Assembly: GCF_000971115.1 (NCBI RefSeq)
Contig: NZ_BBLV01000010.1
Location: forward strand, 1 to 64,000
DNA from: Demequina gelatinilytica
GTDB taxonomy: Bacteria; Actinomycetota; Actinomycetes; Actinomycetales; Demequinaceae
DNA length: 64,000 nucleotides
Direction of reading: 5' to 3'
Shown: one piece after another, positions 1 to 64,000 of the stretch
How the letters are laid out: each line of letters starts with the position of its first letter
Position numbering within the stretch: the stretch's first letter is position 1
Made by a program: the position numbers and the translations under genes
Notes under the pieces: model-generated
What the model was told of the DNA's origin: nothing
What the model saw: only the letters and a program-made list of their open reading frames with translations
Database searches by the model: none

Positions 1-641
1 CTCCCGCGGCGGTCGCGCCGGCTGCTGCGCCCATCGCCGCGCCCGCCGCCCCGCCCGCACCCGCGGGACCCCCGGCACCTGCGGCTGCAGCGCCCGCACC
101 CGCGTCGGTCGTGCCGGCTGTCGCATCGTCCATGCCGCCGCCCGCGCCGGCGCAGGCGGCCCCCGCCTCGACCCTGTGGTCGGGTCCCATCCCGGTCGCC
201 GCGCCTGCCGACGCGGCCCCCGAGACCGACGACGACTACGACGACGCCACCATCATGTCGCCGGTCGACGACGACGCGACCGTCCTGTCGTCGCGTCGCG
301 CCGCCACGCGGTGGGTGCTCGCGACGCTCGACGGCGCCACGTACGAGCTCCCCGCGCAGGGCGCGGTCGAGATCGGGCGCGCGAGCCGCGGACGTGTCGA
401 CGCTCCTGGGCGTCTCTTCATCACGGATCCCACGCGCACCATGTCGAAGAGCCACGTGCGCCTGAGGCGCGAGGGCGACGACTGGTTCGTCACCGACCTC
501 CAGTCGACCAACGGCACGGCGAAGCGCCCCTCCGAGGGCATGCGGACCGTCCTTGCTCCCGGTGAGGAGGTCCCGGTCGACGGCGTGCTCGAGCTGGGCG
601 ACCTCGAGGTCCGGGTGCGCCGGGCCGACGAGGAGGGCTGA
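1..641 (+). CDS. FHA-domain protein, 5'-truncated by window edge
   Basis: The frame is open from base 3, so the true start lies upstream. The visible N-terminal part is a Pro/Ala-rich linker, followed by an acidic stretch with DDYDDATIMS and DDDATVLS, then a forkhead-associated domain: VEIGR, the SKSHVRLRR core and the LQSTNGT loop that in this family contacts phosphothreonine. FHA proteins bind phosphopeptides made by Ser/Thr kinases. The DDAT motifs resemble those repeated in the next gene and may be kinase or FHA targets (inference). The stop is 4 bases before the PP2C start, so the two are probably co-transcribed in a Ser/Thr phosphorylation locus. The partner kinase is not in the window. 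Confidence 0.85.
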   Translation, partial: PAAVAPAAAPIAAPAAPPAPAGPPAPAAAAPAPASVVPAVASSMPPPAPAQAAPASTLWSGPIPVAAPADAAPETDDDYDDATIMSPVDDDATVLSSRRAATRWVLATLDGATYELPAQGAVEIGRASRGRVDAPGRLFITDPTRTMSKSHVRLRREGDDWFVTDLQSTNGTAKRPSEGMRTVLAPGEEVPVDGVLELGDLEVRVRRADEEG

Positions 642-645
642 GCCG

Positions 646-2004
646 GTGACCTCGCTGGGCGTGCGTGGCGCCGGTGCGACCGCGACCGGTCGCAGGCGCG
701 CGAACGAGGACAGCCTGCTTGCCGAGGCCCCGGCGTTCATCGTCGCCGACGGGATGGGCGGCCACGCCGCGGGCGCCGAGGCGAGCCTGGCGGTGGTCGA
801 GGCGTTCCGTCCGCTCGCGGGCCGTGACGATGTCGAGCCGGCCGAGGCCGCCGCCTGCGTGGAGCGCGCGCGCGAGGCCGTGAGCCGCGTCGCCGCGGTC
901 CACGGCGCCCAGTCGGGCTCGACCGTGACGGGTGCCGTCGGCGTGACGCTCGCGGGCGTGCCGTGGTGGCTGGTGCTCAACGTGGGCGACTCGCGGGTGT
1001 ACTCGTACGGTGCCGGCGTGCTCGAGCAGATCACGCGCGACCACTCAAGGGTGCAGGAGCTGGTGGATGCCGGGCACCTGTCGCCGGAGGAGGCCGAGCG
1101 GCACCCCGAGCGCAACGTCGTGACGCGCGCGATCGGCGACGGCGGCACCGGTGTCGACGTGTGGCTGGTCCCGCGACGCCGGGGACGCGCGCTGGTGGCG
1201 GTATCCGATGGGCTCGTCAAGGCCGTGTCGGATGCCCGGATCGGGCAGCTCCTCGCGCTCGGCGGCGAACCCGGAGCGCTTGCGCAGGGGCTCGTCGACG
1301 CGGCCGTGGCCGCGGGCGCGCGCGACAACGTCACCGTGGTGGTCGCCGGCTCCGACGCGCCCGAGACGCCCGCCGGAGCGGAGACCTACGGCTGGCCGTT
1401 GTGGACGGGCGCCGTGACGGACGATGCGCTGGCGGCCGCGGCCGCGGCATCGAAGCCCGAGGCCGCCCAGGCGCCGGCGGCGCCCGCCGGTCCGGGCGAG
1501 CCCCCGGGCACGGAGCCCGAATCGGAACCGGACGACGCGACCGTGGTGTCCGCGCGCCTGCGAGGCGAGCCGGAACCGGACGACGCGACCGTGGTCTCGG
1601 CGCGCCTGCGAGGCGAGCCGGAACCGGACGACGCGACCGTGGTCTCGGCGCGCCTGCGAGGCGAGCCGGACATGGAGCCGGACGATGCGACCGTGGTCTC
1701 GGCGCGGCTGCGAGGCGAGCCCGTGCCGACCGCGGCGCCGCCTGCATCGTCCGCTTCCGCGGCCGCCCCGCAGCCGCACGTCGCGATCCTCGAGAGGGAG
1801 GCTCCCGAGCGCATCACGGCCGAGCTCGTCCATGTGGTCGCGCCGCTGTCGGTCGCGCCGCTGCTCGAGCCGTCCGAGCGCGAGCGTCGCGTGCGCGCCA
1901 AGGCGCGCCGCGCCCGCGCGACCTGGGTCGGGGTGATCGCGGGCACGCTGCTGGCGATGGCCGGGCTGGCCGCGCTCGAGGTGTGGCTGATCAGCGCGCT
2001 CTGA
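646..2004 (+). CDS. PP2C-family Ser/Thr phosphatase with C-terminal membrane anchor
   Basis: A 452-aa protein starting at GTG 646; a purine-rich RBS overlaps the end of the FHA gene. The PP2C catalytic domain covers about residues 1-240, with the metal-binding NEDS and ADGMGGH motifs, DHS, SDGL and the RDNVTVVV end motif. Then comes a Pro/Ala linker with four near-identical EPDDATVVSARLRGEP repeats (about residues 294-359) and one hydrophobic C-terminal segment, predicted to anchor the protein with its catalytic domain in the cytoplasm. It should reverse Ser/Thr kinase phosphorylation. The repeats probably act as phosphothreonine docking or substrate sites for FHA partners (inference). Three GGACGATGC copies lie in the linker. 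Confidence 0.85.
   Translation: MTSLGVRGAGATATGRRRANEDSLLAEAPAFIVADGMGGHAAGAEASLAVVEAFRPLAGRDDVEPAEAAACVERAREAVSRVAAVHGAQSGSTVTGAVGVTLAGVPWWLVLNVGDSRVYSYGAGVLEQITRDHSRVQELVDAGHLSPEEAERHPERNVVTRAIGDGGTGVDVWLVPRRRGRALVAVSDGLVKAVSDARIGQLLALGGEPGALAQGLVDAAVAAGARDNVTVVVAGSDAPETPAGAETYGWPLWTGAVTDDALAAAAAASKPEAAQAPAAPAGPGEPPGTEPESEPDDATVVSARLRGEPEPDDATVVSARLRGEPEPDDATVVSARLRGEPDMEPDDATVVSARLRGEPVPTAAPPASSASAAAPQPHVAILEREAPERITAELVHVVAPLSVAPLLEPSERERRVRAKARRARATWVGVIAGTLLAMAGLAALEVWLISAL
1525..1722 (+). repeat. Four 48-bp in-frame repeats in the phosphatase linker
   Basis: Units start at 1525, 1573, 1621 and 1675, with a 6-bp insertion before the last. Each encodes 16 residues containing DDATVVSARL. 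Units 2 and 3 are almost identical in DNA, which suggests recent duplication. Units 1-3 use GAC GAC for the Asp pair; unit 4 uses GAC GAT and so creates the dispersed motif at 1680. Confidence 0.9.
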
Positions 2005-2013
2005 GGGGGGGGC

Positions 2014-2832
2014 TCAGTTGTCGTCGTGGCGCGTCCAGCGGAACGTGCGCACCGCGAGCACCAGCCCGACGACCACCCAGAGCGCCAGCACGGCGGCCGT
2101 GGCGGGGTGCTGCCAAGACCCGCTGGCCTCGGCCGCCTCGAAGCTCTCGGGCAGGAACACCGATCGCATGCCCTGCGCGAGCCACTTCAGCGGGAAGACC
2201 GCCGCGACGTGCTGCAGGAACGTCGGGATCTGCGTGTAGACCAGGAACACGCCCGAGGTGAACTGCAGGAACAGCACGATCGGCGTGATGATCGCCGAGC
2301 CGGCCTTGGCGTTCCTCAGCAGCGAGGACATCGCGATGCCGAGCGTGGTCGAGGCCGCGGTGCCGAGCAGGAACACCCACGTGAAGGTCCACCACCCCGA
2401 GCCCGACGGCAACGACGCGTCGTACATCGCGACACCGATCGCGACCAGGGCGGCGATCTGGACGACCGACACGATGAGCACCTGCGCGACCTTGGCCGCG
2501 AAGAAGGCGGTCGCAGGAAGCGGGGTCGCGTGGACGCGCTTGAGCACGTCCTCGTCGCGGTCGATCGCGATCGACATGGCAAGGGACTGGAAGCCGGTGT
2601 TGAGGATGCCCGAGGCGACCATGCCCGGCAGGAAGTACTGGGCGAAGGACACGCCGTCCGCGATCTCCTGACCCCCGAACACCGACCCGAAGAGCAGCAG
2701 CAGCATCATCGGGAAGAAGAAGATGAAGACCATCTGCTCGCGGCTGCGCAGGAACTCCTTGAGCTCGACTCCCAGCCGGCTCCGGGCCATGGCGGTCCAC
2801 GCGGGCGCGGACGATGCGCTGGTGGCGGTCAT
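2014..2832 (-). CDS. ABC-2 type transporter permease
   Basis: A 272-aa membrane protein. A short cytoplasmic N-terminus (with ELKEFLRSREQM) is followed by about six hydrophobic segments, such as MVFIFFFPMMLLLLFGSVF and the C-terminal TAAVLALWVVVGLVLAV. This is the ABC-2 (YhhJ/DrrB-like) exporter fold. Its start overlaps the stop of the ATPase gene by 4 bases, so the pair is translationally coupled and forms one transporter. The substrate cannot be read from sequence; related systems export drugs, lipids or polysaccharide. One dispersed motif lies at the N-terminus, encoding the Ala-Ser-Ser in TATSASSAPA. The gene converges with the phosphatase gene, with about 9 bases between stops. Confidence 0.85.
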   Translation of the reverse strand: MTATSASSAPAWTAMARSRLGVELKEFLRSREQMVFIFFFPMMLLLLFGSVFGGQEIADGVSFAQYFLPGMVASGILNTGFQSLAMSIAIDRDEDVLKRVHATPLPATAFFAAKVAQVLIVSVVQIAALVAIGVAMYDASLPSGSGWWTFTWVFLLGTAASTTLGIAMSSLLRNAKAGSAIITPIVLFLQFTSGVFLVYTQIPTFLQHVAAVFPLKWLAQGMRSVFLPESFEAAEASGSWQHPATAAVLALWVVVGLVLAVRTFRWTRHDDN

Positions 2833-3710
2833 GCTGCGGCCCCCTCGGCCTGGCTGGTGCCCGCGGTGCCCGCGGCCTCCCCGATCAGCTGCAGGTAGAC
2901 GTCCTCGAGCGAGGGGTGGACCACCTCGAGGCCCTCGACCTCGCCCTCGGTACGCGCGAGGATCTCGCGCAGCAGCGCGGTCGGCGTCGCGGTCTCCTCG
3001 GTCCGGGACGTACCGGCCTCGGTCCAGGTGACCCGCGCATCGGCCGCGCGCGAGCGCAGGCCGCCGGGCGTGTCGAGCGCGACCATGCGGCCGGCGGCGA
3101 TGATGCCGATGCGGTCCGCGAGGTGGTCGGCCTCGTCCAGGTAGTGGGTGGTGAGGAGGATCGTGGTGCCGTCCTCGCGGAGCGACTCGATGAGGGTCCA
3201 GAACTGTCGGCGCGCCTCGGGGTCGAAGCCCGTGGTCGGCTCGTCGAGGAACACCAGCTCGGGCCGGCCGATCACGGCGAGCGCGACGTCGAGGCGCCGC
3301 CGCTGGCCCCCCGACAGGGTCGCGGGCTTCGCCCCGGCCTTCTCCGCGAGCCCCACGGCGTCGAGCGTCGCGTCGACGTCCCGCGGGTGCGCGTAGAGGC
3401 TCGCGGCGTAGCGGAGCGACTCGCGCGCGGTCAGGGCGCCGTGCTCCGAGGTGCCCTGCAGCATGATGCCCAGGCGCGAGCGCCAGCCCTTGGTGGCGTG
3501 CTGGGGGTCCGCCCCGAGGACGGTGACGTCCCCCGCGGTGCGCTTGCGGAAGCCCTCGAGGATCTCGACGGTGGTGGACTTGCCGGCACCGTTGGGGCCG
3601 AGCAGGGCGAAGACCTCGCCCTGAGGGATCTCGAGGTCGAGCCCGTCGACGGCGGCCAGGTCGCCGTAGTGCTTGCGCAGGCCCTCGATGCGGATGGCCG
3701 GTTCGCTCAT
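2829..3710 (-). CDS. ABC transporter ATP-binding protein
   Basis: A 293-aa ATPase with all the NBD motifs in order: Walker A GPNGAGKST, Q-loop (IMLQGTSEH), signature LSGGQRRRLDVALA, Walker B ELVFLDEPTTGFD, and the H-switch TTH. A C-terminal extension after about residue 220 is typical of the DrrA/CcmA drug-export subfamily. I chose ATG 3710 because a TAGGCT -10 box on the minus strand ends 7 bases before it, giving a leaderless transcript; an upstream in-frame ATG at 3731 is possible. It powers the permease encoded immediately downstream. Confidence 0.85.
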   Translation of the reverse strand: MSEPAIRIEGLRKHYGDLAAVDGLDLEIPQGEVFALLGPNGAGKSTTVEILEGFRKRTAGDVTVLGADPQHATKGWRSRLGIMLQGTSEHGALTARESLRYAASLYAHPRDVDATLDAVGLAEKAGAKPATLSGGQRRRLDVALAVIGRPELVFLDEPTTGFDPEARRQFWTLIESLREDGTTILLTTHYLDEADHLADRIGIIAAGRMVALDTPGGLRSRAADARVTWTEAGTSRTEETATPTALLREILARTEGEVEGLEVVHPSLEDVYLQLIGEAAGTAGTSQAEGAAA

Positions 3711-3763
3711 AGGGTCGAGCCTAGCCAGCATCGTGCTTGGAGTCCTCTGCCGGAGGATGAGGA

Positions 3764-3797
3764 AGGGGCGCATCGTCCACGTGGACGATGCGCCCCT
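3764..3797. terminator. 34-bp perfect palindrome of two motif copies
   Basis: Two head-to-head copies of the dispersed motif (3770-3778 and 3783-3791) form a perfect inverted repeat running from A3764 to T3797. It lies 22 bases beyond the aspartate aminotransferase stop (minus strand), so it probably acts as its transcription terminator. No long T-tract follows. It is also upstream of the ABC exporter start. Use of motif pairs as terminators is known for uptake sequences of Neisseria and Haemophilus. Confidence 0.7.
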
Positions 3798-3818
3798 CGG
3801 GTCGCCTCGGTGCCGCGC

Positions 3819-5030
3819 CTACTGCGCGAGCAGCTTCTGGATGCGGGTCACGCCCTCGACCAGGTCCTCGTCGCCGAGCGCGTAGCTGAGGCGCAGGAAG
3901 CCCGACGGGCCGAACGCCTCGCCCGGCACCACGGCCACCTCGGCCTGCTCGAGGATCACGGTCGCGAGGTCCGCGGAGGACGTGATCTCCACGCCGCCGA
4001 CGGTGCGGCCGATGAGGCCCTCGACGCTCGGGTACGCGTAGAACGCGCCCTTGGGCGTCGGGCACACCACGCCGTCGATGGCGCGGAGCATCTCGACCAT
4101 GGTCCTGCGGCGGCGGTCGAACGCCTCGCGCATCTCGTGGACCGCCTCGAGGCCGCCCTCGAGCGCGGCGATCGCCGCGCGCTGCGCGACGTTCGACACG
4201 TTGGACGTGAGGTGGCTCTGGAAGTTGCTGGCGGCCTTGGTGACGTCCGCGGGGGAGACCATCCAGCCCACGCGCCATCCCGTCATGGCGTAGGTCTTGG
4301 CGACGCCGTTGACCACGATCGTCTGGTCGGCGAGCTCGGGGACCACGCGCAGGATCGGCGTGAAGACGGCGTCGTCGTAGACCAGGTGCTCGTAGATCTC
4401 GTCGGTGATGACCCAGATGCCGTGCTCGAGGGCCCATTCGCCGATCGCCTTGGTCTGCTCCTCGGTGTACACCGCGCCGGTCGGGTTCGACGGCGAGCAG
4501 AACAGGAGCGCCTTGGTCTGCTCCGTGCGCGCCGCCTCGAGCTGCTCGACGGTGACCAGGTAGCCCTGCTCCGCGCCCGCGAACACCTCGACGGGTGTGC
4601 CGCCGGCCAGCGAGATCGCCTCGGGGTAGGTGGTCCAGTACGGGGCGGGGAGCAGCACCTCGTCACCGGGGTCGACGATGCTCGCGAAGGCCTGGAACAC
4701 GGCCTGCTTGCCGCCGTTGGTGACGATGACGTTCGCCGGGTCGATCTCGTAGCCCGAGTCGCGCAGGGTCTTCGCCGCGATCGCCTTCTTCAGCTCGGGC
4801 AGACCCGTCGCGGGCGTGTAGCGGTGGTTGCGGGGGTCGGAGACCGCCGCGGCGGCGGCCTCGACGATGAAGTCCGGGGTGGGGAAGTCGGGCTCGCCGG
4901 CACCGAACCCGATGACGGGACGGCCGGCGGCCTTGAGGGCCTTCGCCTTGGAGTCGACGGCGAGGGTGGCGGACGGCGCGATGGCGCCGAGACGAGCGGA
5001 GACGCGGCGAGAGGGCTTCATGCTGGTCAT
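3819..5030 (-). CDS. aspC: Class I PLP aminotransferase, probable aspartate/prephenate aminotransferase
   Basis: A 403-aa fold-type I aminotransferase. Visible motifs are [12 protein letters not shown] near the N-terminus, the APYWTTYPE substrate and PLP region, the [10 protein letters not shown] loop, [11 protein letters not shown] carrying the PLP-nitrogen Asp and the Tyr, and the Schiff-base Lys in [13 protein letters not shown]. The sequence fits subgroup Ib aspartate or prephenate aminotransferases, which move amino groups between aspartate, glutamate and keto acids. An in-frame ATG at 5021 is an alternative start. The gene stands alone between the ABC exporter and tRNA-Trp and ends at the 34-bp palindrome. 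The aspC name is by family; the true substrate range is not determined. Confidence 0.85.
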
Positions 5031-5147
5031 TGTTCCACTACGTGGCGGTGCGCTCCGCCGCGGGGGGCGTCATCGAGGACCCGCCACCCGCGCTAGGCTG
5101 TCCGGGCGTCCAAGCGGGCGGCGACGATGCCGCTCACCAGACCCGGG

Positions 5148-5177
5148 TTCGACTTCTCACCGGGAACCGCGTAACAT
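5148..5177 (+). promoter_or_regulatory. Predicted promoter for tRNA-Trp-secE-nusG
   Basis: TTCGAC (5148-5153), an 18-base spacer and TAACAT (5172-5177) form a sigma-70-like promoter. Predicted transcription would start near 5184, about 90 bases before the tRNA. Predicted by eye only. Confidence 0.45.
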
Positions 5178-5273
5178 TGGACGTCGGCGATTGACTTTCG
5201 CCAGGATGGCTCGCGCCCTGAGGGCGGCCGGACTGGAGAGGGGACAGAGCCGCGGGGGCCTCCAGGCCCCCGA

Positions 5274-5346
5274 AGGGCAGTGGCGCAATTGGTAGCGCAC
5301 CGGTCTCCAAAACCGGCGGTTGTGGGTTCGAGTCCCGCCTGCCCTG
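5274..5346 (+). tRNA. trnW: tRNA-Trp (anticodon CCA)
   Basis: A 73-nt cloverleaf. The acceptor strands AGGGCAG (5274-5280) and CTGCCCT (5339-5345) pair perfectly, with discriminator G5346. The anticodon loop reads CTCCAAA with CCA as anticodon, and the T loop is GTTCGAGTC. The 3' CCA is not encoded. It sits 50 bases upstream of secE, the usual actinobacterial arrangement. Confidence 0.97.
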
Positions 5347-5396
5347 CGTCGCGCGGGGATCGCCCGCGTGAGCAATCCAGAGAGAAGGACTTTTCG

Positions 5397-5654
5397 GTGA
5401 GCGAATCTGCCGTGACGGATTCCGGAGAGAAGGACCCGCGGCACGAGACGCGCGAGGGTCTGGGCATCTTCGGACGCATCGCGCTGTTCGTGCGCCAGGT
5501 CATCTCGGAGCTTCGTCGTGTGGTCACCCCCACGCGCCAGGAGCTGGTCCGCTACATCTGGATCGTCCTCGGCTTCGTGGCCGTGATGATGGCCCTGGTG
5601 TTCGTGCTGGACGTCTCGTTCGGCTGGATCTCGCAGAAGGTGTTCGGCGGCTGA
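5397..5654 (+). CDS. secE: Preprotein translocase subunit SecE
   Basis: An 85-aa protein starting at GTG 5397, with AGAGAAGGA upstream. The frame is open further upstream through the tRNA, but that part is not coding. An acidic N-terminal tail precedes the conserved amphipathic region [22 protein letters not shown] and one transmembrane helix ([19 protein letters not shown]). SecE clamps SecY (32889-34187 here) in the SecYEG channel. It lies between tRNA-Trp and nusG in the standard secE-nusG-rplKA order. Confidence 0.95.
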
Positions 5655-5677
5655 GGCCGCCCAAAGGGGAGTATGTG

Positions 5678-6373
5678 ATGAGCGACGAGAACGTTGACGA
5701 GACCACGGTCGAGGGCATCGAGCCCGAGGCTGTCGTCGAGGCCGATGCTGCGCTGCCCGCGATCGACGAGGCGCCGGCGGACCCGGTGGCCGAGTTCAAG
5801 TCGCGCCTGCGCACCCTCGAGGGCGACTGGTTCGTCGTGCACAGCTACTCGGGCCACGAGAAGCGTGTGAAGCAGGCGATCGAGCACCGTATCGAGAGCC
5901 TTCACATGGAGGACTACATCTTCGAGGTGCAGGTCCCCATGGAGGAGGTCTTCGAGATCAAGGGCGGCCAGCGCAAGCAGGTCACCCGTGTCCGGATGCC
6001 CGGATACGTCCTGGTGCGCATGTACCTCACGGACGAGTCCTGGGGCGCCGTGCGCAACACCCCCGGTGTGACCGGCTTCGTCGGCCACGCCCACAACCCC
6101 GTCCCGCTCACCGTCGACGAGGTCTACTCGATGCTGGCGACCAAGGAGGTGGCCGAGGCGGCCGCCGCCGAGGACGCCACGGCACCGCAGACCCCCGTCG
6201 AGGTCGAGTTCGAGGTCGGCGAGTCGGTCACCGTCATCGACGGCCCGTTCGCGACCCTCCCGGGCACGATCTCTGAGATCTCCGTCGAGAGCCAGAAGCT
6301 CCACGTGCTCGTTTCCATCTTCGGCCGGGAGACCCCGGTCGAGCTGTCGTTCACGCAGGTCACCAAGATCTAA
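5678..6373 (+). CDS. nusG: Transcription termination/antitermination factor NusG
   Basis: A 231-aa protein. ATG 5678 is preferred over the adjacent in-frame GTG at 5675 because it is better placed after AAAGGGGA. An acidic N-terminal extension of about 45 residues, usual in Actinobacteria, precedes the NGN domain ([23 protein letters not shown], shown by its start [34 protein letters not shown]) and a C-terminal KOW domain ([18 protein letters not shown]). NusG binds the RNA polymerase clamp through NGN and Rho or ribosomal S10 through KOW; polymerase and S10 are both encoded in this window. Confidence 0.95.
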
Positions 6374-6433
6374 GGCGCGACAGCGCACCCGCGGCCGCCA
6401 AGCCGCACAGGCAACAAGATAAGGACCCTCAAC

Positions 6434-6868
6434 ATGGCACCCGCGAAGAAGAAGAAGGTCACTGGGCTGATCAAGCTTCAGATCCAGGCCGGCGCCGCCA
6501 ACCCTGCCCCGCCGGTCGGTCCGGCGCTCGGTCAGCACGGCGTCAACATCATGGAGTTCTGCAAGGCGTACAACGCCGCGACCGAGTCGCAGCGTGGCAA
6601 CGTGATCCCTGTCGAGATCACCGTCTACGAGGACCGGACGTTCACGTTCATCCTCAAGACCCCGCCGGCCGCAGAGCTCATCAAGAAGGCGGCTGGCGTC
6701 GCCAAGGGCTCGGGCACCCCGCACACGGTCAAGGTCGCGAACCTGACCGACGCGCAGGTGCGTGAGATCGCCGAGGCCAAGATGGCCGACCTCAACGCCA
6801 ACGACATCGACGCCGCTGCGAAGATCATCGCCGGCACCGCCCGCTCCATGGGCATCACGGTCTCCTAA
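6434..6868 (+). CDS. rplK: 50S ribosomal protein L11
   Basis: A 144-aa protein of full family length. The conserved N-terminal domain reads [20 protein letters not shown], with [12 protein letters not shown] next, and the C-terminal rRNA-binding domain has [19 protein letters not shown] and [12 protein letters not shown]11 binds the GTPase-associated region of 23S rRNA and is the site of thiopeptide action. It forms a rplK-rplA pair, 60 bases after nusG, with a weak AAGGA RBS. Confidence 0.97.
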
Positions 6869-6934
6869 GGACCTCACACCCCAGTGGGAGGGCCGCGCTG
6901 GCCCGCAACCACGAACTGCAAAGGAAGATCGCAG

Positions 6935-7633
6935 ATGACCAAGCGCTCCAAGGCCTACCGCGACGCAGCCCAGCTCGTCGACCGTAGCCAGCTCTACTCG
7001 CCGCTCGAGGCTCTCCGCCTCGCGCAGAAGACGGCCTCCAAGAAGACGGACTCGACCATCGACGTCGTCTTCAAGCTGGGCGTCGACCCCCGTCACGCGG
7101 ACCAGATGGTCCGTTCCACCGTCATCCTGCCGAACGGCACCGGCAAGACCGCCAGGGTCCTGGTCTTCGCCAACGGTGACAAGGCAGAGGCTGCCCGCGA
7201 GGCGGGCGCCGACATCGTCGGTGGCGACGAGCTCATCGAGGAGGTGGCCGCCGGCCGCCAGGACTTCGACGCCGTCGTGGCGACGCCCGACCTCATGGGC
7301 AAGGTCGGCCGCCTGGGCCGCGTGCTCGGCCCCCGTGGCCTCATGCCGAACCCCAAGACCGGCACCGTGACGATGGACGTGGTCAAGGCCGTGTCCGACA
7401 TCAAGGGTGGAAAGATCGAGTTCCGCGTCGACAAGCACGCCAACCTGCACACCGTGCTGGGCAAGGCGTCGTTCGGCGACCAGAAGCTGCTCGAGAACTT
7501 CCAGGCCGTGCTCGACGAGGTCCTCCGCGCCAAGCCGTCCGCCTCGAAGGGCCGTTACATCGTGAAGGCCGCGATCTCCGCGACGCAGGGCCCCGGCATC
7601 CCGCTGGACGCCCTCGCGAAGTCCGAGGCGTAA
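6935..7633 (+). CDS. rplA: 50S ribosomal protein L1
   Basis: A 232-aa protein. The frame is open back to 6884, but ATG 6935 follows AAAGGAAG and begins the conserved [11 protein letters not shown]. Family motifs are [14 protein letters not shown], the GGDELIEEV loop, [21 protein letters not shown] (partly quoted: [15 protein letters not shown]) and [18 protein letters not shown]1 forms the mobile stalk near the E-site and in many bacteria represses the rplKA mRNA. It is followed by two hairpins. Confidence 0.97.
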
Positions 7634-7645
7634 GCACCCACGTCC

Positions 7646-7681
7646 CGACGGCCCGGTCCCCGCGAGGGGGCCGGGCCGTCG
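7646..7681 (+). terminator. Hairpin terminator after rplA
   Basis: A 16-bp GC-rich stem (7646-7661 with 7666-7681, one G-T pair) closed by a GCGA tetraloop. It lies 13 bases after the rplA stop, without a T-tract. Confidence 0.7.
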
Positions 7682-7697
7682 GCGTCCCGGGAGCCTC

Positions 7698-7727
7698 CGC
7701 ATCGTCCATTTGCATCTGGACGATGCG
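7698..7727. repeat. Inverted pair of dispersed motifs upstream of rplJL
   Basis: An 11-bp inverted repeat (7698-7708 and 7717-7727) with an 8-base loop, each arm containing one motif copy. It overlaps the predicted rplJ promoter: the loop carries the -35 hexamer and the right arm fills the spacer. It may be a second terminator arm for rplKA, a protein-binding site, or neither. Confidence 0.8.
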
Positions 7728-7738
7728 TCGCATAAGAT
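7710..7738 (+). promoter_or_regulatory. Predicted rplJL promoter
   Basis: TTGCAT (7710-7715), a 17-base spacer and TAAGAT (7733-7738). Transcription would start near 7745, leaving a leader of about 220 bases before rplJ. Confidence 0.65.
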
Positions 7739-7744
7739 AGTTGG

Positions 7745-7966
7745 GCCCAAGACCGCCGGTCGTCGGCGCCGGGATCTCCCGGCACCGACCGAAGCTCCGT
7801 ACATGCGGGGACCAGCGCAGGTGAAGCTGAAAGCGCCGAGTGCGCGGACGTCTGGGCGACCTTCGGGTCGCCCTTTCTGTTTCGCGGACCAGGCCGCCCG
7901 GCCCCGCCTGCGCGGGGCCTTCTTCATGTCCGGGCCGGATGGCGGTCATCCGAAGGAAGGACAAAC
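7745..7966 (+). promoter_or_regulatory. Structured rplJL leader
   Basis: This non-coding 5' region contains several hairpins. GCGACC-TTCG-GGTCGC (about 7855-7870) is followed by CCTTTCTGTTT, and GGCCCCGC-CTGC-GCGGGGCC (about 7901-7920) is followed by TTCTTC; both look like attenuators. The part around 7790-7835 has GAAGCTCCG and GTGAAGCTGAAAGC, reminiscent of the L10(L12)4 binding kink-turn of known rplJ leaders. Feedback control by L10 is likely from the family; the exact fold is inferred. Confidence 0.55.
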
Positions 7967-8488
7967 ATGGCGACGCCAGACAAGGTGAACGCTGTTGCAG
8001 AGCTCGCGGACGACTTCCGCGACTCCGCGGCGGTGCTGATCACCGAGTACCGCGGCCTCTCCGTCCCGCAGCTTGCGAAGCTGCGCGGTGAGCTCCGTGG
8101 CGCCGCGACCTACAAGGTCGCGAAGAACACTCTGACGGCGCTCGCGGCCAAGGACGCCGGCATCGAGGGTCTTGACGACCTTCTCGTCGGCCCCACGGCC
8201 ATCGCGTTCGTCACCGGTGACCCGGTGGAGGCCGCGAAGGGTCTCAAGGCTTTTGCCAAGGAGAACGACAAGCTCGTCATCAAGGGCGGCGTTCTCGAGG
8301 GCAAGGTGATCTCCGCTGATGAGGTCAAGAAGCTGGCGGACCTCGAGTCCCGCGAGGTTCTGCTCGCCAAGGCAGCCGGCGCTATGAAGGCGTCGCTCTT
8401 TGGTGCTGCATACATGTTCCAGGCGCCGCTGGCTCAGGCCGCGCGTGCCGTCGACGCCCTGCGTGCGAAGCAGGAAGACGCAGCCTGA
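7967..8488 (+). CDS. rplJ: 50S ribosomal protein L10
   Basis: A 173-aa protein of normal length. ATG 7967 follows GAAGGAAGGA. The N-terminal domain contains the conserved [20 protein letters not shown] region and YKVAKNTL; the C-terminal helix binds L7/L12 dimers. L10 anchors the L12 stalk and probably feeds back on its own leader. rplL follows after 60 bases. Confidence 0.97.
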
Positions 8489-8548
8489 TCCAGGCTGCAC
8501 CCCACTACACACATCTGCTTCACGCAGGCAAGAGAGAAGGAAGTCATC

Positions 8549-8935
8549 ATGGCTAAGCTCACCACCGAGGAGCTCATCGAGCAGTTCAAGGAGCTCTCGC
8601 TCATCGAGCTCTCGGAGTTCGTGAAGGCGTTCGAGGAGACCTTCGAGGTCACCGCCGCCGCTCCGGTCGCCGTTGCCGCCGCCCCCGCCGCTGGCGGCGA
8701 GGCTGCCGCCGAGGTCGAGGAGAAGGACGAGTTCGACGTCATCCTCGCCGCCGTCGGCGACAAGAAGATCCAGGTCATCAAGGAGGTCCGTGCGCTGACC
8801 GGTCTCGGCCTGGGCGAGGCGAAGGCGCTCGTGGACGAGGCCCCCAAGGCCGTCCTCGAGGCCGCGAAGAAGGACGACGCTGAGAAGGCGAAGGCGCAGC
8901 TCGAGGCTGCCGGCGCCACCATCGAGCTCAAGTAA
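8549..8935 (+). CDS. rplL: 50S ribosomal protein L7/L12
   Basis: A 128-aa protein with the N-terminal dimerisation region ([20 protein letters not shown]), an Ala-rich hinge (about residues 35-55), and the globular C-terminal domain with [20 protein letters not shown], which contacts translation factors. A strong AGAGAAGGAAG RBS fits its need for four or more copies per ribosome. A good terminator follows. Confidence 0.97.
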
Positions 8936-8963
8936 GCTCGTTCGGCCTCAGCCGAAGCACTCG

Positions 8964-8997
8964 AACGGGGTCGGGTCCGCAAGGACCCGGCCCCGTT
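8964..8997 (+). terminator. rplJL terminator
   Basis: A 15-bp stem (8964-8978 with 8983-8997, one T-G pair), a GCAA tetraloop, and the T-containing tail TTCTGCTGT. It closes the rplJL unit 28 bases after the rplL stop. Confidence 0.85.
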
Positions 8998-9074
8998 CTG
9001 CTGTCCCCGTGCGACGATGCACGGGTTGCGTTTGGGGCACGATCGGCGTGTCGCCGACGAACTTGTGCCGCGGA

Positions 9075-9102
9075 CTGGACAATCTGCGCGCGCCGCGATA
9101 GT
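9075..9102 (+). promoter_or_regulatory. Possible rpoBC promoter
   Basis: CTGGAC (9075-9080), a 16-base spacer and GATAGT (9097-9102), about 140 bases before the rpoB start. The 309-base gap between rplL and rpoB otherwise holds the rplL terminator, one 8-base core of the dispersed motif (9013-9020), and nothing else I can recognise. Confidence 0.4.
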
Positions 9103-9244
9103 CTGACGACTTGCGCTGTCTATCGCCCTGCCCTCATATGCCTACCTGGCGTGCGTCCGCTTGTAGCGGGTTTCGCCCCAGGATCCGGTGGAGCCGCGGC
9201 TAGGCATCGTGGTCACGCACGATCATAAAGGGAAGGAACCCCCC

Positions 9245-12718
<3,474 letters not shown>

Positions 12719-12787
12719 GAGCCCCGAGCTCACTCCATTCAGGACAAGTTTCAGCCGGCAACCAGCCGGAGTTAAGGAAGTAGAACC

Positions 12788-16660
<3,873 letters not shown>

Positions 16661-16694
16661 CATACGACGGGGCCGGGCGGTTGTTATGCCGCTT

Positions 16695-16723
16695 TTGACG
16701 GCGGCGCGGAGCGCAGGTATCTT
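16695..16723 (+). promoter_or_regulatory. Predicted str operon promoter
   Basis: TTGACG (16695-16700), a 17-base spacer and TATCTT (16718-16723). Transcription would start near 16730, giving a leader of about 130 bases before rpsL. A weak GCGG/CCGC hairpin followed by TTTT just upstream (16678-16696) may end rpoBC transcription. Confidence 0.7.
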
Positions 16724-16785
16724 AGATGCTTGTGCCCGCGTCGCCGGGCCCCCGAGTCGCGCCCAGGGCGCGATACCCGATGGAT

Positions 16786-16810
16786 CGACACGCCCGGGCG
16801 CGGGGGTCGG
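16786..16810 (+). promoter_or_regulatory. Leader element shared with the S10 operon
   Basis: A 25-base element with core ACACGCCCGGGCGCGGGGG, flanked by CG on the left and TCGG on the right, matches 24 of 25 bases of 23083-23107 in the rpsJ leader. The arms can pair (CGAC...GTCG and CCCG...CGGG). It lies 50 bases before rpsL, against 45 before rpsJ. It is probably a common regulatory RNA or DNA element. Confidence 0.7.
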
Positions 16811-16859
16811 CCGATACGAGAAGAACGTTCCCGCAGAACCACAGAGACACGGAGAAGTA

Positions 16860-17234
16860 GTGCCTACGATTCAGCAGCTGGTCAGGAAGGGTCGCCACCC
16901 CAAGGCCTCGAAGACCAAGACCCCGGCTCTTCAGTCGAGCCCCCAGCGTCGCGGCGTGTGCACGCGCGTCTACACGACCACCCCCAAGAAGCCGAACTCG
17001 GCCCTTCGCAAGGTTGCCCGTGTGCGCCTGTCGACCGGCATCGAGGTCACCGCGTACATCCCCGGTGAGGGCCACAACCTCCAGGAGCACTCGATCGTGC
17101 TCGTCCGTGGTGGTCGTGTGAAGGACCTCCCGGGTGTCCGCTACAAGATCGTCCGTGGCTCGCTCGACACGCAGGGCGTCAAGAACCGCAAGCAGGCTCG
17201 CAGCCGCTACGGCGCGAAGATGGAGAAGAAGTAA
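16860..17234 (+). CDS. rpsL: 30S ribosomal protein S12
   Basis: A 124-aa protein starting at GTG 16860 after ACGGAGAAG. The conserved [11 protein letters not shown] start, [19 protein letters not shown] with the streptomycin-sensitive Lys, and GVKDRK-type [13 protein letters not shown] end are present. S12 shapes the decoding centre. First gene of rpsL-rpsG-fusA-tuf; its TAA overlaps the rpsG ATG. Confidence 0.97.
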
Positions 17235-17704
17235 TGCCTCGCAAGGGACCGGCCCCCAAGCGGCCGATCATCAACGACCCCGTCTACGGCGCTCCGGTCG
17301 TCACGCAGCTGATCAACAAGGTCCTGCTCGACGGCAAGAAGTCGACCGCCGAGGCGATCGTCTACGGCGCCCTCGAGGGCGTCCGTGAGAAGTCGGGCCA
17401 GGACCCGGTCGTCGTGCTCAAGCGCGCGCTGGACAACATCCGCCCGGCCCTCGAGGTCCGCAGCCGCCGCGTCGGTGGTGCGACCTACCAGGTCCCCGTC
17501 GACGTGCGCCCCGTGCGTCAGACCACCCTCGGCCTGCGCTGGCTGGTCGACTTCTCGCGCCAGCGTCGCGAGAAGACCATGACCGAGCGCCTCATGAACG
17601 AGATCCTCGACGCGTCCAACGGCCTCGGCGCCGCTGTCAAGCGCCGTGAGGACATGCACAAGATGGCCGAGTCGAACAAGGCGTTCGCGCACTACCGCTG
17701 GTAG
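17234..17704 (+). CDS. rpsG: 30S ribosomal protein S7
   Basis: A 156-aa protein of normal length with [12 protein letters not shown] at the start, [20 protein letters not shown], the rRNA-contacting [19 protein letters not shown] and a C-terminal [21 protein letters not shown]7 nucleates the 30S head and in E. coli represses the str mRNA. The one-base TAATG overlap with rpsL implies translational coupling. Confidence 0.97.
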
Positions 17705-17747
17705 TCGCAGGCCAGTTCGTTCGCACTAGAACCGAGGAGAACCACTC

Positions 17748-19862
17748 GTGGCACAGGACGTGCTGACGGACCTCACGAAGGTCCGCAACTTCGGCATCAT
17801 GGCCCACATCGATGCCGGCAAGACGACGACGACCGAGCGAATCCTGTTCTACACGGGTATCACCTACAAGATCGGCGAGGTGCACGACGGTGCCGCGACG
17901 ATGGACTGGATGGCCCAGGAGCAGGAGCGCGGCATCACGATCACGTCGGCCGCGACGACGTGCTTCTGGAACAACATCCAGCTGAACATCATCGACACGC
18001 CCGGTCACGTGGACTTCACGGTCGAGGTGGAGCGCAACCTCCGCGTCCTCGACGGTGCCGTCGCCGTGTTCGACGGCAAGGAGGGCGTCGAGCCCCAGTC
18101 GGAGACCGTGTGGCGCCAGGCGGACAAGTACAACGTCCCCCGCATCTGCTTCGTCAACAAGATGGACAAGATCGGTGCGGACTTCTACTTCACCGTCGAC
18201 ACCATCAAGTCCCGTCTCGGTGCGCGCCCGCTGGTCATCCAGCTGCCGATCGGTGCCGAGTCCGACTTCCTCGGTGTGATCGACCTGGTCCAGATGAAGG
18301 CCCTCGTGTGGCCCGGTGACGCCAAGGGTGACGTGACCCTGGGTGCGCAGTACGAGACCCAGGACATCCCGGCCGACCTGGCCGAGAAGGCCGCGGAGTA
18401 CCGCGCCGAGCTCCTCGAGACGGTCGCCGAGACCGACGAGGCGCTCATGGAGAAGTACTTCGAGAACGGCGACCTCTCGGTCGACGAGATCAAGGGCGCC
18501 ATCCGCAAGATGGTCATCAACTCTGAGATCTACCCGGTCCTGTGCGGCTCGGCGTTCAAGAACCGCGGCGTGCAGCCCATGCTCGATGCGGTCGTGGACT
18601 ACCTCCCGTCGCCGCTCGACATGCCGGCGATCGAGGGTCACGACGTGCACGACGAGGAGAAGGTCATCGAGCGTCACGCCGACGCGAACGAGCCCTTCTC
18701 GGCCCTCGCGTTCAAGATCATGACGCACCCCTTCTTCGGCCGTCTGACCTACATCCGCGTGTACTCCGGCAAGGTCGACTCCGGCGCCCAGGTCATCAAT
18801 GCGACCAAGGGCAAGAAGGAGCGCATCGGCAAGATCTTCCAGATGCACGCCAACAAGGAGAACCCGGTCGACTCGGTCACCGCGGGCCACATCTACGCCG
18901 TCATCGGCCTCAAGGACACCACGACCGGTGACACCCTGAGCGACCCGAGCGCGCAGGTGGTCCTCGAGTCGATGACCTTCCCCGAGCCCGTGATCCACGT
19001 GGCGGTCGAGCCCAAGACCAAGGGCGACCAGGAGAAGATGTCGGTCGCGATCCAGAAGCTGGCCGAGGAGGACCCGACCTTCCGCGTCAAGCTGGACGAG
19101 GACACCGGCCAGACCGTCATCTCCGGCATGGGCGAGCTTCACCTCGACATCATCGTCGACCGCATGAAGCGCGAGTTCAAGGTCGACGCCAACGTCGGCA
19201 AGCCGCAGGTCGCGTACCGCGAGACCATCCGCGGCACCGTCGAGAAGCACGACTACACCCACAAGAAGCAGACGGGTGGCTCGGGCCAGTTCGCCAAGGT
19301 GCAGATCTCGATCGCGCCGCTCGAGGCCGACTCCGAGGTCATGTACGAGTTCGAGAACGCCGTCACCGGTGGTCGCGTGCCGCGCGAGTACATCCCGTCG
19401 GTCGACGCCGGTATCCAGGACGCGATGAACGTCGGCATCCTCGCCGGCTACCCGATGGTGGGCGTCAAGGCCACCCTGCTGGATGGCCAGTACCACGATG
19501 TCGACTCGTCGGAGATGGCGTTCAAGATCGCCGGCTCGATGGCCTTCAAGGAGGCCGCGCGCAAGGCCCAGCCGGTCCTGCTCGAGCCCGTCATGGCCGT
19601 CGAGGTCCGTACGCCCGAGGACTACATGGGCGACGTGATCGGCGACCTCAACTCCCGCCGTGGCCAGATCCGTCAGATGTCCGACGCCGCCGGCGTCAAG
19701 GTCATCGACTCTCTGGTCCCGCTGTCGGAGATGTTCGGCTACGTCGGCGACCTGCGTTCCAAGACGCAGGGTCGTGCGGTGTACTCGATGACCTTCGACA
19801 GCTACGCCGAGGTTCCTCGCAACGTTGCCGAGGAGATCATCGCTAAGACCCGGGGCGAGTAG
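17748..19862 (+). CDS. fusA: Elongation factor G
   Basis: A 704-aa translocase starting at GTG 17748 after GAGGAGAA. G-domain motifs are [15 protein letters not shown] (G1), the switch region [10 protein letters not shown] (G2), DTPGHVDF (G3), NKMDK (G4) and CGSAFKN (G5). Domain IV carries the [12 protein letters not shown] region and the C-terminus ends in the usual domain V. It drives tRNA-mRNA translocation and ribosome recycling. Confidence 0.97.
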
Positions 19863-19980
19863 TCCCACCGGTTGAAGTAGGAAACAATACGACCAGTAGG
19901 GATACGCCCCACGATGGCAGCGGCCATCGGCAGTCGGATCCTCTACCCGAGTCTCACCACCAATTCAGGAGGAAGCCAAA

Positions 19981-21171
19981 ATGGCTAAGGCCAAGTTCGA
20001 GCGGACCAAGCCGCACGTCAACATCGGCACCATCGGTCACGTCGACCACGGTAAGACCACGCTGACCGCTGCGATCTCGAAGGTCCTGCACGACCAGTAC
20101 CCGGACCTCAACCCCTTCACGCCGTTCGAGGACATCGACAAGGCTCCCGAGGAGCGCGAGCGCGGTATCACCATCAACATCGCGCACATCGAGTACCAGA
20201 CCGAGAAGCGCCACTACGCGCACGTCGACGCTCCGGGTCACGCCGACTACATCAAGAACATGATCACCGGTGCGGCCCAGATGGACGGCGCGATCCTCGT
20301 GGTCGCGGCGACCGACGGCCCGATGGCCCAGACGCGTGAGCACGTGCTGCTCGCCCGCCAGGTGGGTGTGCCCTACCTGCTCGTGGCCCTGAACAAGTCG
20401 GACATGGTCGACGACGAGGAGATCCTCGAGCTCGTCGAGGTCGAGGTGCGCGAGCTCCTCTCCTCGCAGGGCTTCGACGGCGACAACGCTCCGGTCATCC
20501 GCGTCTCGGCGCTGAAGGCGCTCGAGGGCGACGCCGAGTGGGTCAAGTCGGTCCAGGAGCTCATGACGGCCGTGGACGAGAACGTCCCCGAGCCCGAGCG
20601 TGACATGGACAAGCCGTTCCTCATGCCCATCGAGGACGTCTTCACCATCACCGGTCGTGGCACCGTCGTCACCGGCAAGGTCGAGCGCGGCAAGCTCAAG
20701 ATCAACTCGGAGGTCGAGATCCTCGGCATCCGCGAGCCGCAGAAGACCACGGTCACCGGTATCGAGATGTTCCACAAGCAGATGGACGAGGCGTGGGCCG
20801 GCGAGAACTGCGGTCTGCTGCTCCGTGGCACCAAGCGCGAGGACGTCGAGCGCGGCCAGGTCGTGGTCCAGCCCGGCACCACCACCCCGCACACCCAGTT
20901 CGAGGGCCGTTGCTACATCCTGGACAAGTCCGAGGGTGGCCGCCACAACCCGTTCTACTCGAACTACCGCCCGCAGTTCTACATCCGCACCACGGATGTG
21001 ACCGGCGTCATCACGCTGCCCGAGGGCACCGAGATGGTCATGCCGGGTGACACCACCGAGATGTCGGTCGAGCTCATCCAGCCGATCGCCCTCGAGGAGG
21101 GTCAGGGCTTCGCGATCCGCGAGGGTGGCCGTACCGTCGGTTCCGGCACCGTCACCAAGATCATCAAGTAA
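19981..21171 (+). CDS. tuf: Elongation factor Tu
   Basis: A 396-aa protein with [10 protein letters not shown] (G1), [12 protein letters not shown] (G2), [15 protein letters not shown] (G3) and NKSDM (G4), then the two beta-barrel domains ending in [13 protein letters not shown]. It delivers aminoacyl-tRNA to the ribosome. The RBS AGGAGGA is the strongest in the str operon. The 118-base gap after fusA may hold an extra promoter, but I found no clear pair of boxes. A strong terminator follows. Confidence 0.97.
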
Positions 21172-21191
21172 GTCCAGCACTTACCTGAGCG

Positions 21192-21219
21192 AGGGCCCCC
21201 GCCGCAAGGCGGGGGCCCT
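21192..21219 (+). terminator. str operon terminator
   Basis: An 11-12-bp GC stem (21192-21203 with 21208-21219) and a GCAA loop, ending CCCTTGTC. It lies 20 bases after the tuf stop. Confidence 0.85.
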
Positions 21220-21274
21220 TGTCGCGTTCCCGGACGGGGACGGGCAGGCGCCGTACGGCTGTTAGCGTGGGCGC

Positions 21275-22222
21275 GTGGCAAGCGTCCTGACCCGAGCCGA
21301 ACGGCTCGCCCGATCCATCGCCGTGTGGGACCCGCACCGCGACACCGCCCACGCCTCGCTCCTGAGCGGCAGCGGCCGCTCGGGCACCACGTGGCTCATG
21401 GAGGCGTACTCGCGTGCGGGACGCCTGCGGCCCATCTTCGAGCCGATCCGACCGGACCTCGACGCACGCTTCAGCGACCTCAGGCCGGGTCGCTTCGTCC
21501 CCGTGGACGCGCCGCGCCTGCCCGCGCAGGAGGCCGTCGAGGACGTCCTGACCGGGCGCTCGCGTCACCCGTGGGCGGACCAGGAGGCGTCGCTCAACCC
21601 GTTCACGCGGTACGAGGGACGGCTCATCAAGGAGATCCGCTTCCCCATGTGGGCGGGCTGGGTCGCGCGCCGGCACCCCGACGTGCGCATCGTCCACGTC
21701 ATCCGCCACCCGCTCGCGACCCTGAGCAGCCAGAGCGTGCTCGGGTGGACGCCCGACCGGCTCCACTACATGCTCGCCCAACCCGAGCTGGTGGACGGCC
21801 TCCTCGGCGACCTCGCCCTGGACAGCCTCGCGCTCGAGGACGATGCCACCGCGCTGGTCGCGCGATGGGCCGTGGAGAACCTCGCGGCGGCACGCACCTA
21901 CGGCGGCGACCGCACGGCCCTCGTCTCGTACGACGTGGCGGTCGAGGACCGGTCCGAGCTCGCGGACGGAGCCGCCTGGCTCGGCATCCCCGCCGCACGG
22001 CTCACCGACCTCGAGCGGCCGTCGAAGATGACGCACGCGAAGGGTTCCAACGCCCATGCGGGCAAGGACCCTCGTGCGTGGATGAAGCGGATCAGCCCCG
22101 AGCAGCAGTCGGCCGCGGGGCGGGTCCTCGAGGTCGTGGGTCTCGCGGACGCGTTCCCGTTGGACGGGACGGTCGACCGCGCCGCGCTTCAGCGGTGGTG
22201 GGACGGGGAGGGACGCGGCTGA
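21275..22222 (+). CDS. Sulfotransferase-family protein
   Basis: A 315-aa protein with the PAPS-dependent sulfotransferase signature: a 5'-phosphosulfate loop LLSGSGRSGTTWLMEA near residue 30 and the 3'-phosphate region VRIVHVIRHPLATLSSQ near residue 150. It would transfer sulfate from PAPS to an unknown acceptor, perhaps a carbohydrate or lipid. The GTG 21275 start sits 6 bases after TAGCGT, suggesting leaderless expression. It interrupts the str-S10 neighbourhood and converges, with 10 bases between stops, on the next gene. It carries one dispersed motif (LEDDAT). Confidence 0.75.
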   Translation: MASVLTRAERLARSIAVWDPHRDTAHASLLSGSGRSGTTWLMEAYSRAGRLRPIFEPIRPDLDARFSDLRPGRFVPVDAPRLPAQEAVEDVLTGRSRHPWADQEASLNPFTRYEGRLIKEIRFPMWAGWVARRHPDVRIVHVIRHPLATLSSQSVLGWTPDRLHYMLAQPELVDGLLGDLALDSLALEDDATALVARWAVENLAAARTYGGDRTALVSYDVAVEDRSELADGAAWLGIPAARLTDLERPSKMTHAKGSNAHAGKDPRAWMKRISPEQQSAAGRVLEVVGLADAFPLDGTVDRAALQRWWDGEGRG

Positions 22223-22232
22223 GCCGAGCGGC

Positions 22233-22784
22233 TCAGGTCCAGCCCTCGCCCAGGTCCCGTACGGCGATCGCCAGCTCGAGGACTGACGCGTCGGAGCGCA
22301 GCACCTGGACGTCCTGGGCCTCGAGGCCCGCGGTGAGCCGGGGATCCGCCGCGCCGACGGGGGCTGCTGCTGCCGCCGGTCGGGCGTGCGCGATCACGCG
22401 CTCCCCGTCCTGGGAGACGCCCATGAGCACGGGCCCCGCGTAGCCCCCGGACGCGTCGTAGGAACCGAGCCCGCCCACCACCATGGCGTGCTCCCACCGC
22501 CAGCGAAGGTCGCGTGCGTAGGGGCGGAGGCGCGGATCCGTCACGGAGTCGGGGAAGCGGTCCGGGCGCTCGGGCCGCCACGGCTCGAGTCCGGAGCCCC
22601 GCAGCCGCCACGCGACAGCGGCGGCGGGCGCGAGCACGATGAGCGACGCGGCGGGGTGCACCCACCCGAGCGCCGCCGCCGGCACCACGACGGCGAGGCC
22701 GATGCCCACGGGCCGGGCCCAGGCGCGCAGGCCGTCGCCGGGCTGGGCCGGGCCTGGATCGACCGCGGGGGACAGGACCGTCAT
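22233..22784 (-). CDS. Membrane protein of unknown function
   Basis: A 183-aa protein with a good GGAGGAG RBS before ATG 22784. Two adjacent hydrophobic helices (about residues 24-40 and 44-60: VGIGLAVVVPAAALGWV and ASLIVLAPAAAVAWRL) precede a soluble domain with the motif RWRWEHAMVVGGLGSYDASGGYAGP. I do not recognise a family. It may be tied to the convergent sulfotransferase by position only. Confidence 0.7.
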   Translation of the reverse strand: MTVLSPAVDPGPAQPGDGLRAWARPVGIGLAVVVPAAALGWVHPAASLIVLAPAAAVAWRLRGSGLEPWRPERPDRFPDSVTDPRLRPYARDLRWRWEHAMVVGGLGSYDASGGYAGPVLMGVSQDGERVIAHARPAAAAAPVGAADPRLTAGLEAQDVQVLRSDASVLELAIAVRDLGEGWT

Positions 22785-22971
22785 GGGACTCCTCCAAGCC
22801 TGGACGCGCGGGCGCCTCCCGCATCGTCACCCTACCGCCGGGCGGTGCGTGGCCCCACGCGTGACGTTCGCGGTAGGCGAGCGGGACGTGGAGGCCGTAT
22901 CCTCGTGAGGACGAAGGGAGCCGGCCGCGCTGACCGCGGTCGACGGCTCCCGGTGACCGTTGCGCTCCGTC

Positions 22972-23000
22972 TTGCACGGATGGGGCGTATCTGGCACAAT
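22972..23000 (+). promoter_or_regulatory. Predicted S10 operon promoter
   Basis: TTGCAC (22972-22977), a 17-base spacer and CACAAT (22995-23000). The leader to rpsJ would be about 145 bases. The 367-base gap before rpsJ also holds the start region of the preceding minus-strand gene, an 8-base motif core (22821-22828), a 7-codon ORF and the shared leader element. Confidence 0.6.
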
Positions 23001-23057
23001 ATTCAGGTTGCCTATTGCGGGCAGCCACACCTTCACCCACGGCCCGGCAGAGATGTC

Positions 23058-23081
23058 ATGGCGCGCGTGCGTCGCAAGTGA
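23058..23081 (+). other. 7-codon mini-ORF MARVRRK in the rpsJ leader
   Basis: ATG 23058 to TGA 23081 encodes MARVRRK, ending 1 base before the shared leader element. It is basic and Arg-rich. It could be a leader peptide coupling translation to the downstream structure, or chance. No clear RBS beyond CAGAG. Confidence 0.3.
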
Positions 23082-23082
23082 G

Positions 23083-23107
23083 CGACACGCCCGAGCGCGG
23101 GGGTCGG
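23083..23107 (+). promoter_or_regulatory. Leader element shared with the str operon
   Basis: The 25-base element with core ACACGCCCGAGCGCGGGGG differs from 16786-16810 at one base. It lies 45 bases before rpsJ. Two ribosomal-protein leaders in one window sharing it suggests common control. Confidence 0.7.
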
Positions 23108-23151
23108 GGAGATGACCGTAGTTGTACACGAGAGATAAGGCAGACCACGCC

Positions 23152-23460
23152 ATGGCGGGACAGAAGATCCGCATTCGGCTGAAGAGCTACGACCACGAGG
23201 TCATCGACTCTTCGGCCCGCAAGATCGTCGAGACGGTCACGCGCGCCGGTGCGTCGGTGGTGGGCCCCGTGCCGCTGCCGACCGAGAAGAACGTGTTCTG
23301 TGTGATCCGTTCGCCCCACAAGTACAAGGACTCCCGCGAGCACTTCGAGATGCGCACGCACAAGCGCCTCATCGACATCGTGGACCCGACGCCCAAGGCC
23401 GTCGACTCGCTCATGCGTCTCGACCTGCCCGCGGACGTCAACATCGAGATCAAGCTCTAA
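23152..23460 (+). CDS. rpsJ: 30S ribosomal protein S10
   Basis: A 102-aa protein starting at ATG 23152, beginning [19 protein letters not shown]. It has [10 protein letters not shown] and the [19 protein letters not shown] loop, and ends in [13 protein letters not shown]10 (NusE) joins the 30S head and also binds NusG to couple transcription and translation. First gene of an eleven-gene S10 operon. Confidence 0.97.
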
Positions 23461-23492
23461 GAGCTGCAAGAGAAGTAAGGACTTCCACCGAC

Positions 23493-24155
23493 ATGACTAC
23501 GACTTCCAATGCCCAGCGCGCGGTCACCGCGCTGCTCGGTACGAAGCTGGGCATGACGCAGGTGTGGGACGCCGAGGGCCGTGTGGTGCCCGTCACGGTG
23601 ATCCAGGTCGACACCAACGTCGTGTCCCAGGTGCGGGCCGTCGAGACCGACGGCTACGAGGCCGTCCAGCTCGCCTTCGGCGCCGTTGACCCGCGCCGCG
23701 TCACCAACCCCCTCAAGGGCCACTTCGAGGCCGCCGGCGTCACGCCGCGCCGCCACGTGGCCGAGGTCCGCACCGCCAACGCGTCCGAGTACGCCCTGGG
23801 CCAGGAGATCACCGCTGAGGTGTTCGAGGCCGGCCAGCTCGTCGACGTGACCGGCACCACCAAGGGCAAGGGCACCGCCGGTGTCATGAAGCGTCACGGC
23901 TTCTCCGGCGTGGGTGCCTCGCACGGTGCGCACCGCAACCACCGCAAGCCGGGCTCCATCGGTGGCGCCTCCACGCCCTCGCGCGTGTTCAAGGGCATCA
24001 AGATGGCCGGCCGCATGGGCAACGCCCGCAAGACCGTCCAGAACCTCCTCGTCCACTCGGTGGACGCCGAGAAGGGTCTCGTGCTCGTCAAGGGCGCGGT
24101 TCCCGGCAACAAGGGCGGCGTCGTTCTCATCCGCTCCGCTGTGAAGGGCGCGTGA
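23493..24155 (+). CDS. rplC: 50S ribosomal protein L3
   Basis: A 220-aa protein with the [13 protein letters not shown] start and the central loop [16 protein letters not shown] followed by HRKPGSIGG, which reaches toward the peptidyl transferase centre. RBS AAGTAAGGA. Its TGA overlaps an in-frame GTG of rplD, but that GTG is too close to its RBS. Confidence 0.97.
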
Positions 24156-24160
24156 TCACC

Positions 24161-24808
24161 ATGGCTACCGCTAAGACCGTCGAGCTTCCCGCCGACATCT
24201 TCGACGTCGACACCAACGTCCCGCTGATCCACCAGGTCGTGGTGGCGCAGCTCGCTGCCGCCCGCCAGGGCACGCACGCCACCAAGACCCGCGGCGATGT
24301 CCGCGGTGGTGGCCGCAAGCCCTACAAGCAGAAGGGCACCGGTCGCGCCCGCCAGGGCTCGACCCGCGCGCCGCAGTTCGCCGGTGGTGGCACCGTCCAC
24401 GGCCCGCAGCCCCGCGACTACTCGCAGCGCACCCCCAAGAAGATGAAGGTCGCCGCGCTCCGTGGCGCCCTCTCCGACCGCGCCCGCGCCGGCCGCGTGC
24501 ACGTCGTGGACTCGATCGTCTCGGGTGACACGCCGTCGACCAAGGCCGCCATCGAGGCGCTTGCCGCGATCACCTCGGGCCGCTCGGCCCTCGTGGTCAT
24601 CGAGCGCTCCGACGAGCAGACGATCCTCTCGCTGCGCAACGCGGCGAGCGTCCACCTCATCGCGGTCGACCAGCTCAACACCTACGACGTGCTCGTGAAC
24701 GACGACACGGTCTTCACCAAGGGCGCGTTCGACGCGTTCGTCGCGGGCCCCGCGACCGGCAAGTCCGTGAAGGCCGTCGCGACGGCGTCCGAGGCGGAGG
24801 AGAAGTAA
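24161..24808 (+). CDS. rplD: 50S ribosomal protein L4
   Basis: A 215-aa protein. I prefer ATG 24161 (spacing 12 from AAGGG) over GTG 24152 (spacing 3). The exit-tunnel loop is present: [25 protein letters not shown] (quoted in part as [19 protein letters not shown]), then [12 protein letters not shown]. In E. coli L4 represses the S10 operon; whether that holds here is unknown. Its TAA overlaps the rplW ATG. Confidence 0.96.
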
Positions 24809-25113
24809 TGACCACGCTGAACAAGGACCCGCGCGACATCATCGTCCGCCCGATCGTCTCCGAGAAGACGTACGGCCTCATGGACGAGGGCAAGTACACC
24901 TTCGAGGTGGACCCGCGCTCGAACAAGACCGAGATCAAGATCGCCATCGAGCAGATCTTCGGTGTCAAGGTCGCGTCCGTGAACACCATCAACCGCAAGG
25001 GCAAGACGCGTCGTACGCGTTTCGGCCTCGGCAAGCGCAAGGACGTCAAGCGCGCGATCGTCACCATCGCTGGCGACGCGGGCATCGACATCTTCAGCGG
25101 CCAGGCGAGCTGA
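24808..25113 (+). CDS. rplW: 50S ribosomal protein L23
   Basis: A 101-aa protein with [20 protein letters not shown], the [20 protein letters not shown] helix-strand and [16 protein letters not shown] extension. L23 borders the tunnel exit and docks trigger factor and SRP. Coupled to rplD by a TAATG overlap. Confidence 0.97.
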
Positions 25114-25132
25114 GAAGGACAGGTAAGCACTC

Positions 25133-25972
25133 ATGGCTATCCGTAAGTACAAGCCGACGACGCCGGGCCGCCGTGGCTCGTCCGTCGCCGACTTCGTCGA
25201 GGTCACCCGCTCGACGCCCGAGAAGTCGCTCGTCCGCCCGCTGCACAAGAAGGGCGGCCGCAACAACACCGGTCGCATCACCACCCGTCACCAGGGTGGC
25301 GGTCACAAGCGCGCCTACCGCGTGATCGACTTCCGTCGTCACGACAAGGACGGTGTGCCCGCGACCGTTGCGCACATCGAGTACGACCCCAACCGCACCG
25401 CCCGCATCGCGCTCCTGCACTACGCGGACGGCGAGAAGCGCTACATCATCGCCCCCGAGAAGCTCGGCCAGGGCGACCGCGTGGAGAACGGCGCCGGCGC
25501 CGACATCAAGCCCGGCAACAACCTCCCGCTGCGCAACATCCCCGTCGGTACGGTCATCCACGCGATCGAGCTCAAGCCCGGCGGCGGCGCCAAGATCGCC
25601 CGCTCGGCGGGTGCCTCGGTGCAGCTCGTCGCCAAGGACGGCCCCTACGCGCAGCTGCGCATGCCGTCCGGTGAGATCCGCAACGTCGATGCGCGCTGCC
25701 GCGCGACGATCGGCGAGGTCGGCAACGCCGAGCAGTCGAACATCAACTGGGGCAAGGCCGGCCGCATGCGTTGGAAGGGCAAGCGCCCGACCGTCCGTGG
25801 TGTCGTCATGAACCCGGTGGACCACCCGCACGGTGGTGGTGAGGGCAAGACGTCCGGTGGTCGCCACCCGGTCTCGCCCTGGGGCAAGCCCGAGGGCCGT
25901 ACCCGCAAGCCCAACAAGGAAAGCGACAAGCTCATCGTGCGTCGCCGCAAGACTGGCAAGAACAAGCGATAA
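25133..25972 (+). CDS. rplB: 50S ribosomal protein L2
   Basis: A 279-aa protein with [14 protein letters not shown], the RNA-binding core ([15 protein letters not shown]-like [20 protein letters not shown]) and the conserved [13 protein letters not shown] loop with the His needed near the peptidyl transferase centre. RBS GAGAAGGACAGG. Confidence 0.97.
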
Positions 25973-25984
25973 GGGAGCCTGGAC

Positions 25985-26263
25985 ATGCCTCGTAGCCTCA
26001 AGAAGGGCCCCTTCATCGACGACCACCTTCTCAAGAAGGTGGACGCCCAGAACGAAGCGGGCACCAAGAACGTCATCAAGACCTGGTCGCGTCGTTCGGT
26101 CATCACGCCGGACTTCCTGGGTCACACCTTTGCCGTGCACGACGGCCGCAAGCACGTCCCGGTGTTCGTCACCGAGTCGATGGTCGGCCACAAGCTTGGT
26201 GAGTTCGCTCCCACGCGCACGTTCAAGGGCCACGTCAAGGACGACCGCAAGGGCCGCCGCTAA
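25985..26263 (+). CDS. rpsS: 30S ribosomal protein S19
   Basis: A 92-aa protein, [19 protein letters not shown] at the start, with [20 protein letters not shown] and the [12 protein letters not shown] end. S19 sits in the 30S head and contacts the A-site finger. It follows rplB by 12 bases. Confidence 0.97.
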
Positions 26264-26294
26264 GGCGCCTGAGCGAAGTAAGAGGAGTTAGAAC

Positions 26295-26654
26295 ATGGAA
26301 GCCAAGGCGCAGACGCGGTACATCCGCGTGACCGCCCAGAAGGCTCGCCGCGTCGTGAACCTGGTCCGTGGTCAGAACGCTGTGGAGGCCTCGGCCTCGC
26401 TGAAGTTCCAGCCGCAGGCCGTGGCCGTCGACGTGCGCAAGCTCATCGACTCGGCGATCGCCAACGCGCGTGTGAAGGCCGACAAGGCCGGCGAGCGCTT
26501 CGACGAGCGCGAGCTCGTCATCAAGGAGATCTTTGTGGACGAGGGTCCGACCATGAAGCGCATCCAGCCGCGCGCTCAGGGTCGTGCGAACCGCATCCTC
26601 AAGCGTTCCTGCCACATCACCGTCACCGTCGCGACCCCGGTCGCTGCCAAGTAA
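26295..26654 (+). CDS. rplV: 50S ribosomal protein L22
   Basis: A 119-aa protein with [18 protein letters not shown], and the beta-hairpin tip region [20 protein letters not shown] that lines the exit tunnel near the macrolide site. RBS AAGAGGAG. rpsC follows 11 bases later. Confidence 0.97.
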
Positions 26655-26665
26655 GGGGCCAAGTA

Positions 26666-27475
26666 ATGGGACAGAAGGTCAACCCCCACGGCTACCGCCT
26701 GGGCATCACGACCGACCACCGTTCGCGCTGGTTCGCCGACTCGACCAAGAAGGGCGAGCGCTACCGCGACTACGTGGACGAGGACGTCAAGATCCGCAAG
26801 ATGATGTCGGAGGGCCTCGAGCGCGCCGGTGTCTCGAAGGTGGAGATCGAGCGCACGCGTGAGCGTGTCCGCGTCGACCTGCACACCGCTCGTCCGGGCA
26901 TCGTCATCGGCCGCCGCGGCGCCGAGGCGGACAAGCTCCGTGCGAACCTCGAGAAGCTGACGGGCAAGCAGGTCCAGCTCAACATCCTCGAGGTCAAGAA
27001 CGCCGAGATCGACGCGCAGCTCGTCGCGCAGGGCATCGCGGAGCAGCTCGCTTCGCGCGTCGCCTTCCGCCGTGCGATGCGCAAGGGCATCCAGTCCGCG
27101 CTCCGTGCCGGTGCCAAGGGCATCCGCGTGCAGTGCTCGGGCCGCCTCGGTGGCGCCGAGATGTCGCGCTCGGAGTTCTACCGTGAGGGCCGTGTGCCGC
27201 TGCACACGCTCCGCGCGAACATCGACTACGGCTTCTTCGAGGCCCGCACCACCTTCGGCCAGATCGGTGTGAAGGTGTGGATCTACAAGGGCGACATGAC
27301 GGAGAAGGAGTGGGCCGCCGAGCAGGCGAAGGCCCCCCGTCCGCAGCGTGGCCGTGGCGACCGCCGCGGTGGCGACCGCGGCCCGCGTCGTGACGCCGCC
27401 CCCCGTTCGGCCGAGGCCCCCGCGGCCGACGCCCCTGCTGCCGAGGCTCCCGCCGAGGCCGGTAAGGAGAGCTGA
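26666..27475 (+). CDS. rpsC: 30S ribosomal protein S3
   Basis: A 269-aa protein. [20 protein letters not shown] starts it; the KH domain has [15 protein letters not shown], and the C-terminal domain has [19 protein letters not shown] and [10 protein letters not shown]. After about residue 215 there is a low-complexity tail, first Arg/Gly-rich ([12 protein letters not shown]), then Ala/Pro/Glu-rich, as in other Actinobacteria. S3 guards the mRNA entry tunnel. Confidence 0.97.
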
Positions 27476-27477
27476 GA

Positions 27478-27897
27478 ATGCTTATCCCCCGTCGTGTGAA
27501 GCACCGCAAGCAGCACCACCCGAAGCGTTCGGGCGCTGCGACCGGTGGCACCGCCATCGCCTTCGGTGACTTCGGCATCCAGGCTCTCGAGCCCGCCTAC
27601 GTCACCAACCGCCAGATCGAGGCGGCCCGTATCGCGATGACCCGCCACATCAAGCGTGGCGGAAAGGTCTGGATCAACATCTACCCGGACCGCCCCCTGA
27701 CCAAGAAGCCTGCCGAGGTCCGCATGGGCTCCGGTAAGGGCTCGCCCGAGTGGTGGGTCGCGAACGTCAAGCCCGGTCGGGTCATGTTCGAGCTCGCCGG
27801 CGTCCCGGAGGAGCTCGCTCGCGAGGCCATGCGCCGCGCGCAGCACAAGCTCCCCATGAAGACCCGCTTTGTGACCCGTGAGGGTGGTGACATCTAA
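27478..27897 (+). CDS. rplP: 50S ribosomal protein L16
   Basis: A 139-aa protein with [39 protein letters not shown], the conserved Arg region of [13 protein letters not shown] and [16 protein letters not shown]16 contacts the A-site tRNA. It starts 2 bases after the rpsC stop and overlaps rpmC by one base. Confidence 0.97.
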
Positions 27898-28136
27898 TGG
27901 CCATCGGTACCAAGGACCTCATGCCGTCCGAGCTGGACGCCATGGAGAACGAGCGCCTGGTCGAGGAGCTGAAGAAGGCCAAGGAGGAGCTGTTCAACCT
28001 GCGCTTCCAGTCGGCCACCGGTCAGCTCGAGAACCACGGCCGCCTCAAGGCCGTCAAGCGCGACATCGCGCGCATCTACACGATCCTGCGTGAGCGCGAG
28101 CTCGGTATCCGCACCGCGCCCTCCGCGAAGGCATAA
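27897..28136 (+). CDS. rpmC: 50S ribosomal protein L29
   Basis: A 79-aa protein: [39 protein letters not shown] and [16 protein letters not shown] are the family core. L29 sits next to L23 at the tunnel exit. A TAATG overlap couples it to rplP. Confidence 0.96.
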
Positions 28137-28145
28137 GGAACAGAT

Positions 28146-28433
28146 ATGTCGACCAAGAAGCAGACGACTGCGACGTCGGAGCACCGGGCGTACCGCAAGA
28201 CGCGCCGTGGCTACGTCACGTCGGACAAGATGGACAAGACCATCACCGTGGAGATCGAGGACCGCGTCAAGCACCCGCTCTACGGCAAGGTCATGCGCCG
28301 CACCAGCAAGATCAAGGCCCACGACGAGCTCAACACCGCCGGCATCGGCGACCTCGTCGTCGTGATGGAGACCCGCCCGCTGTCCGCTTCCAAGCGGTGG
28401 CGTCTGGTCGAGATCGTCGAGAAGGCCAAGTAA
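28146..28433 (+). CDS. rpsQ: 30S ribosomal protein S17
   Basis: A 95-aa protein with a short Thr/Lys-rich N-terminus, [39 protein letters not shown] and a C-terminal [15 protein letters not shown]17 is a primary 16S rRNA binder. Last gene of the S10 operon; a 7-bp hairpin (28451-28469) follows before rplN. Confidence 0.96.
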
Positions 28434-28491
28434 CTACTAGTTCGACCAGGCTCGCTCGGAGTGAGCGAGAACCAGACGACAGGAGACAGAC

Positions 28492-28863
28492 ATGATTCAG
28501 CAGGAGTCGCGACTCCGCGTCGCCGACAACACGGGTGCGAAGGAAGTTCTCTGCATCCGCGTGCTCGGCGGCTCGCACCGTCGCTACGCCGGCATCGGCG
28601 ACATCATCGTCGCCACCGTCAAGGACGCGATCCCCGGCGGCAACGTCAAGAAGGGCGATGTCGTCAAGGCGGTCGTCGTGCGCACCACCAAGGAGCGCCG
28701 CCGTCCCGACGGTTCGTACATCCGTTTCGATGAGAACGCTGCGGTGATCCTCAAGAACCTCGATGGTGACCCGCGCGGCACCCGCATCTTCGGCCCCGTG
28801 GGCCGCGAGCTGCGCGACAAGAAGTTCATGAAGATCATCTCGCTGGCACCGGAGGTCATCTGA
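28492..28863 (+). CDS. rplN: 50S ribosomal protein L14
   Basis: A 123-aa protein: [20 protein letters not shown] start, [40 protein letters not shown], and [20 protein letters not shown]. First gene of the spc operon; 58 bases separate it from rpsQ. No convincing separate promoter is visible, so read-through from S10 is likely. RBS ACAGGAGAC. Confidence 0.97.
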
Positions 28864-29201
28864 TGGCGAAGATCAAGAAGGACGACCTCGTCGTCGTCAT
28901 CGCCGGCCGTGACCGCGGTCAGCAGGGCCGCGTGCTGTCGGTCGACCCCGAGCGTGAGCGCGTGGTCGTCGAGGGCATCCAGCGTGTCACCAAGCACATC
29001 AAGCCGGGTACCCGCCGCGACAACGCCGAGGGTGGCCTCGTGACCGTCGAGGCTGCGATCCACATCTCGAACGTGATGCTCGTGGACCCGGAGACCAAGA
29101 AGGGCACCCGTGTGGGCTACCGCACGGAAGAGGTCGAGCAGAACGGCCGTACGCGTATCAAGCGCGTGCGTGTCGCCAAGCGCTCGGGTAAGGACGTCTG
29201 A
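28863..29201 (+). CDS. rplX: 50S ribosomal protein L24
   Basis: A 112-aa protein with an N-terminal KOW motif ([20 protein letters not shown]), [16 protein letters not shown] and the C-terminal [10 protein letters not shown]24 starts 50S assembly. It overlaps rplN (TGATG) and rplE by single bases. Confidence 0.97.
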
Positions 29202-29761
29202 TGGGCGACGTGACCACGCTGCCGCGTCTCAAGGAGAAGTACCGCAACGAGATCATCGCGCAGCTGCGCGAGGAGTTCGGGCACGAGAACATCAACCAGG
29301 TCGCCGGTCTCACCAAGATCGTCGTGAACATGGGTGTGGGCGACGCCGCGAAGGACTCGAAGCTCATCGAGGGTGCCATCGCGGACCTCACCGCCATCAC
29401 CGGCCAGAAGCCGCAGGTCACCAAGGCCCGCAAGTCCATCGCGCAGTTCAAGCTGCGCGAGGGCCAGCCGATCGGTGCGCACGTCACGCTGCGCGGCGAC
29501 CGCATGTGGGAGTTCCTCGACCGCCTGCTCTCGATCGCGCTTCCCCGTATCCGCGACTTCCGCGGCCTCAGCCCGAAGCAGTTCGACGGCAACGGCAACT
29601 ACACCTTCGGTCTCACGGAGCAGTCGATGTTCCACGAGATCAACCAGGACAAGATCGACCGCGTCCGCGGCATGGACATCACGGTCGTGACCTCCGCCAC
29701 CACCGACGACGAGGGCCGCTCGCTGCTCAAGCAGCTGGGCTTCCCCTTCAAGGAGAAGTAG
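29201..29761 (+). CDS. rplE: 50S ribosomal protein L5
   Basis: A 186-aa protein: [57 protein letters not shown], and [20 protein letters not shown]5 binds 5S rRNA and P-site tRNA. The start overlaps the rplX stop by one base. Confidence 0.97.
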
Positions 29762-29764
29762 GCC

Positions 29765-29950
29765 ATGGCCAAGACTGCGCTCAAGAACAAGGCCGCCGGC
29801 AAGCAGAAGTTCGCCGTCCGTGCCTACACCCGGTGCCAGAAGTGCGGCCGTCCGCACTCGGTGTACCGCAAGTTCGGCCTCTGCCGCGTGTGCTTCCGCG
29901 AGATGGCTCACCGTGGTGAGCTTCCCGGCATCACCAAGAGCAGCTGGTAA
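29765..29950 (+). CDS. rpsN: 30S ribosomal protein S14, zinc-binding type
   Basis: A 61-aa short-form S14 with four Cys (24, 27, 40, 43) in CQKCGRPH and CRVCFRE forming a zinc ribbon. This is the C+ (type Z) version; many Actinobacteria carry a second, zinc-free copy elsewhere under Zur control. It is 3 bases after rplE. Confidence 0.97.
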
Positions 29951-30007
29951 ACCACTACGCCACAGGTCCCCTGCGGGGAAACCACGGCGAGGAAGAGTTC
30001 AAGACTC

Positions 30008-30406
30008 ATGACGATGACTGACCCCATCGCAGACATGCTGACGCGTCTGCGCAACGCGAACGCGGCGTACCACGAGACCGTGTCGATGCCGCACTCCAAG
30101 CTCAAGGCGAACATCGCCTCGATCCTGGAGGCCGAGGGCTACATCTCCGGCTCCGCCGTGGCGGACGCCGAGGTGGGCAAGACCCTCACCCTCACGCTGA
30201 AGTACGGCCCGAACCGCGAGCGCTCGCTCGCCGGTGTGCGCCGTGTGTCGAAGCCCGGCCTCCGCGTCTACGCGAAGTCCACGAACCTGCCCAAGGTTCT
30301 CGGCGGCCTCGGCGTGGCCATCCTGTCCACCTCCTCCGGTCTGCTGACCGACCGTGAGGCCGAGAAGAAGGGCGTCGGCGGCGAGGTCGTCGCGTTCGTC
30401 TGGTAA
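30008..30406 (+). CDS. rpsH: 30S ribosomal protein S8
   Basis: A 132-aa protein: [40 protein letters not shown] and the C-terminal [20 protein letters not shown]. The start may be ATG 30008 or ATG 30014; 30008 is better spaced from GAGGAAGAG. In E. coli S8 represses the spc operon. Confidence 0.96.
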
Positions 30407-30427
30407 CCGGAAAGGAGAACAAGAGCA

Positions 30428-30964
30428 ATGTCCCGCATTGGCAAGATCCCCGTTCCGGTTCCCTCCGGAGTGGACATCACCATCGAAGGCGCCGACGTCA
30501 CCGTGAAGGGCCCCAAGGGCACCCTGACGCACACCGTCGCCGCTCCCATCACCGTCGAGAAGGGCGATGAGGGCCTCGAGGTCAAGCGCCCGAACGACGA
30601 GCGTCTCTCGAAGTCGCTCCACGGCCTGACCCGCACCCTGATCGCGAACATGGTCACCGGCGTCACCTCCGGTTACGAGAAGAAGCTCGAGATCGTCGGC
30701 ACGGGTTACCGCGTCGCGCTCAAGGGCTCGGACCTCGAGTTCGCGCTCGGCTTCTCGCACCCGGTCGTCGTGACCCCGCCGGAGGGCATCACCTTCACGG
30801 TCGAGGGCCCCACCAAGTTCACCGTTGCCGGCATCAGCAAGCAGCAGGTGGGCGAGGTTGCGGCGAACATCCGCAAGATTCGCAAGCCCGAGCCGTACAA
30901 GGGCAAGGGCGTCCGCTACGCCGGCGAGCAGGTTCGCCGCAAGGCAGGAAAGACGGGTAAGTAA
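30428..30964 (+). CDS. rplF: 50S ribosomal protein L6
   Basis: A 178-aa protein with [29 protein letters not shown], the [12 protein letters not shown] repeat-domain motif, and [20 protein letters not shown] followed by [12 protein letters not shown]6 lies by the factor-binding site. RBS GGAAAGGAGAA. Confidence 0.97.
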
Positions 30965-30967
30965 GAC

Positions 30968-31339
30968 ATGGGTATCGCAATCAAGGGCAAGGGCAAGGCG
31001 ATCCAGCGCAAGCGTCGCCACTTCCGCCTGCGCAAGAAGATCTCCGGCACCGCTGCTCGTCCCCGCCTCGTGGTCACCCGCTCGACCCGTCACATGGTCG
31101 CGCAGATCGTCGACGACACCGTGGGCAAGACCCTCGCGTCGGCATCGACCCTCGAGGCCGACGTCCGCGCGCTGGACGGCGACAAGACGGCCAAGGCGTC
31201 GAAGGTCGGCCAGCTGGTCGCCGAGCGCGCCAAGGCTGCCGGCATCGAGGCCGTCGTGTTCGACCGTGGCGGCAACAAGTACCACGGTCGCGTGGCGGCT
31301 GTGGCTGACGGCGCCCGAGAGGCGGGCCTCGCCCTCTAG
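30968..31339 (+). CDS. rplR: 50S ribosomal protein L18
   Basis: A 123-aa protein: [35 protein letters not shown], and C-terminal [21 protein letters not shown]18 carries 5S rRNA with L5. It follows rplF by 3 bases. Confidence 0.97.
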
Positions 31340-31365
31340 GGCGCGGCCAGGAGTGAGGAAGACTT

Positions 31366-31935
31366 ATGGCTGACAACAACAGCGGCCGTCGCGGCGGGAA
31401 CCGTCGCGACAACGAGCCGGAGAACAAGTTCGTCGAGCGCGTCGTCACCATCAACCGAGTCGCCAAGGTCGTGAAGGGCGGTCGTCGCTTCAGCTTCACC
31501 GCGCTCGTGATCGTCGGTGACGGCGAGGGCAACGTCGGCATCGGCTACGGCAAGGCGAAGGAGGTGCCGGCCGCGATCTCGAAGGGTGTCGAGGAGGCCA
31601 AGCGCAACTTCTTCCGTGTCCCGCGCATCCAGGGCACCATCCCGCACGCCGTGCAGGGTGAGGCCGCCGCGGGTGTCGTGTTCCTGCGCCCCGCGTCGCC
31701 GGGTACCGGTGTGATCGCCGGTGGTCCGGTGCGTGCGGTGCTCGAGTGCGCCGGCATCCACGACGTGCTGAGCAAGTCGCTCGGCTCGTCCAACGCGATC
31801 AACATCGTGCACGCGACCGTCGACGCCCTCAAGCGCCTCGAGCGCCCCGAGGCCGTCGCGGCCCGTCGCGGCAAGGCCGTGGAGGACGTGGCCCCGGCCG
31901 CGATGCTCCGCGCGCAGGCAGCGGGGGTGAAGTAG
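31366..31935 (+). CDS. rpsE: 30S ribosomal protein S5
   Basis: A 189-aa protein. A short basic N-terminus precedes [20 protein letters not shown] (spectinomycin-binding loop), [20 protein letters not shown] and [33 protein letters not shown]. Coupled to rpmD with 2 bases between. Confidence 0.97.
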
Positions 31936-31937
31936 TC

Positions 31938-32120
31938 ATGGCACGACTCAAGGTCGTTCAGAAGAAGTCGGCGATCGGCACCAAGCCGCAGCACCGCGAG
32001 ACCCTGCGGTCGCTCGGCCTCAAGCGCATCGGCGACATCGTCGTGAAGGAGGACCGTCCCGAGATCCGCGGGATGGTCAAGGCGGTGGACCACCTGGTCA
32101 CCGTGGAGGAGGTTGACTGA
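31938..32120 (+). CDS. rpmD: 50S ribosomal protein L30
   Basis: A 60-aa protein beginning [20 protein letters not shown], with [13 protein letters not shown]. The open frame extends upstream but ATG 31938 fits family length. L30 is absent in some bacteria and present here. A TGATG overlap joins it to rplO. Confidence 0.96.
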
Positions 32121-32809
32121 TGGCTGAGGCCAAGAAGCCGGCGGACGAGTCCGTCGAGGAGAAGCCCGCCAAGAAGCCGGCCGCCAAGAAGGCTCCGGCC
32201 AAGGCTGCTTCCGCTGCTGCGGAGAAGCCCGCTGCCAAGAAGCCGGCCGCGAAGAAGCCTGCTGCGAAGAAGGCCGACGCCGCGACCGACGAGGCCAAGC
32301 CCGCCGCCAAGAAGCCGGCTGCCAAGAAGGCCGCGCCGAAGGCGGAGGAGCCCGCGGAGAAGGTGAGCACCCTCAAGGTGCACCACCTGCGTCCCGCCCC
32401 GGGTTCGCACACCAAGAAGACCCGCGTGGGTCGTGGTGAGGCGTCCAAGGGTAAGACCGCCGGTCGCGGTACCAAGGGCACCGGCGCCCGCTACCAGGTT
32501 CCGGAGCGCTTCGAGGGTGGTCAGACGCCCATCCACATGCGCATCCCGAAGCTGCGTGGCTTCAAGAGCCCGTTCAAGGTCTACTACCAGGTCGTCAACG
32601 TGGGCCAGCTCTCCGAGCTGTTCCCCAAGGGCGGCGAGGTGACCAAGGCGGACCTGGTCGAGAAGGGTGCGGTCCGCCGCAACCAGCCGGTCAAGGTCCT
32701 CGGCGATGGCGAGATCTCCGTCAAGGTGACGCTCGTCGACGCCGACAAGGTCTCGCAGTCGGCGAAGACCAAGATCGAGGCCGCCGGCGGCTCGGTCAAC
32801 GAGGGCTAG
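32120..32809 (+). CDS. rplO: 50S ribosomal protein L15 with histone-like N-terminal tail
   Basis: A 229-aa reading, against about 147-150 for typical L15. Residues 1-80 are a Lys/Ala/Pro tail with repeated AAKKPAAKK units, like histone H1 tails. Canonical L15 begins near residue 82 ([20 protein letters not shown]) with [19 protein letters not shown] and [19 protein letters not shown]. An in-frame GTG at 32363, preceded by GGAGGAG 13 bases upstream, could give a 148-aa normal L15. ATG 32120 overlaps the rpmD stop in the usual way, which supports the long form. Both may exist. Confidence 0.9.
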
Positions 32810-32819
32810 AAGTGATCGC

Positions 32820-32849
32820 ACCGGGCCCGTCCAGGAGGACGGGCCCGGT
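32820..32849 (+). terminator. Hairpin after rplO
   Basis: A perfect 13-bp GC stem (32820-32832 with 32837-32849), AGGA loop, no T-tract. It lies 10 bases after the rplO stop and 39 before secY, so it may only attenuate the spc operon before secY. Confidence 0.7.
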
Positions 32850-32888
32850 CGCGTATCCTCGTCCTGACGAAAAATCCATGGAGGATCA

Positions 32889-34187
32889 ATGCTGAGTGGC
32901 TTCATGAGTGCGTTCCGCACCCCCGACCTTCGGAGGAAGCTCCTCTTCACCATCGGGATCATCGCGATCTACCGACTCGGTGTCGCCATCCCCACCCCTG
33001 GCGTGAGCTACGAGGCCGTCGAGTTCTGCCTGAGCCAGAGCTCCGCCACCGGTGCGTTCGCCATCCTCAACCTCTTCTCGGGCGGCGCGCTGCTGCAGCT
33101 CTCGATCTTCGCGCTCGGCATCATGCCGTACATCACCGCGTCGATCATGGTGCAGCTGCTCCGCGTGCTGATCCCCCGTTTCGAGACGCTCCACAAGGAG
33201 GGCTCGGAGGGCCAGGCCAAGCTGACGCAGTACACGCGGTACATCACCGTGGGCTTCGCCGCCATCCAGTCCGCGTCCTACATCACCATGGCGCGCAACG
33301 GGCTGTTCTTCCCCAACTGCTCCCAGAGCGTGATCCCCAACGACTCGTGGAACGTCATCCTCACGATGATCCTCACGATGACCGCGGGCACCGTCTTCAT
33401 CATGTGGCTCGGCGAGCGGATCACGGAGCGCGGGGTCGGCAACGGCATGTCGCTGCTGATCTTCACCTCGGTCGCCGCCGGCTTCCCCAGCATGGTGTCC
33501 TCGATCTGGAACTCGACCAACGGCGCGCGCAACACCTTCCTGGTGGCGCTCGCGCTCCTCGCGGTGATCGCCGCGGTCGTGTTCGTCGAGCAGTCCCAGC
33601 GCAGGATCCCCGTGCAGTACGCGAAGCGCATGGTCGGTCGCAAGATGCTGGGCGGCTCGTCCACCTACATCCCGCTGAAGATCAACATGGCGGGCATCAT
33701 CCCCGTGATCTTCGCGTCCTCGCTGCTCACGCTGCCGCAGGTGATCATCCAGTTCCAGGGCGAGGACCCCTCGGGCTGGGTGGTGTGGATGAACAACCAC
33801 ATCGCGAACAACAGCGCTCCGCTGCACATCGCGCTCTACATCCTGCTCATCGTCTTCTTCGCCTACTTCTACACCGCGATCACGTTCAACCCGGTCGAGG
33901 TGGCGGACAACATGAAGAAGTACGGCGGCTTCATCCCGGGCATCCGTCCCGGCACCCCGACCGCGGAGTTCCTCGACTACGTGCTCTCGCGCATCACCGC
34001 GGCCGGCTCCATCTACCTCGCGATCGTGGCGCTCGTTCCCACGGTCATGTTCGCGGCGCTCGGGCTCGGGACGTCCATCCCGTTCGGTGGCACGTCGATC
34101 CTGATCCTGGTGGGTGTCGGTCTCGACACCGTCAAGCGGATCCAGTCCCAGCTCGAGCAGCACCACTACGAAGGGTTCCTCCGGTAA
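32889..34187 (+). CDS. secY: Preprotein translocase subunit SecY
   Basis: A 432-aa protein with ten predicted membrane helices. Start ATG 32889 after GGAGGATC. Signatures: FRTPDLRRKLLFT near the N-terminus, GVAIPTPGV, the plug-region FSGGALLQLSIFALGIMPYI, and a cytoplasmic loop with QSQRRIPVQYAKRM. It forms the protein-conducting channel with SecE (5397). adk overlaps its stop by one base. Confidence 0.97.
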   Translation: MLSGFMSAFRTPDLRRKLLFTIGIIAIYRLGVAIPTPGVSYEAVEFCLSQSSATGAFAILNLFSGGALLQLSIFALGIMPYITASIMVQLLRVLIPRFETLHKEGSEGQAKLTQYTRYITVGFAAIQSASYITMARNGLFFPNCSQSVIPNDSWNVILTMILTMTAGTVFIMWLGERITERGVGNGMSLLIFTSVAAGFPSMVSSIWNSTNGARNTFLVALALLAVIAAVVFVEQSQRRIPVQYAKRMVGRKMLGGSSTYIPLKINMAGIIPVIFASSLLTLPQVIIQFQGEDPSGWVVWMNNHIANNSAPLHIALYILLIVFFAYFYTAITFNPVEVADNMKKYGGFIPGIRPGTPTAEFLDYVLSRITAAGSIYLAIVALVPTVMFAALGLGTSIPFGGTSILILVGVGLDTVKRIQSQLEQHHYEGFLR

Positions 34188-34750
34188 TGCGCGCAGTTCT
34201 TCTTGGTCCCCCCGGCGCCGGCAAGGGCACGCAGGCCGCCCGTCTCACGGAGCGGTTCGGCGTCCCCGCGATCTCCACTGGCGACATCTTCCGTGCCAAC
34301 GTCAAGGGCGGCACGGAGCTGGGCCGCAAGGCGCAGGAGTACATGAACGCCGGCCAGCTGGTCCCCGACGAGGTGACGAACGCCATGGTGCGTGCGCGCC
34401 TCGCCGAGGACGATGCGGCTCAGGGCTTCCTGCTCGACGGCTACCCGCGCAACCCCGAGCAGGCGGTCGAGCTCGACACGATGCTGGCCGACCTGGGCGT
34501 CGAGCTCGACGTGGCGATCGAGATCACGGCGGACTTCGACGTGGTCACCGAGCGCCTGCTCAAGCGTGCCGAGATCGAGGGCCGCGCGGACGACACCGAG
34601 CCGGTGATCCGCAAGCGTCTCGAGGTCTACACCGCGTCCACCGCTCCGCTCACCGCGTTCTACGCGGGCAAGGGCCTGCTGGTGCAGGTCGACGGGCTCG
34701 GCGAGATCGACGAGGTCACCGAGCGCCTCGTCGCGGCCGTCGCGCGCTGA
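34187..34750 (+). CDS. adk: Adenylate kinase
   Basis: A 187-aa short-form enzyme (no zinc/LID insertion, as in Mycobacterium). P-loop LLGPPGAGKGTQAARL, the AMP-site STGDIFRANV, LLDGYPRN, and RAEIEGRADDTEPVIRKRL in place of the long LID. It interconverts ATP + AMP and 2 ADP. The ATG overlaps the secY TAA. One dispersed motif encodes Glu-Asp-Asp-Ala-Ala. Confidence 0.96.
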   Translation: MRAVLLGPPGAGKGTQAARLTERFGVPAISTGDIFRANVKGGTELGRKAQEYMNAGQLVPDEVTNAMVRARLAEDDAAQGFLLDGYPRNPEQAVELDTMLADLGVELDVAIEITADFDVVTERLLKRAEIEGRADDTEPVIRKRLEVYTASTAPLTAFYAGKGLLVQVDGLGEIDEVTERLVAAVAR

Positions 34751-34757
34751 TCCGCTC

Positions 34758-35564
34758 ATGGCCCGCATCGAGCTGAAGACCCGCGAGCAGATGCGGGTGA
34801 TGGCCCAGGCGGGCGTGATCGTCGAGCGTGCGCTCGCCGCGGCGAAGGCCGCGTGCGTGCCCGGCGCCTCGACGTCCGCGGCGGATGCCGAGGCGGCGCG
34901 GGTCATCGCGGAGGCCGGGGCCACGTCGAACTTCCTCGGCTACCACGGCTTCCCTGCGACCATCTGCATCTCGGTCAACGAGGAGGTGGTCCACGGGATC
35001 CCCGGCGACCGCGTGCTCACGGACGGGGACGTCGTCTCGATCGACTGCGGCGCCGTGGTGGACGGCTGGCACGGTGACAGCGCCATCAGCTTCATCGTCG
35101 GCGAGCCGGTGAGCGATGCCGACGCGAAGCTCGTCACCGTCACCGAGCGTTCGCTGTGGGCGGGGATCGCGGCGCTGGCAGGCGCGAGCCGCATCGGCGA
35201 GGTCGGCGCCGCCGTCGAGGACGTTGCCGAGGCCGCCGGCCTTCACCCCCTCGACGGGTATGTGGGCCACGGGATCGGCACGGCGATGCACATGGAGCCC
35301 GATGTACCGAACTACCGCACGCGGGGGCGGAGCCCTCACGTGCAGCACGGCATGTGCCTCGCGATCGAGCCCATGCTGGTGATCGGGACCTCGGAGTCCG
35401 CGGTGCTCGCCGACGAGTGGACCGTGGTGTCGCTCGATGGGTCGCGCGCGGCCCACTGGGAGCACTCGGTGGCCGTCCACGAGGATGGCATCTGGGTGCT
35501 CACCGCGTCGGACGGAGGCGCCTCGCGCCTCGTGCCGCTGGGCATCACCCCCGTCGCCCCGTAG
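34758..35564 (+). CDS. map: Methionine aminopeptidase type I
   Basis: A 268-aa enzyme that removes the initiator Met. Metal ligands are visible in order: SIDCGAVVDGWHGDSA (two Asp), GHGIGTAMHMEP (His), LAIEPML (Glu) and the last Glu in WEHSVAV. ICISVNEEVVHGIP holds the substrate His. No N-terminal SH3-binding extension, so it is the short bacterial form. Typical secY-adk-map order. Confidence 0.96.
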   Translation: MARIELKTREQMRVMAQAGVIVERALAAAKAACVPGASTSAADAEAARVIAEAGATSNFLGYHGFPATICISVNEEVVHGIPGDRVLTDGDVVSIDCGAVVDGWHGDSAISFIVGEPVSDADAKLVTVTERSLWAGIAALAGASRIGEVGAAVEDVAEAAGLHPLDGYVGHGIGTAMHMEPDVPNYRTRGRSPHVQHGMCLAIEPMLVIGTSESAVLADEWTVVSLDGSRAAHWEHSVAVHEDGIWVLTASDGGASRLVPLGITPVAP

Positions 35565-35596
35565 CGCCGCCGGGCCTCGCCCAGGCGGCCGCCTTT

Positions 35597-35668
35597 GCGC
35601 CGTTTGCGGCGCATCGTCCCTGGTGAAGGCGCGAATGCTGTTCACACAGCGTTTACACGCGCGCCTTC
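35597..35668 (+). other. Structured gap after map
   Basis: A 6-bp hairpin GCGCCG-TTTG-CGGCGC (35597-35612) abuts a dispersed motif copy (35611-35619). It is followed by a 9-bp inverted repeat (35625-35633 with 35660-35668) around an AT-richer loop TGTTCACACAGCGTTTACA. Likely the map terminator region plus the start of the next promoter; no clean boxes are visible apart from TAGCCT near 35692. Confidence 0.4.
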
Positions 35669-35741
35669 CAGGGGCAAAGACCCCGCGCTAGCCTCGGGCC
35701 ACCCGGCGCACCCGGACGCCGGCGGGCTGAGGGAGGGCACG

Positions 35742-36314
35742 ATGGCGCGAGGGTTCAACTACGCCCCTGGCACGAGCGACGAGGTCGAGGAGGCCGCGTC
35801 CGCGGACCTCTCGAAGGAACGCATGCAGGAGCTGGGAAGCTCGCGCAACGCCGTGGTCAGGGAGACGCTCGCGGGGCGCCCCGACTGCCCGTTCGGCCTC
35901 ATGGTCACCCTCGCGCACGACTCCGCAGCGCCCGTGCGTTGCGCGCTCGCCGCGAATCCCCGCGTGCTCCACTCGCTCCTGGAGAACCTCGCCCGGGACA
36001 AGCAGGAGAGCGTCCTCCTCGCGGTGGCGAGGAACCCTGTCACCGGGGCCGAGCTGCTCGACGCCCTCGCCGGCAGCCGCAAGGAGTCGGTGCGCGCGGC
36101 CGCCGTCGCGGCGCTCGACGCCCGCGACCGCTCGGGCCGCGCCGATGCGCGGGACACCCCGGAGCTGCGCGACCGTGTGTTCGAGGAGTCCCACGCTCGA
36201 CGCGAGGCGATGCTCGCCGCCGCGATGGTGCCGGCCGAGCCCGTGACCGCGGCCGCGCCGCGTCCGGTGCGGACCGCGCCGGTGCGGGGCTTCCTCCCGC
36301 CCTCCGAGCGGTAG
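35742..36314 (+). CDS. Leucine-rich-repeat-variant-like protein, paralogue 1
   Basis: A 190-aa protein starting at ATG 35742 after GAGGGAGGG. Residues about 25-130 hold three helical repeats of the type GRPDCPFGLMVTLAHDSAAP VRCALAANP (written here as two pieces), resembling the LRV family (xxRxDxPxxxLxxLAxDxxxxVRxxxAxNP). The C-terminus is Ala/Pro-rich and disordered. It probably mediates protein contacts; no catalytic residues are seen. It is the first of three tandem related genes between map and infA. Confidence 0.65.
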   Translation: MARGFNYAPGTSDEVEEAASADLSKERMQELGSSRNAVVRETLAGRPDCPFGLMVTLAHDSAAPVRCALAANPRVLHSLLENLARDKQESVLLAVARNPVTGAELLDALAGSRKESVRAAAVAALDARDRSGRADARDTPELRDRVFEESHARREAMLAAAMVPAEPVTAAAPRPVRTAPVRGFLPPSER

Positions 36315-36430
36315 GCGCCGCAGCGGCGGACACCCAGGATTCGTCGGCGCGTCATCGGACGGACACCCGGCGGTCAGCCGTTGCTCACCGGGGACGCTTA
36401 GCCTCTCGCTACTCGACGCGAGGGGGAGAG

Positions 36431-37033
36431 GTGTCGGACGACGGCTGGTCGCACGCGCTCATGGCGGCGTCCGGCGTGCCCGTGGCAGCGGGGCGCCGCG
36501 ACGACGGCGTGCGCGCGCTCGTCAACGAGGCCCGCGCGGACGGGCTGGACCGGGCTCGCCTCGCCGCGCTGGGCGGGCATCGCGCTCCTGAGGTGCGCGA
36601 GGCGATCGCGGCGCGTCCGGACTGCCCCCTCGCGATCCAGGCCACCCTGGTGCACGACCGTCGGGCATCCGTGCGGGTGGCGCTCGCCTCGAGCGCCGGG
36701 CTTGCCGTGGCCATCGCCGGCGCCCTGAGCCATGATCGCGAGCCGAGCGTGCTCAAGGCGCTCGCGCGCAACGCAGGGACGCCCACCCCGGTGCTCGAGA
36801 CGCTCGCCGCGCATCGTCGCGAGGACGTGGCGCGGCTCGCCCGACGCTCCCTCGAGGGAGCGGTGCTGGGCAAGGGCACCGTGAGCGTCGCGGAGCTCGA
36901 GGACCGCGCGGGCCGGCAGCAGCGTGCTCAAGCGCCCGTCCCGGGGGAGGCGCCGGTCCGGGCGCGCAGCCCTCGCGCCCTTGCGCCGCGGCCTCAGGTC
37001 CCGCCGGGACACGGTGCCGCCGGGCACGGGTGA
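36431..37033 (+). CDS. Leucine-rich-repeat-variant-like protein, paralogue 2
   Basis: A 200-aa protein starting at GTG 36431 after AGGGGGAGAG. It keeps ARPDCPLAIQATLVHDRRAS, VRVALASS and VLKALARNAGTPTPVLETLA, matching paralogue 1 and the LRV pattern. The C-terminus is Arg/Pro-rich with no predicted fold. No membrane segment or signal peptide. A TAGCCT box near 36401 resembles one before paralogue 1, hinting at shared control. An 8-base core of the dispersed motif lies at 36811. Confidence 0.6.
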   Translation: MSDDGWSHALMAASGVPVAAGRRDDGVRALVNEARADGLDRARLAALGGHRAPEVREAIAARPDCPLAIQATLVHDRRASVRVALASSAGLAVAIAGALSHDREPSVLKALARNAGTPTPVLETLAAHRREDVARLARRSLEGAVLGKGTVSVAELEDRAGRQQRAQAPVPGEAPVRARSPRALAPRPQVPPGHGAAGHG

Positions 37034-37139
37034 AGATGTCGCAGATGTTTCGCGATGTCTGGTTCGTCACACCGATTTGAGGCGTTGGCACCGACACGGG
37101 TAAATACTTTCCACAACGGCAAGCGTGGGGAGGCACGAC

Positions 37140-37445
37140 GTGGTGGTTCCGGCTCGAGGACAGTCCGAGGACGTGATGAAGGCGTTGGACCCGGAGCTCA
37201 CGGGTTCCCAGCTGCTGCCGCTGGCCGTGCATCGTGATGCATCGGTGCGCGCGGCGGTCGCCGGCCGGGCCGACTGCCCCATGGGCGCTCTCGTCTCGCT
37301 CGGGCACGACTCGAGCCCGGAGGTCATCTCCGCCCTGCTCGCCAACCCGCGGACACCCTCGTCGGTGGTGCGGCGCCTCGCGGACCACCGGGACCCGCGC
37401 ATCGCCGGCCTCGCGGTGCAGCGCCTGCGCAACGCGTTCCGCTGA
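37140..37445 (+). CDS. Leucine-rich-repeat-variant-like protein, paralogue 3
   Basis: A 101-aa protein; GTG 37140 follows GGGGAGG by 6 bases, better than GTG 37125. It contains GRADCPMGALVSLGHDSSPE, VISALLANPRTPSSVVRRLA and little else, so it is close to a bare repeat domain. The region upstream (37084-37110) has a TAAATACTT stretch unusual in this GC-rich DNA that may hold its promoter. Confidence 0.6.
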   Translation: MVVPARGQSEDVMKALDPELTGSQLLPLAVHRDASVRAAVAGRADCPMGALVSLGHDSSPEVISALLANPRTPSSVVRRLADHRDPRIAGLAVQRLRNAFR

Positions 37446-37588
37446 GCCGCCCGCGCGGCGTCCACGGGGGCTCCCTTCCGCGCGCCGCTGCGCGTACAGT
37501 GGGACCGGCGCGACGACGCGCCCGCCCTGGCTTGCGAGGGATCCGTGGAGGGGCCGATGCCCGTTCGCGCGATGACGCGCGTCCCCGC

Positions 37589-37617
37589 TTGAGAGGTCGC
37601 GGAGATTGCCGTATAGT
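37589..37617 (+). promoter_or_regulatory. Predicted infA-alpha operon promoter
   Basis: TTGAGA (37589-37594), a 17-base spacer and TATAGT (37612-37617). Start near 37624, about 50 bases before infA. The rplM promoter has the same TTGAGA-17 layout. Confidence 0.75.
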
Positions 37618-37674
37618 TTTCCGTTGGGCGTTTTTGCGCGCCCACACCCCTGTCAATCAACGTTAGCGGAGTTC

Positions 37675-37896
37675 ATGGCTAAGAAGGACGGCGTCATCGA
37701 GGTCGAGGGCGTGGTGGTCGAAGCACTGCCGAACGCATCGTTCCGAGTGGAGCTGACGAACGGGCACCTCGTGCTCGCTCACATCTCCGGCAAGATGCGA
37801 CAGCACTACATCAGGATCCTCCCCGAGGACCGCGTGGTGGTGGAGCTCAGCCCCTATGACCTGTCCCGCGGCCGCATCGTCTACCGCTACAAGTGA
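37675..37896 (+). CDS. infA: Translation initiation factor IF-1
   Basis: A 73-aa S1/OB-fold protein: [40 protein letters not shown] and [20 protein letters not shown], then [11 protein letters not shown] 37675. It occupies the ribosomal A site during initiation. First gene of the infA-rpmJ-rpsM-rpsK-rpoA-rplQ cluster. Confidence 0.97.
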
Positions 37897-37944
37897 GTCG
37901 TCGCGACGGCGTCTTCGCGCGCCTGAGCGACGCAGGAAAGAACC

Positions 37945-38058
37945 ATGAAGGTTAAGCCCAGCGTCAAGCCCATCTGCGACAAGTGCAAGGTGATCCGACG
38001 CAATGGCCGAGTGATGGTCATCTGCGAGAACCTGCGCCACAAGCAGCGTCAGGGCTAG
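37945..38058 (+). CDS. rpmJ: 50S ribosomal protein L36
   Basis: A 37-aa protein starting at ATG 37945 after GCAGGAAAG and stopping at TAG 38056. [20 protein letters not shown] and [11 protein letters not shown] give three Cys (11, 14, 27) and His32 as zinc ligands, so it is the C+ type. Confidence 0.97.
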
Positions 38059-38099
38059 ACACACCCGAGAACATCCTCGTTCGACCCTATGCATCAAAC

Positions 38100-38119
38100 C
38101 CCCGGCTCGGAGGCCGGGG
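38100..38119 (+). other. Hairpin between rpmJ and rpsM
   Basis: CCCCGGC (38100-38106) pairs with GCCGGGG (38113-38119). It lies 41 bases after the rpmJ stop and 67 before rpsM, without a T-tract; possible attenuator or processing site. Confidence 0.45.
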
Positions 38120-38186
38120 CCCGCGCTAGACAACAGCGGGGCGGTCGAGCGTCAGACCTCCGACTACTGATGGAGTAGAACCAGAA

Positions 38187-38555
38187 ATGGCACGCATCGT
38201 CGGTGTCGACATCCCGCGCGACAAGCGCATGGTGATCGCACTTACCTACATCTACGGCGTCGGCCGCACCCGCGCCGAGCAGATCCTCGCGGCGACCGGC
38301 ATCAGCCCGGACCTGCGCGTCAAGGACGCGAACGACGAGCAGCTCGTCGCGATCCGTGACTACATCGAGGCCAACTTCACCGTCGAGGGCGACCTGCGCC
38401 GCGAGGTGGCCGCCGACATCCGCCGCAAGGTCGAGATCGGCAACTACCAGGGCCTCCGCCACCGCCGCGGCATGCCCGTCCGTGGTCAGCGCACGAAGAC
38501 CAACGCCCGCACCCGCAAGGGCCGCAAGAAGACCGTCGCCGGAAAGAAGAAGTAA
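38187..38555 (+). CDS. rpsM: 30S ribosomal protein S13
   Basis: A 122-aa protein: [32 protein letters not shown], and the basic C-terminal [21 protein letters not shown]13 forms bridges to the 50S subunit. It begins the classic alpha operon order; rpsD, often after rpsK in Actinobacteria such as Mycobacterium, is not here. Confidence 0.97.
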
Positions 38556-38558
38556 GAC

Positions 38559-38948
38559 ATGGCCGCTCCTACTCGCAAGCCGCGCAAGAAGATCAAGAAG
38601 ACCGTCGCGCACGGTCAGGCGCACATCAAGTCCACCTTCAACAACACGATCATCTCCATCACGGACCCCTCGGGCGCCGTGGTGTCGTGGTCGTCCTCCG
38701 GCCAGGTCGGCTTCAAGGGCTCGCGCAAGTCGACGCCCTACGCCGCGCAGATGGCTGCCGAGGCTGCCGCTCGCCGCGCCACCGAGGCCGGCATGAGCAA
38801 GGTCGACGTGTTCGTCAAGGGCCCGGGCTCCGGCCGCGACACCGCGATCCGTTCGCTGACGGCCGCCGGCCTCGAGGTGACCTCCATCAAGGACGTCACC
38901 CCGCAGGCGCACAACGGCTGCCGCCCGCCGAAGCGCCGCCGCAACTAG
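38559..38948 (+). CDS. rpsK: 30S ribosomal protein S11
   Basis: A 129-aa protein with [54 protein letters not shown] and [19 protein letters not shown]11 lines the mRNA exit channel. It follows rpsM by 3 bases. Confidence 0.97.
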
Positions 38949-38982
38949 CACGCCCGCGCGGGTGAGCCCGCGCTCCTGGTCG

Positions 38983-39006
38983 CGGGCCGATGCGTGCATC
39001 GGCCCG
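38983..39006 (+). terminator. Hairpin between rpsK and rpoA
   Basis: A 10-bp stem (38983-38992 with 38997-39006) and CGTG loop. The arms read CGGGCCGATG and CATCGGCCCG. It may attenuate or stabilise mRNA ends ahead of rpoA; no T-tract. Confidence 0.5.
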
Positions 39007-39103
39007 TGGCCACCCCTCATTTCCAGCTTCTGGCCCCAGTCGGACCGATCCCGACCGGGAACCCTCGAGCATCAGATAGCGGATGCTCGGAAAGGAAACA
39101 ACC

Positions 39104-40090
39104 GTGCTGATCGCACAGCGTCCCACGCTGACCGAGAAGGTCATCTCGGAGAACCGTTCGCAGTTCTCGCTCAAGCCGCTCGAGCCGGGCTTCGGCTACA
39201 CGCTCGGCAACTCGCTCCGCCGCACGCTGCTGTCGTCCATCCCGGGCGCTGCCGTCACGTCGGTGCGTTTCGAGGGCGTCCTCCACGAGTTCACCACCAT
39301 CGATGGTGTGAAGGAGGACGTGACCGAGATCCTGCTCAACCTCAAGAACCTCGTGGTCTCGTCGGAGAACGACGAGCCCGTCGTGATGTACCTGCGCAAG
39401 TCGGGCGCGGGCGTCGTCACGGGTGCTGACATCCAGCCCCCGGCCGGCGTCGAGATCCACAACCCGGACCTCCACATCGCGACCCTCAACGCGAAGGCGA
39501 AGTTCGAGGTCGAGCTCACGGTCGAGCGCGGTCGCGGCTACGTGCCCGCGGCGATGAACAAGAGCTACGACGCGGAGATCGGTCAGATCCCCGTCGACTC
39601 GATCTACTCGCCCGTCCTCAAGGTGACCTACAAGGTCGAGGCCACCCGTGTCGCGCAGCGCACGGACTTCGACGAGCTGGTCATCGATGTCGAGACCAAG
39701 AACTCGATCTCGCCCCGCGACGCCGTGGCGTCCGCCGGTGCGACGCTGGTCGAGCTCTTCTCGCTCGCGCGCGGCCTCAACGAGGCTGCCGAGGGCATCG
39801 AGATCGGCCCGTCCGAGACGGACGAGTCGCTCGAGGAGGACTACAACCAGCCGATCGAGGAGCTCAACCTCACGCAGCGGTCCTACAACTGCCTCAAGCG
39901 TGAGGGCATCCACACCGTGGGTGAGCTCACCGCGCGTTCCGAGGCGGACCTCATGGACATCCGCAACTTCGGCCAGAAGTCGATCACCGAGGTCAAGGAG
40001 AAGCTCGCCGAGCTGGGCTTCTCCCTGAAGGACGGCGCCGTCGAGTACGACAGCGGCTCGTCCGTCTACTTCTCGGGCAGCGACGAGTAA
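39104..40090 (+). CDS. rpoA: RNA polymerase alpha subunit
   Basis: A 328-aa protein starting at GTG 39104 after GGAAAGGAAAC, rather than ATG 39083. The N-terminal domain has [20 protein letters not shown] and [19 protein letters not shown]; the C-terminal domain after about residue 245 ([33 protein letters not shown]) binds UP elements and activators. It dimerises to start core polymerase assembly. Confidence 0.97.
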
Positions 40091-40108
40091 CAAGGAGAAT
40101 TCTCAATC

Positions 40109-40627
40109 ATGCCTACCCCCACCAAGGGTGCCCGCCTGGGCGGCGGTCCCGCGCACGAGCGTCAGATGCTCGCGAACCTTTCGCAGAGCCTCTTCGAGCA
40201 CGGCCGCATCACCACCACCGTGACCAAGGCCAAGCGCCTGCGCCCGCACGCCGAGCGTCTCATCACCTTCGCGAAGCGCGGCGACCTCGCCTCGCGCCGC
40301 AAGGTGCTCGGGATCATCTCGGACAAGGGCGTCGTCCACAAGCTCTTCACCGAGATCGGCCCCGGCTTCGCCGAGCGTGACGGCGGCTACACCCGCATCA
40401 CCAAGGTCGGCAACCGCAAGGGTGACAACGCGCCCATGGCCGTGATCGAGCTCGTCGAGTTCGGTGCCCCCGCGAAGAAGGCCGTCGCCAAGGAGGCCGA
40501 GAAGGCCGCCAAGAAGGCTGCGCCGAAGAAGGCGGAGAAGGTCGAGGAGGCCCCCGCGGCCGAGGAGACCGTCGAGGCTGTCGAGACCGAGGCCGTCGAG
40601 GCCGAGGCCGCCGACGACGCCAAGTAA
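40109..40627 (+). CDS. rplQ: 50S ribosomal protein L17 with charged tail
   Basis: A 172-aa protein. The first 118 residues are normal L17: [40 protein letters not shown] and [21 protein letters not shown] Lys/Ala then Glu/Ala tail of about 54 residues follows, seen in other Actinobacteria too. L17 lies near the tunnel exit. truA starts 40 bases downstream. Confidence 0.97.
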
Positions 40628-40667
40628 CCCCAGCCTTCCATCAAGGCGATCCGAGGCGGGTCCGCAC

Positions 40668-41522
40668 ATGCTCCCTGAGACTGTGCGGGCCCGCCTCGAC
40701 CTTTCCTACGACGGCACCGGCTTCAGCGGCTGGGCGACCCAGCCCGGGCTCCGTACCGTCCAGGGCGTCCTCGAGGACGCCCTCGCGCGCATCGTCCGCC
40801 AGGAGGCACAGCCCCGCGTGACGGTCGCCGGCCGCACCGACGCCGGCGTCCACGCCCGCGGCCAGGTCGCCCACGTCGACCTCGACGCGCAGGCCTGGGC
40901 GCGCATGCCCGGGCGGTCCGACCGCGCGCCCGCGGCCGGGCTGCTCACGCGCCTCAACGGCGTGCTCCCGGACGATGTGGTCGTCCGGTCCGTGTCCGTG
41001 GCCCCGGAGGGCTTCGACGCCCGTTTCTCCGCGACCCAGCGCCGCTACGCGTACCGGGTCACCGACGCGGTCCCGGATGTGCTGCAACGTCGCCACGTGG
41101 TCGCGGTGAGCCGCCCGCTCGACGTGGACGCGCTCAACGCCGCATCGTCGACGCTCACCGGGCTGCGCGACTTCGCGGCGTTCTGCCGTGGTCGCGAGGG
41201 TGCGACCACCATCCGCGACCTGCTCGAGCTGAGCTGGCGCCGTGAGAGCGACGGCCCGGATGCGGGGCTGGTGGTCGCGACGGTGCGCGCCGACGCGTTC
41301 TGCCACTCCATGGTGCGGTCGCTGGTCGGCGCGCTGCTCGCCGTGGGGGAGGGGCGTCGCGACCTCGACTGGCTCGCGGTCGTCGCGGCCTCGGAGGGCC
41401 GCTCGCAGGCGATCGCGGTCGCTCCGGCGCATGGCCTCACGCTCGAGGAGGTCTCCTACCCGGACGATGCGCTGCTCGCCGCGCGCGCGGAGGCTACGCG
41501 AGGGCGGCGCACGCTTCCGTGA
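40668..41522 (+). CDS. truA: tRNA pseudouridine(38-40) synthase
   Basis: A 284-aa enzyme starting at ATG 40668. The nucleophilic Asp is in [34 protein letters not shown] and the C-terminal [20 protein letters not shown] are also diagnostic. It makes pseudouridine in the tRNA anticodon arm. Two dispersed motifs lie within, one (40789) encoding Arg-Ile-Val, the only in-gene copy not read as Asp-Asp-Ala or Ala-Ser-Ser. Confidence 0.93.
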
Positions 41523-41549
41523 CCGACGCGCGTGCCCGGGACCCTCGGA

Positions 41550-41578
41550 TTGAGATTCCGCGCCGGGCCGCGTATGAT
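41550..41578 (+). promoter_or_regulatory. Predicted rplM-rpsI promoter
   Basis: TTGAGA (41550-41555), a 17-base spacer and TATGAT (41573-41578), nearly identical in layout to the infA promoter. The leader to rplM is about 120 bases and contains a dispersed motif copy at 41667. Confidence 0.75.
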
Positions 41579-41704
41579 GGTGCGTCGTTGTGCGTTCCCT
41601 CGTGGACGGTGCCTCCCACTCGCCGCCGCAGGACCCGCCGACCGATTGCTTCGCGATGCCTCCACGGCATCGTCCACCAGAACGAGTAGAAGTAAGGCTT
41701 CACA

Positions 41705-42148
41705 GTGCGTACGTTTTCTCCCAAGCCGGGTGACGTCACCAAGAACTGGTACGTCATCGACGCTACTGACGTGGTCCTCGGTCGTCTGGCCTCCCAGGCC
41801 GCTTCGCTGCTCCGCGGCAAGCACAAGGCGACTTTCGCGCCCCACGTCGACGGCGGTGACTTCGTCATCGTCATCAACGCTGAGAAGGTTGCCCTGTCGG
41901 GTAACAAGCTCACCGACAAGATGGTCTACCGCCACTCGGGCTTCCCGGGCGGTCTCTCCGCAGTGCCGATCGGCGAGCTGCTCGAGAAGAACCCCCGTCG
42001 CGTGATCGAGAACGCGGTCAAGGGCATGCTGCCCAAGACCAAGCTCGGTGCCGCTCAGCTCAAGCACCTCAAGGTCTACGCCGGCGCGGAGCACCCGCAC
42101 GCCGCGCAGCAGCCCGAGGTCTTCGAGATCTCCCAGGTCGCGCAGTAA
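41705..42148 (+). CDS. rplM: 50S ribosomal protein L13
   Basis: A 147-aa protein starting at GTG 41705: [51 protein letters not shown] and [21 protein letters not shown]13 is an early 50S assembly protein. Paired with rpsI as usual. Confidence 0.97.
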
Positions 42149-42177
42149 GCGCCGCAGAAGCTTAAGGATTGATGAAA

Positions 42178-42657
42178 GTGGCAGATGTGACCACCGAGGT
42201 CGAGAACGAGACCCCGTCCGAGTACACCACCGAGACCGTTGCCGAGCGCGGCAAGGGTGTCACCAACGTCGCCCCCGGCGCCGGCCTCGGCCGCCGCAAG
42301 GAGGCCGTCGCCCGCGTCCGCCTGGTGCCCGGCACCGGCAAGTGGACCATCAACGGTCGCGACATCGAGGACTACTTCCCGAACAAGGTCCACCAGCAGC
42401 TGGTGAACTCGCCGTTCGCGCTCCTCGACATCGAGGGCAAGTTCGACGTGCACGCCCGCATCCACGGTGGCGGCCCCTCGGGTCAGGCCGGTGCGCTTCG
42501 CCTCGGCGTCGCCCGCGCGCTGAACGAGATCGACGAGGAGAACAACCGCGCCACCCTCAAGAAGGCCGGCTTCCTCACTCGTGACGCCCGCGTCGTCGAG
42601 CGCAAGAAGGCTGGTCTCAAGAAGGCCCGCCGCGCGCCTCAGTACTCGAAGCGCTAA
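42178..42657 (+). CDS. rpsI: 30S ribosomal protein S9
   Basis: A 159-aa protein. GTG 42178 is 9 bases after AAGGA; in-frame ATG 42172 is only 3 bases after it. An acidic N-terminal extension of about 35 residues, common in Actinobacteria, precedes [29 protein letters not shown] and the C-terminal tail [12 protein letters not shown] that touches P-site tRNA. The stop codon TAA lies inside the predicted glmM -10 box. Confidence 0.96.
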
Positions 42658-42667
42658 TCTCTCGCGC

Positions 42668-44029
42668 ATGGCGCGACTTTTCGGCACGGACGGTGTCCGG
42701 GGCCTCGCGAACCGCGATCTCACAGCGGAGCTCGCCGTCGACCTCTCGGTCGCGGCGGCTCACGTCCTGGGGGAGCGGGGCGAGTTCTCCGGCCACCGTC
42801 CCGTGGCCGTCATCGGCCGCGACACCCGCATCTCAGGCGAGTTCCTGGGAGCGGCTGTCGCGGCCGGTCTTGCTTCCGCGGGGGTCGACGTCCTCGACCT
42901 CGGCGTGGTGCCCACCCCCGCGGTGGCGTACCTGACCGCCTCCACCGAGGCGGACCTGGGCGTGGTGATCTCCGCGTCCCACAACGCCATGCCGGACAAC
43001 GGCATCAAGTTCTTCGCGCGCGGTGGCCACAAGCTCGACGACTCGGTCGAGGCGGCCATCGAGGCCCGCGTGGGCGAGGCGTGGTCCCGGCCCGTCGGCG
43101 CCGATGTCGGCCGGATCGTCCCGTCCGCGCACCTGGCCGACGAGTACGTCGAGCACGTGGTCGCGTCCGTGCGGTCCTTCGCCGGCTCGGACACGCCGCT
43201 CGAAGGCGTGCACATCGTGGTCGACGCGGCGCATGGCGCGGCCTCGCAGGTGGGCCCTGCGGCGCTCGCCAAGGCCGGCGCCCGCGTCACCGCCATCAAC
43301 GCGGAGCCGGACGGGCTCAACATCAACGAGGGCGTGGGCTCGACCCACCTGGGCCCGCTGCAGGCCGCCGTGCTCGAGCACGGCGCCGACCTGGGCGTGG
43401 CGTTCGACGGCGACGCGGACCGCTGCCTTGCGGTGGACCACACCGGCGCGGTCGTCGACGGCGACCAGATCATGGGCGTGCTGGCCATCGCGATGCGCGA
43501 CGCGGGCTCGCTCTACCACTCGACGCTCGTGGCGACCGTCATGAGCAACCTGGGCCTGCACCTCGCGATGCGGCGCGCGGGGATCGACATGGTCGAGGCG
43601 GCCGTCGGGGACCGCTACGTGCTCGAGGCGATGCGCGAGGGCGGCTACACGCTCGGCGGTGAGCAGTCGGGGCACCTCATCGTCGCGGACTACGCGACCA
43701 CGGGCGACGGCGTCCTCACGGCGCTGCTCATGACGTCGCAGGTCGCGGCGCGCGGCTCGCTGCGGGATCTCTGCGCGGACATCGAGTCCCTGCCGCAGGT
43801 GCTCGTGAACGTCCGCGGCGCCGACCGTTCACGCGTCTACACGGACCTCGCGCTGCAGGCGGCCGTCGCATCGTCCCGCAGGGAGCTGGGCGACACCGGC
43901 CGCGTGCTGCTGCGCCCGTCGGGCACGGAGCCGCTGGTGCGCGTCATGGTCGAGGCCGCGACCGCCGAGGAGGCGCAGCGCCATGCCGACGCCCTCGCGG
44001 AGGTCGTCCGCACGCGGCTCAGCCTCTAG
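42668..44029 (+). CDS. glmM: Phosphoglucosamine mutase
   Basis: A 453-aa enzyme that converts glucosamine-6-P to glucosamine-1-P for UDP-GlcNAc synthesis. FGTDGVRG start, the phosphoserine loop [19 protein letters not shown], the metal-binding [17 protein letters not shown], and the phosphate loop [18 protein letters not shown] (42655-42660) ends 7 bases before ATG 42668, so a leaderless promoter probably overlaps the rpsI stop. GlmS (46881) supplies its substrate. A dispersed motif encodes Ala-Ser-Ser in a variable surface region. Confidence 0.96.
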
Positions 44030-44196
44030 CGCTCCCCCCGCGACAGTCCCAACGGACCTGGTCCCGGCACGCCGGGCGAAGGGCGGGATCGGGCGTCGAG
44101 CGTTGGCGTGTCGCGGTGAGTTCCGTTGGCACTGTCAGGGTGTATCCGGGGATCACCCCATCGCGGCGGCCTCGGACACCTGCCAGACTTGGCCGC

Positions 44197-44940
44197 GTGA
44201 ACGACCTCTGGCACCTGCTGACCGACTGGTCCCATGAACTCGAGATCTGGGTCGAGTCGCTCATGGAATCGCTGTGGATCTACCCGAGCGTGTACCTGCT
44301 CTCGCTGATCGACGGCGTTTTCCCCGTGGTGCCTTCGGAGTCCGTGGTGATCGCGACCGCGACCGCATGGAAGCAGACCGGCACCCCGTGGGTGTGGCTC
44401 GTATGGATCTTCGCGGCGGCCGGAGCGTGGTGCGGCGACCAGCTCGCGTACCTGATCGGCTCCAAGCTCGACGTGCGCAAGCATCCGTTCTTCGCGCGCG
44501 CCGGCATGCGCAAGACGCTCGACTGGGCCGAGTCGACCCTCGAGCGCCGGGGCACCACCTTCATCATCGCGGCGCGCTTCATCCCCATGGGACGGGTCGC
44601 GGTGAACCTCACCGCGGGAGCGCTGAGGTACCCGCGTCCATGGTTCATGATCGTCGACGCGGTCGCGGTGGTCATCTGGGCGACCTACGGCACGGCGCTC
44701 GGCATCTGGGCCGGCTCGATCTTCGAGAACCTGCTCGTGTCGATCGCCGTCGGCGTGGTGGGCGGCATCGTGATCGGCATCCTCATCGACAAGATCCTCG
44801 CGAGGCTCGGCTTCGCCGAGCCCGAGCTGCCCGACCTCTCCGCTGAGATCGAGGAGCGTCTGGTCACGGGCGAGCTCCAGGTGCGCCCGACCCGTCGGGA
44901 GCGTCGCGCGGCGGAGGGTGGCGCCGATGATGCCGACTGA
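44197..44940 (+). CDS. DedA-family membrane protein
   Basis: A 247-aa protein starting at GTG 44197; the frame is open to 44116 but a CAGACT box ends 7 bases before 44197. DedA features: the re-entrant region IDGVFPVVPSESVVIATATA, GAWCGDQLAYLIGSKL, and ARFIPMGRVAVNLTAGALRY. Four to five hydrophobic segments, then a basic C-terminal tail. The family includes undecaprenyl-phosphate and phospholipid flippases; which applies here is unknown. The gap 44030-44196 holds nothing I recognise. It overlaps the methyltransferase gene by 14 bases. Confidence 0.85.
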   Translation: MNDLWHLLTDWSHELEIWVESLMESLWIYPSVYLLSLIDGVFPVVPSESVVIATATAWKQTGTPWVWLVWIFAAAGAWCGDQLAYLIGSKLDVRKHPFFARAGMRKTLDWAESTLERRGTTFIIAARFIPMGRVAVNLTAGALRYPRPWFMIVDAVAVVIWATYGTALGIWAGSIFENLLVSIAVGVVGGIVIGILIDKILARLGFAEPELPDLSAEIEERLVTGELQVRPTRRERRAAEGGADDAD

Positions 44941-45811
44941 CCCGGGCGGCACCGAGGCGGACGTCGCGTACCCGGAGGCGCGCGACGCCAACCTCGCGAA
45001 CTGGGAGGATCGCGTCCCGCTCCACACCGAGGCGTACGGCCTCGAGCGCTACCGGGACGACCCCGCGCATCTGTCCCAGGTGGTCCGCACGGACCTGGAC
45101 GCGCTGCGGCGGTTCCTGCCCGACGGGCTCGCGGGCCTCGACGTGTGCCACCTCCAGTGCCACATCGGCACCGACACCGTCTCCTTGGCCCGCGCCGGAG
45201 CCGCGCGCATCGTCGGCGTCGACTTCTCACCTGCCGCCCTCGAGGCCGCCTCGGCGCTCGCGCGCGAGCTGGGCATCGATGCCGCGTGGGTCCGGACCGA
45301 TGTGCTGGACGCCAAGGCGGCCGTCGACGCCGCGCTCGGCGGCGACCAGCGCTTCGACGTGGTCTACACGAGCATCGGCACCATCACGTGGCTGCCCGAC
45401 CTCGCGCGCTGGGCCGCCCAGATCGCGGGTCTCCTGCGCCCGGGCGGGATCTTCTACATCCGCGACGGCCACCCGGCGCTGTACGCGCTCGACGAGACGG
45501 CCGACGGCCTGGCGACGCGCTACCCGTACTTCGGCGACGGCGCGCCGCTCGCGTGGGACGAGGAGACCACGTACGTGGGCGACGGCAAGGTCGCGAGCAC
45601 GCGCACCTACGAGTGGCCGCACCCGCTCAGCGAGATCGTCGGGGTCCTGCTGGGGGCGGGCCTGGAGCTGGTGGCGCTCGAGGAGGGCCGGACGCTGCCG
45701 TGGCGCTTCGCGGAGCGCATGGTCGAGCGCGAGGACGGCGACTTCGAGTGGCCGGGGGACGATGCGCGGCGCATGCCCTGCACGTTCACCGTGGTCGCGA
45801 GGGCGCGGTAG
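44927..45811 (+). CDS. Class I SAM-dependent methyltransferase
   Basis: A 294-aa protein; ATG 44927 lies 8 bases after GGAGGG, inside the end of the DedA gene. The Rossmann core is clear: LDVCHLQCHIGTDTVSLARA (motif I), RIVGVDFSPAALEAA (motif II with acidic end), FDVVYTSIGTITWLPDL (motif IV) and LLRPGGIFYIRDGHPAL. The substrate is unknown; small-molecule methylation is likely. One dispersed motif encodes Gly-Asp-Asp-Ala near the C-terminus. Its stop is one base from the coaA stop on the other strand. Confidence 0.85.
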   Translation: MMPTDPGGTEADVAYPEARDANLANWEDRVPLHTEAYGLERYRDDPAHLSQVVRTDLDALRRFLPDGLAGLDVCHLQCHIGTDTVSLARAGAARIVGVDFSPAALEAASALARELGIDAAWVRTDVLDAKAAVDAALGGDQRFDVVYTSIGTITWLPDLARWAAQIAGLLRPGGIFYIRDGHPALYALDETADGLATRYPYFGDGAPLAWDEETTYVGDGKVASTRTYEWPHPLSEIVGVLLGAGLELVALEEGRTLPWRFAERMVEREDGDFEWPGDDARRMPCTFTVVARAR

Positions 45812-45812
45812 C

Positions 45813-46769
45813 TCAGAGCTTGCGCAGGCGCACCGACTCGACGCGGTGGTCCGGGCCCTTGCCCAGGATGATCGTCGCGCGCGACCTGGTGGGGGCGATG
45901 TTCCGGGCGAGGTTCGGCGCGTTGACCGTGTCCCACACCTGGCCCGCGACCGCGACCGCCTGAGCGTCGGTCAGCGTCGAGTACGAGTGGAAGTAGGAGT
46001 CGGGCTTCGCGAACGCCGACTCGCGCAGCGCGAGGAAGCGCTCGACGTACCAGCGGCGGATGTCCTCCGGATGCGCGTCGACGTAGATCGACACGTCGAA
46101 GAAGTCGCTGATCGCGAGCTGCGAGGCCCCCGGCTCGCGCGATTGCGCGGTCTGGAGCACGTTGAGGCCCTCGACGATGAGGATGTCCGGCTGGCGGACC
46201 ACCACCTCCTGGTCGGGGACGATGTCGTAGACCACGTGCGAGTACACGGGAGCACGGACCTCCGGCGCCCCGGACTTCACGCGGAGGATGAAGTCGCGCA
46301 GGGCGCGCCGGTCGTAGGACTCGGGGAAGCCCTTGCGTGCCAGCAGGTCGCGTTCCATGAGCACCTTGTTGGGGAACAGGAACCCGTCGGTGGTGACCAG
46401 CTCGACGTGCGGCGAGGACGGCCAGCGGGCCATGAGCTCGCGCAGCAGGCGCGCCGTGGTGGACTTGCCCACCGCGACCGAGCCCGCGACCCCGATGATG
46501 AAAGGCGTGCGCGACGCGCGCTCGCCCAGGAACCGGCTGGTCGCGGCGTGCAGCGCGCCCGTCGCGCCCGAATGCAGGTCGAGCAGGCGGGACAGGGGAC
46601 GGTAGATGCGGTCCACCTCGGCGATGTCGATGGGGTCGCCCAGGCCGCGGACCTTCGCGATGTCCGCCTCGGTCAGCGGCAACGGCGTCTGATCGGCCAG
46701 GGCCGCCCATTCGTCGCGCGTCAGGGTGACGTACGGGGTGCCAGCATCGGACCGTCGCGCCTCGTTCAC
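45813..46769 (-). CDS. coaA: Pantothenate kinase type I
   Basis: A 318-aa kinase catalysing the first step of CoA synthesis. P-loop IIGVAGSVAVGKSTTARLLR, VTTDGFLFPN, RKGFPESYDRRALRDFI, and ILIVEGLNVLQT match the CoaA type. GTG 46769 is chosen because CACAAT lies 6 bases upstream (leaderless); ATG 46787 is an alternative and would overlap the dispersed motif at 46784-46792. The motif sits right behind the -10 box. Divergent from glmS. Confidence 0.93.
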   Translation of the reverse strand: MNEARRSDAGTPYVTLTRDEWAALADQTPLPLTEADIAKVRGLGDPIDIAEVDRIYRPLSRLLDLHSGATGALHAATSRFLGERASRTPFIIGVAGSVAVGKSTTARLLRELMARWPSSPHVELVTTDGFLFPNKVLMERDLLARKGFPESYDRRALRDFILRVKSGAPEVRAPVYSHVVYDIVPDQEVVVRQPDILIVEGLNVLQTAQSREPGASQLAISDFFDVSIYVDAHPEDIRRWYVERFLALRESAFAKPDSYFHSYSTLTDAQAVAVAGQVWDTVNAPNLARNIAPTRSRATIILGKGPDHRVESVRLRKL

Positions 46770-46880
46770 CCGCCCATTGTGGCGCATCGTCCCCGGCAGG
46801 ACGAGGCGCGCGCACGGCGACGGTGCGCCGCCCTGTCGCCCTGCGCGGAGGCGGGGGGTGCGGGAACTAGACTCGTCGCC

Positions 46881-48746
46881 ATGTGTGGAATCGTCGGCTA
46901 CGTGGGTTCGGGCGCGCCCGGGGCCCGTCCCCAGGGCGTGGTGATGTCGGGCCTCGCGAGGCTCGAGTACCGCGGCTACGACTCGGCCGGCATCGCGGTG
47001 GTGACCGAGGACCCCGAACGCGTGGGCATGCGCAAGAAGTCGGGCAAGCTGGTCAACCTGGAGAAGGAGCTCGCGGCGCGTCCCGTCCCGGACGGCACCG
47101 CGGCGATCGGTCACACGCGGTGGGCGACGCACGGCGCGCCGACCGACGCGAACGCGCACCCGCACCTCGCGGCGGGTGGCCGCATCGCGATCATCCACAA
47201 CGGCATCATCGAGAACTTCGCGGCGCTGCGCGCGGAGCTCCAGGCCGAGGGCATCGAGTTCCTCTCCGAGACGGACACCGAGGTCGCGGGGCACCTGCTC
47301 GCGCGCGAGGTGCTCGGCGGCCGCTCGCTCGCGGACGCGATGCGCGCGATCACGCGCCGCCTCGACGGCGCGTTCACGCTGCTCGCCATCGACTCGCACG
47401 AGCCCCGCACCGTGGTGGGCGCGCGCCGCAACAGCCCGCTGGTCATCGGCCTGGGCGAGGGGGAGAACTTCCTCGGCTCGGACGTGGTCGCCTTCATCGA
47501 GCACACCCGCACGGCGCTCGAGCTGCACCAGGACGAGGTCGTGGAGATCACGCCCGACCGCGTCACCATCACCGACATCGGCGGCCTGGTGGTCGAGCGC
47601 GAGCCGTACCACGTGGACTGGGACGCCTCGGCGGCGCAGAAGGGCGGCTTCGCCACCTTCATGGAGAAGGAGATCCACGACCAGCCCACCGCCGTCGCGG
47701 ACACGCTGCGCGGGCGCATCGACGAGAAGGGCCGCCTGCAGCTCGACGGCGGCATGATCCACGAGGCGATCCTCAACTCGGTCGACAAGATCATCGTGGT
47801 CGCGTGCGGCACCGCCGCCTACGCGGGCCTGGTGGGCCGCTACGCGATCGAGCACTGGTGCCGCGTCCCCGTCGAGGTCGAGCTCGCGCACGAGTTCCGG
47901 TACCGCGACCCCGTGGTGAACGTCCGCACGCTCGTGGTCGCGATCTCGCAGTCGGGCGAGACCATGGACACGATCATGGCGGTGCGCCACGCGCAGCAGC
48001 AGGGCGCCCCCGTCATCGCGATCGTGAACTCCCAGGGCTCCACCATCGCGCGCGAGGCCGATGCGGTGCTCTACACGCGTGCGGGGCCCGAGATCGCGGT
48101 CGCCTCGACCAAGGCCTTCCTCGCGCAGATCACCGCGGTGTTCCTCCTGGGCATCTACCTCGCCGAGCTGCGCGGCAACAAGTTCCCCGACGAGATCCAG
48201 TCGCTGCTCGACCAGCTCGACGACATCCCTGCGAAGATCCAGCGCATCCTCGACACGTCCGAGCCCATCCGCGAGCTCGCGCGGTCGATGGCGGACGAGC
48301 GGACCGTCCTGTTCCTCGGTCGCCATGTGGGCTTCCCCGTCGCGCTCGAGGGTGCCCTCAAGCTCAAGGAGCTGGCGTACATCCACGCCGAGGGCTTCGC
48401 AGCGGGCGAGCTCAAGCACGGGCCCATCGCGCTCGTGGAGGAGGGCCAGCCCGTGTTCATCGTGCTGCCCAGCCCGCGCGGTCGCGAATCGCTCCACTCG
48501 AAGGTGATCTCCAACGTGCAGGAGGTCCGCGCGCGCGGCGCCCGCACGTTCGTGATCGCGGAGGAGGGCGACACCGAGGCCGCGAACTATGCGGAGCAGG
48601 TCTTCTACGTGCCCTCCGCGCCGGTGCTCATGACGCCGCTGCTGTCGGTGGTGCCGCTCCAGCTCTTCGCGCTCGAGCTCGCCGCGGCCAAGGGCTACGA
48701 CGTGGACCAGCCCCGCAACCTCGCCAAGTCCGTCACCGTCGAGTAG
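46881..48746 (+). CDS. glmS: Glutamine-fructose-6-phosphate aminotransferase
   Basis: A 621-aa enzyme making glucosamine-6-P from fructose-6-P and glutamine. It starts with catalytic Cys1 after Met (MCGIVGYVG), then GHTRWATHGAPTDANAHPH of the glutaminase domain, followed by two SIS domains (CGTAAYAGLVGRYAIE, ISQSGETMDTIMA, STKAFLAQITAVFLLGIYLA written in part) and the C-terminal NLAKSVTVE. TAGACT (46868-46873) ends 7 bases before ATG 46881: leaderless. No glmS ribozyme is visible. acpS follows 2 bases later. Confidence 0.96.
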   Translation: MCGIVGYVGSGAPGARPQGVVMSGLARLEYRGYDSAGIAVVTEDPERVGMRKKSGKLVNLEKELAARPVPDGTAAIGHTRWATHGAPTDANAHPHLAAGGRIAIIHNGIIENFAALRAELQAEGIEFLSETDTEVAGHLLAREVLGGRSLADAMRAITRRLDGAFTLLAIDSHEPRTVVGARRNSPLVIGLGEGENFLGSDVVAFIEHTRTALELHQDEVVEITPDRVTITDIGGLVVEREPYHVDWDASAAQKGGFATFMEKEIHDQPTAVADTLRGRIDEKGRLQLDGGMIHEAILNSVDKIIVVACGTAAYAGLVGRYAIEHWCRVPVEVELAHEFRYRDPVVNVRTLVVAISQSGETMDTIMAVRHAQQQGAPVIAIVNSQGSTIAREADAVLYTRAGPEIAVASTKAFLAQITAVFLLGIYLAELRGNKFPDEIQSLLDQLDDIPAKIQRILDTSEPIRELARSMADERTVLFLGRHVGFPVALEGALKLKELAYIHAEGFAAGELKHGPIALVEEGQPVFIVLPSPRGRESLHSKVISNVQEVRARGARTFVIAEEGDTEAANYAEQVFYVPSAPVLMTPLLSVVPLQLFALELAAAKGYDVDQPRNLAKSVTVE

Positions 48747-48748
48747 CC

Positions 48749-49102
48749 GTGGCCATCCTGGGTCTGGGGATAGACGTGGTCGAGATCGCCCGGTTCGAGG
48801 ACGCTCTCGAGCGCTCGCCGGGCTTCCTCGAGCGGGTGTTCACGCCCGCGGAGCGGCATCTGGGGCATGCGAGCCTCGCCGCCAACTGGGCCGCCAAGGA
48901 GGCGCTCGCGAAGGCGCTCGGCGCGCCCGGTGGGCTCAGCTGGCAGGACTGCGAGGTGCTGCGCGGCCCGGGAGGCGCTCCCGTGCTCGAGGTGTCTGGC
49001 ACGGTCGCCGCGCGGGTGGCCGCCTTGGGGATGACCTCGCTCCACGTGTCGTTGTCGCACGATGCGGGGATCGCCTCCGCCGTGGTCGTCGGGGAGGGCT
49101 GA
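48749..49102 (+). CDS. acpS: Holo-[acyl-carrier-protein] synthase
   Basis: A 117-aa phosphopantetheinyl transferase starting at GTG 48749. LGLGIDVVEIARFEDALE holds the Mg-binding Asp, FTPAERHLG and NWAAKEALAKALG the Glu/Lys, and LHVSLSHDAGIASAVVV the C-terminal strand. It loads the CoA-derived arm onto ACP. Overlaps alr by one base. Confidence 0.93.
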   Translation: MAILGLGIDVVEIARFEDALERSPGFLERVFTPAERHLGHASLAANWAAKEALAKALGAPGGLSWQDCEVLRGPGGAPVLEVSGTVAARVAALGMTSLHVSLSHDAGIASAVVVGEG

Positions 49103-50208
49103 TGTCGCGTCTCAACGTGTCCGTCGACCATGGCGCGATCGCGCGCAACGTATCGCGGCTCGCCGCGATGGCGCCGAGGTCGGCCGTCATGGCCGTGGTG
49201 AAGGCCGACGCCTACGGCCACGGCCTGGTCGGGGCGGCCGCCGCCGCGCGCGAGGGCGGGGCGGCATGGCTCGGCGTCGCGCAGCCCGACGAGGCGCTCG
49301 CGCTGCGCGCCGCCGGTGACACGGGACGCCTCCTGTGCTGGCTCTACGGCCCCGAGTTCCCCGCGCGCGGGCTCATCCGCGCGGGGGTGGACCTCAGCGC
49401 ATCGTCGCTCGAGGTGCTCGATGTCATCATCGCCGCCGCACGCATGTCCGGGGAGCGCGCCAGGGTGCACGTGGCCATCGACACCGGGCTGTCGCGCGAG
49501 GGCGTGCGTCCCGAGGCGTTGCCCGCCCTGCTCGACGCCGCGCGCGCGGCGGACGATGCGGTCGAGCTGGTAGGCGCGTGGTCCCACCTCGCGTGGGCCG
49601 ACCGCCCCGGCGACCCGACCATCGACCGCCAGGCGTCCGTGTTCCGTGCCGCGCTCGCGGTCATCGAGGACCGGGGGATCGCGCTCGAGGTCCGTCACCT
49701 CGCGAACTCCGCCGCGACGCTCACGCGCCCGGACCTCCACTTCGACCTCGTGCGTCCCGGCATCGCCGTGTACGGGCTGCCGCCGGTGCCCGATGCCGAG
49801 GGCGGCGACTGGGGCCTCGAGCCCGCGATGCGCGTCACCGCGTCGCTCGCGCTGGTGAAGGACGTGCCGGCAGGCGAGGGCGTGAGCTACGGCCACGAGT
49901 ACACCACCCCGCGCGACACGCGCCTGGGGCTGGTCACCGCCGGCTACTCGGACGGGATCTTCCGCAGCGCGGGCAACGGGCGCGGACCGGTGTCCGTGGG
50001 CGGCCGCGAGCTCCGCATCGCAGGCCGCGTGTGCATGGACCAGGTGGTGCTCGACCTGGGGCCCGGCGCGACCGAGCGCGCGGGGGACGAGGTGGTGCTC
50101 ATCGGCGCCGACGGCCCCTCCGCTCGCGACTGGGCCGAGGCCGCGGGCACCATCGACTACGAGATCGTGTGCCGCTTCGGCGGGCTGAAGCAGAAGGAAG
50201 CAGCATGA
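49102..50208 (+). CDS. alr: Alanine racemase
   Basis: A 368-aa PLP enzyme giving D-alanine for peptidoglycan. The PLP Lys is in VMAVVKADAYGHG; the second catalytic Tyr is in GEGVSYGHEYTTPRDTRLG; CMDQVVLDLG and the N-terminal TIM barrel are also present. Part of a glmS-acpS-alr-tsaE-tsaB-rimI run with overlapping ends, so one transcript is likely. A dispersed motif encodes Asp-Asp-Ala in a loop. Confidence 0.95.
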   Translation: MSRLNVSVDHGAIARNVSRLAAMAPRSAVMAVVKADAYGHGLVGAAAAAREGGAAWLGVAQPDEALALRAAGDTGRLLCWLYGPEFPARGLIRAGVDLSASSLEVLDVIIAAARMSGERARVHVAIDTGLSREGVRPEALPALLDAARAADDAVELVGAWSHLAWADRPGDPTIDRQASVFRAALAVIEDRGIALEVRHLANSAATLTRPDLHFDLVRPGIAVYGLPPVPDAEGGDWGLEPAMRVTASLALVKDVPAGEGVSYGHEYTTPRDTRLGLVTAGYSDGIFRSAGNGRGPVSVGGRELRIAGRVCMDQVVLDLGPGATERAGDEVVLIGADGPSARDWAEAAGTIDYEIVCRFGGLKQKEAA

Positions 50209-50708
50209 GCGAGACCTCGACCGCATCGTTCGCCATCGCGGACGGCGACGCCATGCGCGCGCTCGCGCGCGACGTCCTGGCCCCGCACCTGCGCGCGGGC
50301 GACGTGGTGATCCTCTCGGGCGACCTGGGCGCCGGCAAGACGACGTTCACGCAGGGCCTGGGGGCCGCGCTGGGCGTGCGCGGGCCGGTCGCGAGCCCGA
50401 CGTTCATCATCGCGCGCACGCATCCGTCCGAGGTGGGCGGTCCCGCGCTCATCCACGTCGACGCGTACCGCCTGAACTCGCTCGCCGAGCTCGACGACCT
50501 CGACCTGGACACGACCGTCGAGTCCTCGGTCACGGTGGTCGAGTGGGGCGAGGACAAGGCCGAGCAGCTGTCCCAGGACCGCGTGCATGTGGAGATCGCG
50601 CGTGAGCACGGCGGGGAGGTCGACATGGACCGCCCCGACGAGGGCCTGCGCACCGTCACCTTCACCACCCACGGCGACCGCTGGGCCGGCGTCGCGCTCG
50701 TAGGCTAG
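50205..50708 (+). CDS. tsaE: tRNA t6A synthesis ATPase TsaE
   Basis: A 167-aa protein with Walker A LSGDLGAGKTTFTQGLG, SPTFIIARTH, HVDAYRL and the Walker B-like VVEWGEDKAEQL. With TsaB and TsaD (both here) it makes threonylcarbamoyl-adenosine on ANN-decoding tRNAs. Overlaps alr by 4 bases; the end of its frame contains the TAGGCT box for tsaB. Confidence 0.93.
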   Translation: MSETSTASFAIADGDAMRALARDVLAPHLRAGDVVILSGDLGAGKTTFTQGLGAALGVRGPVASPTFIIARTHPSEVGGPALIHVDAYRLNSLAELDDLDLDTTVESSVTVVEWGEDKAEQLSQDRVHVEIAREHGGEVDMDRPDEGLRTVTFTTHGDRWAGVALVG

Positions 50709-50712
50709 TCCC

Positions 50713-51321
50713 GTGATCCTCGCCCTCGACACCTCGTCCGCCATCGCCGTCGCGCTCGTCTCCGCCTCCGGCGAGGTGCTCGCGCGACGCTCCGAGTTCA
50801 ACCCGCGCGGCCACGCCGAGCTGCTGTCCGGGCTGATCGCGGACGTCCTCGCGGAGGCCGGTGCCGCGGGCACCGACGTCACCCGCATCGTCGTCGGAAC
50901 GGGGCCCGCGCCGTTCACCGGCCTGCGCGTGGGGCTCGTGACCGCGCGGACGCTCGGGCATGTGTGGGGCGTCCCCGTCGAGGGGGTGTGCTCGCTCGAC
51001 GCGCTGGGCGCCGCCGCGACCGGCGAGGTCACCGCGGTGGCCGATGCGCGCCGCAAGGAGGTCTACTGGGCGACGTACCGTTCCGGCGTCCGCGTGGACG
51101 GGCCGGCGGTGTCCGCCCCCGGCGACGTGCCGGTGCTCGGTGCCGTGGTGGGCCGCGGCGCGCTGCTCTACCCCGATGCCTTCCCCGGGGCCGCCGAGGG
51201 CGACCCCGACCCGGCGCTGCTGGTCGGCGCCGCCGACCGTGCGCGCGAGGCCGGCTCGGACATGTCCACCGAGCCGTTGTACCTGCGCCGCCCCGACGTG
51301 CACGGGGTGCCGGGCGCGTGA
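50713..51321 (+). CDS. tsaB: tRNA t6A synthesis protein TsaB
   Basis: A 202-aa inactive homologue of TsaD in the ASKHA fold: ILALDTSSAIAVALVSASGE, GTGPAPFTGLRVGLVTARTL, and VADARRKEVYWATYR. It scaffolds TsaD and TsaE. TAGGCT (50701-50706) ends 6 bases before GTG 50713, so it may also have its own leaderless promoter inside tsaE. Confidence 0.92.
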   Translation: MILALDTSSAIAVALVSASGEVLARRSEFNPRGHAELLSGLIADVLAEAGAAGTDVTRIVVGTGPAPFTGLRVGLVTARTLGHVWGVPVEGVCSLDALGAAATGEVTAVADARRKEVYWATYRSGVRVDGPAVSAPGDVPVLGAVVGRGALLYPDAFPGAAEGDPDPALLVGAADRAREAGSDMSTEPLYLRRPDVHGVPGA

Positions 51322-51779
51322 TCTCGCTCCGCGATCTCACGGAGGACGACCTGCCGTGGATGGCGGAGGTGGAGGCCGAGCTCTTCGGCGCCTCCGCGTG
51401 GTCGCGCGAGCTCATCACGCATGACTACCGCTACGGGTTCGCGCGCTACCGCGGGCTCGAGCTCGACGGGTCCCTGGTCGGGTACGCCGTGTACGGCTAC
51501 GACGGGGACGCGTTCCACCTCATGAACATCGCGGTGGTGCCCCAGGCGCGCGGCCGCGGGCTGGGTCGCGCGCTGCTCGAGGACTTCCTCGGGGAGGCGC
51601 GTGCGGAGGGTGTCCCGGATGCGTGGCTCGAGGTCGCGGTCGACAACGCCGCCGCGCTGTCGCTGTACCGCGCGCACGGGTTCGAGGACGTGCGGATCAG
51701 GCGGAGGTACTACCAGCCTGAGGGCACGGATGCGCTGGTCATGCGGGTGCAGCTGCGGGGGTATCGGCCGGAGGCCTGA
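51318..51779 (+). CDS. rimI: Ribosomal-protein-alanine N-acetyltransferase RimI
   Basis: A 153-aa GNAT enzyme; GTG 51318 overlaps the tsaB stop by 4 bases. The acetyl-CoA loop is VVPQARGRGLGRALLEDFLG, with LEVAVDNAAALSLYRAHGFE after it. RimI acetylates the N-terminus of S18 in E. coli; in Actinobacteria it may have wider targets. Normally followed directly by tsaD; here a nitroreductase gene on the other strand intervenes. Confidence 0.88.
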   Translation: MISLRDLTEDDLPWMAEVEAELFGASAWSRELITHDYRYGFARYRGLELDGSLVGYAVYGYDGDAFHLMNIAVVPQARGRGLGRALLEDFLGEARAEGVPDAWLEVAVDNAAALSLYRAHGFEDVRIRRRYYQPEGTDALVMRVQLRGYRPEA

Positions 51780-51804
51780 GCGCACGCGATCCCGGCGGGG
51801 AGGG

Positions 51805-52431
51805 TCAGAGCTCGCGGATGCCCAGGCCGGCAGGGATGCGGCCGCGGCGCTCGCCCGACCGGTCGTCGCCGGACGCCGGCCAGCCGACGCCCAGGATCAC
51901 CTCGGAGCCCCAGCCCTCGGGCATGAGCGACGCGTCGAGCGCGGCCTTGTCGAAGCCGCCGTAGGGGCGCAACGCGAGCCCCTCCGCGCGCAGCGCGACG
52001 ATGAGGTAGCCCAGCTGGAGCATCGCTCCCGAGTGGGCGAGCGATGCGCGCATCTCGGGGTTGGACTCGAAGCGGTCGAAGACGGCGGGCATGCCCGGGG
52101 CCCAGGTCTCGTGGTGGTCGTGGAACCGGTCGTCATGCGCGGCGACCAGCAGCAGCGGTGCCTGCTCGAGCTTGGGGCGGTTGAGCGGCATCGCAGCCTC
52201 GATGACCGCGGCGCGCGCGGCCTCCGAGCGTGCGACCACCAGGCGCAGGGGCTGCGTGTTGTTGCTGGTCGGGCCGAACTTCGCGAGATCCCACGCGCGG
52301 GTGACCATGTCCGCGTCGACCTCGCGCCCGTCGAACGCGATCGCGGAGCGGGCCGCGGTGAAGAGCGCCTCGCGAGCGTCCTGGTCAAGGGAGAAGGCGG
52401 CGGTCGACTGGGGAAGGTTCGCGGTTGTCAT
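51805..52431 (-). CDS. Nitroreductase-family protein
   Basis: A 208-aa flavoprotein like RutE/malonic semialdehyde reductase members: the FMN-binding [18 protein letters not shown] and a C-terminal [20 protein letters not shown], with [10 protein letters not shown] between. It would use NAD(P)H to reduce a nitro, quinone or aldehyde substrate not known here. ATG 52431 preferred over ATG 52440. It lies opposite to and between rimI and tsaD. Confidence 0.85.
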
Positions 52432-52522
52432 AACAACCATTCTCCCTCTCTTTGACAGATGTCCGCGACGGTCCGAGGTCCCGACCTCCGAGGGGGTCGG
52501 CGCTCGCGACTACAGTTGTCCC

Positions 52523-53560
52523 GTGGCTTTGGTACTGGGACTCGAGAGCACCTGCGATGAGACGGGTGTGGCGCTCGTGGAGGACGGCGAGCTGCTCGCC
52601 GACGTCGTCGCCTCGTCGATGGACGAGCACGCACGCTTCGGCGGCATCGTGCCGGAGGTCGCCTCGCGCGCGCACCTCGAGGCCGTCCTGCCGACGCTCG
52701 ACGAGGCGCTGAGCCGTGCCGGACGCACGCTCTCCGACGTCGATGCGGTGGCGGTCGCCTCGGGCCCGGGGCTGGTGGGCTCGCTCACCGTCGGCGTCTC
52801 GGCCGCGAAGGCGCTGTCGCTCGGGCTGCGCCGCCCGCTCTACGGCGTCAACCACGTCATCGGCCATGCCGCGGTCGATCAGCTGGTCCATGGCCGGTTC
52901 CCGGACCGCACCATGGCGCTGGTCGTGTCGGGCGGCCACACGTCGCTGCTCATGGTCGACGACATCGCGACCCAGGTGACCGAGCTGGGGCACACGCTCG
53001 ACGACGCCGCCGGCGAGGCCTTCGACAAGGTCGGGCGCCTGCTGGGCCTGCCGTATCCCGGCGGCCCGCACGTCGACCGGCTCGCGCGCGAGGGCGACCC
53101 CGAGGCGATCCCGTTCCCGCGCGGCCTGTCGAAGCCCAAGGACATGGCCAAGCACGCCTACGACTTCTCCTTCTCGGGCCTCAAGACCGCCGTCGCACGC
53201 TGGGTCGAGGCACGTCGCGACTCGGGTCAGGACGTCCCGATCGAGGACGTGTGCGCGAGCTTCGCGGCCGCCGTCGCGGACGTCCTGGTGACCAAGACCC
53301 TGAACGCGTGCCGCGAGCACGACGTCGAGACGCTGGTGATCGGCGGCGGGTTCTCCGCCAACAGCCAGCTGCGCGAGCTCGCCCAGGCGCGCGGCGAGGC
53401 GGCCGGCATCGACGTCCGCATCCCGCCCCTGCGCTACTGCACCGACAACGGCGCGATGATCGCCGCGCTCGGCTCGGCGGTGGTGGAGGCGGGCGTCGCG
53501 CCCAGCCGCCTGGACATCGGCGTCGACTCGTCCATGCCGCTGTCGACCATCACGGTCTGA
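52523..53560 (+). CDS. tsaD: tRNA t6A synthase catalytic subunit TsaD
   Basis: A 345-aa enzyme starting at GTG 52523, 6 bases after TACAGT (leaderless). [18 protein letters not shown], the metal-binding [20 protein letters not shown], and [12 protein letters not shown] with the C-terminal [12 protein letters not shown] define the Kae1/TsaD family. It transfers threonylcarbamate to A37 of tRNA. Its stop overlaps the next ATG by one base. Confidence 0.96.
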
Positions 53561-55200
53561 TGCGCGCGGCCGCCGCGGGGGCGGTCGCGGTGCTGCTACT
53601 CGCGGCCTGTACCGCGAGCGGGGAGGACGATGAGCCCACGCCGGGTCCGTCGCCGTCCCCCTCCGTGACGGCTGCGGCACCCCTGCCGGCCGCCACGGCA
53701 TCGGCCCTGCCCGCCCCGATCGCCACCGTCGACGTCGAGCGCCTGGCCTGGGGGCCCACGCTCGCCCAGTGGGACGAGGCGCTCGCGACGGCGCGCTCCC
53801 TGCCGCTGGCGCACGCGGCCGGCCAGGTGATCGTCACCGACCTCTACACGCCCGATGTCGAGGTGGCCGTCGACCGCGTGCGACGCCATCACCTCGGCGG
53901 CGTCATCCTCATGGACGGCGCGGCGCCGTCCGCCGATGCGGTGTCGGCTCTCGCCGCTGCGCTCGACGACGTCGACGACCGCTCATGGCCCGTGTGGATC
54001 TCCGCCGACGAGGAGGGCGGCCTGGTCTCGCGGCTGTCCGCGGCGGTCCCCAGCCTGGCCTCGTTCATGGCCGCCGGCGCCGCGACGGACAAGGGAGCCG
54101 TCACGTCCGCGTACCGGGCCTCCGCGGGTGACATGCGTGCGCTGGGCGTGAACGTGGACTACGCGCCCGTCGCGGACGTCACCATCGGCACGGCGGACCC
54201 GATCATCCGGACGCGGAGCGCGGGGGACCGCCCGAAGGCGGTCGCGAGGACCGTGACAGCGGCGGTCGAGGGCTTCGTGGCGGGCGGCCTCGTCCCGGTG
54301 ATCAAGCACTTCCCGGGCCACGGCTCCGTCACCGTCGACTCGCACGTGGGCCTGCCGGTGCAGGACCGCTCCGTGGAGCGGCTCGCGCGTGCGGACCTGG
54401 TGCCTTTCGCCGAGGCGATCGATGCCGGCGCACCTGCGGTGATGATGGGGCACATCGTGGTGCCCGAGTGGGGCGAGGAGGCGGCGACCTTCGAGCCTCG
54501 CGCGTACGGCTACCTTCGCGACGAGCTCGGCTTCACGGGGGCGATCATCACGGATGCCCTCAACATGGGCGCCGTCACGGGCTCACGCGACTCGGGACAG
54601 GCGGCGGTGGACGCCCTCGCTGCCGGGGCCGACGTGCTCCTCATGCCCCGGAACGCGGGAGACGCGGCCGAGGCGATCGTGGAGGCGGTGCGCACCGGTC
54701 GGGTGACGCGGGACCGGCTCGACGAGGCCGCGGCGCGTTCGATCCTGCTCATGCGGTGGTCGGCGGGGCTCGACACGGCGGTGCCGGCGCAGGGTTACGC
54801 GCGGGCGTTCGCCGCGGCCGGCATGACGGTGGCGACCGAGGACTGCGATGCTCCGCTGCTCGGACGGAAGGTCAGCATCGTCTCCGGTCCGGACGATGCA
54901 CGGGCCGCGCTCGCGACCCGGCTCGAGGACGCGGGCGTCGAGGTCGGCGACGCGGGCACCACGATCGCGCTCGTCGCCTCGGGCCGGATGCACGCGACCG
55001 CCGACGTGGTGGTGTCGCTCGGCGCGCCGTGGGGGATCTTCGCATCCGACGCGGAGACGTACATCGCGACGTACGGCAGCTCCCGTCCGACCATCGCGGC
55101 GCTCGCGGACGTGCTCACGGGAGCTGCGGAGGCGGGTGGGGACTGGCCGGTCACCATGAGCGCCGCGCCGTTCGCCGCGTGCGCGGTCAGCTCGGGCTGA
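53560..55200 (+). CDS. Lipoprotein glycoside hydrolase family 3, NagZ-like
   Basis: A 546-aa exported lipoprotein. Residues 1-16 form a signal peptide ending in lipobox LLAAC (Cys17), then a Pro/Ser linker. The GH3 N-domain carries ISADEEGGLVSRL, IKHFPGHGSVTVDSHVGLP (the His-Asp pair loop of NagZ enzymes) and catalytic Asp in IITDALNMGAV. A C-terminal domain of about 150 residues is extra compared with cytoplasmic NagZ. It probably removes N-acetylglucosamine from muropeptides at the cell surface (inference). It overlaps tsaD by one base and its 3' end overlaps lysG on the other strand by 14 bases. One dispersed motif encodes Pro-Asp-Asp-Ala. Confidence 0.88.
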   Translation: MRAAAAGAVAVLLLAACTASGEDDEPTPGPSPSPSVTAAAPLPAATASALPAPIATVDVERLAWGPTLAQWDEALATARSLPLAHAAGQVIVTDLYTPDVEVAVDRVRRHHLGGVILMDGAAPSADAVSALAAALDDVDDRSWPVWISADEEGGLVSRLSAAVPSLASFMAAGAATDKGAVTSAYRASAGDMRALGVNVDYAPVADVTIGTADPIIRTRSAGDRPKAVARTVTAAVEGFVAGGLVPVIKHFPGHGSVTVDSHVGLPVQDRSVERLARADLVPFAEAIDAGAPAVMMGHIVVPEWGEEAATFEPRAYGYLRDELGFTGAIITDALNMGAVTGSRDSGQAAVDALAAGADVLLMPRNAGDAAEAIVEAVRTGRVTRDRLDEAAARSILLMRWSAGLDTAVPAQGYARAFAAAGMTVATEDCDAPLLGRKVSIVSGPDDARAALATRLEDAGVEVGDAGTTIALVASGRMHATADVVVSLGAPWGIFASDAETYIATYGSSRPTIAALADVLTGAAEAGGDWPVTMSAAPFAACAVSSG

Positions 55201-56068
55201 CCGGATCGAGCGCGGCACGCGCCGCGTCCGCGATCGCGCGCGCCAGCGCGTCGAGGCCCGCGGACTGCACGCGCCACTGCTGCCAGTGCAGCGCGACATC
55301 GAGCGCCGGCCCGCCGAGGTCGACCAGGTCGAGCCCCTCGCGCTGCGCGCGCGGGAGCAGGCCCCAGCCGAGCCCGAGGGCGATCGCCTGGGCGAACTCG
55401 CTCGAGGACGGCACCAGGTGGCGCGGCGCGTCCAAGCCTGCCGCGTGCGCCTCGAGCCAGCGCGACTGGAGGTCGTCGCGCCGGTCGAAGTCGACGATGG
55501 GCGCGGTCGCCAACGCGTCCCGCGTCACGCCGCCTGGGAACCAGCGGCGGGCGAAGCCCGGCGCCGCGACCGCGCGGTAGCTCATGCGGCCCAGCGGGGT
55601 GACGGTGCAGCCGGGGACCGGTGCGGCGCGCGTGGTGACCGCCGCGACCACCGCTCCCTGCGCGAGCAGCTCCGCGGTGTAGGACTCGTCCTCGCGGTGG
55701 AGGTGCACCGTGGTGCCGAGCCCGGGCAGGACCTGCGCGAGCGGGGCCAGCAGCCAGGTGGCAAGAGAGTCCGCGTTGACCGCGATGCGCAGCGGTGCGG
55801 GTCGGTCCTCGGGGATGCCGAGAGCGCTCGCGGCCTCCGACTCGAGGAGCGTCACCTGGCGCGCGTAGCGGATCACGGCTTCGCCCGCAGGTGTCGCGCG
55901 CACGGGGCGCGAGCGGATGAGCAGCACCTGCCCCGCGAGCCGTTCGAGCGTCGCCATGCGCTGGCTCACCGCGGACTGCGTGACATGTAGCGCGCGCGCC
56001 GCGGCCTCGAGCGATCCCTCGTCGACGACGGCAGCCAACGTCTGCGCGAGGTCGGCGGGGATCTTCAT
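55187..56068 (-). CDS. lysG: LysR-type regulator of lysE (LysG/ArgP)
   Basis: A 293-aa protein with an N-terminal winged HTH (LAAVVDEGSLEAAARALHVT, QSAVSQRMATLE) and a periplasmic-binding-like effector domain. It resembles LysG of Corynebacterium glutamicum and ArgP of E. coli, which sense lysine or arginine and activate the export gene. Divergent from lysE with 70 bases between. It is the best-supported regulator-target pair in the window. Confidence 0.9.
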   Translation of the reverse strand: MKIPADLAQTLAAVVDEGSLEAAARALHVTQSAVSQRMATLERLAGQVLLIRSRPVRATPAGEAVIRYARQVTLLESEAASALGIPEDRPAPLRIAVNADSLATWLLAPLAQVLPGLGTTVHLHREDESYTAELLAQGAVVAAVTTRAAPVPGCTVTPLGRMSYRAVAAPGFARRWFPGGVTRDALATAPIVDFDRRDDLQSRWLEAHAAGLDAPRHLVPSSSEFAQAIALGLGWGLLPRAQREGLDLVDLGGPALDVALHWQQWRVQSAGLDALARAIADAARAALDPVSPS

Positions 56069-56138
56069 ATAAGCAACGCTAATGCAGTATTCACAATTGT
56101 TAGTGGTGTTGTGGATAACTCGGCCCTACCGTGTCGCC
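56069..56138. promoter_or_regulatory. lysG-lysE divergent control region
   Basis: A 70-base AT-rich stretch for this genome with GCAGTATTCACAATTGTTAG, a likely LysR-type operator containing the dyad ACAATTGT (56094-56101). TACCGT (56127-56132) ends 6 bases before lysE ATG, fitting a leaderless lysE; TTCACA and GATAAC further up are an alternative box pair. Confidence 0.55.
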
Positions 56139-56756
56139 ATGACGTATCTCGCCGGCCTGGGCCTCGGACTGTCGCTCATCGTCGCGATCGGCGCGCAGAA
56201 CGTGTTCGTCCTGCGCCAGGGCCTGCGTCGCGAGCACGTGGGGCTGGTGGTGCTCATCTGCGCGGCGTCCGATGCCGTGCTCATCGCGGTGGGCGTCGCG
56301 GGGCTGGGCGCGGCCATCGTCGCCGTGCCGTGGCTGCTCTCGGCCGCCCGGTGGGCCGGTGCCGCCTTCCTCGCTGTCTACGCCGTCCTGGCGGCGCGGC
56401 GCGCGCTCAGCGCCGCCGGAGAGCGTCTCGATGCGGACGATGCGCCTCGCGCGGGAGGCGCCGCGGCATCGTCCCCACGCGCGGTCGCCGCGACGTGCCT
56501 CGCGCTGACCTGGCTCAACCCTCACGTGTACCTCGACACCGTCGTGCTGCTCGGCACGGTCGCGGCGACCCATGAGGCGAGGTGGCTGTTCGCCGCCGGG
56601 GCGGTCACGGGCAGCATCCTGTGGTTCGCGGGACTGGGCTACGGCGCGCGGCTGCTCTCGGGGGTGCTCGCGCGTCCCGGGGCCTGGCGGGTCCTCGATG
56701 GAGCCGTCGCGCTGGTGATGGCGGGGATCGCGGTGTCGCTCATCGTCGCGGGCTGA
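56139..56756 (+). CDS. lysE: LysE-family basic amino acid exporter
   Basis: A 205-aa membrane protein with about six hydrophobic segments: GLGLGLSLIVAIGAQNVFVL (with the conserved GAQN), IVAVPWLLSAARWAGAAFL and the LTWLNPHVYLDTVVLLGTV family motif. It exports lysine or arginine. The hydrophilic loop at about residues 92-118 contains two inverted dispersed motifs (56435 and 56466) encoding Asp-Asp-Ala and Ala-Ser-Ser. Confidence 0.92.
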   Translation: MTYLAGLGLGLSLIVAIGAQNVFVLRQGLRREHVGLVVLICAASDAVLIAVGVAGLGAAIVAVPWLLSAARWAGAAFLAVYAVLAARRALSAAGERLDADDAPRAGGAAASSPRAVAATCLALTWLNPHVYLDTVVLLGTVAATHEARWLFAAGAVTGSILWFAGLGYGARLLSGVLARPGAWRVLDGAVALVMAGIAVSLIVAG

Positions 56757-56789
56757 TGCCCGCGCTCGTCGGCGCGTCACGATGGCCGG

Positions 56790-57103
56790 GTGGCCTCCGA
56801 CCCGCCCCGCACCCGTCTCGTCACGGTCGCGGGCCGCATCGCGCTCGGGGGAGGACGCGCGGGGTCCCGCGCAGCCAGCGGGGATGGGCTGCTGGGTGAC
56901 GCAGGAGCTCCAAGGGCGAGGGCTCGCGACCGAGGCCGGCGGGCGCATCAAGGAGCTCGCCTTCGGGCCGCTGGGCCTGCATCGCATCCAGGCGGAGACG
57001 CTGGCGCTACGCGCCGCGCTACCTGCGGATCGCGGGCGACTGGCAGGACCAGGTGATGCACCACGCGCTTCACGGCTCCCGGACCCGACCGGCGGCTGTC
57101 TAG
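56790..57103 (+). pseudogene. Decayed RimJ/RimL-type GNAT acetyltransferase
   Basis: GNAT fragments in three frames: VTVAGRIALGG (frame of 56790), then MGCWVTQELQGRGLATEAGG, RIKELAFGPLGLHRIQAETL in the frame of 56884, then RYAPRYLRIAGDWQDQVMHH in a third frame ending at TAG 57101. The stretch normally between the last two (with the Asn and ERxGF motifs) is missing, and the N-terminal half is absent. This needs at least two frameshifts or an internal deletion plus N-terminal loss. Confidence 0.75.
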
Positions 57104-57112
57104 GCTGGTGCC

Positions 57113-57391
57113 ATGGCACGGATCACCGAGCAGCAGGTTGCGGACGTCCGCCGTCGCGTGGAGGCGGGAGAGCCGCGGGTGGCGGTCGCGGAGGCCGTCG
57201 GCATCTCCAAGGCGAGCGTCGACTCGATCATGACCGGCCGGCGCGGAGGGCCGTCGAAGCGGGCGGGCACCCTCACGGACGAGCACAAGGCCCGGATCCG
57301 GGAGCTCGCCGCGGGAGGGATGTCGCAGACGGCGATCGCGCGCGAGGTGGGCACCAGCCAGCAGATGGTGTCGAAGACGCTTCGCGGCTAG
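57113..57391 (+). CDS. Small double helix-turn-helix protein
   Basis: A 92-aa protein with two similar HTH units: residues about 4-42 (VAVAEAVGISKASVDSIMTG) and about 52-92 (MSQTAIAREVGTSQQMVSKT). This looks like the DNA-binding half of recombinases or IS630-type transposases, or a small regulator, without any catalytic domain. TAGGCT (57101-57106) ends 6 bases before ATG, so a leaderless promoter formed at the end of the decayed GNAT gene. Function unknown. Confidence 0.7.
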   Translation: MARITEQQVADVRRRVEAGEPRVAVAEAVGISKASVDSIMTGRRGGPSKRAGTLTDEHKARIRELAAGGMSQTAIAREVGTSQQMVSKTLRG

Positions 57392-57412
57392 CGAGGCGCG
57401 CCGGGGAGGGCG

Positions 57413-58582
57413 TCAGACGGGCTCGACCAGGAGCGCCGCGTGGCGTCCCTCGAGCCGTGTGAGCACGAGCGTCGCGCGCTGCGAGCCCTTGAGCTTGAGG
57501 CGGGGCCGCAGCTGCTCGGGGGTGAGGTCCACGCCGCGCTTCTTGATGTCGACCGTGCCGACGTCGCGGGAGCGCATCTCCTTCGCGAGCACCTTGACGT
57601 CGAGCGGGAGCCGTTCGAGCACGCGGTACGTGCGGGCGAACGGTGTGCTGGCGGGGGCATCGGTGGTGAGGTACGCGATGCTGGGGTCCACGAGGTGCGC
57701 GCCGATGTCCTCCGCGAGCACGCCCACGAGCCCGGCGCGGATGACCGCGCCGTCGGGCTCGAGGAGCCACTCGCCGAGCGGTCCGGAGCCGGCGCGGTCC
57801 GTGGGGCCCGCGATCTCATGCTGCTCGTCGCCGCGGACCACCAGCGCCGAGTGGCCCGAGCCGTGCGCCGCGTCGCCGGCCCACAGGCCGACCTCGACCA
57901 CGTCCCCGTCGACGCTCACCCACTGCGCCTCCATGTCGGTCGGGATGGCGTCGTGGGGGAGCGCGGGTCCTGCCTTGACGCCGAGCGCGCGGACCTGGTG
58001 GCGCAGGTCGAGCACGGAGTCGAGGCGGGGCGAGTAGTCGCCCGGGTCGTGACGGCGGCCGCGCGCGTTGCGTCGCGCAGGGTCCGCGAAGATGCCGTCG
58101 ACGCGCACGTCCTCGAGGCCCGCGAGCGAGTCGCCGTGGATCACCCGGGCGAGCGGCCATGGCGCGAGGTTGTGCGCCGCCAGGATCGCCGTCGCCTCGT
58201 CCGCCTCGAACGCGACCACCCCGAGCCCCCGCCGCGCGACCGCCATCGCATCGGTGCCCAGCCCCGCGGTGAGGTCCGCGACCTTGCGGCAGTGCGCCTG
58301 GGCGAAGCGTGCCGCGTGCAGCTGCGCCACGACCGCGCGCGAGGCCTGCTCGAGGCCCGCGCGATGGAACACCATGGAGTCCACGGGATCTCCGAGTCGG
58401 GGCCGTGCCTCGCCGCGCAGCTCCGCGAGCGTCATCGCCGCCGCCACGAGCGCGGGGGAGTGGCCCTCGCGGCGCAGCCTGCCGGTCACGGCGAGCGCAT
58501 CCTTGGGGGAGACGTCCCGCAGCGACGCGGCAAGCTCGAGGCATGCCTCGGAGACCGTGAGGCGCGCGGTGACGACGTCCAT
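57413..58582 (-). CDS. THUMP-like-domain class I methyltransferase
   Basis: A 389-aa protein. The central Rossmann region has KVADLTAGLGTDAMAVARRG (SAM loop), VVAFEADEATAILAAHNLAP and VDGIFADPARRNARGRRHDP with a DPAR catalytic-type motif. The C-terminal third (residues about 295-389) with LDVKVLAKEMRSRDVGTVDI and KRGVDLTPEQLRPRLKLKGS matches the THUMP-like domain of actinobacterial proteins. RNA methylation is likely but unproven. Confidence 0.85.
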   Translation of the reverse strand: MDVVTARLTVSEACLELAASLRDVSPKDALAVTGRLRREGHSPALVAAAMTLAELRGEARPRLGDPVDSMVFHRAGLEQASRAVVAQLHAARFAQAHCRKVADLTAGLGTDAMAVARRGLGVVAFEADEATAILAAHNLAPWPLARVIHGDSLAGLEDVRVDGIFADPARRNARGRRHDPGDYSPRLDSVLDLRHQVRALGVKAGPALPHDAIPTDMEAQWVSVDGDVVEVGLWAGDAAHGSGHSALVVRGDEQHEIAGPTDRAGSGPLGEWLLEPDGAVIRAGLVGVLAEDIGAHLVDPSIAYLTTDAPASTPFARTYRVLERLPLDVKVLAKEMRSRDVGTVDIKKRGVDLTPEQLRPRLKLKGSQRATLVLTRLEGRHAALLVEPV

Positions 58583-58621
58583 CCCCGGATCATCTCACCC
58601 GGGACCGACCCCCGAGGCGCG

Positions 58622-58648
58622 TTAGCACTCTCGGCACCCGAGTGCTAG
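58622..58648 (+). promoter_or_regulatory. CIRCE operator for groES
   Basis: TTAGCACTC, 9-base spacer, GAGTGCTAG: the CIRCE inverted repeat with one change in the last base. It is the HrcA binding site and predicts heat-shock induction of groES, 103 bases downstream. Confidence 0.95.
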
Positions 58649-58751
58649 ATTGAGGATGCTCTCATGAGCGCAGATCCAGGATCGACCCCCGCGACGGCGG
58701 TCCTCAGGGTCTGCACCGAACTTACTTCGAGCACGGAAGGTGAGGTCCGCA

Positions 58752-59045
58752 GTGTCGGTCTCCATCAAGCCCCTGGAGGACAAGGTTGTTGTCAAGGCCG
58801 CTGCGGCCGAGACCACGACGGCGTCCGGCCTCGTGATCCCTGACACCGCCAAGGAGAAGCCCCAGGAGGGCGAGGTCGTGGCGGTGGGCCCGGGTCGCAT
58901 CGACGACAACGGCAACCGTATCCCCGTCGACGTCAACGTCGGCGACAAGGTGATCTACAGCAAGTACGGCGGCACCGAGGTCAAGTACGCCGGCGAGGAG
59001 TACCTGATCCTCTCCGCGCGCGACCTGCTCGCCATCGTCGGCTAG
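58752..59045 (+). CDS. groES: Co-chaperonin GroES
   Basis: A 97-aa protein starting at GTG 58752 after [51 protein letters not shown], the mobile loop region, and [20 protein letters not shown] are typical. No groEL follows; a terminator and a convergent whiB gene come next, so its GroEL partner must be elsewhere. Confidence 0.97.
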
Positions 59046-59062
59046 CACCAGCCGCATCCGCA

Positions 59063-59092
59063 CGGGCCTCGAGGCATCAGCCTCGGGGCCCG
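59063..59092 (+). terminator. groES terminator
   Basis: A 13-bp stem (59063-59075 with 59080-59092, one T-G pair) and ATCA loop, 17 bases after the groES stop. Confidence 0.75.
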
Positions 59093-59136
59093 TCGGCGTT
59101 CCCGGGCCCGCGTGTGCGCGGGCGAGGCGCCGCCGG

Positions 59137-59181
59137 CGGCGGCCCGTCCCTCGTCCGGTCTGGACGATGCACGGGCCGCCG
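59137..59181. terminator. Nested hairpin containing a dispersed motif, groES/whiB gap
   Basis: An outer 11-bp stem (59137-59147 with 59171-59181) encloses an inner TCGTCC/GGACGA stem (59151-59156 with 59162-59167) formed by the motif copy at 59162-59170. It lies 7 bases beyond the whiB stop and likely ends whiB transcription on the minus strand. Confidence 0.6.
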
Positions 59182-59188
59182 CGCGACG

Positions 59189-59479
59189 TCAGCTCGCCTG
59201 CTTGAGGCGTCCGGCGAGGACGGCGTGCCGCTCGTCCTCGCTGAGCCCGCCCCAGACCCCGAAGGGCTCACGTGCCTGGAGCGAGCGCTCGCGGCAGGTG
59301 TCGAGCACGGGGCAGCCGGCGCAGTACTCCTTCGCCGCCTCCGCACGGCGCCTCCGCGCCGCACCGCGCTCGCCTTCCGGGTGGAAGAACAGGTCCGGAT
59401 CCGCATCGCGGCACGAACCTTCGTACTGCCATTCCCATTGATCCTGAGTAGGTGCTGGCAGCTTCGCCACGGCCTCCAT
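59189..59479 (-). CDS. WhiB-family iron-sulfur regulator, WhiB3/WhiD type
   Basis: A 96-aa protein starting at ATG 59479 after AAAGGGGGC. Four Cys (23, 53, 56, 62) in CRD and CAGCPVLDTC bind a [4Fe-4S] cluster; GVWGGLSEDER follows. FFHPEGERG and REPFGVWGG-like AREPFGVWGGLSEDER match WhiB3/WhiD better than WhiB1 or WhiB2. Such proteins bind the main sigma factor and control redox and developmental genes. The position between groES and guaB matches Mycobacterium whiB3, as far as I recall. Confidence 0.88.
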   Translation of the reverse strand: MEAVAKLPAPTQDQWEWQYEGSCRDADPDLFFHPEGERGAARRRRAEAAKEYCAGCPVLDTCRERSLQAREPFGVWGGLSEDERHAVLAGRLKQAS

Positions 59480-61433
<1,954 letters not shown>

Positions 61434-61448
61434 GCGTCCGCGGCCCGC

Positions 61449-62198
61449 GTGGACCTCGCCTGGCAGACGCTCGCGATCCTCGCGGTCGTCGCGCTGCTCG
61501 CGGGGTTCCTCGACACCTTGGCGGGCGGGGGAGGGCTGCTGACGCTCCCTGCCCTGCTGCTCGCCGGGGTGCCGCCGCTCCAGGCGCTCGGCACCAACAA
61601 GCTCCAGGGGTCCTTCGGGACCGGCATGGCGACGTGGCAGGTGATCCGTCGACGCCGCGTGCGATGGTCCGATGCGCGGTGGCCCATGCTGTGGGCCTTC
61701 CTCGGATCCGCGGCGGGCTCGGTGGCCATCCAGCTCGTGGACCCCGAGCCGCTGCGGGTGGTGATCCCCGTGGTGCTCGCCGTCATCGCCGCGTACTTCG
61801 CGTTCGTGCCCAAGGCGCACGTGCCGCCGACCCACGCGCGCATGAGCGCGGCGCCGTACGAGGCGACCGTGGTGCCCGCGATCGGAGCGTACGACGGCGC
61901 GTTCGGGCCCGGCACGGGATCGCTGTTCGCGCTGTCCGGCGTCACGCTGCGCGCCTACGAGCTGCCGCGCTCCACCGCCGTCGCGAAGACCCTCAACTTC
62001 GCGACCAACGTCGCCTCGCTCCTGGTCTTCGCCCTCGCCGGGAAGATGGTGTGGGCGGTGGGGGCGGCGATGATCGGCGGGCAGCTGCTCGGGGCCTACG
62101 TCGCGTCGCACGTGCTCTTCCGGGTCAAGCCCGTGGTGCTCCGCGCGCTCATCGTGGTGATGAGCGTCGGGATGCTGATCCGCTACCTGCTCGGCTGA
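61449..62198 (+). CDS. TSUP (TauE/SafE) family permease
   Basis: A 249-aa membrane protein starting at GTG 61449. The family repeat [20 protein letters not shown] and [15 protein letters not shown] occurs at the start; a second half has [20 protein letters not shown] and [20 protein letters not shown]. Seven to eight hydrophobic segments. Members move sulfite, sulfoacetate or related anions; substrate unknown here. It follows guaB by 15 bases and may be co-transcribed. Confidence 0.85.
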
Positions 62199-62212
62199 CC
62201 GCCGGGCGGGAC

Positions 62213-62278
62213 GCGTCTACCCCGACGCATCGTGCACGTTCTGACGCAGGAACGGGCACCGAACGTCGGGGTAGACGC
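62213..62278. terminator. 15-bp inverted repeat between convergent genes
   Basis: Perfect arms (62213-62227 with 62264-62278) reading GCGTCTACCCCGACG and its complement enclose 36 bases with a small GTTC/GAAC stem. It separates convergent permease and gdh genes and can serve as a terminator in both directions. It starts 14 bases after the permease stop. Confidence 0.65.
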
Positions 62279-62293
62279 TTGCACGCGGGTAGG

Positions 62294-63571
62294 TCAGGGG
62301 TAGAGGCCCCGGAGCCGGTGCGCGTCGGTGACCCGCTGCACCGCCAGGGCCGTCGCGGCCTCCCGGTACGTGAGCGAGTGCGCGCCCGAGTAGTCGACCA
62401 CGTCGTGCCACGCCTTGGTCATGCGCTCCTCGAGCCGGTCGTTCACGTCCCGCTCGGACCACTGGTACGCCTGGTTCGCCTGGACCCACTCGAAGTAGGA
62501 GACGACCACGCCGCCCGCATTCGCGAGGATGTCGGGGACCACCAGCACGTCGCGGTCGGTGAGGATCGCGTCGGCATCCTTGGTGGTGGGCCCGTTCGCG
62601 CCCTCGACCACGATGCTCGCCTGGACCTTCGCGGCGTTGTCCGCGGTGAGGACGCCCTCCACCGCGGCGGGCACCACCATGTCGACGTCGAGCAGCAGGA
62701 TCGAGGCCGGGTCGATCGACTCGGTGCCCTCGAAGCCCGACACGGAGCCCGTCCGGTCGGCGTGCTCGGCCAGGCGGCCGATGTCGAGGCCGCGCTCGTC
62801 GTAGACCGCGCCGTCGATGTCGCTGACCGCGAGCACCTTGACGCCGGCGGCCGCGAGGAACCGTGCCGCGTCGCGGCCCACCTTGCCGAAGCCCTGGACC
62901 GTGGCGGTGGTGCGGGACGGATCCATGCCGCGCGACGCGAGCGCCATGAGCGCGATGTGCGCGACGCCTCGGGACGTCGCTGCGGCGCGCCCGAGCGAAC
63001 CGCCCAGGCTCACCGGCTTGCCCGTCACCACGCCCGGCACGGTGTGGCCCATGGCCGCCGAGTAGGTGTCCATGATCCAGGCCATGGTCCGCTCGTCCGT
63101 GCCGATGTCGGGTGCGGGGATGTCCTTGGTGGGCCCGATGATGGGCAGGATCTCCGAGGTGTAACGCCTGGTCACGCGCTCGAGCTCGGCCTGCGAGTGC
63201 TCGCGCGGGTCGATTGCGATCCCGCCCTTGGCGCCGCCGTACGGCACGTCGACGAGCGCGCACTTCCACGTCATCCACATCGCGAGCGCGCGGACCTCGT
63301 CGAGATCGACCGACGGTGCGTAGCGCAGGCCGCCCTTCGCGGGGCCGCGCGAGAAGTTGTGCTGCACCCGGTAGCCCGAGTAGACGGCGATCGAGCCGTC
63401 GTCGCGGCGCAGCGGGACGCTCACCATGAGCTCGCGTCGGGGGGTGGTGAGCATCTTCTTGATGCCGCCGTTGATGCCGAGGTGCGCCAGCGCGTTGTCG
63501 AGCTGGGAGAGCGCATCGGTGAGAGGGCCGGCCCCTGTGGGGGCTTCGGCCTCCGTGGTGGACCACGTCAT
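62294..63571 (-). CDS. gdhA: Glutamate dehydrogenase
   Basis: A 425-aa enzyme (hexameric short type) interconverting glutamate and 2-oxoglutarate plus ammonia. [20 protein letters not shown], catalytic Lys in [35 protein letters not shown] and the dinucleotide loop [19 protein letters not shown] or NADP preference cannot be read safely. It may serve as catabolic or assimilatory enzyme. Confidence 0.93.
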
Positions 63572-63678
63572 TGTGACCTCCGGGTAGGTGTGTCCTTCGA
63601 CACTAGCCGCGCCGGGGCGTCCTCCTGGTGGCCGTGATGGCGAGTTGCGGCGCCGCGAGTGGCCCGTGTGTACGGGTC

Positions 63679-64000
63679 CTAGAAGAGGGAGTCCTGACCC
63701 GAGCCGCCGGCCTCCGCGGACGATGCGGGCGCTGCCAGGGCGAGCGCGGGTGCGGCCACGGGCCAGATCGGGTCGGGAAGGTCGTCCGTGGTCCCCTTGG
63801 ACTTGAGCCAGGCGCCGAAGCGCACGGCCCAGTCATGGTGCGCGGACGCCTGGAGGTCGTGGAGCGAGTCCAGCGACGTGCTGCGCATGGTCGGGTGCGC
63901 CGCCGCGAGCGCCTGGACCAGCTCGAGCGTCGCGAGCACATCGGCATCCGCCGCGTGGAGGTCGTCCGCCTCCACCGTGACCGCGTAGAGCGTGCACAGG
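63679..64000 (-). CDS. DnaQ-type 3'-5' exonuclease, C-terminal part
   Basis: The last 107 codons of a gene running off the window. The frame includes LYAVTVEADDLHAADADVLA, with HAADAD fitting the ExoIII motif (HxAxxD) of the DEDDh family, followed by a helix (TLELVQALAA) and a C-terminal tail ending GGSGQDSLF. Likely an epsilon-like or RNase T-like nuclease. The dispersed motif at 63718 encodes Ala-Ser-Ser in the tail. The 107 bases between it and gdh hold the gdh start region; nothing else is visible. Confidence 0.65.
   Translation of the reverse strand, partial: LCTLYAVTVEADDLHAADADVLATLELVQALAAAHPTMRSTSLDSLHDLQASAHHDWAVRFGAWLKSKGTTDDLPDPIWPVAAPALALAAPASSAEAGGSGQDSLF

Follow-up and report, generated by a model that had tools for sequence, protein, structure and literature searches.

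A putative phosphothreonine motif common to the FHA and PP2C proteins of a PFNA-like operon in Demequina gelatinilytica

The adjacent FHA-domain and PP2C phosphatase genes of Demequina gelatinilytica both encode copies of an acidic-Thr motif, DDAT, and the comparison with related loci strongly supports the view that DDAT is a genuine short linear motif under selection in the two proteins. The sharing of the motif suggests a common phosphorylation switch. We give even chances to the more specific reading, in which DDAT would be a phosphothreonine code common to the reader (FHA) and the eraser (PP2C) of one kinase operon. The two genes stand at the beginning of the window, i.e. the whole 64,000-nucleotide stretch that was analysed, the first base of which is also base 1 of contig C23 in the 3.23-Mb genome.

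The motif copies and their operon

The FHA protein consists of a Pro/Ala-rich linker followed by a C-terminal FHA domain (Table 1). Its frame carries DDYDDATIMSPVDDDATVLSSRR immediately ahead of the domain, and both of the FHA-protein motifs named in an earlier, sequence-only reading of this DNA, DDATIMS and DDDATVLS, were found there; the pair forms a 30-bp unit in 2.0 copies at 238-298 (Tandem Repeats Finder). The upstream copy, which has the longer linker, is present only in the window and L022/L076 among the 32 Demequinaceae loci described below, while the FHA protein of L102 has other upstream copies. The conserved Thr lies about 11 residues before the first FHA strand (strand E55 of a low-confidence model); the AlphaFold2 model of the FHA part, built on a 2-row alignment, was poor (mean pLDDT 49.5) and uninformative on docking. 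Since the domain keeps GR, SxxH and STNGT, it should bind phosphothreonine. These phosphothreonine-binding residues are kept in 32/32 loci, the FHA frames of which were selected by a pattern requiring SxxH and NGT.

The phosphatase has the PP2C catalytic motifs DGMGG, GDSR and DN and a tail of 226 residues; its score against the NCBIfam Stp1 family, 151.5 bits, lies under the cut-off of 230 for Stp1/PstP membership. The four repeats that had been claimed for it were confirmed, as EPDDATVVSARL occurs four times in the gene, and the EPDDATVVSARLRGEP units of the array start at residues 294, 310, 326 and 344 (nucleotides 1525, 1573, 1621 and 1675). A basic stretch precedes the predicted membrane helix, thus the array would face the cytoplasm.

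Table 1. Features of the FHA-PP2C locus and of the operon genes on contig C27 (positions without a contig name are those of the window)
Feature	Position	Strand	Basis or remark
FHA-domain protein gene	3-641	+	Pfam FHA PF00498, E 2.4e-6, residues 123-172; 5' end cut by contig/window start
Motif copy 1, FHA protein, DDATIMS	240-260	+	Frame translation, degenerate DNA pattern
Motif copy 2, FHA protein, DDATVLS	270-290	+	Domain-proximal; counterpart in 32/32 loci
FHA domain core with GR, SxxH, STNGT	369-518	+	Pfam PF00498 match
PP2C Ser/Thr phosphatase gene, long C-terminal tail	646-2004	+	Pfam PP2C_2, PF13672
Tandem array, 48-bp unit, 4.0 copies, four EPDDATVVSARLRGEP units	1523-1721	+	Tandem Repeats Finder
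Predicted C-terminal membrane helix, after basic stretch	1924-1992	+	Hydropathy 1.99 over 19 residues
Transglutaminase, last gene before C27 ends	C27:100-3012	-	Transglut_core 1e-8
DUF58	C27:2613-4142	-	2.6e-11
MoxR ATPase	C27:4001-5161	-	AAA_3 2.6e-62
Giant Ig-like protein	C27, within 5022-11435	-	Big_9, Cadherin_5, Cadherin_4 at E 0.001
Ser/Thr kinase, operon 5' end	C27:11015-12124	-	Pkinase E 3e-38

The FHA and PP2C genes close a PFNA-like operon, all genes of which share one strand, with the order kinase, giant Ig-like protein, MoxR, DUF58, transglutaminase, FHA, PP2C. Since the genes preceding FHA run up to base 100 of C27, the FHA N-terminus is placed in the contig gap; C27 and C23 would be neighbours, with the gap inside the Pro-rich linker. 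In L076 a single contig holds a kinase gene and, about 11 kb away, the FHA and PP2C genes; the kinase has the same relative position as on C27. The kinase of the window genome has a hydrophobic stretch at its very end, followed by hardly any further residues, and the giant protein also matches tand_rpt_95 (tandem-95) with a score below the cut-off. In a comparison with anti-phage libraries, no matches were obtained for FHA, PP2C, transglutaminase and DUF58, and those of the kinase were generic.

The same genome has a paralogous second cluster on contig C18, with PDDRTQVSAR as FHA motif and EDTTPSSRRR in the PP2C tail, and a pstP-pknB-fhaA/fhaB-type cluster on contig C24. Its OdhI/GarA-like protein (L117, G000 C26:123300-124700) contains AERTMSLDS in the N-terminal part; GarA has ETTSVF at a comparable position.

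Conservation, rarity and selection

The Demequinaceae sample comprised 40 regions from 47 family genomes. L076-L106 (31 loci) and the window, all with FHA directly before PP2C, were counted as 32 loci; L107-L115 (9), which have another PP2C type, were excluded. The closest named relative at the locus is Demequina subtropica (L022), with 82% identity over PP2C, and genome G042 gave an 87% identity match. The regular expressions used for the relatives were drawn up after viewing the sequences, their acidic-Thr core having come from the sequence-only reading.

The FHA motif, [DE][DE]xTxxxx[RK] at most 80 residues from the SxxH serine, is present in 32/32 loci (shuffle control: mean 0.37 of 32, maximum 3), and its Thr sits 50-55 residues ahead of that serine in all of them. 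An acidic-Thr-Arg motif was found in 29 of the 32 PP2C tails (shuffle mean 2.0, maximum 6); the misses are L083 with DDLTSPSSR, L084 with DDSTTVER, and L089, where ADTTASERRR is encoded in another frame. A stricter pattern, with S, A or V at +3, gave 30 matches in 29 FHA ORFs, 18 in 29 PP2C ORFs and 0 in the 115 ORFs assigned to the kinase, the giant protein, DUF58 and MoxR in these clusters (124,979 aa, where some long ORFs of the giant class are possibly spurious). Across the genome, a degenerate DNA pattern encoding D-[DE]-A-T-[VIM]-x-S was matched 7 times, at the six FHA/PP2C sites and once in a long ORF that we interpret as coding for a phage tape-measure protein; the pattern in reverse, used as control, gave 0 matches. 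A chance origin of the motif was rejected on the basis of this rarity, the shuffle controls and the absence from the other cluster ORFs. Separately, the PP2C tail of L089 (G022 C1:1975100-1995000) is apparently frame-shifted, the other frame giving ADTTASERRRGDA and then a stop.

At the level of the order, a PP2C match at E 1e-34 was obtained in 196 of 347 genomes, and 40 of the listed PP2C places, from 11 families, were sampled. The motif [DE]x?TxPR is present in 24 of the 40 tails and in 9/11 families (shuffle mean 0.35, maximum 3); in 20/24 its start lies 7-19 residues away from the C-terminus. This strict form is missing from 16/40. A MoxR signature was found in 20/40 stretches, and cluster membership is supported for these 20. 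The FHA motif is patchy outside Demequinaceae: it occurs in 7/17 FHA loci of the linker type (shuffle mean 1.6, maximum 6) and in 0/7 of the zinc-ribbon type. Ahead of the FHA domain, two loci of family f4, perhaps Bifidobacterium-like and reached through PP2C, carry WDSTVLSS or WDGTVLSS; the end of their PP2C has IEDATLQ or MDSTMQS. The f4 loci reached through DUF58, and L216, contained no recognised FHA or PP2C.

The juxtamembrane part of the Demequinaceae kinases has RSTVPV or RSHVPV, with no acidic-Thr motif and no acidic run, thus in this family the motif does not extend to the kinase. The kinases of the C18-type clusters (L077, L079, L092-L095, L100, L104, L105) have RSHVPV or RSHVPI, where His replaces the Thr of RSTVPV, so a possible autophosphorylation site may have been lost or gained in one clade. 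In several order-level kinases (L153-L192) the kinase domain is followed by acidic-Thr-Arg stretches, e.g. DDATRVRS and EETRVRS, which resemble the FHA linker motif DLDRTRVS. A juxtamembrane kinase motif, acidic-Thr-[RV], is nevertheless not claimed, because the Demequinaceae kinases are without the acidic run.

As judged from the 32 loci, the four-copy array is a lineage-specific expansion. More than one PP2C motif copy together with a TM-like stretch was found only in the window and in L076 (D. subtropica), with four copies in each and units of 16-18 and 20 residues, respectively; the PP2C tail has 226 residues in the former, 228 in the latter and 42-64 in 30/32 loci. The repeat number in relatives, to which the sequence-only reading had pointed, is therefore four in these two and not multiple in the other 30.

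In the 24 DDATVV codons the window and D. subtropica differ by 17 synonymous and 0 non-synonymous changes, and in the 13-codon array cores (52 codons) by 25 and 2 (dN 0.018, dS 0.96), although, since the copies are homogenised within a species, the synonymous changes are non-independent and the number of independent ones is nearer 3-7 per unit. For the catalytic part, dN is 0.057 and dS 0.41; the linkers have dN about 0.09-0.10 and dS 0.43. The motif is thus under purifying selection. The array copies show 0-4 synonymous differences within a species and 3-7 between species; being alike within and different between species, their codons indicate turnover by homogenisation with the protein sequence held.

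Possible roles of the motif

Since the phosphothreonine-binding residues of the FHA domain are kept, a kinase is encoded in the operon and the sites of actinobacterial phosphatases offer a precedent, the motif is taken as a phosphothreonine site read by FHA. According to the available text of PMC6554272, the sites that depend on PstP in a mycobacterium tend to be phosphothreonines near acidic residues and protein termini, and an acidic-Thr stretch near the protein end fits such kinase/phosphatase sites. Recruitment of GarA by a phosphothreonine of PknG is also described (PMC8546545, excerpt). The earlier proposal of a kinase site and FHA ligand is therefore upheld as to the conserved motif, the binding-competent domain and the operon kinase; phosphorylation and binding themselves are what we infer.

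In the mechanism proposed, the membrane-anchored Ser/Thr kinase encoded on C27 would phosphorylate the motif Thr of both the FHA linker and the PP2C tail. Binding of the phosphorylated motifs by the FHA domain would be in trans, to a second FHA protein and to the PP2C tail. The phosphatase would thereby be brought to the phosphorylated FHA protein and the assembly would be switched off. Most relatives would work with one motif in each protein. In the window lineage, the four PP2C copies and the membrane anchor may form a multivalent FHA dock at the membrane with raised avidity. It had been suggested that the array recruits several FHA domains; since it is confined to 2/32 loci, multivalent recruitment is not the general function, and the single-copy motif is the conserved element.

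The most extended form of this model is tentative, and we hold it with more doubt than confidence. It supposes a module found throughout the order: a single kinase would write an identical phosphothreonine word on the FHA reader and on the tail of the PP2C eraser, and trans contacts would then lead to a self-limiting assembly recruiting its own phosphatase; the eraser of the window lineage would be a tail-anchored four-site scaffold which might seed phospho-dependent clusters at the membrane and connect them with the surface machinery of MoxR and transglutaminase.

The position of the motif N-terminal to the FHA domain, with fixed spacing in 32/32 loci, would also be expected of an OdhI/GarA-like switch in cis, where the FHA protein, once phosphorylated at its motif, would fold this segment back and so block its own FHA domain; the motif in the PP2C tail would then be no more than an additional substrate site, or would compete. 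GarA is, moreover, the only molecule among the PDB matches to the FHA domain (best E 0.003). However, a spacing of about 11 residues leaves little length to reach the binding loops, which lie on the far side of the FHA fold, and the upstream copy with the longer linker is confined to the window and L022/L076. In OdhI, Thr14/15 are 28-29 residues before the FHA domain (residues 43-143), as given in the excerpt of PMC2784874. The short linker thus favours binding in trans, though not decisively, and we consider the switch in cis unlikely.

A low probability is likewise assigned to the possibility that the motif is only a docking or substrate site shared by the targets of the operon kinase, so that the tail Thr residues regulate the phosphatase while the FHA domain reads MoxR, the kinase activation loop, the transglutaminase or the like. 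B. longum Pkb2 does phosphorylate the MoxR ATPase of the PFNA operon (PMC8430577, available part), and outside the window lineage the motif is not identical in FHA and PP2C (DDRTQVSAR vs EDTTPSARR). On the other hand, in the window lineage both proteins have DDAT with hydrophobic residues at +1/+2 and mostly Ser at +3, and the FHA domain always adjoins its motif. It is very unlikely, in our estimate, that the acidic-Thr stretch acts independently of phosphorylation, as an electrostatic or folding element of disordered tails, with the array as a neutral slipped-strand expansion. The concerted evolution of a 48-bp tandem repeat would agree with this, but Thr is present in all 32 FHA motifs (the pattern demands Thr, and every locus matches at the same spacing) and DDATVV was held free of non-synonymous change while the flanking linkers varied more freely. 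A neutral repeat is disfavoured by these codon changes, with the caveat that the array copies are non-independent.

If the phosphothreonine code proposed here holds, the motif in FHA and PP2C gives a testable wiring rule that names the exact Thr residues, and the array provides a natural valency experiment, with one site in the relatives and four in the window.

Comparison with known systems

PFNA-type clusters are treated, in the literature as excerpted, as a host-interaction operon of Bifidobacterium, with no molecular rationale given for its phosphatase and FHA genes, and the operon is stated to be exclusive to that genus (PMC10688814, available part). A PFNA-like operon with an Ig/cadherin-like giant protein was nevertheless observed here outside Bifidobacterium (G000 C27:100-12124 and window 1-2004), which extends the cluster type to other actinobacteria. 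The gene set is the same and the order nearly the same as the pkb2, fn3, aaa-atp, duf58, tgm, prpC, hypothetical, fha given in the excerpt of PMC8430577: the kinase gene is at the 5' end, and MoxR ATPase, DUF58 and transglutaminase follow in this order on C27 (minus strand). In contrast, FHA precedes PP2C in the window, and the same excerpt mentions no motif for Bifidobacterium prpC or fha. The giant protein matched only Big_9, Cadherin_5 and Cadherin_4 and no type III fibronectin domains, therefore the cluster is called PFNA-like and is not filed as a member. Among the literature titles and abstracts searched, none describes a motif common to FHA and PP2C proteins.

With OdhI/GarA the system shares a Thr N-terminal to a C-terminal FHA domain and the control by a kinase and a PP2C (PMC2784874, excerpt). 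It differs in the linker, which has about 10 residues in the window and 28 in OdhI; in the NCBIfam OdhI score, 18.8 against an equivalog cut-off of 200; and in the presence of the motif also in the phosphatase. Kinases, PP2C and FHA proteins are encoded together in the pstP-pknB-fhaA/fhaB cell-wall locus as well, but that is a different locus, and the NCBIfam FhaB score is 32.4 against a cut-off of 125. The FHA-phosphothreonine clustering of M. tuberculosis Rv1747, where a disordered linker joins two phosphothreonine-binding domains and reversible clusters form under kinase/phosphatase control (PMC11326607, available text), is a further system to which the window may be likened. Unlike Rv1747, which is one ABC transporter with two FHA domains, the window has the FHA domain and the array on separate proteins, and the array is carried by the phosphatase.

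Follow-up and report, generated by a model that had tools for sequence, protein, structure and literature searches.

Inverted copies of an abundant, uptake-sequence-like motif form a perfect palindrome and putative terminator behind an aminotransferase gene of Demequina gelatinilytica

The 34-bp perfect palindrome that follows an aminotransferase gene of Demequina gelatinilytica is most likely the terminator of this gene, built from inverted copies of a motif found throughout the genome, and sequence comparisons suggest that this motif serves primarily as a DNA uptake sequence (probability about 0.7). As a terminator made from an uptake-sequence-like motif, it is apparently the first in a Gram-positive phylum. 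Sequence comparisons also make it probable that Demequina, a monoderm actinobacterium, possesses the first DNA uptake sequence system beyond the Neisseriaceae and Pasteurellaceae, with at least three dialects in the genus, an independent origin and a convergent use of the motif in terminators. The palindrome was studied in a window of 64,000 nucleotides, the whole stretch of DNA analysed (64 kb, GC content 70%), of the 3.23-Mb host genome; the features of the window are listed in Table 1.

The palindrome, AGGGGCGCATCGTCCACGTGGACGATGCGCCCCT, is identical to its own reverse complement, with 17 bp per arm and the loop absent, and is composed of two inverted copies of GCATCGTCC embedded in a longer stem. 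It is the longest perfect palindrome of the window (the runner-up has 22 bp); simple arithmetic for 70% GC gives an expectation of about 5e-5 perfect 34-bp palindromes per 64 kb (0.29^17 x 64,000), in agreement with an earlier note on this DNA, which held a random palindrome of this kind to be very unlikely. The same note had placed a perfect dyad directly 3' of the aminotransferase stop and motif copies at 3770 and 3783; both statements proved accurate, the dyad starting 21 nt 3' of the stop codon (3819-3821, minus strand) and the motif scan recovering one copy on each strand at these positions. The closest named aminotransferase, 93% identical, is that of Demequina rhizosphaerae. The next minus-strand gene encodes an ABC ATPase, whose ATG (3708-3710) lies about 53 nt downstream of the dyad; the longest open reading frame of the ATPase begins within the palindrome (ATG 3771-3773), and translation more probably starts at 3708-3710. 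The minus-strand RNA of the dyad region is predicted to fold with an energy of -44.5 kcal/mol, versus -30.6 +/- 3.1 for shuffled sequences (z -4.5). The U tail 3' of the hairpin, UUCCUC, is weak and is not the U-rich tail of an intrinsic terminator; a simple T-run terminator scan missed the dyad because it requires a run of T.

Table 1. Motif copies, the palindrome and neighbouring genes in the 64-kb window
Feature	Position	Strand	Basis or remark
Perfect 34-bp palindrome, putative (bidirectional) U-poor intrinsic terminator hairpin	3764..3797	.	sequence, fold, relatives
Uptake-like motif GCATCGTCC, left arm	3770..3778	+	motif scan
Uptake-like motif GCATCGTCC, right arm, inverted	3783..3791	-	motif scan
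Aspartate/PLP-dependent aminotransferase, gene upstream of the putative terminator	3819..5030	-	
DrrA-like ABC transporter ATPase, gene downstream of the putative terminator	2829..3710	-	
DrrB-like ABC transporter permease	2014..2832	-	
Motif copy, left arm of the second inverted pair, between putative rplA (6935-7633) and rplJ (7967-8488)	7699..7707	+	gene names by position and sequence
Motif copy, right arm of the second inverted pair	7718..7726	-	hairpin 65 nt past the putative rplA stop
Single motif copy	123..131	+	
Single motif copy, coding	1419..1427	-	
Single motif copy, coding	1680..1688	-	
Single motif copy, coding	1744..1752	+	
Single motif copy, coding	2809..2817	-	
Single motif copy, coding	21687..21695	+	
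Single motif copy, coding	21838..21846	-	
Single motif copy	34408..34416	-	
Single motif copy, intergenic	35611..35619	+	46 nt past a stop codon
Single motif copy	40789..40797	+	
Single motif copy	41462..41470	-	
Single motif copy, intergenic	41667..41675	+	
Single motif copy	43868..43876	+	
Single motif copy	45757..45765	-	
Single motif copy, intergenic (divergent)	46784..46792	+	
Single motif copy	49551..49559	-	
Single motif copy	54891..54899	-	
Motif copy, coding, half of a wide inverted pair	56435..56443	-	
Motif copy, coding, half of a wide inverted pair	56466..56474	+	
Single motif copy, intergenic	59162..59170	-	
Single motif copy	61011..61019	+	
Single motif copy	63718..63726	-	

A genome-wide search for close inverted pairs of GCATCGTCC, defined as inverted copies with at most 20 nt between them, revealed 30 pairs, 14 in the order seen at 3764-3797 ('+-') and 16 in the order '-+'; simple arithmetic from the genome-wide motif density and the intergenic bias predicts about 3-4 pairs per order by chance. 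Of these, 19 are intergenic; each follows at least one stop codon, usually by no more than 40 nt, and divergent regions contain none of them. Divergent regions make up 29% of intergenic bases in the sample, and therefore the absence of all 19 pairs from them has a chance of about 0.002. This is the census that the earlier note had proposed as a check, and the intergenic pairs fell where the note expected them, behind genes. Perfect stems of at least 10 bp were found at 44 of 202 gene 3' ends and in none of 58 divergent regions (sample), so U-poor hairpins look like the terminators of this genome. The second inverted pair of the window (7699-7726) could act in the leader region of L10.

A hairpin 3' of the aminotransferase gene was found in 11 related genomes that carry the same motif, the weakest being that of G028, and covariation was assessed in an ungapped alignment of 12 sequences. 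Compensatory double changes occur in eight stem pairs, all within the outer ten, and the outer stem takes forms such as GGGGC/GCCCC, GGCCC/GGGCC, GGGGT/ACCCC and GGCCGT/ACGGCC. The nine motif pairs show no double change: apart from three C-to-U wobbles in one pair and a single mismatch in another, they are invariant. The outer stem thus covaries while the motif pairs stay put, which suggests that the stem is held for its pairing and the motif for its sequence. Together with the placement of the pairs, the compensatory changes in relatives support the proposal of the earlier note that the paired inverted motif may act as a terminator. In G001, a motif-poor genome, a different strong hairpin occupies the same place after the aminotransferase gene.

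The motif is 9-10 bp long, with the form (C)GCATCGTCC. The genome contains 1,350 copies of GCATCGTCC, versus 17 of a reversed control, and 26 copies are in the window; CGCATCGTCC has 943 copies in the same genome (G000). Statistics on genes and intergenic DNA were obtained from sampled host stretches (464 kb), partitioned with a gene caller built for this purpose. In these 464 kb, CGCATCGTCC is the most over-represented 10-mer (159 observed, 7.5 expected); GCATCGTCC is the commonest intergenic 9-mer of the sampled stretches (48 copies in 37.8 kb), and intergenic DNA, comprising 8% of the sampled DNA, yet holds 22% of the GCATCGTCC copies. Genic copies of GCATCGTCC use five of the six frames, 82 of them being in sense and 86 in antisense orientation. 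Genes contain 120 copies of CGCATCGTCC versus 17 +/- 3 after a synonymous shuffle that preserves protein and codon content, a 7-fold excess, and GCATCGTCC ranks first among all 9-mers for genic enrichment over this shuffle. Single-base variants of GCATCGTCC are much scarcer than GCATCGTCC itself in the sampled stretches, and the flanks of the copies are unrelated beyond 9-10 bp. The copies are balanced between the strands, without polarity, in the 464 kb of host genome covered, and a polar motif of the Chi/KOPS type was rejected on this ground. A USS of the Haemophilus type was rejected as well, the Haemophilus uptake motif AAGTGCGGT having a mere 2 copies in the host genome. An imperfect inverted repeat of about 80 bp, CAACGGA...GCGACACGCCGGG...CCGGCGTGTCGCGG...TCCGTTG, is also dispersed in the intergenic DNA of the host and is REP/MITE-like; it is located at C29:31251-31330, 184079-184150, 184864-184940 and 229185-229260 (loci L039, L047, L049), one arm is present at window position 44105, and its apical part often contains the uptake-like motif or a near match.

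A comparison of Demequina genomes indicates that the motif occurs in dialects. CGCATCGTCC is abundant, with 711-1,564 copies, in 15 of 44 genomes (maximum 1,564 in G006) and has 10-235 copies in the others, and each of 55 non-Demequina genomes of the family and order contains at most 60. GCATCGGCC is the dominant 9-mer in many of the remaining Demequina, with a maximum of 2,018 copies (G015), and ranks first among the pooled intergenic 9-mers of 12 genomes where it dominates; its statistics were derived from about 600 kb pooled from the 12 genomes, where an imperfect gene caller called 22% intergenic. AGCGTCGGGC has 908 copies in G009 and 254 in G012, and a weaker candidate word, GCGTCGGC, found in G003, is uncertain as a dialect. 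AACCGACACT is over-represented in G001 (L063-L067) and AACCCCGACA in G003 (L058-L062); these words may belong to a dispersed repeat. A word of comparable abundance was not found in four outgroup genomes; in one of them, G037 (L251-L255), a repeat around TGATCATGCAAT dominates the intergenic DNA, probably as a local array. On the tree of the aminotransferase gene, genomes of one dialect mostly cluster: ten CGCATCGTCC genomes form one group and five GCATCGGCC genomes another, with G028 and G004 placed outside the CGCATCGTCC group. The tree is that of one gene, with moderate support and three unplaceable sequences.

Matches to the pilT family were found in every Demequina genome searched and matches to comEC in nearly all, the sole genome without a comEC match being an incomplete assembly. 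The host type IV pilus operon encodes PilB, PilT, PilC, prepilins, PilD and PilM, followed by putative PilN and PilO, and the host also carries a comEA-comEC gene pair (comEA was read in the host only). The ComEC domain was matched in two pieces in G009 (L250) and G026; the split in G026 is likely an assembly error, because the aminotransferase of this genome is split too. G001, G012 and G027, which contain few motif copies, also carry pilT and comEC, so the machinery alone does not predict the motif. No receptor candidate linked to dialect emerged from a search among the minor pilins encoded in the pilus operon; these proteins have diverged greatly and show no grouping by dialect, and the two minor pilins of the host have no clear homologues in two dialect-1 genomes. 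The operon also contains an unusually large prepilin-like protein (623 aa; L231:12233-14104), which adjoins a 221-aa minor pilin; both are strongly divergent between species.

The evidence can be read in other ways. The pair might be a terminator while the motif has a different genome-wide function, as a Chi- or HIP1-like recombination or repair signal, a nucleoid or segregation mark or a methylation-linked site; any abundant motif could be recruited into hairpins as convenient material, and both the failure to find a receptor among the minor pilins of the pilus operon and the retention of the pilus and comEC in motif-poor Demequina would suit such a function. It is nevertheless rather unlikely, since the motif lacks the orientation bias of Chi or KOPS and, unlike HIP1, is non-palindromic, and since its largely clade-following dialects, inverted pairs at 3' ends and intergenic bias match uptake sequences in every testable point (PMC3630211, PMC12616744). 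It is very improbable that the hairpin is an ordinary terminator and the motif a codon-usage artefact of a GC-rich genome, present in the stem by chance. Many strong gene-end hairpins of the host are indeed without the motif, and ATC GTC is plausible, by judgement only, as a common codon pair, but the artefact is contradicted by the excess of the 10-mer over the synonymous shuffle and by the intergenic census, where the motif is the top 9-mer; such a density was also not seen in the 55 genomes outside the genus, and the motif arms are fixed while the outer stem covaries.

The palindrome could also be the operator at which a regulator controls the DrrAB-like ABC transporter genes downstream, as it lies about 53 nt upstream of the ATPase start codon and a perfect dyad is typical of dimeric repressors; the covariation disfavours this, the outer half-sites varying freely with compensation in relatives, as expected of RNA pairing but not of a DNA half-site with a fixed sequence, and with the same motif pairs found after many other genes and a different hairpin at the same place in motif-poor G001, the chance of an operator appears slight. 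Equally slight is the chance that the motif copies are what is left of a mobile palindromic repeat of the REP/MITE kind, dispersed over the genome: the separate element of about 80 bp does carry the motif in its loop, but the motif copies have no related flanks, are mostly single and in many cases genic, which fits no inserted element.

A terminator made from copies of a DNA uptake sequence thus remains the preferred reading, and a possible course of events can be suggested. The aminotransferase transcript would form a hairpin of high stability, almost without a loop and followed by a weak U tail, resembling other strong gene-end hairpins of the host genome, and transcription would terminate there. 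Extracellular DNA bearing the motif would be preferred by a putative receptor of the type IV pilus and ComEA-ComEC machinery, repeated rounds of transformation and recombination would spread and maintain the motif, and intergenic motif pairs would later have been co-opted as terminators, as in Neisseriaceae and Pasteurellaceae. We infer termination at the dyad and sequence-specific uptake with a receptor from computed features, namely the palindrome, the over-representation of the motif and its independence of codon usage, the placement of the pairs after stop codons, the covariation, the dialects and the pilus and comEA-comEC genes. If true, this would be a third, independent case, implying that sequence-marked uptake evolves repeatedly, that an outer membrane is not needed for it and that it again spills over into terminators. 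Close relatives within Demequina with differing dialects or hardly any copies would provide a natural series for finding the receptor, and the same series would suit asking whether uptake bias alone drives the accumulation of the motif.

Known DNA uptake sequences (DUS and USS) are motifs of 9-12 bp that recur hundreds to thousands of times, have dialects in line with phylogeny and are often arranged as inverted pairs in terminators (PMC3630211, PMC2397512, PMC12616744, PMC1852404), the use of such pairs as terminators having several precedents (PMC1852404, PMC2397512, PMC3630211). Sequence-marked transformation has been called unique to Neisseria and Pasteurellaceae, two proteobacterial families (PMC3630211), and a prior report of uptake sequences in actinobacteria was not found among the open-licence papers searched. 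The Demequina motif shares with DUS and USS a high copy number, an excess beyond protein and codon content, intergenic enrichment, the absence of strand polarity, inverted pairs at gene 3' ends and clade-specific dialects, and the host has a type IV pilus with PilT, ComEA and ComEC; the host, being Demequina, belongs to neither Neisseriaceae nor Pasteurellaceae, and for this taxonomic, not mechanistic, reason the motif is not filed as a plain member of the DUS/USS class. The analogy with Haemophilus and Neisseria drawn in the earlier note accordingly stands for copy number, intergenic bias, dialects and competence genes and fails for the host, which is unrelated, and for the motif itself, given the near absence of AAGTGCGGT.

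A close likeness in detail is to the DUS of Neisseriaceae, with the ComP receptor and dialects (PMC3630211): the motif is on the 10-bp scale, with hundreds to about 2,000 copies and an intergenic excess, close inverted pairs form known or putative terminators, dialects differ by a few bases and follow phylogeny, and a type IV pilus is present (PMC3630211). In contrast to Neisseriaceae, Demequina belongs to the Gram-positive Actinomycetota, its motif is unrelated, and a ComP orthologue was not identified. The USS of Pasteurellaceae, AAGTGCGGT and ACAAGCGGT (PMC12616744, PMC1626085), are similar in having a 9-bp core, about 1,000 or more copies, two or more clade-specific types, terminator pairs and copies that are partly in genes; in H. 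influenzae, 65% of USS are in ORFs versus 86% coding sequence (as quoted in PMC2346458), and the corresponding values for the Demequina host are 78% and 92%. Unlike these USS, the Demequina motif shows no AT-rich extension, AAGTGCGGT has its 2 copies only, and the monoderm host is without an outer membrane and its uptake step. Within the same phylum, Micrococcus luteus is naturally competent by means of Flp pili and likewise has comEA/comEC, as described in review passages (PMC6370729) that mention no uptake sequence; its pili are of the Tad/Flp type, unlike the PilB/PilT/PilC-type T4P operon of Demequina. Concerning termination itself, the motif is found in about 1 in 7 strong gene-end hairpins here (6 of 44, sample), versus about 55% of such terminators in Neisseria (PMC1852404). 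The uptake terminators of Neisseria have long stems and fewer U (PMC1852404), and the palindrome behind the aminotransferase gene resembles the uptake-sequence terminators identified with TransTermHP (PMC1852404) in having closely spaced complementary motifs as its stem, a long stem and few U.
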